Under the pieces are notes generated by a model. That model had not been told where the DNA came from. It saw only the letters and a list, made by a program, of their open reading frames with translations, and searched no databases. A program made the position numbers and the translations under genes. A stretch of DNA of 25,828 nucleotides from a virus. Below, piece by piece: positions 1 through 25,828 of the stretch (positions within the stretch are counted from its first letter, which is position 1; every line of letters begins with the position of its first letter). Location of the stretch: positions 1-25,828 of IMG/VR virus record IMGVR_UViG_3300028840_001914. One strand, written 5' to 3'.

Positions 1-68
1 AAAAGGAGATTAGAGAACTTAAGAAAGCAGCGGCTAAAAGTAAGAATAACAAGGTAACAACAGAGTAA
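1..68 (+). CDS. 3' end of an unknown rightward gene (partial)
   Basis: The reading frame starting at base 3 is open to a TAA at 66-68 and encodes a short Lys/Ala/Asn-rich tail (KEIRELKKAAAKSKNNKVTT, then E and stop). Most of the gene lies left of the window, so no function can be given. The TAA is the first part of a strong Shine-Dalgarno sequence (TAAGGAGGT) for the next gene, which supports a real gene boundary and translational coupling. A charged C-terminal tail is common in small DNA-binding proteins, but that is only a hint. Confidence 0.55.
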   Translation, partial: KEIRELKKAAAKSKNNKVTTE

Positions 69-74
69 GGAGGT
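66..74 (+). promoter_or_regulatory. Strong ribosome binding site with no ATG at the expected distance
   Basis: TAAGGAGGT is almost fully complementary to the 16S rRNA 3' end. No ATG, GTG or TTG in frame lies 5-12 bases downstream. The candidates at that distance are ATA at 80 and CTG at 86, both in frame with the following small gene. The first ordinary start codon, GTG at 116, is over 40 bases away and has only a weak purine stretch in front of it. Confidence 0.6.
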
Positions 75-115
75 ATACTATACTACTGTCAGACCTTCGT
101 CAGTTTATTAAGAAA

Positions 116-298
116 GTGAATAAACTAACAAAGAAACAAGCTAAGTTAAATATAGACCCACAAGTCTATATTGCTACCAATGTAGAAGAATCTAGGGCAA
201 AAGGTGTGCCAATCAATGCGGAAGAGTTCGTAATAGTTCCACGCAAAGATTGTATACTTCTAGTCCCTAAACCCAAACAGATAAAGGAGGACAAATAA
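116..298 (+). CDS. Small basic protein of unknown function
   Basis: From GTG 116 the protein has 60 residues: a Lys-rich N-terminus (NKLTKKQAKLN) followed by what looks like a small beta-rich domain (residues about 14-50) and a charged tail. The start given is the first conventional one. The frame is open upstream, and the strong ribosome binding site at 66-74 favours initiation at CTG 86 (giving an N-terminus beginning SDLRQFIKKVNKL) or ATA 80. The gene overlaps the next by one base (TAATG), so the two are probably co-translated. I do not recognise the family. It lies at the end of a rightward operon, where phages usually keep early or middle host-takeover or replication genes. Confidence 0.7.
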   Translation: MNKLTKKQAKLNIDPQVYIATNVEESRAKGVPINAEEFVIVPRKDCILLVPKPKQIKEDK

Positions 299-648
299 TG
301 GCCCTAGAAAAGTTATCATCCCCAAGAAATTTGAAGAATCATCTTGGAGTGTCGGGGGAATACGAGCTAGCCAAAAACCATACGTGTGTATACTTTAATA
401 CACAGACAGAACTTGATGGCATGAAGGCGGTAAAACTAACGGCCGAAGGTACTATAAGGGTGGAGAGTGATTATTACGCTATATCAATAATCAATCCCAA
501 ACTATTCGAGTTGGGTACGGTGAGCGCTCCTCAGGTATATACATCAGACGTAGGCAGGATAGAACCCTTTGTAATGTTCAAGCCCTATAAGAAGGAGTGT
601 GATATTAGTGACTTAGATTACCTTGTAAGAATTAGCTTACATAGGTAA
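298..648 (+). CDS. Unknown 116-residue protein, last gene of rightward operon
   Basis: The ATG at 298 overlaps the preceding TAA (TAATG) and is preceded by AAGGAGG at 285-291, so the start is secure. The protein has no transmembrane segment and looks like a compact mixed alpha/beta or beta-rich domain. Features include a YELAKNHTCVYF stretch near residue 22 and a DYYAISIINPKLFELG stretch near 58. No catalytic motif is recognisable. It is followed 20 bases later by a strong intrinsic terminator, so it closes the rightward operon. Function unknown. Confidence 0.75.
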   Translation: MALEKLSSPRNLKNHLGVSGEYELAKNHTCVYFNTQTELDGMKAVKLTAEGTIRVESDYYAISIINPKLFELGTVSAPQVYTSDVGRIEPFVMFKPYKKECDISDLDYLVRISLHR

Positions 649-669
649 TACTCTTGCATATCTCAATAT

Positions 670-705
670 AGGTACCTCAGTGTTTTCATTGGGGTATTTT
701 TTTTT
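670..705 (+). terminator. Strong intrinsic terminator of rightward operon
   Basis: A stem made by AGGTACCTCAGTG and CATTGGGGTATT (about 12 pairs, several of them G-U) with a TTTT loop is followed at once by a run of nine T on the plus strand. It stands 20 bases after the 116-residue gene and before the promoter at 727. The T-run is on the plus strand only, so it should stop rightward transcripts and not the leftward late transcripts. Confidence 0.85.
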
Positions 706-726
706 GTATTTCCTGGCATTATTTTC

Positions 727-755
727 TTGACAGATATCTATTTCCGTGTTATACT
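727..755 (+). promoter_or_regulatory. Consensus sigma70 promoter, rightward
   Basis: TTGACA at 727-732, a 17-base spacer, and TATACT at 750-755: eleven of twelve consensus positions with ideal spacing. The expected transcription start is near 762. It follows a terminator directly, so it makes the small gene at 800-1081 an independent unit. Its transcript runs toward the leftward late genes, and no rightward terminator is visible after that gene. Confidence 0.8.
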
Positions 756-799
756 TTTAATATCCAATGAGGGATGCTCTATACACAGACAGGGAAGGT

Positions 800-1081
800 A
801 TGATGAAGAAGGGTAAAGTAATAAAGCTATTTAATAAACAGAAGGAATATGAAGAACCCTCAGAGACTATGCAATGGGAAGAATTCGTAGACCTAAAGCT
901 AGACCAGTTGAGTACAGATACAGATACTATGTATTCCTATATAAATAATTCTAGTGACGAACTTCAAGAGATAGTGAAAAAACAAACGGCACGTATAGAT
1001 GAGCTAGAAGATAGGCTAGATAAACAGGCAAGAGCTTTGGCGAGAATTACAGAAATATTGAAAGGGGACCGTTTGTCTTAA
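800..1081 (+). CDS. Small coiled-coil protein, own promoter
   Basis: An in-frame ATG at 767 lies only about five bases after the predicted transcription start and has no ribosome binding site. The tandem ATGs at 800 and 803 follow AGGGAAGG (791-798) and are the better starts, giving about 92-93 residues. The protein begins MMKKGKVIKLFNKQKEY, is acidic in the middle, and ends in a long charged helix with heptad character (LQEIVKKQTARIDELEDRL onward), a likely coiled coil. It has no membrane segment. Function unknown. Expression from a consensus promoter separate from the preceding operon suggests an early or constitutive product. Confidence 0.7.
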   Translation: MMKKGKVIKLFNKQKEYEEPSETMQWEEFVDLKLDQLSTDTDTMYSYINNSSDELQEIVKKQTARIDELEDRLDKQARALARITEILKGDRLS

Positions 1082-1096
1082 AGGATATTCTTTAAA

Positions 1097-1270
1097 TCAG
1101 TCCATATGCTCCCTGATAGCCTCTACGGCTTGGTCGTCAAACTTGGTATCAGTTCTCTTAGCTAACGCCTCAAGTCCTATAAGAATAAGTTCTTTAACTA
1201 GTTCCTCTGCAAATAGGTTAGCAATAAAGCCAGTCAGTGCAGATAAAAATGGTTTAAGTAAAGTTTGCAT
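1097..1270 (-). CDS. 57-residue membrane-active-looking protein (lysis candidate)
   Basis: A 58-codon frame runs from ATG (1270-1268) to TGA (1099-1097), preceded by GAAAGG eight bases upstream. The product starts MQTLLKPFLSALTGFIANLF, a hydrophobic/amphipathic helix, continues with EELVKELILIGLEALAKRT, and ends in a hydrophilic DTKFDDQAVEAIREHMD tail. It has its own consensus promoter at 1307-1334, separating it from the virion operon upstream. Small proteins with this pattern (amphipathic N-terminus, then an LAK-x-TD-x-x-x-DD motif) occur in phages near lysis genes, from memory only. A holin-like or other membrane role is an inference; an unknown small cytosolic protein is the alternative. 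The stop faces the stop of the convergent gene 16 bases away. Confidence 0.7.
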   Translation of the reverse strand: MQTLLKPFLSALTGFIANLFAEELVKELILIGLEALAKRTDTKFDDQAVEAIREHMD

Positions 1271-1306
1271 AATATACCTTTCTAATTTACATAACCCCTC
1301 AGGATT

Positions 1307-1334
1307 ATTATAATATCTATTTGTTGGATGTCAA
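1307..1334 (-). promoter_or_regulatory. Consensus sigma70 promoter, leftward
   Basis: On the minus strand TTGACA (1334-1329), a 16-base spacer, and TATAAT (1312-1307): both hexamers match the consensus exactly. It begins one base after the TAG of the 1094-residue gene and reads into the 57-residue gene, whose ATG lies about 37 bases below the -10 box. It faces the rightward promoter at 727-755. Confidence 0.8.
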
Positions 1335-1335
1335 T

Positions 1336-4300
1336 CTATTTTCTCTCATAGCCCAGGCCAGAAGACTGGTACGGTCTGTTGGTAGTAAACTCAGGTAACT
1401 CCTTAAATAATAGCCTATAGACATGATGTCCTGGAATATATGGTGTGGTACTTTCTAGTTGTTTCTTCCACCAGTTATCTAATTCTCTATTTTGGATAGC
1501 CCTAGGTAAATCTTTAATATTACCCATGAATGTTGTAAAAGAGTCTATGACAGGGGGACTACCGACTTCCCCTGTAAGTACGGATTCTAACGAGGAACCT
1601 GGAGTCATCAGCCGCGGATCTCCACTTGGAATTATTTTAGATAGTCTAGGATCTTCCTGTCTGTTAAGGTACATACCTCCGGCTAACATTGTTGAAGCTA
1701 CAACATAAGGCCCTAAGTATTTCAATAACGCCTGTTTTCCTTCCCCATTAAGATATTTACCAAGCATATCTCCTGCGATAGCAGAAGGCCATTTACTGAA
1801 CATAGAGAACATTGGACCCCCTGCCCTGGCAAACTCAGCCATCGTAGCTTTATTGTAGTTAAACTGTGTGTTTGCATTTAGGTAGTCAGTTATTAACCTA
1901 AATTGCTCTTTAGGAGGAGAAGACCTTACCTGTTTACGTACCTGTCTCGGTAGTCTACCTACAAACTCTAGTGCTGCCTTATCTCCCTTTTGTACCTTCT
2001 TAACAATTTCTTCAGAGAATCTTTTTGTAACTAACCTATTGTAAACATCAGACTTACTGTATAAGAACATGGCAGCATCGGCAGCAGTCTCTAAAGCTTT
2101 ACTAGAAGCTCTACCAATCCAGTGTTTCTGTAGCTCATTCTTTGTAAACTCTCTCATCTCCCCTGTAAACTTGGCAGGCATTAGCCCTTCTTCCAACAGT
2201 TCTTTAGTAGCTTTACCTGAGAATATATCTGCGGAAGCTTTTGCCATAGCTTTAGCCATCATTATGTTACCCGATTTCCAATTGGCATACTCTGGTAAGG
2301 TAAGCAGTGGCCCTTGAGTTAAGTTTCTCATAGCCAAGGCAGGCTTCCATCCAATAAAGTTAGGGTACAAGTTGTATGTCAAAGAAGTTGTAATGTCTGG
2401 TAATGTTTCCAGAACACTATATATCTTCTTACCGAATTTACTATTTGTCTGATCTGCCTTATGTTTAGCAGCTAACCTTATGGTATCCCCTGAGTTGCGT
2501 AACCAGGAAGCTATTGTTCCTTGTCTTTGTCCTTGGAAATCTTGTAAGAATTCCCTAACCCTTTTAGCCCCCAGGTCATCACCACGTTTTTCCATGGCAT
2601 CTGCAAATATCTTTAATTGCCGTATAGAATCTTCTGCCTGTAAACCCTGAAGGGTAGCTGCAGGATTTTGTGACATTAACCGTGATATACTTGTTTCCCT
2701 AAGGAAATCAGGTAGGGTATCCTGTCTCATCTCAAGGGCACCAAGTTTTAGCGAAGAATCTCCAAGTTCTCCCTGGGACTTAGCCCTCACATTACTAAGT
2801 TCCATATCCCACCCACGAGGATTACTAGCACTTTTTCGACTAACACCTCCAATTACAAGGCCTTTTCTGAATTCATCAATCTCTTTAGTTAGTTCATCAG
2901 GTAAATCTTTTAAGTCCTTTTCCATAAGCATACGCCATGAAGGTATGCCTAACCTTTTTAATAGCTCGTCCGATTTCTTTTGTATCCTAAATAAATATTC
3001 TGGACGGTTAACAGCCATAGCAGGTATATAGTTTTCCCTCTTAAGGAATTTTTTTATACCAAGTTCCTCGTAAGACTTTACTACGTCATCAAAATATTCT
3101 TTAACACCTTCAGCTAACTTTTGTTGGTTAACAGGAAGACTTGCTATGTCATCAGACTCGATAGCTTTAATAAACTTCTTAGATAATACAGGAGATTTTT
3201 CTACAGCCCTAAGTGCCTTAAATAATTTCTTATGTTTCTTCCCCAGGTCATGCATAATAGTATGTGTCTTGTTAACAGCCCTAGAAAGATCATTGATAGC
3301 CTGACTTATGGGAAGACCATGAAGGTTCTCCAGGTGATCTCCAAACAGTTTGAAATCACTTAGGAAACTCATAACACCTCTGGCAGAACTTTCTTTCAAG
3401 TTTCCTGTTAGTACCCCCTTAGCAAGGAGAGCTTCACTGGCTGCCTTGTTATAGCTGTCTGCCATGGAAAAATCTCTGTAAGCTTTTTCTGCCCTGTCAA
3501 TACTCTCTGTATTTCTAACCATCTTACGTATAACATCAGAAGAAGACGCATCAGGATCAACCCACTGCTTACCAAAGTCAGACAATTTAGATTTCAGAGT
3601 TGTTTTACCACTTTCAAGTATAGCTTCTTGGGCATTGATACCCTTATCTATTAGCTGCTGGGTTAACTCTTTATCCTCATACTTAGTATATAAGTCTTTA
3701 AGTTTATCTTGAGGAAGATTTTCCCACTGTAACCTCTTACCATCACCTTTCAGAGAATCAACAGCTATCCTATGGATATCTCTTAAGTCTTCTATGAATT
3801 CATCATCGGCAGCTTGCTTACCTTTATGTAGTATCTTAGCATTGTCAGCGATTTCTGAATAGTTTTTCTCTATAAAAGAATCTGCCTTGGCTTTGGTAGG
3901 ATCTCCCTTAATCTTCTTAATTCCCTTACCTACACCATAAAATGTTCCACCAATGAGGGCATCAGCCATGAGAGACTTGGTAACAGCCTCCATCTCACGA
4001 CCCTCTTCTGCATCCCTGGCCTCGCTAACAGCGCCTCTGGCGACGTCCTCAGCAATAGCAGCCGCCTTCTGAGTACCCTTTTTTGCTCCCATCTTGGCTG
4101 CAGCCTTGGCAGCACCTGAAGGCCCCAGGTATCCCATTATGGTACCTACAAAAGCAGACTTAGGGGACTGTTCTTTACGTAACCTTAAAATAGCTTTTTC
4201 CATATTACGTGCTTGTTCCCAGTCCATATCTTCCGTAATAGACCTAAGAAGTGCCTTAGCTTCTGTGGTGGCACCAAAGGTAAATTCATTCGCCATAACA

Positions 4301-4620
4301 GACAGAGCATTACCAATATCTTTTTCTGTCTGACTTCCAGTTAGGGTATTCTCTTGTGTTTCCTCAAGTTCTTTCCCTGCTTGATATCTAGTTTCTAGAT
4401 CGAATTCTTGTTGTTTAGTAGTTAAAGGTTCTACTAACTTACCTAGGGTATTACTGAAAGATTGCACCTTACCCGTCCTGTCATCGACAGAGGTAAGTTC
4501 TTCTTCTGTAGGAGGTGCAAACATCTCCCCCGACAACTCGTCATCCGTTGGTGGAGCGAACAGGTCACCTGAGAGTTCTTCTTCTGTAGGAGGTGCAAAT
4601 AGTTTAGAATTATTGGCCAT
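1336..4620 (-). CDS. Very large internal virion (ejection) protein
   Basis: 1094 residues, mainly charged alpha-helix. Three near-identical 13-residue repeats of the form FAPPTEEELSG occupy residues 7-45. An Ala/Gly-rich segment follows at roughly 165-235, then a long helical body, a region with NPAATLQGLQAEDSIRQLK, a Gly/Phe-rich segment (ARAGGPMFSMFSKWPSAIAG), and one hydrophobic stretch near residues 966-985. Large size, helical content and last position after the nozzle gene match the T7 gp16-type slot: proteins packed in the capsid and ejected ahead of DNA. I see no lysozyme or transglycosylase catalytic motif, so a wall-degrading activity is not supported. Its ATG overlaps the previous gene by 11 bases, behind AAAGGATAGAGG. 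A large-polyvalent-protein assignment is possible but unproven. Confidence 0.75.
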   Translation of the reverse strand: MANNSKLFAPPTEEELSGDLFAPPTDDELSGEMFAPPTEEELTSVDDRTGKVQSFSNTLGKLVEPLTTKQQEFDLETRYQAGKELEETQENTLTGSQTEKDIGNALSVMANEFTFGATTEAKALLRSITEDMDWEQARNMEKAILRLRKEQSPKSAFVGTIMGYLGPSGAAKAAAKMGAKKGTQKAAAIAEDVARGAVSEARDAEEGREMEAVTKSLMADALIGGTFYGVGKGIKKIKGDPTKAKADSFIEKNYSEIADNAKILHKGKQAADDEFIEDLRDIHRIAVDSLKGDGKRLQWENLPQDKLKDLYTKYEDKELTQQLIDKGINAQEAILESGKTTLKSKLSDFGKQWVDPDASSSDVIRKMVRNTESIDRAEKAYRDFSMADSYNKAASEALLAKGVLTGNLKESSARGVMSFLSDFKLFGDHLENLHGLPISQAINDLSRAVNKTHTIMHDLGKKHKKLFKALRAVEKSPVLSKKFIKAIESDDIASLPVNQQKLAEGVKEYFDDVVKSYEELGIKKFLKRENYIPAMAVNRPEYLFRIQKKSDELLKRLGIPSWRMLMEKDLKDLPDELTKEIDEFRKGLVIGGVSRKSASNPRGWDMELSNVRAKSQGELGDSSLKLGALEMRQDTLPDFLRETSISRLMSQNPAATLQGLQAEDSIRQLKIFADAMEKRGDDLGAKRVREFLQDFQGQRQGTIASWLRNSGDTIRLAAKHKADQTNSKFGKKIYSVLETLPDITTSLTYNLYPNFIGWKPALAMRNLTQGPLLTLPEYANWKSGNIMMAKAMAKASADIFSGKATKELLEEGLMPAKFTGEMREFTKNELQKHWIGRASSKALETAADAAMFLYSKSDVYNRLVTKRFSEEIVKKVQKGDKAALEFVGRLPRQVRKQVRSSPPKEQFRLITDYLNANTQFNYNKATMAEFARAGGPMFSMFSKWPSAIAGDMLGKYLNGEGKQALLKYLGPYVVASTMLAGGMYLNRQEDPRLSKIIPSGDPRLMTPGSSLESVLTGEVGSPPVIDSFTTFMGNIKDLPRAIQNRELDNWWKKQLESTTPYIPGHHVYRLLFKELPEFTTNRPYQSSGLGYERK
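4497..4599 (-). repeat. Tandem 39-base coding repeats (three copies)
   Basis: Three in-frame 39-base units encode the 13-residue peptides at residues 7-45 of the 1094-residue protein. The outer two copies share 25 identical bases (4497-4521 and 4575-4599, 78 bases apart). The middle copy has diverged in DNA while keeping the peptide (FAPPTDDELSG). This suggests selection on the peptide and a more recent exchange between the outer copies. Confidence 0.85.
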
Positions 4621-6472
4621 ATCCTCTATCCTTTAATATCTTTTCTGCACGTTCATAAGGTAGGTTATACTGTGCAGCATATTGAGAAATCTTAGGGTCT
4701 CTGGAAGGACTTTCTACTAAAGACTCCCCGCCTGCCAGTTGTTCTCTTTTTTGTAGTCTCTTATTAAATTCTTCTTTTAATTTTTCTTTATCGTCACGTA
4801 TTATACCCACAAGATCCACAATTTCCGGAGATGCTATACCTTTTACTTTATCTAAAGGTACCCCTCTATATATCTGACTAATTGCGTTAAGTTCGTTATC
4901 TATAAGATCTAGTTGTTGTTTAATTCCTTTTCCCTTACCCGATAACTTCTGTGTGGCCTTTTCTCTAGCCAGTTTTGCATCTTGTGCCATCTTCGCCCTA
5001 CGCTGAGCCAGGTCCATAAGCTTTAATTTAGTGGCATGCTTACGCCCTTTTTCGGACTCTCCAGCACGTAGCTTACGATCTTGTTCTCTTTCGTAGGATA
5101 ACCTTTCCTGTCTAACTCTATCGTCTTCAGCTTCCTGAGCTATAACAGCAGAGTCTAAGGCAGTCTTGTATATAGTACGTATCTGATCTCTTCTGGCATT
5201 CCAGTCAGGTTTCTTAACGTCAATCTTACCAATAGCTATACCTTCAGACATTCCCCGAGCACCTGCATACAGATTTGCTATACCGTCAATAAGATTAGCC
5301 ACAAGTTCTTGGGTATTTATAGAACCCATCTCGTCACGGTAGATAGCTTCGGCGTCCTTCTGTAGTTGGGTATATAGATCTTTCCTGGCAAAATCTGGAA
5401 TACCTTCTTTCTTAAGTCCTTGATCCACTTGCTTAGCTACAGTATTACTAGCTGTTTTTATTTGCGTCTTAGTAGGTGCCTTACCTTTAGTACTCTTTAC
5501 AGTAACTATCGATTTACTGTCAGGTGTTTCTTTCGGTTCTTCCTTAGGCTCTTTAGGAGAATCCTTAGGCTCTGAGTCCTTAGAAGAGTCGTCACCACTC
5601 AGAGCATATATACCTGCTCCCGCTCCCGCAGCTCCACCCAGTAACCATTTAGAATAATTACTACGTTGTTCCGGAGTCATGTCTTCTACTTTTAGTCCTT
5701 GACCATCTTTACCAGGAGATGTTCCAGGCTTACGCATGGCATCCTTAGATAACGTATCTAATTTCTGTTGTTCCAGAGGAGATAGTTTTTCTTTAGATGT
5801 AACCGTCTCTTCCCATCCACGACGCATATCCATATCTGTAGGAAGGTCATTTAAGTTAGCATCACCAAAAGGGTCGGTGTCGTCCAACTTAGTCCTTCCC
5901 TCTTTATATGTGTTACCTAAGCCTTCAGGACTGTAACCATATTTCCTTTCTGTCATGCCCGGTTTATTGCGGGTATACGAAGATACATCTATAACATCTG
6001 GATCATCCTTAACTTTTCCTTTAGGAACTAGTGCTGTCTCGTCTGACAAAGCACGTGCTAACGGCACATCTTTGGGAGGTACTGTAGAAAGCTCCTGGCT
6101 CCCTTGTGTGGCCAACGAAGTACTACGTGTTCCTGTCTTTTTAGGTATACCATCAGGTGTATTATAATTATAGATATCATCATCAAAAGGTCCAGTAAAT
6201 CCGGTACCTTTTTTCTTACCAGTACGGGTAGTTTTTAGTCCCGGATCGACGGGAGGAGGAGTTCTTTGCTTAGCTAACTCTTTATCATAAGCCTTATTGA
6301 TTATTTCTTTGAGTCTCTTAGGGCTACTTTTTTCTAGGATATTTTTAGCTTCCTTTGGAGTATATCCCTTCTCTCTAAGATTCTTATATACAACCTCGTC
6401 AGATACCCCCGCATCTAAAGTTTTACGTGAAGTACCTACTATCTCATCTAGATCCATTTTACCAGGTTTCAT
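4610..6472 (-). CDS. Internal virion protein with low-complexity and one membrane-like segment
   Basis: 620 residues. The N-terminal helical part (about 1-70) contains YKNLREKGYTPKEAKNILEK. A long low-complexity, probably disordered region (about 70-270) follows, then a Gly/Ala-rich hydrophobic segment WLLGGAAGAGAGIYALSG near 276-293, a Pro/Glu/Lys/Ser tract (about 297-322), a long charged helix, and a C-terminal AERILKDRGYGQ-like end that resembles the N-terminal helix pair. Translation is coupled to the preceding gene by TAATG, and the GGAGGT ribosome site is encoded by its last codons. Position and composition suggest an ejected or ejection-channel protein. No sequence family is recognised and no enzyme motif is seen. 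Confidence 0.65.
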   Translation of the reverse strand: MKPGKMDLDEIVGTSRKTLDAGVSDEVVYKNLREKGYTPKEAKNILEKSSPKRLKEIINKAYDKELAKQRTPPPVDPGLKTTRTGKKKGTGFTGPFDDDIYNYNTPDGIPKKTGTRSTSLATQGSQELSTVPPKDVPLARALSDETALVPKGKVKDDPDVIDVSSYTRNKPGMTERKYGYSPEGLGNTYKEGRTKLDDTDPFGDANLNDLPTDMDMRRGWEETVTSKEKLSPLEQQKLDTLSKDAMRKPGTSPGKDGQGLKVEDMTPEQRSNYSKWLLGGAAGAGAGIYALSGDDSSKDSEPKDSPKEPKEEPKETPDSKSIVTVKSTKGKAPTKTQIKTASNTVAKQVDQGLKKEGIPDFARKDLYTQLQKDAEAIYRDEMGSINTQELVANLIDGIANLYAGARGMSEGIAIGKIDVKKPDWNARRDQIRTIYKTALDSAVIAQEAEDDRVRQERLSYEREQDRKLRAGESEKGRKHATKLKLMDLAQRRAKMAQDAKLAREKATQKLSGKGKGIKQQLDLIDNELNAISQIYRGVPLDKVKGIASPEIVDLVGIIRDDKEKLKEEFNKRLQKREQLAGGESLVESPSRDPKISQYAAQYNLPYERAEKILKDRGYGQ

Positions 6473-7260
6473 TATTCACCTCCCATAAGTTTATTTACAG
6501 CAGTACCGGCAAGTAATGCACCACCAGCAGGAGCTCCAGCATATAAGGCTACCCCTGTAGTAGCCAAGGTAGCACCCGCAGATATATAACTATTTAGATT
6601 AGCTGCCCTTTCTTGCATTTCAGATATTCTCTTGTCATGGTTACTCTGCATTATTTGAAGTTCCTTTTCCAAAGCCTGTCTGTCTTCTTGATTTAGCTTC
6701 TTAGATTCTTGTTTTAACTTATTCATTATCTTAGAATGTGCAACTTGTTCTAGCATTATAGAACGTTTATGTGCCACGGTAGCCTGTGTTTTCCACCTAT
6801 CAAAATCTCTTTGACTTGCACCCTTGGCAGCAGACCATTCCAGAAGGTCCATAGCATTGGTGTATTCCCTTCCGGCTTCATCCTGTTCCCTACGTAAGGA
6901 GTCATCAAATATCTTACCCGCAGTTTTCTTATCTAGTTCATATGCCTTACGTCTAAAGTCTTGTGACATCTGTTCTGTAGCTAATCTAGATTGTGCCAGT
7001 CTTTCTTGTTGCTTAGCTTGCAATCCCTGCATATCCAGATCTGCAACCCTTTGAGCTAGTTGAGCTCCTTGTTGCTGACTTTGTAGGTTAGTCTGTGCTT
7101 CCTGTCTAGTTATGGCAGGTGCTGCCGCCTGTCCTACCTGGCTAGCCGATACTCCAGCAGGTGCTTTGGATGCCAACTGTCTTGCCTGTATAGCCGCAGT
7201 GTCCCGAGCTCTCTTAGCTGCTTCATCTTGTGGGAATTCTAAACTATTATATGTTGCCAT
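6472..7260 (-). CDS. Coiled-coil internal virion protein with hydrophobic C-terminus
   Basis: 262 residues. The N-terminal half is Ala/Gln-rich, the middle (about 85-215) is a highly charged long helix with heptad character, and the last 40 residues are Ala/Gly-rich and hydrophobic (SAGATLATTGVALYAGAPAG and on), long enough for one or two membrane passes. A coiled coil followed by a membrane segment resembles phage proteins that build the transperiplasmic ejection channel (T7 gp14/gp15 type). That is an inference from architecture and position, not homology. The start follows GAGGA, and the gene is spaced two bases from the 240-residue gene. Confidence 0.65.
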   Translation of the reverse strand: MATYNSLEFPQDEAAKRARDTAAIQARQLASKAPAGVSASQVGQAAAPAITRQEAQTNLQSQQQGAQLAQRVADLDMQGLQAKQQERLAQSRLATEQMSQDFRRKAYELDKKTAGKIFDDSLRREQDEAGREYTNAMDLLEWSAAKGASQRDFDRWKTQATVAHKRSIMLEQVAHSKIMNKLKQESKKLNQEDRQALEKELQIMQSNHDKRISEMQERAANLNSYISAGATLATTGVALYAGAPAGGALLAGTAVNKLMGGE

Positions 7261-7261
7261 T

Positions 7262-7984
7262 TTATTTCCTCGTTAGCAATGACTCTACTATAGTACCTGC
7301 TCCACCAATCAGTGATCTTGTATTAGACCCTCTGGCTTTACGTTTCTGGATATCCATTGCCGTATCCAAATCCATTTGCTTTAACATCTTTTGGAATTCA
7401 GCTTCATCCATATTCATTATACTTTGAAATTCCATATTATCTTTAAATAATTCCTGGTTGTTACCCCAAATAGCTTTTTGTATTTCCAGGTCTACCTGAT
7501 TGAGATCTTTAATATTTTGTTTGGATACTCTTTGGTTTAGTTCAAATTGTCTTTTTTCGTCAGCAAGGTTACCAACAAATATCGCTTGTGATAACCCCTG
7601 TTTGTACTCATCAAGATTAGCTTTCTTGTCTGCCTGTGCTAGCTTAGTAAGATTCTGATCCACTGTCATGGCATAGTTTTCCAAAAGCTTTTGTCGTTGC
7701 TGGTCAGCTGCAGCCCTTTGCATTCTTTCTTCTTGACCTAACTGACTACGCCTACCTAGTTGAGATGCCGCAGCAAGGTTACCTTGTTGTGCCTGCTGGG
7801 TAGCTTGCTGGTCTGCTTCAGCAACCGCCTGACTCTCTGCTATATTAGAAGACACAGGACCACTAGTAGCTCCAGCCTTACCTGATTTACTAGCTACCAG
7901 CTGTCTAACCTGTTCAGTTTGTTCGCCTAAAGGTTTTTCTGCTCTCTTCTGTGTTACTTGATTTAAAGATTCTATCAATGACAT
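7262..7984 (-). CDS. Gln-rich helical internal virion protein
   Basis: 240 residues, almost entirely helical and rich in Gln, Ala, Asn and charged residues. A low-complexity stretch at about 50-85 (ADQQATQQAQQGNLAAASQL) is followed by long amphipathic helices. The last 20 residues (RSLIGGAGTIVESLLTRK) could be a short amphipathic or membrane-associating helix. It is the same style of protein as the next gene and likely a paired component of the ejection apparatus. The ribosome site GAGGA lies eight bases before the ATG. Function is inferred from context only. Confidence 0.65.
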   Translation of the reverse strand: MSLIESLNQVTQKRAEKPLGEQTEQVRQLVASKSGKAGATSGPVSSNIAESQAVAEADQQATQQAQQGNLAAASQLGRRSQLGQEERMQRAAADQQRQKLLENYAMTVDQNLTKLAQADKKANLDEYKQGLSQAIFVGNLADEKRQFELNQRVSKQNIKDLNQVDLEIQKAIWGNNQELFKDNMEFQSIMNMDEAEFQKMLKQMDLDTAMDIQKRKARGSNTRSLIGGAGTIVESLLTRK

Positions 7985-8170
7985 TTAGCTCATCCTCGTA
8001 TTTCCGCCCTCTAAGGACTTATTGCCTGATGCTCTATGTTTTTTATTACCTGTCTCATGTACTCCGTGAGCCTCTCTAAGTTCTACACGATTGCTTTTAT
8101 TACCATAGGAATAGTTACTCTTGCCTCCGGATGAATCCAGGATCAACCCACTGCTTAAGCTTAGGGTCAA
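7985..8170 (-). CDS. Possible small overlapping gene or frameshift extension
   Basis: A frame of up to 61 codons ends with TAA just before the ATG of the next gene. It overlaps the last 56 bases of the 704-residue gene in another frame. Starts available are TTG at 8170 or TTG at 8146, neither with a good ribosome site. The residues beyond the overlap are Ser/Asn/Gly/Lys-rich (KSNYSYGNKSNRVELREAHG). If it is not a gene, about 130 bases would be noncoding, which is rare in this packed operon. It could instead be reached by a ribosomal frameshift from the 704-residue frame. Low confidence. Confidence 0.3.
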   Translation of the reverse strand: MTLSLSSGLILDSSGGKSNYSYGNKSNRVELREAHGVHETGNKKHRASGNKSLEGGNTRMS

Positions 8171-10229
8171 AGTAGATACCTTTTTCTGCTAGGGCAACAC
8201 GAGCACGCTCACCTAAGTTGGCAAGCTTAGGGTTAGCCATGTCTTTGGGATATGTGAGTGCCATTCTTTGTAATTCTTGTTGATCAAAGTTCTCTAAAGC
8301 AGCCTCACCTTTGGCAACCTCTGCATTACCAGCCTCCATTTTAGTCAATTCCCCGATAGTGACACCCATACCTCGAAGACCATTCTCAAGATCTTCAATC
8401 CCACGAGCAAGTCTGTACCGTAAGTCTTCAGTATTCTTAAGTAAAAACTCTAGAGGATTCTCTCCTAACCTAAGGTTTATCTTATCTAGTTGTTGTTTAA
8501 GTATATTTAACTGGTCTTGTGCTTTAGCTGCCCTCTCTCTTGGGGTGTCATTAGAGTACATAATAGAACTAACAGACCTATCAATATCGCCTAAGTTCTC
8601 AGGAGCACCTACGTCCCTAAGGAAATCATCAGTAACTCTCTTACTATAAGGATTCTTAAACATGTCACCGGAAAACTTCTTACCACCACCCTTAATATAA
8701 TCAGTTAAAGTTTCCTTGTAATTGTCATCCAGTACACCATCCCCATTAGCATCAATCATTTCAATAAGATCACCGAAGTCCCCTCCGTATGCGTCAGGAA
8801 AATCTTTAGCTTCTTCTAGTACTTTTTGCAGCTCATTTCTAGTTATAGGAGTTTCTGATACCACAACCTGACTAATAGCTTCACTAGGCTTTCTGGCATT
8901 CTTAAGTCCAGAAATAACAGTAGCTTGCCGGTTTAGTTCGTCAGTATCCCCTTCTTCCAAAGTAGTAGTTAACCATCCAGCGATAAAGCTAGAAGGGTCT
9001 TCCTCACCTTCTGCAAGTACAGATATGTCATCAAAAAGCTCATCGGTATTAACATTAAGTTGTTGGGCAGAGCTAAGTAGATTACCAAAATCTGAATCAG
9101 CATAGTTATCTACCGAGTATTCCTCAAGTCCTGCAAGATCAAATAACTCACCAAGTTGATTCTTAAACTCTTGGTTAGCTTGGTACGTAACTCCCGCATC
9201 TGCATATGCCCCCTGAGTCTCCTCTATCAGTGATGACATAACGTCTTCATGTTTCTTTACAAAGTTAAATAGTTCAGGATCAACACCGAGATCTTCGGCA
9301 GTAACATCAGGGTTAACTATAAGAGCATCGTTTATGTAAGACATTACCCCACCGAATCTGTCATCAGTAAGAAGATCACTTAGAGGAATAGCTTGTCCTC
9401 CAAGTTCTACAGTCTGAGAAGAGTTAACATCATTGATTAGGGCATCCATCTGAGCATCCGTAGCTATTAGATGGCTGGCTCCCATTATACGTAGTTGTTC
9501 CCTTGCTGCCTGTTTGTCAGCAGCAGAGGCCGTAGGAGACTGGAGTAAAGCTCTCATGTTGTCTACTTCTTGTAATTCCTGTTCTTCTATCAGCCTAAGA
9601 TTATTCTCTATATCTTCGATGGATAAAGAATTAAACTCTTCAGGTGTTAAACCTAGGGTCTCAGCAGCAACCGCAGCTTCATCTGGAGTAAATATCTCCG
9701 AGGCCGTAACGAGGGCAGCATCTTCTAGGGTATCCTGTATTTGAGACTCCACTCCAGATACTATCTCATTGGCAACATCTAGTCCGTACTGTGCCGTTAA
9801 CTGGTCTTCAGTAATTTCACCGTTTTTAAACTGCCGCATAGCTTCTACCTTGGTAGTAGCCTCTCCGGTATTGATATCAGTAAGATTACCTAATCCTTCC
9901 TGAACAGCTTTAGTAGTTCTGGCAGCCGATAACTTATCACCTATGGCAGATATTTGATCTTGTACTTCACTCTTTTGTTCTGTTTGTTCTACCTTACCTT
10001 CTTGAATATTTGCAGACTGTGTCCTTAAAGCCGCACCCAGCTGGTTAGATTTACCTATCTTAGCCTGCTTACTTGCGGCCATTTCTTGTTGCTTTTGGGT
10101 ACCACCAATAAGTTTTGCACCCACAGCACTGCTAGGCTGGGCAGCGATCCCCGCTAGATTAGCTTTCTTTTCGAGAGTCTCTTCTGGCTCTTTAAGACTT
10201 TTACTAGTAAGTGCCTTAGATAACGACAT
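8115..10229 (-). CDS. Large acidic helical internal virion protein
   Basis: 704 residues, acidic and mainly helical, with no membrane segment. The N-terminal 100 residues are Ala/Gln/Lys-rich and possibly disordered. A long acidic middle follows, and near residue 493 there is a DANGDGVLDDNY loop resembling a calcium-binding EF-hand or dockerin loop (Asp/Asn/Asp at positions 1, 3, 5 and Gly at 6, but no Glu at 12). The gene is first of the internal virion block, directly after the nozzle gene. It has its own promoter at 10254-10283 and a ribosome site AAAAGGA eight bases before ATG. This matches the slot of T7-type internal core proteins, but no homology is recognised. Confidence 0.65.
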   Translation of the reverse strand: MSLSKALTSKSLKEPEETLEKKANLAGIAAQPSSAVGAKLIGGTQKQQEMAASKQAKIGKSNQLGAALRTQSANIQEGKVEQTEQKSEVQDQISAIGDKLSAARTTKAVQEGLGNLTDINTGEATTKVEAMRQFKNGEITEDQLTAQYGLDVANEIVSGVESQIQDTLEDAALVTASEIFTPDEAAVAAETLGLTPEEFNSLSIEDIENNLRLIEEQELQEVDNMRALLQSPTASAADKQAAREQLRIMGASHLIATDAQMDALINDVNSSQTVELGGQAIPLSDLLTDDRFGGVMSYINDALIVNPDVTAEDLGVDPELFNFVKKHEDVMSSLIEETQGAYADAGVTYQANQEFKNQLGELFDLAGLEEYSVDNYADSDFGNLLSSAQQLNVNTDELFDDISVLAEGEEDPSSFIAGWLTTTLEEGDTDELNRQATVISGLKNARKPSEAISQVVVSETPITRNELQKVLEEAKDFPDAYGGDFGDLIEMIDANGDGVLDDNYKETLTDYIKGGGKKFSGDMFKNPYSKRVTDDFLRDVGAPENLGDIDRSVSSIMYSNDTPRERAAKAQDQLNILKQQLDKINLRLGENPLEFLLKNTEDLRYRLARGIEDLENGLRGMGVTIGELTKMEAGNAEVAKGEAALENFDQQELQRMALTYPKDMANPKLANLGERARVALAEKGIYFDPKLKQWVDPGFIRRQE

Positions 10230-10253
10230 ATATAATATCCTTTTGTAACAGGT

Positions 10254-10283
10254 ATAATATAAACACTATAAGATAATTGTCAA
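10254..10283 (-). promoter_or_regulatory. Probable sigma70 promoter before internal virion genes
   Basis: On the minus strand TTGACA (10283-10278), an 18-base spacer, and TATTAT (10259-10254). The -35 box overlaps the TGA stop of the nozzle gene. It lies in the only intergenic gap (50 bases) of the tail and ejection block, and the predicted start is about 20 bases above the ATG of the 704-residue gene. The sequence just after the -35 (TTGACA followed by xxTATCT) resembles that at 727. Confidence 0.65.
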
Positions 10284-13200
10284 CTGCGATCGGCTGCGCT
10301 GGGAATTCCTCGAGCATCTTTAAGTCCGGCCACGTGGAAAGTTATCCCAGTAATTTCAACGGGTTCATCGATAGTAGAGTTTTCATACCTAACCTGGAAG
10401 TATTGCCCTCTTTGTCTTGGTACAGAATGCCTAACAGAGCTAATTTTTTGGCCACTCCCTGTAATAGAGAAGCTGGTTAACTGACTAAATGACGAAGAAA
10501 GATCAACTGCTACACTCGTAGAGGTAGTTGAACTATCAGCCACATTGCGATATTCGGTAACTAAGTGCCTAAGAATTTTACGTTTATTTGAGCCAAAGTC
10601 CATAGCACGATAGCTACCACTCATAGAAATCGGCTGGTCATCGTCTCTGTAATCGGAGTTATCACCATTACTGCGAACCTGATATAGTCTACCTATGGAG
10701 GCAAAGTAACTGTTGTCCCCGATGCTCATCCAGCCAGTAGCCTTATGGCTATCGTATATAGACCATGAGGGGGACTCGTCTCCGTAATCAAATACGAACA
10801 CGCTATCACAAATAGTGTTACTTCCTGTAGGTACAGATAGCTTATATTGTTTGTTTTCAGAATCTACATGTCCTGTAACGATATCCAGTTTATCCTTGTT
10901 AACTGTCTGCCATAACCTGTCAATATTCCTACCAATCCATTTTACCTGGAACTGTCTGTCAAGCATATACACCCCAGAACTGTCGGCAAACATTATACCA
11001 TTTTCTGTATATCCCAAGGAAAACGGAGAGTTACAACCAACTCCTCTAGAGTCTATCTTGGTAACATCACGAGTAGTGACATTAACAACATACAGGGAAT
11101 TCTCTTTAAATACCACAACGTTATCTTGTTTTCTTGAGTCCTGATCTGTCGAGTCACCAAAGAATGGGATAATTCCAGTAATAGCTTCCCCATTAGAGGA
11201 GTCTACATCTACAACAGATTGACTATCTAAAGGAGTAATAGCTCTAGGATTATCAAATACTTCAGGAAAGTTTTGAAATGATATCAACAATCTAGATGGA
11301 TAAGTTTTTTCTTCAGAACCTGCTGCCCAATCATTACCAGACAAGGAAACCCTGGCTCCATTACTAAACCATGCAAGATTACTTGGAAGATTTCCAGCAC
11401 CCGACCATAGCAGCCCGGCAAAGTCATCCCTAATAGCAGTTACATTTAAAATACCTTGAGCACCTAAGTCTTCATTACCCTCTACATACACAGGAGGGTT
11501 AGGTACCACACTCATAACAGTATTGATAGCCTTTGGCAGTCTGTGTAAAACACCTAAACCTAGAGGATTACTATCAATATAATTGAAATCCTGTCTAGCT
11601 AACATAGGAATAACCTCGTTAGCCACTGTTTGCGATCTCGTAGGGAATAGTATCTTTAAGTTAGTCAACGAAGGAATAGCCTCTCCCGCATCCAAATGAA
11701 AGAAAAGGTCTACGTAAGGCCCTGAAGACACATAGGTATTTACTCGAAACCATCCCAGAAACTTAGCGGGTATGGAATTATCTTCGGCATCTTTATATAT
11801 ATAGACCCATTTAGGTGCCGTCGAGGGTACAGCGGCAAAGGATACCCTAGTTATGTTATCGGCCTGCCTAACTATTGATGTTATAGCTTGAGAATTATTT
11901 CCTAAAGTAGGATTTACCCACTCGAATTCATACTCAGGACCAGAGGAAAACACAGTAAGACTTGTACCCTCTAAGTCTGTAGATACAAAATTTCCCGTAG
12001 TATCCAGTAATCTTGTTTCCATTCTTTTGTGGTCTGTTAAGTTACCTAAAACACTACGGTTATTAGCACTTGTAATATACTTAGCCCTTAAAGGTTGGTC
12101 TATTCCGGTAGCCAGCTCGGCCCCTGAAGTATTAAAAGAAAGTAAGTCAGCCTCTAAAAGATTAACATCAGGTGTAGTATCAAAATAGTTTAAGTTTGCA
12201 ATTTCTGTGTAATCTATTGGAATACTAGCTACCTTAAAATATACCTCCCCGTTTATTTTAGTTCGATACAATTCCATTTCTATATTACTGAAATCATAAA
12301 GAATATCTCTAGGTAAGGGCGCAAATTTTAAAGAAACTGTAAAGTTATCAAACTCAGAAATATCTAACTGATATTCTTCAAAACCTACCACAGTACTTCC
12401 CTGAATATTGCCATTATTATCTACAGTATTTAATCGTGCGTAATATTTTACTACAGCCTGAGCCTTTAATGAAGTAACCCCGGTAGCCGTTCTGTCTAAA
12501 ATAATTTCATGTACAGGAGTCGTTGCCGTAGTATCTGAGGTTATCCCAGTAATCTGATAGGTTTCTCCATCACTTCCGACAACGAATTGGCCTACTGTAT
12601 ATACTACTTCCTTACCCCGTTCAGCCACATCTACAGTAAATTTAGTGTTTTCAGAAACAGCTCCTGTAATTGAAGGTGTTGGATTAACAATTCCTCCGTT
12701 ATCGTCAGAGATAACAGCATTTAAAAAACCCTCCCACCTAGGAAATCCTGCCCTAGACAATTGAGTACCATCATACTTAAGTAAGGGATCTCTGCCGTTT
12801 GTAAGGTACATATTATCCGTTGCCATAGCTGATCGAACAATTTCTTGACTTTCTGGAGAATCCGTGGTAAGATGTCTAGGAACCTGGGTATCTAGTAGTA
12901 TGTCGTCAGCAGGTGTATTAAACTGTGTTGCTCCAGGAAATGATAATGATTTCCACCTAAATGTAGGTACTAAAAATTCAGAACTAGCTATAGTATCTTG
13001 CCATGTAAATGCTTCATCAAGCTCTACAAAGTTACCTATCAATGTTCCTGTAATGCTTGTAAATGTTCCTTCTACAGTAAAATTATTCTCATCACTTACA
13101 TTTATTATCTTGTATGTGCTACTGTCTAATCCCTCAGTCTGAATACTTATGTATCCTCCTTCACGAAGAAGTCCTGCTCTCCCAGAAGATAAGGTAACTG

Positions 13201-15406
13201 TATTTCCAGATAGGGTAACAGTTTCGTTAGCATAAGGATACACAGCAAGAACCTTAGATCCTCTAGTAACCTGATTATATTGTAAAACATCATAAGGGAC
13301 TATATTACTAGTTGTTCCAGTGTCTCCTAATCTTGTTGGTATATTAGTTGTTTTTCTTTTGGCAAGTACTGTAAGTCCTACAGAAACCTGTCTGTTAGCT
13401 GTGGCTCCCTTAACTTTTACAGTATCTACACCCGAGATAACTTCAAGAGTTAGGTCGAGTCCTGAGTATAGTAGGTGGTCTCCACTTAAGAATTCTGGAG
13501 AGGGAGTAAATGGTATATCATCTGTATAGCTTGTTATGGTACCTCTGCACCCTAAACTGTCGTAATCTCCATTAGTTACAGTAGTTTCAATAGCTATATA
13601 TATATTATCAGTACCATTAAAAATACCATTAGTAAGCGTTAATGTGTCCCCATCAATAGTTACCACACCTGAGTAATCTGCTACTGCAAATTCTCCAGTT
13701 AACTTACTGGTATGCATATTAGATAAAGTAACAAGATCGCCTACACTTATAGGTGTACCCGTAGTGACAAGTCCGGGAGTGTCTAGCTTAAGGATAGTAA
13801 TCAAGCTATTTTCCCACTTATTAGCTACAATACTAGCTACATTACCTGAAGCTCCTGTATACGTATAGTATCCCTTAGTTCTGGCAAAGGTGTTATCAGG
13901 CTGAAAGGCTGGACCTATATTAGTATTTGACGCTATTCTACCTCGTGCTCTAGGTGATAGATTACCTATCTGGGTACTAGTGGGCCATTCAGTATTGGTA
14001 TCAAGCTCGTAGAAAATACCTCCCTGAGCGATTACAGGAAAAGATAACTGACTAGTTCTGTAATGATCTAGGTGAGTTAACCAGCTTTCCCTTGAAAATG
14101 TAGAGGAAACCTTGGCAGGATCTATCCCGTAAACATCAAGCTCTACATCGGTAAATGTTCTAGGTAAACCGTCGGGAATTAAATTTTCTGTAACACAAAA
14201 CTGATTTACAAGTAAGCTGCCAAAATCATAGTAAACCTCGTAACTTACAGGTAAATTATCTGTGTTAGTAAATGTTATCTGATGTTGAGTACCGTCATAT
14301 TCTATGGTATCTGGAATTACCATTTGTTTATTTCCAACATTATCTACAGTATATACACTAGAGATAAGAAAGGCATTTTCCGTAACAATAGCATCTGCCA
14401 GAGTAACTCCATTATTAGGCCCTTGAAAAGATTCTGCATTACCTGCCACAGTATTGGATGCCGGAGGAGAAGATATCACAAATAGGTAGTAATAATTAGG
14501 AGAACCGGCGTCTTCTGATTGGTCTTCTATAACTATCTGTATATCACCTGTATTACTTACAAGGATTTCATCTGGAATAAACTTAGATAACGTACCTGAA
14601 TATCCAGCCTTTTCCGCCCGATAACATGTAACTATAGGGTTGAAATTCTTGAGGGTATGTGTGTTAGCGCTAACGGATCCACCAAAAGATATTGTTTTTG
14701 TATGGGTATCTCCAACAGACGACCACCCCAGTCCATCTATCTGCTCAAGCCGTAAGGCAGTTCCATCATTGGAAAACCAGCCATCAGTACCAAGTTCTGG
14801 GACAGAAAGACTATAATGAATATATGGAAGTGTCTGATCAGTAAGCTGTATAATGCTACTCTGGAGTGTAGTAGGTGTAACATTAGATGTATTAGTCTGT
14901 ATCTGATGCACATCAGGAATAAATATTTCGTTATCTAGTGTTGTTTGGCTTAAAGATTGTGTTACCTCAGAGTGCATAGGTATTGTGGAAAACCCATGAG
15001 AAGGCTGTGGTATAGTAGAGTTACCTGTTAATCTAAAAGATACAGTGTAATCATTATAATATTTTGAATTAAACGTACCTGAGGGCCAAGTAGTAGAAGT
15101 TGTAGTAGGCTGACCGGACAATACTCCCTGAATAATTATAGGTCCTATAGTAATTTGAGAGATATCTATATAGGTATCTAGGTTAAAGCATAAGGTATCA
15201 TCGTTATTGCCTGTAGTCTCGGCGGACACTACACGTAAGGGGACTGTTCCTCCCCATTGTTGATACCCTTTTCTTTTAGATACAAGGTTATTTGTGGAGT
15301 CTGCGTTTACCAGAGACTCCCAAAAACCGGACTGAATCTTGTCCTCTGAAGATCTCTGGTCTACACCTTTACCTAAATCTTTCTCATTTATTTCAGTAAA
15401 AGACAC
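10280..15406 (-). CDS. Giant tail nozzle protein (tail tubular protein B-like)
   Basis: 1708 residues, beta-rich throughout. The N-terminus has the sequence style typical of phage nozzle/stabilisation proteins: KGVDQRSSEDKIQSGFWESL, then NNLVSKRKGYQQWGG near residues 40-55. The C-terminal third has propeller-like repeats with DNVVVFKENSLYVVN and a GVGCNSPFS element. T7 gp12 has 794 residues, so this is about twice the usual size. The extra length is a set of beta domains in the middle, possibly fibre-docking or receptor-facing modules. The start is GTG; its ribosome site AGGAGG is formed by the last two Arg codons of the upstream adaptor gene. It would form the distal tail tube and hold DNA in until infection. 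Family call is from sequence style and position. Confidence 0.75.
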   Translation of the reverse strand: MSFTEINEKDLGKGVDQRSSEDKIQSGFWESLVNADSTNNLVSKRKGYQQWGGTVPLRVVSAETTGNNDDTLCFNLDTYIDISQITIGPIIIQGVLSGQPTTTSTTWPSGTFNSKYYNDYTVSFRLTGNSTIPQPSHGFSTIPMHSEVTQSLSQTTLDNEIFIPDVHQIQTNTSNVTPTTLQSSIIQLTDQTLPYIHYSLSVPELGTDGWFSNDGTALRLEQIDGLGWSSVGDTHTKTISFGGSVSANTHTLKNFNPIVTCYRAEKAGYSGTLSKFIPDEILVSNTGDIQIVIEDQSEDAGSPNYYYLFVISSPPASNTVAGNAESFQGPNNGVTLADAIVTENAFLISSVYTVDNVGNKQMVIPDTIEYDGTQHQITFTNTDNLPVSYEVYYDFGSLLVNQFCVTENLIPDGLPRTFTDVELDVYGIDPAKVSSTFSRESWLTHLDHYRTSQLSFPVIAQGGIFYELDTNTEWPTSTQIGNLSPRARGRIASNTNIGPAFQPDNTFARTKGYYTYTGASGNVASIVANKWENSLITILKLDTPGLVTTGTPISVGDLVTLSNMHTSKLTGEFAVADYSGVVTIDGDTLTLTNGIFNGTDNIYIAIETTVTNGDYDSLGCRGTITSYTDDIPFTPSPEFLSGDHLLYSGLDLTLEVISGVDTVKVKGATANRQVSVGLTVLAKRKTTNIPTRLGDTGTTSNIVPYDVLQYNQVTRGSKVLAVYPYANETVTLSGNTVTLSSGRAGLLREGGYISIQTEGLDSSTYKIINVSDENNFTVEGTFTSITGTLIGNFVELDEAFTWQDTIASSEFLVPTFRWKSLSFPGATQFNTPADDILLDTQVPRHLTTDSPESQEIVRSAMATDNMYLTNGRDPLLKYDGTQLSRAGFPRWEGFLNAVISDDNGGIVNPTPSITGAVSENTKFTVDVAERGKEVVYTVGQFVVGSDGETYQITGITSDTTATTPVHEIILDRTATGVTSLKAQAVVKYYARLNTVDNNGNIQGSTVVGFEEYQLDISEFDNFTVSLKFAPLPRDILYDFSNIEMELYRTKINGEVYFKVASIPIDYTEIANLNYFDTTPDVNLLEADLLSFNTSGAELATGIDQPLRAKYITSANNRSVLGNLTDHKRMETRLLDTTGNFVSTDLEGTSLTVFSSGPEYEFEWVNPTLGNNSQAITSIVRQADNITRVSFAAVPSTAPKWVYIYKDAEDNSIPAKFLGWFRVNTYVSSGPYVDLFFHLDAGEAIPSLTNLKILFPTRSQTVANEVIPMLARQDFNYIDSNPLGLGVLHRLPKAINTVMSVVPNPPVYVEGNEDLGAQGILNVTAIRDDFAGLLWSGAGNLPSNLAWFSNGARVSLSGNDWAAGSEEKTYPSRLLISFQNFPEVFDNPRAITPLDSQSVVDVDSSNGEAITGIIPFFGDSTDQDSRKQDNVVVFKENSLYVVNVTTRDVTKIDSRGVGCNSPFSLGYTENGIMFADSSGVYMLDRQFQVKWIGRNIDRLWQTVNKDKLDIVTGHVDSENKQYKLSVPTGSNTICDSVFVFDYGDESPSWSIYDSHKATGWMSIGDNSYFASIGRLYQVRSNGDNSDYRDDDQPISMSGSYRAMDFGSNKRKILRHLVTEYRNVADSSTTSTSVAVDLSSSFSQLTSFSITGSGQKISSVRHSVPRQRGQYFQVRYENSTIDEPVEITGITFHVAGLKDARGIPSAADRS

Positions 15407-15407
15407 C

Positions 15408-16394
15408 TTACCTCCTGTAAAAACGGTACCTATTTCTTTCCCACTGCCTACCCTTAAGGTCTATACGTAAGCCCAGTTCTCTGCCAGACCACGCATCCTT
15501 AACCTCTTTTTCGAATTGAGATTTCTGTTGCTCTTCGGCAGCACCTTGGTTACCTAGTGATGTAGTTAACTGTACTACGGCAGACTGTATCATATAGTTT
15601 CTTGAAGGCTCATCAAAGTACGGTATACAAGTACCTGAATATAAACAGATATGATCATCAAGTTCTATAGAAGGATTACCCTCCTCGTCTACCACTTCGT
15701 TAATGGAAGTATTTATTGACTTACCTGCAATAGTTGTACGTGTAGGACTAGCCTTAAATATTACAGACTGGGTTGTTGTATTAAGTTCGTCAATCTCGTA
15801 AGTAGCTTTTACTTCGCCTGTTTGACTATCTATCACATTTATAAAATTATGTAAATTATCATTGATAGTTTCTAGGGAACTACCTAAGCTATTAACTTGT
15901 ATACGATTTTCTGCATTATGCAATCCAGTAATCCTTCCCTGACTTTTGGTAAGCTTTTCAGGTCTTTGGATGTAGTACACCCTGACCTTAAACTGACTAC
16001 CTGAAGGTTCTGGAATAAATTCTATCTGTCTACGTTGTATTGTGTAATAGTCAGGATAGCCATACTTACCTGTATGTCTCTGTTTAATTGCTTGTTTATT
16101 TCTGATGTAAGTTACTGGATACCAAGAACCATTATTAGTAGTTTCTACAATACCGACATCAATTACCCTATCAGAGAATGCATCCTTAGGTAGGGGATAT
16201 CTAGTCTGTGATGCAGAAAGTACATAGTCCTTGTACCCAATGTAAGGCTCAGCATAATGCTTAGAGTATATAGATACCACATGCTCTTGAGCACGATTGA
16301 GAGCATTTATAATAGCAGAATCACTAATGGTATCAGTATTTTCCTCATCCATTAGTTCCCTAACTTCCTGTATAATCTGCTCTACAGTATCCAT
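15408..16394 (-). CDS. Tail adaptor / tail tubular protein A-like
   Basis: 328 residues. The N-terminal helices (VEQIIQEVRELMDEEN, then SDSAIINALNRAQEHVVS) are followed by a beta-rich region with the YVLSASQTRYPLPKDAF element seen in phage head-to-tail adaptor proteins, and by strands such as RQIEFIPEP-x-x-x-x-x-FKVRVYYIQRP. A C-terminal helix is rich in charged residues and ends WERNRYRFYRR. T7 gp11 has 196 residues, so this one carries an insertion, likely the 170-260 region. It sits directly before the nozzle gene, as gp11 does before gp12. It would form the ring between portal and nozzle. The start has AAGGAG seven bases upstream. Confidence 0.72.
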   Translation of the reverse strand: MDTVEQIIQEVRELMDEENTDTISDSAIINALNRAQEHVVSIYSKHYAEPYIGYKDYVLSASQTRYPLPKDAFSDRVIDVGIVETTNNGSWYPVTYIRNKQAIKQRHTGKYGYPDYYTIQRRQIEFIPEPSGSQFKVRVYYIQRPEKLTKSQGRITGLHNAENRIQVNSLGSSLETINDNLHNFINVIDSQTGEVKATYEIDELNTTTQSVIFKASPTRTTIAGKSINTSINEVVDEEGNPSIELDDHICLYSGTCIPYFDEPSRNYMIQSAVVQLTTSLGNQGAAEEQQKSQFEKEVKDAWSGRELGLRIDLKGRQWERNRYRFYRR

Positions 16395-16415
16395 ATTAAC
16401 TCCTTGCTTGTAAAA

Positions 16416-16613
16416 TTATGCCATGTCCTCTTCATCATCGAAAGATAACTCTTCAGGATTTTCACCTTCAGAACGTTTTGCTAACTCTTCCATAAGTTCT
16501 TCATCAGAAAATTTAGCCAAAGGATTCTCGGAGGACTCCTCTTCAGCTTCTTCTCCCATTTCAGAATACTCAAACTCTTCTTCAGTTGGCATCTCAAGTT
16601 TATCAAAACCCAT
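16416..16613 (-). CDS. Highly acidic 65-residue protein
   Basis: 65 residues, about 40% Glu or Asp, with no hydrophobic segment. The N-terminus reads MGFDKLEMPTEEEFEYSE. A central element NPLAKFSDEELMEELAKRS probably forms a helix, and the end is acidic. The PTEEE core resembles the FAPPTEEEL repeats of the 1094-residue virion protein. An assembly factor, minor virion protein or DNA-mimic inhibitor would all fit, and nothing chooses between them. The ribosome site is AAAGGAA. The gene lies between a holin-like gene and the tail adaptor gene. Confidence 0.65.
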   Translation of the reverse strand: MGFDKLEMPTEEEFEYSEMGEEAEEESSENPLAKFSDEELMEELAKRSEGENPEELSFDDEEDMA

Positions 16614-16632
16614 AGTAATTCCTTTCTTTTGT

Positions 16633-16833
16633 CTACTTTTTAAATAGACCTGTTAAATCAAATATTTCTGCAGATATATATGAAACAACCGCCGTAACGA
16701 TTGTAACAATCAGTTTACCAGTACCCTTAATCCATGATATTTCCACAGCATTTTGGTGGGTATCAGCAATTACATTATCTAATTTTTTATCCATTTTGTC
16801 AAGTTTTTTCTCTATACGATCTAGCTGGGTCAT
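16633..16833 (-). CDS. Holin-like or XhlA-like small membrane protein
   Basis: 66 residues. Residues 1-25 form a heptad helix (LDRIEKKLDKMDKKLDNV), a short linker follows, then one hydrophobic segment at about 38-58 (KLIVTIVTAVVSYISAEIF) and a short basic end (GLFKK). A coiled coil followed by a single C-terminal membrane span is the architecture of the XhlA family, which works with holins in some phages; class III holins look similar. It overlaps the 168-residue gene by four bases (ATGA). Call is by architecture only, and no endolysin is seen beside it. Confidence 0.6.
   Translation of the reverse strand: MTQLDRIEKKLDKMDKKLDNVIADTHQNAVEISWIKGTGKLIVTIVTAVVSYISAEIFDLTGLFKK
16774..16802 (-). 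promoter_or_regulatory. Possible internal promoter
   Basis: On the minus strand TTGACA (16802-16797), a 17-base spacer, and GATAAT (16779-16774). It lies inside the coding sequence of the 66-residue membrane protein, in Lys/Asp codons that favour such a match by chance. If used, it would boost the acidic protein, adaptor and nozzle genes. Confidence 0.3.
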
Positions 16834-17336
16834 TTTTTCTTCCCCTGCATGGCCTTCTTCTCGGCCTCTAACATCTTCTTGACGGTCTTTATTTCTTCAT
16901 CTATCTTACCGACAGGTAAGTTTTCGGGTACCTTATATCCTTTAACACCGGACTCAACCTTACGTAACCATTTCATTTTAGCTTCGGGAGTCATCTTCTC
17001 TCCCATAGGCCCTCTCGTCTTTTCTAGGGCATCTTCCCATTTCTTAGGAGAATCAAGCACCTCTACCTTACCATCTTTCCTAAAAGGGTTACGTCTTGTA
17101 GGCTTTGGTGTCATAGTAGATGCCATTACAGGTGAGTCTCCCGGATCTCTTAATAAGGAATGTCCAGTAGATATGGCAGCAGCAAGTCCTGCGGCAGGCT
17201 TTTCAAGTCCGTATTCTGAAGCTTTGTTAACTCCAGTTTGTAGAAGGTCTGACAGTTTACGAGATTCTTCCTGGAAAGATTTCTGTTTCTTTTCCTGTGC
17301 CTTCTTGGCTGTTTTCATTGTCTCGTCAAGTACCAT
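16830..17336 (-). CDS. Basic 168-residue protein of unknown function
   Basis: 168 residues, Lys-rich at both ends: the N-terminal helix contains AKKAQEKKQKSFQEESRKL, and the C-terminus ends EKKAMQGKKK. The middle has a Gly/Ala-rich stretch near 45-60 and a Pro/Arg segment TPKPTRRNPFRKDGK near 77-92. No membrane segment, cysteine or catalytic motif. The strong positive charge could serve nucleic-acid or acidic-protein binding; the acidic 65-residue protein is two genes downstream. The start follows GGGAG. Function not recognised. Confidence 0.65.
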   Translation of the reverse strand: MVLDETMKTAKKAQEKKQKSFQEESRKLSDLLQTGVNKASEYGLEKPAAGLAAAISTGHSLLRDPGDSPVMASTMTPKPTRRNPFRKDGKVEVLDSPKKWEDALEKTRGPMGEKMTPEAKMKWLRKVESGVKGYKVPENLPVGKIDEEIKTVKKMLEAEKKAMQGKKK

Positions 17337-17340
17337 CTAC

Positions 17341-18315
17341 TTACTCCCTACCGTATTCTCTTAATAGCCAATCTACGAATATTAAATCCCCACCACTATG
17401 TACCTGAAAAGGTCTATTATCAAAGCACCCAGGCTGTAGCCCCTTATCTGAATCATCTCGCTGAGTTGCCCACCCCTCACACCTGTCTGTTGTGTTTGGT
17501 AATCTATGTGCAGGATATATTCTATCGTCTATTTTAGGCCAAGGTCGGTCAATGCCAAACTTCCGGGCAGCAGCTACGTAGAGCAAATTCTCTGGATTTT
17601 CTGTGCTGACTTTCTCTAGCAGGTCAAGTTGACTGTCTGTTAGTCCATCATTGACTTCACTTAGCAATAGTAAATATAATACCAATAAGTGGTTTTGGAA
17701 ACCCCCCGGAGGATTTTTTTCCAAGACTATAGGGAAAAATCTGGCTGAATAATCTTTGCTGGACAGTTTATGTAACATCCTAGCTAACAGGCTAATATAA
17801 TTAGAGGACATTAGAGACGCTAAGCTGTTATCGGCTTCCTTTACCTTACCCATTATCCAACTGTTTTTACTGCCATAATTCCACAGATCCTGTAACATTT
17901 GGATATCTTTATTGTAATACGCTGCAAACATAACGCCCAAGATCATATCTCGGCTGATGCGAGACTTCGATTCTCCAGTCTCGTAACAGTCACTATATGC
18001 TAATGGCCTTCTATACCATTCCCCAGGATCCTTTTCGGCAGCACGTAAATCTACCGAAATGCCAGCAACACTAATAAGACTACTAAAAAGTAGACTATCA
18101 CAATGTTTGTAATCAATGAATCCATGATTATCTTGTACACCTTCGGTGCTACCTATGAGGGATCGGTAAGTCATCGCCCTGGCAGCAATCTGCTCTGGTA
18201 CACTTATTGTCCTTGGCTTTGTCTTCTTTCCGCACCCAGAAGTAATCCATAGATTTAGCAATAGCAAAAGCAGTATTCGCAGTATTTTCATATAATTTAT
18301 AGGAGCATACATCAC
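17341..18315 (-). CDS. Lipoprotein with large soluble domain
   Basis: 324 residues from GTG 18315; ATG 18312 is the next codon, and AAGGA stands 8-11 bases above both. An ATG at 18291 lacks a ribosome site. The N-terminus carries a signal peptide (KILRILLLLLLNLWI) and lipobox TSGC, so the mature protein would start with Cys and be lipid-anchored. The remaining ~295 residues are helical with conserved-looking elements: YKHCDSLLFSSLISVAG, GEWYRRPL, SRISRDMILGVMFAAYYN, and a C-terminal GWATQRDD/HSGGDLIFVDWLL. Four further cysteines may form disulphides in the periplasm. The enzymatic family is not recognised. A phage-encoded lipoprotein may act in superinfection exclusion, lysis or the cell surface. 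It overlaps the zinc-ribbon gene by 167 bases. Confidence 0.72.
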   Translation of the reverse strand: MMYAPINYMKILRILLLLLLNLWITSGCGKKTKPRTISVPEQIAARAMTYRSLIGSTEGVQDNHGFIDYKHCDSLLFSSLISVAGISVDLRAAEKDPGEWYRRPLAYSDCYETGESKSRISRDMILGVMFAAYYNKDIQMLQDLWNYGSKNSWIMGKVKEADNSLASLMSSNYISLLARMLHKLSSKDYSARFFPIVLEKNPPGGFQNHLLVLYLLLLSEVNDGLTDSQLDLLEKVSTENPENLLYVAAARKFGIDRPWPKIDDRIYPAHRLPNTTDRCEGWATQRDDSDKGLQPGCFDNRPFQVHSGGDLIFVDWLLREYGRE

Positions 18316-18382
18316 AGTGATATTCCTTATCGATTTTAGTAAATGTCTGAGTTTTTACACAGTTAGGGCAGTATAAGTTCAT
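18149..18382 (-). CDS. Small zinc-ribbon protein
   Basis: 77 residues. CPNC at positions 5-8 and CDVC at 23-26 form a CxxC-x14-CxxC zinc ribbon. The C-terminal half contains CTRADCC, a less usual cluster. The ATG forms TAATG with the stop of the 412-residue fibre gene, and GGAG lies eight bases upstream, so translation is well supported. About 55 of 77 codons overlap the start of the lipoprotein gene in a different frame. The ribbon itself (residues 1-30) is mostly upstream of the overlap, so the C-terminal part may be the one shaped by overprinting. Zinc ribbons often bind nucleic acid or protein; role unknown. Confidence 0.65.
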   Translation of the reverse strand: MNLYCPNCVKTQTFTKIDKEYHCDVCSYKLYENTANTAFAIAKSMDYFWVRKEDKAKDNKCTRADCCQGDDLPIPHR

Positions 18383-19620
18383 TAACTATTCTCCAGTGCG
18401 TCTACTTTAGCTGATAACTCTTGAATTGCCTTTACTAATATAGGCACAATAAGATGATAGGCAATGCCATCAGGATTGCCTTCACCGTCCAGTGCTACTA
18501 CTTCTGGAACAACAACATTTACTTCTTCAGCTATCATTCCAATAGTTTGATAATCACTATCGTTTTCTGTGTAGCTGACTGCCCGTAAGGCTTCAACAGT
18601 AGATAGTCCATAAGTTAAATCAACTATATCCTTTTTATACTTAAGGGAAGAACTATTCCTATGTAACCTGCCTCCATTACTAGTATCCCAAAGAATAGGA
18701 ACACCTACAGCACTATTCCTCATATTGGCAGCAAATATATCTCCACCAGAATCTACTTTAAGTAACTCGGCAGAACCTCCATTACTTTCTACTAAAAATG
18801 GTGTACCAGAAAGATCACTATCTAGTACATGCAGGATACCAGAAGGATTATCAGTACCAATGCCTACGTTACCTCCCTGCCTAATTGTAAAGTACTTATT
18901 ATTATTATTGACATTATCATCAATAAAAAAGAAATCCTGCCCACCGGTAGTACTGCCATCAATCCCTGCAAACCAATTAGCAGCGTCATTACCCATTTGA
19001 AGACTTACTCTTTGATTAGAACCTTGTGCTCTTATCTTTATAGGAGCAACAGAAGTACCTGAACCACTATCAGTATGTCTTACTGCTAAGTGGTTGGAGG
19101 AGCTTATAGCAGTCTCACCAATGCCTACTTTACCTGGCTGAGTTATTGTAAAAACATCAGCATTAGCATCCGTTCCCCAAGTAAGTCTTTGGTTGCTGGC
19201 AGTTGCATTGTTAATATGGTTCATAAAAAACCGAACAGCAGTACTATCATTAGTAACTCCAGTAAACGTTTTATCTCCTGCAAACGTCTGTGCTCCAGTT
19301 GACACTACACCTTGTTGAGTAGAGGATGCTAGTGAAGCAAACAGTCCAGCCTCAGTTGTAGCAAGTATACGTACTTGGCCAGTCCCACCTGTAAGTGAAG
19401 CCAGTCCATTTTCTAATATTTGTGTACTAGTTACAGTAACATAGTTACCGGAATCTAGCTGTTCCCATTCACCTCCGGGTAGTAATTCCCGAAGTACTAT
19501 AGTCTGTGTAGGGACTACTCCCAAGTTATGATCAGTATCTGTAAACCCTGAAGCAGTAATCGAACCACTATCATATGTTTTACTTACTGCTATATTTAAT
19601 GAATCTGATAACTTACCCAT
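18382..19620 (-). CDS. Fibre protein with S74 intramolecular chaperone (third in tandem)
   Basis: 412 residues. Residues 1-120 are a beta-rich unit unlike the other two fibres and include STGAQTFAGDKTFTG. Two GxVGIG repeats follow (near 165 and 252). The C-terminal 89 residues are an S74-type chaperone: SSLKYKKDIVDL at about 324, GMIAEEV at about 362, and VKAIQELSAKVDALENS forming the terminal helix. Ser324 and Lys329 match the self-cleaving Ser-Lys spacing (Ser, +5 Lys) of S74 domains. Such domains trimerise the fibre and are then cut off. The gene overlaps the 365-residue gene by eight bases (ATGGGTAA), with GAGGAG above it. It probably encodes a tail fibre or spike subunit for host recognition. 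Confidence 0.78.
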   Translation of the reverse strand: MGKLSDSLNIAVSKTYDSGSITASGFTDTDHNLGVVPTQTIVLRELLPGGEWEQLDSGNYVTVTSTQILENGLASLTGGTGQVRILATTEAGLFASLASSTQQGVVSTGAQTFAGDKTFTGVTNDSTAVRFFMNHINNATASNQRLTWGTDANADVFTITQPGKVGIGETAISSSNHLAVRHTDSGSGTSVAPIKIRAQGSNQRVSLQMGNDAANWFAGIDGSTTGGQDFFFIDDNVNNNNKYFTIRQGGNVGIGTDNPSGILHVLDSDLSGTPFLVESNGGSAELLKVDSGGDIFAANMRNSAVGVPILWDTSNGGRLHRNSSSLKYKKDIVDLTYGLSTVEALRAVSYTENDSDYQTIGMIAEEVNVVVPEVVALDGEGNPDGIAYHLIVPILVKAIQELSAKVDALENS

Positions 19621-20778
19621 TAACTTGCTCCTCTAGTTGATCTACTTTCGCTGATAACTCTTGAATTGCTTTAAATGTAATACCTAATGCAGCCCCTACA
19701 TCTACATGCCAAGTATTCTTACTTTCAGTATCTATATTTCCGTTTTCATCCCTAGGAGCAGAAATCATAGAAGGTATGTACTGAATCGCTTCTTGTGCTA
19801 AAAAGCCTGTAAACGTACCTCTACAATTTTTAATAAAACCCCCTAAATCTGTAGCCTCATTCCAAGTAAAGTCTACTAGTCTTAAAGAGTTAATACTATT
19901 TAAAGCATTTAACTGACTGTCTCTAATATTTTCTTTTAATCTATAATCAGAAGATACTTGTATTGCAGCATTACCGATATACATTGTCGTAGAGCCTGAA
20001 CCATTGGGCGAAGTCGCAAACTCATTATTTCCAGTCACTGCCGAAATATACATACTTGTACTAAAGTAACCCCTACCTTCTACATGTAATTTAGTATTTA
20101 TATTAGGACTACTAGTACCAATGCCTACATTACCTCCATCCGTAATAGTCATTCTAGGTGTAAATGTATTTGCAAATAGGTTAGAGTCAGTTGAACTACT
20201 ATTAGTACCGAACTCCCAATTACCGTTAACTGCTTGAATGGCAAATGAACGGTAGGTAGAACCTGATATGGCTTCTCCTATGGCAAAACCCGGAGCAGCA
20301 GCAGTATTATCAAACTGAAAAGAAGGAATTGTAGAAAGATCACTATCTATTGATAAAACATGAGGAGGATTACTAGTACCAATGCCTACCTCACCTCCAT
20401 CCTTGATGACCATTTTAGTGGAAGGAGCAGCATTATAAGTAGTACTAGTCTTAAACTCGAATCTACCTCCCTGACTTCCATCTCTCAAACCTACTAGGGT
20501 TACCCCATTAGTAGCACCACCGGCTATCCATCTAATAGCATTACCTTCATTAGTACTACCATTATTATTTTCTAATATTATAGTCTCTTTTACACCACCA
20601 AATAGTAGGTCTTTAATATGAAGTTTTTCAGAAGGATCACTTTCTCCAATGCCTACGTTACCTTCAAGAATGATATCTCCACCATCCTGACTCTTAATTA
20701 TTTTAGCCATTAGCTGTTCTCCAATGTTTCTATTCTTGATAGTAGTTCGTCATTCTTATCTGATAACTCTTGAATTGC
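18411..20778 (-). repeat. Identical 19-base island in three chaperone domains
   Basis: The plus-strand 19-mer ctgataactcttgaattgc occurs at 18411-18429, 19651-19669 and 20760-20778. It encodes AIQELS plus the first base of the next codon, at the end of each S74 chaperone. All six codons are identical among three otherwise diverged genes. Confidence 0.9.
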
Positions 20779-21537
20779 ATTTACTAGCATAGGTACTAAA
20801 TCTTTTGCTGTAAAAGTATTACAGTCAGCTAAGCCCAACTGTTCTCTCTGGCTAACAATATTTGGATCAACTAAAGCTACTTCCTGGGCAATAAACCCCG
20901 GATGAACCTTTCCCCCATCGTTCATATCGCTGTTGGTTTTCCAGGTAAAAGTGACTGGATTCAAAGAGTTAACTTCAGATAATCCTTTTGTGTAATTATG
21001 GATATTTTCTTTAAGTCTAGAATCAGAGGTACCTGCTATTATAATACCGTTTGCATCTGTAGCTAATGGGTCCGTAGAGGTAAGTTGATTTATGACAACT
21101 TTACTGTCACCTCTAACTTCAAACGTAGTCTGTGCAAATCCATTAGTACATACTAAACTATAATCACTAGATGTGACCCCTCCGGTACTGGCCCGAATTG
21201 CAGTACTACCTCCACCAGGACCATTTACCTGTAATTTGGCACCAGGAATACTAATACCAATGCCTACGTTACCGGAGGGAATTATATTTAATGCCGGAGA
21301 ATTATTATTAAGTAATGAAAGAGTGTTATTATTAAACTCAAGACCTGCATATGTATTACTTCCAGAGTTTCCATTAGAAAGGAAAAGGTTGGCAGGGTTA
21401 CCGGCCTGACTAGAAATCATTACCTCTGTTCTACCCGAAGACTCTACCCATAATTCTGTCTCTGCCCTACTAGATAGTCCACTATCTCCGTTTTTTATGT
21501 GTACGTTGTTCTCAGGACTACTAGTACCAATGCCTAC
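18857..21537 (-). repeat. Seven identical 11-base islands encoding VGIG
   Basis: The plus-strand 11-mer ccaatgcctac starts at 18857, 19118, 20118, 20379, 20646, 21257 and 21527, spread over three fibre genes (two, three and two copies). It encodes the VGIG core of every GxVGIG repeat in the window, always with the same codons (GTA GGC ATT GG). Copies at 20118, 20379 and 21527 share a longer core including actagta upstream. Confidence 0.9.
19613..20710 (-). CDS. Fibre protein with S74 intramolecular chaperone (second in tandem)
   Basis: 365 residues. It starts MAKIIKSQDGGDIILEGNVG, so it lacks a separate N-terminal attachment domain and begins almost directly with a GxVGIG repeat. Three such repeats occur (near 16, 108 and 198). 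The last 112 residues are an S74 chaperone: SDYRLKENI at about 254, VDFTWNEA, GFLAQEA, and KAIQELSAKVDQLEEQ as terminal helix. Ser254 and Lys259 keep the catalytic spacing. The gene is coupled to the 1087-residue fibre by TAATG with GGAG upstream. Without an attachment domain it may bind another fibre, act as a distal tip, or be a recombined cassette. Confidence 0.78.
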   Translation of the reverse strand: MAKIIKSQDGGDIILEGNVGIGESDPSEKLHIKDLLFGGVKETIILENNNGSTNEGNAIRWIAGGATNGVTLVGLRDGSQGGRFEFKTSTTYNAAPSTKMVIKDGGEVGIGTSNPPHVLSIDSDLSTIPSFQFDNTAAAPGFAIGEAISGSTYRSFAIQAVNGNWEFGTNSSSTDSNLFANTFTPRMTITDGGNVGIGTSSPNINTKLHVEGRGYFSTSMYISAVTGNNEFATSPNGSGSTTMYIGNAAIQVSSDYRLKENIRDSQLNALNSINSLRLVDFTWNEATDLGGFIKNCRGTFTGFLAQEAIQYIPSMISAPRDENGNIDTESKNTWHVDVGAALGITFKAIQELSAKVDQLEEQVNG

Positions 21538-23973
21538 TCGACTATTTGTCATATCAATGGACATTTGAGTTTCACCTACAAGGTCATTAAATTTAGTAAC
21601 CCCTGCACCATGTACTATTCTTAATCCGTCATTAAATCCAGTACCTGTACTATTACGTAAATATATGGAAGAAGCAGTTGTTCCTGTATTGTTAGTCCAT
21701 ATATCTAATGCAACTTCAGTATTATCATTCTTAATGATTTCTAATTCATTAGCGTTCTGAGGATTGTTACCTATAGATAACACCCCAGTATGATTAGTAT
21801 TACCGCTAATTCCACCTGATAACGTAGTAGCTGCAGTAAAGTCATTAGTACCTGTCCACGTATTGTTACCGGCAAGTAAGGTATCTGAAGGGTCTTCACC
21901 AAGTACTCCCGGCCTTTCAATAGACCAGTTGGCAGCTCCAGCGTTACCGGACAATTTAACCCAACCATCAGATACATCAATGATAAAAGATTCAGCAACA
22001 TTGTCTATAGATTCTCCACCATTAGGAGTAATCGTAATATTATTAACTGAAGCATTATTATCTTTGTCCATTACCCAGATAACTTGGTCTTCCAATTGTG
22101 CAGACAATTCAGGTAAGGCTATTGTACGTGCATCAGTCCCTGTGTCAACAAGATAAGTATTTCCATTGGTTGCAGCGGTAGAGGCCGTACTAGTAACTAT
22201 AACACCGAGAGAAGCACCTCCGCTACCGGACCCGCCAACCACTTGCCAACGTTTAGTCTCACTATTATATACTAAGATAACGGAAGCTTGATTAGCGACC
22301 ACAAGGTCTGTTTGAGTTCCTGTACGTATACGTTCCTCAGCCTCAGTAATACTACCGTCTTCATTCTTAATAGTTACTCCACCAGTTAACTCTACAGTCA
22401 TAATATAGATATCGGACTGAGCATTAGTGATGCCTCGTAAGATATTATCAGTTCCAGCTATTATCTTATGTAGTCCATCTTGTGTAGCAAAATTTACAGG
22501 ACCACTGGCAGGAAGGTTAATTAAATCAGTAGTTACCGCAATATCGTCTATAAGTGCATTAGTTAGTAAGTTACCTTGCATGTCTACAGAGCCGCCAATA
22601 GCTCCACCTGCCTTGTCATACTTTAAATCTAAAGCCGTTTGGGTAGCTGTACTTATAGGCTTGTCAACATCGCTAGTGTTATCAACATTAGATAACCCTA
22701 CTTGATCTTTACTGATTGTTTTATTGGTAAGTTCCTGAGCTCCATCGATAGTTACGATATCCCCAGCAGTAGTTCCACCTACAGTATTACCATCTAACTG
22801 GTTGATTTCACTAGAAGTAGCAGTTACTGAAACTCCAGTCTCATTTATTTCTGGTAATGTTAATTCTTTATTTGTCAGTGTTTGATCATCTGTAGTACCG
22901 ACCACATCCCCAGTTACCCCGTGAACTCCAGTAGTTAAAGTAGAGTGGGCAGATACGTCAGCGTCTATAGCAGCATCAGTTTGAGTTGTGGTGTAAGCAC
23001 CTACTTGTGCAGCAGTCACTCCATGAGGATTACTTGTGTCCCCCACGTGAGTATCTACATTTGAGAGAGCAGTTTCTACATCGACAGCTCCACCTAAGTT
23101 AGTCTTAGACGGAGTACTAATAGCTGAGGCAGCATGGGCTCCTGTAGCTTCTCCTTCATGGTCATTTAAATTACTCTGTACGGCAGCAGCATCACTAATA
23201 GCTTGGGTGGCATCAGCCTGCGCAGCCTGTACGTCAGCGTCATCAGCTAAGGTATAGCTTTTATTTTGAACAGTTAGAGTTCTTTTTGTGGCAGCATCGA
23301 TACCTGTAAGATCTAATTCTGCCTTCTTACTCGTGTCCGTGTTATCGGAAAAGTCAGGATCTATAAGGTCTTTGTTGGATAAGTCTTGGTCATCAGTCGT
23401 ACCTACTACGTCACCAGTTACCCCGTGAACTCCAGTAGTTAAGGAGGAGTGTGCAGAAACGTCGGCATCTATAGCAGCGTCTGTCTGTGCAATAGTGTAG
23501 GCATCAACCTGTGCCGCCGTTACCCCGTGAGGATTGGCCGTAGAAGCAATGTGGTTATCTTGATTAGTACCGTCAACAGATACATCTCTACCATCCACAT
23601 TTCCTGTCACGACAATATCACCCGTGACAGTAAGTGTGCCATCAAATGTGTCCGTACCCGAGTTATTTAGCTTATTATCTTGTAGGTCAGTAATATCCCC
23701 GGCAGCATTTGCAGGCAAGTTATTTAGTTGACCAGCTGTGGCTGTCACTGCCTGATCTTCATTTAGCTTAGGGTTGTTTAATCTTTTATTTTCGAGTGTT
23801 TGTGTTTCTTGTAGAGTAACAATTTCGTCATCTACCGAGTCGGGCAAGGACAATGTAAAGTCAGCCGTAGCATCCTCTGTCAGGGTAGACTTCGGTTTTA
23901 TTTCTATATTTTCGCCATCTTGGTTTACAAATACAAACCTAAACAGTTTTCGTAGACCACCTAATACATTCAT
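20710..23973 (-). CDS. Main tail fibre with S74 intramolecular chaperone (first in tandem)
   Basis: 1087 residues. The N-terminal ~100 residues (starting MNVLGGLRKLFRFVFVNQDG) are unique among the three and probably attach to the tail. Residues 147-203 and 315-371 are two copies of a 57-residue repeat. A tail-repeat motif GLSNVDNTSDVDKPISTATQ lies near 425-445. A beta-rich shaft follows, with two GxVGIG motifs, then a 105-residue S74 chaperone: SDSRLKENI at 983, VTFTWK, GFIAQEV, and NAIQELSDKNDELL. Ser983 and Lys988 match the self-cleavage pair. The shaft would be a trimer and the chaperone is cut after folding. The start has ATAAGG about nine bases above. It is the first gene after the terminator at 24006-24040. 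Confidence 0.85.
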   Translation of the reverse strand: MNVLGGLRKLFRFVFVNQDGENIEIKPKSTLTEDATADFTLSLPDSVDDEIVTLQETQTLENKRLNNPKLNEDQAVTATAGQLNNLPANAAGDITDLQDNKLNNSGTDTFDGTLTVTGDIVVTGNVDGRDVSVDGTNQDNHIASTANPHGVTAAQVDAYTIAQTDAAIDADVSAHSSLTTGVHGVTGDVVGTTDDQDLSNKDLIDPDFSDNTDTSKKAELDLTGIDAATKRTLTVQNKSYTLADDADVQAAQADATQAISDAAAVQSNLNDHEGEATGAHAASAISTPSKTNLGGAVDVETALSNVDTHVGDTSNPHGVTAAQVGAYTTTQTDAAIDADVSAHSTLTTGVHGVTGDVVGTTDDQTLTNKELTLPEINETGVSVTATSSEINQLDGNTVGGTTAGDIVTIDGAQELTNKTISKDQVGLSNVDNTSDVDKPISTATQTALDLKYDKAGGAIGGSVDMQGNLLTNALIDDIAVTTDLINLPASGPVNFATQDGLHKIIAGTDNILRGITNAQSDIYIMTVELTGGVTIKNEDGSITEAEERIRTGTQTDLVVANQASVILVYNSETKRWQVVGGSGSGGASLGVIVTSTASTAATNGNTYLVDTGTDARTIALPELSAQLEDQVIWVMDKDNNASVNNITITPNGGESIDNVAESFIIDVSDGWVKLSGNAGAANWSIERPGVLGEDPSDTLLAGNNTWTGTNDFTAATTLSGGISGNTNHTGVLSIGNNPQNANELEIIKNDNTEVALDIWTNNTGTTASSIYLRNSTGTGFNDGLRIVHGAGVTKFNDLVGETQMSIDMTNSRVGIGTSSPENNVHIKNGDSGLSSRAETELWVESSGRTEVMISSQAGNPANLFLSNGNSGSNTYAGLEFNNNTLSLLNNNSPALNIIPSGNVGIGISIPGAKLQVNGPGGGSTAIRASTGGVTSSDYSLVCTNGFAQTTFEVRGDSKVVINQLTSTDPLATDANGIIIAGTSDSRLKENIHNYTKGLSEVNSLNPVTFTWKTNSDMNDGGKVHPGFIAQEVALVDPNIVSQREQLGLADCNTFTAKDLVPMLVNAIQELSDKNDELLSRIETLENS
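22861..23031 (-). repeat. Second copy of 57-residue fibre repeat
   Basis: Encodes residues 315-371 of the main fibre, starting NPHGVTAAQVGAYTTTQTDA. It matches the copy at 23365-23535 at 50 of 57 residues, exactly 504 bases (168 codons) away. The two share long exact DNA stretches around ccagttaccccgtgaactcc. Confidence 0.9.
23365..23535 (-). repeat. First copy of 57-residue fibre repeat
   Basis: Encodes residues 147-203 of the main fibre, starting NPHGVTAAQVDAYTIAQTDA. It is the partner of 22861-23031. The 111 residues between the copies are not repeated, so the duplication is interrupted and not tandem. Confidence 0.9.
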
Positions 23974-24005
23974 CGGTCATACCTTATATGCTAATATAAA
24001 TAAAC

Positions 24006-24040
24006 AAAAAAACCTCCCCTCAAGTAAACTTTTAGGGAGG
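24006..24040 (-). terminator. Intrinsic terminator after capsid block
   Basis: On the minus strand CCTCCC pairs with GGGAGG across a 16-base loop and is followed by seven T (24012-24006). It lies between the 144-residue virion gene and the main fibre gene, and would lower fibre expression relative to capsid. The loop is large for a terminator, so it may be partial. Confidence 0.65.
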
Positions 24041-24042
24041 CA

Positions 24043-24067
24043 GTAGTGTGGAGGAGGATCACACTAC
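24043..24067 (-). promoter_or_regulatory. Perfect 8-base-pair hairpin before terminator
   Basis: gtagtgtg and cacactac (24043-24050 and 24060-24067) form a perfect stem with a 9-base loop. It stands three bases from the terminator stem, in the 3' untranslated region of the capsid-block transcript. It could stabilise that mRNA against 3' exonucleases. It has no T-run of its own. Confidence 0.6.
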
Positions 24068-24100
24068 CTAGTTCCCTATCCTATTTCTAGAAAAGGAACC

Positions 24101-24535
24101 TTACTTAATTCTTGAAGTGTCAACAAACTCTATAGCAAAGTGAACCTTACCTGCTGTAGCAGCAGAAAAGGAAGCAAGTGCAATCTTTCCAGATACTTCA
24201 CTAGCAGCTTCCTTAGTTAACTCTTTAGCTCCAGTAGCTTCCAAGTCCGCTTGGTTAGTTCCTGTGGCAGCGATAGCAATATCAGTACCGCCAACAGATA
24301 AAGCAAAACCAGTAGCGTCATTTAGAGCAGTTTCTACAGAAGCGTATACGTTCGTAACAAATGATCCAGCAGGAAGACTTGCAGAAAACTCTAGGGCATC
24401 TTGTCCGTCATACTGAAAATCATAAGTACATTTAGCAATCTGCTTGGCAGAGCTAGCAAGTACAGCAGCTTCTCGTTTGTTAATTCTTTTAGTCTCAAGC
24501 TTTCCAGCTTCAGTTCTCAATGATCCTTTAGGCAT
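24101..24535 (-). CDS. Small virion protein, head decoration or fibre-like
   Basis: 144 residues. The N-terminal ~35 residues are basic and helical (MPKGSLRTEAGKLETKRINK). The rest is a beta-rich domain with alternating hydrophobics, for example FSASLPAGSFVTNVYASVET near 49-68 and GKIALASFSAATAGKVHFAI near the end. This shape fits a head decoration protein or a head-fibre base: a basic arm to bind the capsid and a jelly-roll-like outer part. It is the first gene after the capsid gene, separated by a UUCG hairpin, and has its own ribosome site AAAAGGA. Assignment is by position and composition. A scaffolding role is unlikely because it is not a long charged helix. Confidence 0.65.
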   Translation of the reverse strand: MPKGSLRTEAGKLETKRINKREAAVLASSAKQIAKCTYDFQYDGQDALEFSASLPAGSFVTNVYASVETALNDATGFALSVGGTDIAIAATGTNQADLEATGAKELTKEAASEVSGKIALASFSAATAGKVHFAIEFVDTSRIK

Positions 24536-24580
24536 TATAATAGTCCTTTTTGTTTAAAGTCTGTCAAAAGAAAGACTGGG

Positions 24581-24606
24581 TTAAAGAAGATAGCCCGAAG
24601 GCTACC
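24581..24606 (-). terminator. UUCG-loop hairpin, partial terminator after capsid gene
   Basis: On the minus strand GGTAGCC-TTCG-GGCTATC makes a 7-base-pair stem with a UUCG tetraloop, eight bases after the capsid stop, followed by TTCTTT. The tract of T is imperfect, so read-through to the 144-residue gene is expected. It likely sets a high capsid to decoration ratio or protects the capsid mRNA. Confidence 0.65.
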
Positions 24607-24614
24607 TGTAATAA

Positions 24615-25828
24615 TTAGCTGATAGTAAAACCTTTGATCTTACCAACAGAAGCGGGGTGAGTACAAATCAACATGTTGTGTCCACGTAAGTACTGCTCGT
24701 AAGTATCTGTTCTTGATCCGGTAGCAGCATCAAATCCTAAATGGAAGTCAGCCATGTTACCAGTTTTAACAACAGCAATATCATCGTTAACTAGCTCGAT
24801 AACTTTCTTATTAGAACCCTTAGCTTCCGGGATGTGCCAGATAACATCTTTAGGAATAAACTCAGAACCTTTAACTTCTAAGTTATCGTCTTCATGGATA
24901 TATCTGAAAGTAACAACACCACGAGTGTCATCTTTAACAGCGTGGAAACGTCTGTCAGTTTCACGTCCTTCAACAAGAGCAGAACGAGTTTCAGGAGCCA
25001 TACACATGTATTTCCAGTTATAAGTTCCGCCACCTGTGTTAATCTTAAGATCATTCAAGTTAGCTTCGATATGCTTAACGTCGATAACTTCACCTTCAGC
25101 ATCCTCGTGAGTAGCACCTAAGAAGCCAGAAAGATTAACCTGATGAACAAGTCTTCCATCGTTAGCTGCCAAAGACTCAAGTCCAACCATTGGAGTGTAA
25201 AGTCCTAGGTCATCAGAAATACTTTCAAGATTAACTCCAACAACTCCAGACTGAGCTTCAGGTTGTCCGAATCTTAGGAAAGTGTCAGTAGCCGCAGGAG
25301 TCCACGTATCTACAGTAGTTTCCTGGAAGCTGGAGTTTAGTGATTGTAAAGTAATCTGATTCTTACGTCTGTTTCTTTCAAGAACTTTCCAGTAAGCATG
25401 GTCAGCAGTTCCACCAGTTACAGCAGAACCACCAGCTCCAGTGTTAGTAGCATTAGTGTGAACAAGGATGTCGTCTCTGTCAAACCAACCAACGTGCCCT
25501 ATTTTAGAGCTATCTAAAGTAACTGTAAATTTACCATCACCACCAGCAGTAGCAGAAGCGGCGTAACCTAATCGGCCTGTTCCATCCTGATAGATTTCCT
25601 TAGCTAGAACTCTTTTCTGAGAAATACCAGAAAAGTAGATTTGTTGTGCTAGGGAAATAGCGTCTGCCTTTTGTCCACTCTTTTGAAGTCTGTCAACAAG
25701 CTGAGCGTCAACTGCAATAGTTTGAGCGATCTCTTTAAATCTTGCGACACCTTCTTGAGTTCCAATAGAAAATGGTTTAGGGAAAGGTCTGTTAGATTGT
25801 CCAGGATTTACACGCTGAGTTCCTGCTG
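24615..25828 (-). CDS. Probable major capsid protein (5' part outside window)
   Basis: The frame stays open from the TAA at 24615 to the right edge, giving at least 403 residues. An internal ATG at 25190 is not the start: the upstream sequence reads as clean protein (for example FSIGTQEGVARFKEIAQTIA and GKFTVTLDSSKIGHVGWFDR). Later elements include YMCMAPETRSALVEGRETDR and VTFRYIHEDDNLEVKGSEFI, alternating helix and strand as in HK97-fold capsids. Position right after the presumed portal/scaffold region (off window) and before adaptor and nozzle genes, the dedicated terminator hairpin, and very regular codon use support a highly expressed coat protein. Another abundant virion protein is the alternative. 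Confidence 0.7.
   Translation of the reverse strand, partial: AGTQRVNPGQSNRPFPKPFSIGTQEGVARFKEIAQTIAVDAQLVDRLQKSGQKADAISLAQQIYFSGISQKRVLAKEIYQDGTGRLGYAASATAGGDGKFTVTLDSSKIGHVGWFDRDDILVHTNATNTGAGGSAVTGGTADHAYWKVLERNRRKNQITLQSLNSSFQETTVDTWTPAATDTFLRFGQPEAQSGVVGVNLESISDDLGLYTPMVGLESLAANDGRLVHQVNLSGFLGATHEDAEGEVIDVKHIEANLNDLKINTGGGTYNWKYMCMAPETRSALVEGRETDRRFHAVKDDTRGVVTFRYIHEDDNLEVKGSEFIPKDVIWHIPEAKGSNKKVIELVNDDIAVVKTGNMADFHLGFDAATGSRTDTYEQYLRGHNMLICTHPASVGKIKGFTIS

Follow-up and report, generated by a model that had tools for sequence, protein, structure and literature searches.

The window analysed here, that is, the whole stretch of 25,828 bases (virus record G000), covers part of the genome of an uncultured tailed phage, and the late genes in it, among them capsid and three tail fibres, lie on the minus strand. 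Contig L006 (sample 3300017963) overlaps the window and extends upstream with portal, scaffold and a terminase fragment, and contig 3300017963_002818 is identical to the window (100% identity) over the region of overlap. Two of the three tail fibres were compared with the S74 chaperone, and both matched it. Behind the third fibre gene, a small zinc-ribbon ORF runs out of frame into a lipoprotein gene, with the following features:

17341–18315, minus strand: lipoprotein gene, encoding 324 aa with the GTG start and 316 aa with ATG 18291; intact ORF with homologues, a conserved phage family with an all-alpha domain
18149–18382, minus strand: zinc-ribbon ORF, 77 aa, MNLYCPNC-x14-CDVC; intact, ATG at 18382 and stop at 18149
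18149–18315, minus strand: stretch read in both frames, 167 nt (18149–18291, 143 nt, with the later start); overlap length mod 3 = 2
18232–18291, minus strand: predicted signal peptide from the alternative ATG 18291 to the lipobox Cys (MKILRILLLLLLNLWITSGC), TSGC at 18243–18232; from sequence and alignment with lipobox-bearing relatives
18305–18370, minus strand: zinc-ribbon CxxC knuckles, two in number, at residues 5–8 and 23–26; from sequence
18324–18328, minus strand: AAGGA, a Shine-Dalgarno-like motif 8 nt ahead of GTG 18315 and 11 nt ahead of ATG 18312; from sequence
18380–18384, minus strand: TAATG, in which the fibre-gene stop (TAA) overlaps the zinc-ribbon ATG; from sequence
18382–19620, minus strand: upstream tail-fibre gene, 412 aa, with a Peptidase_S74 chaperone C-terminus (PF13884, E 4.6e-7)

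The third fibre gene encodes 412 aa in the window and 449 aa in the otherwise identical contig 3300017963_002818 (L103), the window copy being without 37 codons near 19250, a strain variation or an assembly difference. Towards their 3′ ends (18380–18447, 19618–19672 and 20756–20796), the three neighbouring fibre genes are 82–88% identical in DNA, which suggests that these tail ends were duplicated in tandem or homogenised by gene conversion. A short distance downstream of the lipoprotein gene, a 66-aa holin- or XhlA-like protein is encoded at 16633–16833 (phrog_1193, phrog_689), and no endolysin was recognised among the window genes searched.

The two intact ORFs reported by the initial annotation were both confirmed, together with the TAATG, a GGAG at 18394–18391 (8 nt upstream of the zinc-ribbon start), the AAGGA and the ITSGC lipobox. 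The knuckles of the shorter protein, CPNC-x14-CDVC, have the spacing that is classical for a zinc ribbon, its tail holds three further cysteines, and the translation contains no hydrophobic segment of transmembrane length. A PHROG profile, phrog_4875, matches it at E 0.002, and this profile also finds matches in 14/14 control genomes and hence is a generic zinc-ribbon profile; Pfam gave matches below cut-off only. The single-sequence fold model (pLDDT 49 overall, 37–51 in the tail) is uninformative at such depth. The protein is likely to be a small accessory factor that binds nucleic acid or protein.

The lipoprotein frame offers three in-frame starts, GTG 18315, ATG 18312 and ATG 18291, and the AAGGA that would serve as its ribosome-binding site lies inside the zinc-ribbon gene. 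Following GTG 18315 the frame reads MMYAPINYMKILRILLLLLLNLWITSGC, with a hydrophobic h-region and ITSGC, and thus carries the signal peptide and the lipobox ending in Cys of a bacterial-type lipoprotein, as read from the sequence and with an atypical Thr at −3; about 297 residues of mature protein follow the Cys. From ATG 18291 (MKILR..., with the Cys as residue 20) it aligns with the signal peptides and starts of relatives, e.g., MRLLYFFGLLMALTLVSGGC of L104. The evidence on the start is divided: the relatives favour ATG 18291, whereas the Shine-Dalgarno sequence favours GTG 18315 or ATG 18312. Depending on this choice, the overlap amounts to 167 nt (GTG 18315), 164 nt (ATG 18312) or 143 nt (ATG 18291). 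The earlier figure of about 55 of the 77 zinc-ribbon codons being shared therefore holds as an upper limit, for GTG 18315; with ATG 18291 it falls to about 47 codons, all of them behind the zinc-binding core.

Homologues of the two proteins were sought separately, as the initial annotation had proposed, with opposite outcomes. Direct searches returned only the 100%-identical contig, and a search with the pattern RC[DE]xWxTQRD gave, besides the same virus, a single contig (L011), which is unrelated. Relatives of the lipoprotein were reached by way of the portal protein, which led to five diverged relatives and, through their alignment, to 80 loci. Lipoprotein homologues were present in 10/50 portal-related records (E 5e-37 to 1e-7), and a profile built from them detected 27 IMG/VR loci, namely the same virus and 26 others, the latter including near-duplicates of one another. 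The homologues are 23–33% identical over the alignment, the closest available reaching about 38% at most in the best segment, and the family is marked by invariant residues (D73, L76, R102, S118, I120, S121, D123, M124, G127, H209) and by the motifs HSGGD, ISRDM and CDxLLF. Thirteen relatives have a signal peptide and lipobox of their own (e.g., LTSC, LVAC, ITSC); the remainder, several of them without a lipobox, start near the conserved domain or bear other N-termini. Tblastn searches of 50,697 phage records gave no relatives for the lipoprotein, for the capsid or nozzle protein or for three family members, and two insignificant matches for the adaptor. The family likewise has no match in the PHROGs, Pfam, PDB sequences or cultured phages searched, and contig scans with the lipoprotein or a four-member profile yielded no cellular relatives. 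Judged by these alignments, the lipoprotein is a member of a conserved, widespread phage family, real and old.

For the zinc ribbon, tblastn found no relative in the 50,697 phage records; among weak matches (E 2–9), the two inspected come from Streptomyces phage Teutsch and Cronobacter phage ES2 and correspond to other PHROGs. It had no match in the 50 portal-related records and was absent from 34/35 related records (partly the same as the 50), where the sole match was the identical contig, a positive control. In the databases and records searched, the zinc ribbon thus occurs only in this virus, including one identical contig, so that the sole second copy is 100% identical and no diverged copy was found. 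Both genes are nevertheless likely to be real, as originally claimed, on independent grounds: the lipoprotein through its 26 homologous loci, the zinc ribbon through its motif, its start context and the generic profile.

Nearly all family genes lie directly behind a long, usually fibre-like gene (upstream ORFs being classed by appearance). In 20/23 measured loci, the junction between the upstream ORF and the family gene ranges from a gap of 65 nt to an overlap of 13 nt, 13 nt being the largest overlap with an upstream gene among the relatives; at several loci the junction is TAATG-like. None of the 26 homologous loci has a zinc ribbon there, in the measured ones no CxxC ORF precedes or overlaps the family gene, and neither the overlap nor the pair of genes is kept. 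At one locus (L129:2085-2336), the slot before the family gene is occupied by an 83-aa ORF with a lipobox-like motif. The stop of this ORF overlaps the family gene's start codon. The plainest reading of these arrangements is that small accessory genes can settle in the slot ahead of the lipoprotein gene, behind its upstream neighbour, the zinc ribbon probably being one of them. The initial annotation had named a shortened or broken zinc-ribbon frame beside a conserved lipoprotein as evidence against overprinting; the relatives go further, as the ORF is wholly absent from them, which does not disprove its translation in this phage. With the lipoprotein conserved in the relatives and the zinc ribbon missing from them, the overlap is, on the loci compared, lineage-specific.

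We therefore favour, with a probability of roughly 0.7, the explanation that two independent late genes of one operon came to overlap by local insertion, the zinc ribbon running into the older lipoprotein gene. A small accessory zinc-ribbon gene would have entered behind the tail-fibre gene, just ahead of the lipoprotein gene. Its 3′ end would then have read on in another frame across the codons of the signal peptide, as far as a stop provided by chance, insertion presumably preceding run-on. The zinc ribbon would be started by termination-reinitiation at the TAATG and the lipoprotein by its own AAGGA or by coupling, while the overprinted tail may be passive, with function confined to residues 1–30. 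Parsimony favours a lineage-specific gene gain beside an older lipoprotein gene, given that none of the relatives found has the zinc ribbon; the latter might also be older and have been lost elsewhere, the relatives compared being distant ones (about 38% identity at most). As the zinc ribbon is found only in this virus and the lipoprotein family is widespread, the overlap is better seen as an ordinary local accident than as a paired system. Long same-strand overlaps, most of which arise when the upstream gene is extended at its 3′ end, are common in prokaryotes and most frequent in this phase (PMC3887535), and 61% of dsDNA virus reference genomes contain one or more overlaps longer than 50 nt (PMC7017920).

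It is conceivable, though we consider it unlikely, that the overlap has been selected, either because the full-length zinc-ribbon tail is functional or because the overlap tunes lipoprotein translation by coupling, and the position of the lipoprotein's ribbon-internal ribosome-binding site would be in keeping with this. In a post hoc chance test, in which the lipoprotein amino acids were fixed and synonymous codons resampled, the zinc-ribbon frame stayed open this far in only 0.5% (from GTG) or 0.9% (from ATG 18291) of the resamples, more openness than expected (P 0.005–0.009), and no other window gene keeps the equivalent frame open for as many as 46 codons. In the relatives, this frame continues for 1–48 codons past the gene start, which indicates that leucine-rich signal peptides themselves favour an open frame. 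For the part of the zinc ribbon that is overlapped, the codon score falls in the middle of the synonymous-resample null (P 0.47), so that no codon-level signal is seen in the tail, and the gene pair is missing in all relatives. Extending the query from residues 1–30 to residues 1–50 raises the phrog_4875 match from 14.5 to 21.1 bits, a weak additional score in favour of selection; five shuffled tails gave 15.8–18.7 bits, leaving the real tail just 2.4 bits above the best shuffle. The profile was rejected as proof of the tail, given this 2.4-bit margin and a shuffled tail that reached 20 bits with another PHROG, and its matches in all 14 control genomes further reduce its weight. Openness and profile score mildly favour a kept tail, a weak hint from sequence that the tail could be functional. 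Somewhat more doubtful still is a regulated late-gene pair in this lineage, in which the cysteine-bearing tail would be functional and zinc-ribbon translation would control the lipoprotein.

It is improbable, too, that the zinc-ribbon ORF is untranslated, only the lipoprotein being made and the 5′ part serving as a leader. The lack of a homologue outside this virus would fit such a leader, as would a codon score of −4.28, which lies below that of the neighbouring genes (mean −3.82, SD 0.14, 25-codon stretches), but the lipoprotein scores low as well (−4.08), and two CxxC knuckles at classical spacing, the TAATG, the GGAG 8 nt upstream and the match to the generic zinc-ribbon profile argue for a translated gene. 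A spanin-like pair, with the lipoprotein as an o-spanin whose gene begins within that of its partner, like Rz1 in Rz, is very improbable and was rejected on architecture: the start inside another frame and the nearby holin-like gene (16633–16833) recall such pairs, but the zinc-ribbon partner is without a transmembrane segment, no inner-membrane partner with an N-terminal TMD and periplasmic helices is present, several family members are without a lipobox, and the lipoprotein is not small, with about 297 mature residues in a confident globular all-alpha model as opposed to the 40 residues of mature Rz1 (PMC6139136).

As to what the lipoprotein does, the family structure model is confident (pLDDT 91, pTM 0.87) and all-alpha. 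A fold search of BFVD retrieved the uncharacterised phage protein A0A6J5PFQ2 (E 2.6e-16, 26% identity), which is like the window lipoprotein in fold and length. Neither Pfam nor PDB contains a sequence match; in the PDB fold search, GH76 alpha/alpha-barrel glycosidases were among the top matches, at values below significance (E 0.3–1.1, TM 0.33–0.40), and the modelled fold may thus weakly resemble these enzymes. The lipoprotein is likely a membrane-anchored all-alpha protein that acts on the envelope or on surface glycans, its gene lying near fibre genes, and it could possibly take part in exclusion or release of virions. For exclusion, an analogy is offered by T5 Llp, a superinfection-exclusion lipoprotein of a phage whose gene lies directly downstream of the receptor-binding gene, a likeness of place to the window family (PMC9586334). 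Llp is small, whereas members of the window family have about 300 aa and several are without a lipobox; Llp is taken as an analogue in possible working and not as a relative.

The overlap is real and ordinary, a lineage-specific case in which an orphan zinc ribbon runs into a conserved phage lipoprotein, and it adds another lineage-specific gene insertion in a compact phage operon. The signal-peptide region, whose leucine-rich codons keep the alternative frame open, offers a natural example of how a neighbour's tail can be absorbed. The lipoprotein family, whose genes follow structural-looking ones in 26 other contigs, is the more interesting by-product and a candidate for functional study. 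Compared with Rz/Rz1 spanins, there is one shared trait, in that in overlapped spanins, too, the shared DNA encodes the o-spanin signal sequence and the lipoprotein starts inside the other frame (PMC6139136). All other architecture tested differs, as the partner here is a zinc ribbon, the lipoprotein is large and globular and the overlap is not conserved (PMC6139136), and the idea of a meaningful unit like Rz/Rz1 is not supported, as none of the 26 homologous loci has the zinc ribbon. The closest counterpart is instead the class of overlaps described by Fonseca et al. (2013; PMC3887535), with which the window overlap shares that it is partial and unidirectional, has a length mod 3 of 2 (phase 1, where long overlaps prevail) and involves an older, conserved downstream gene; it differs from this class in nothing fundamental and, with 143–167 nt, is a long member of it.
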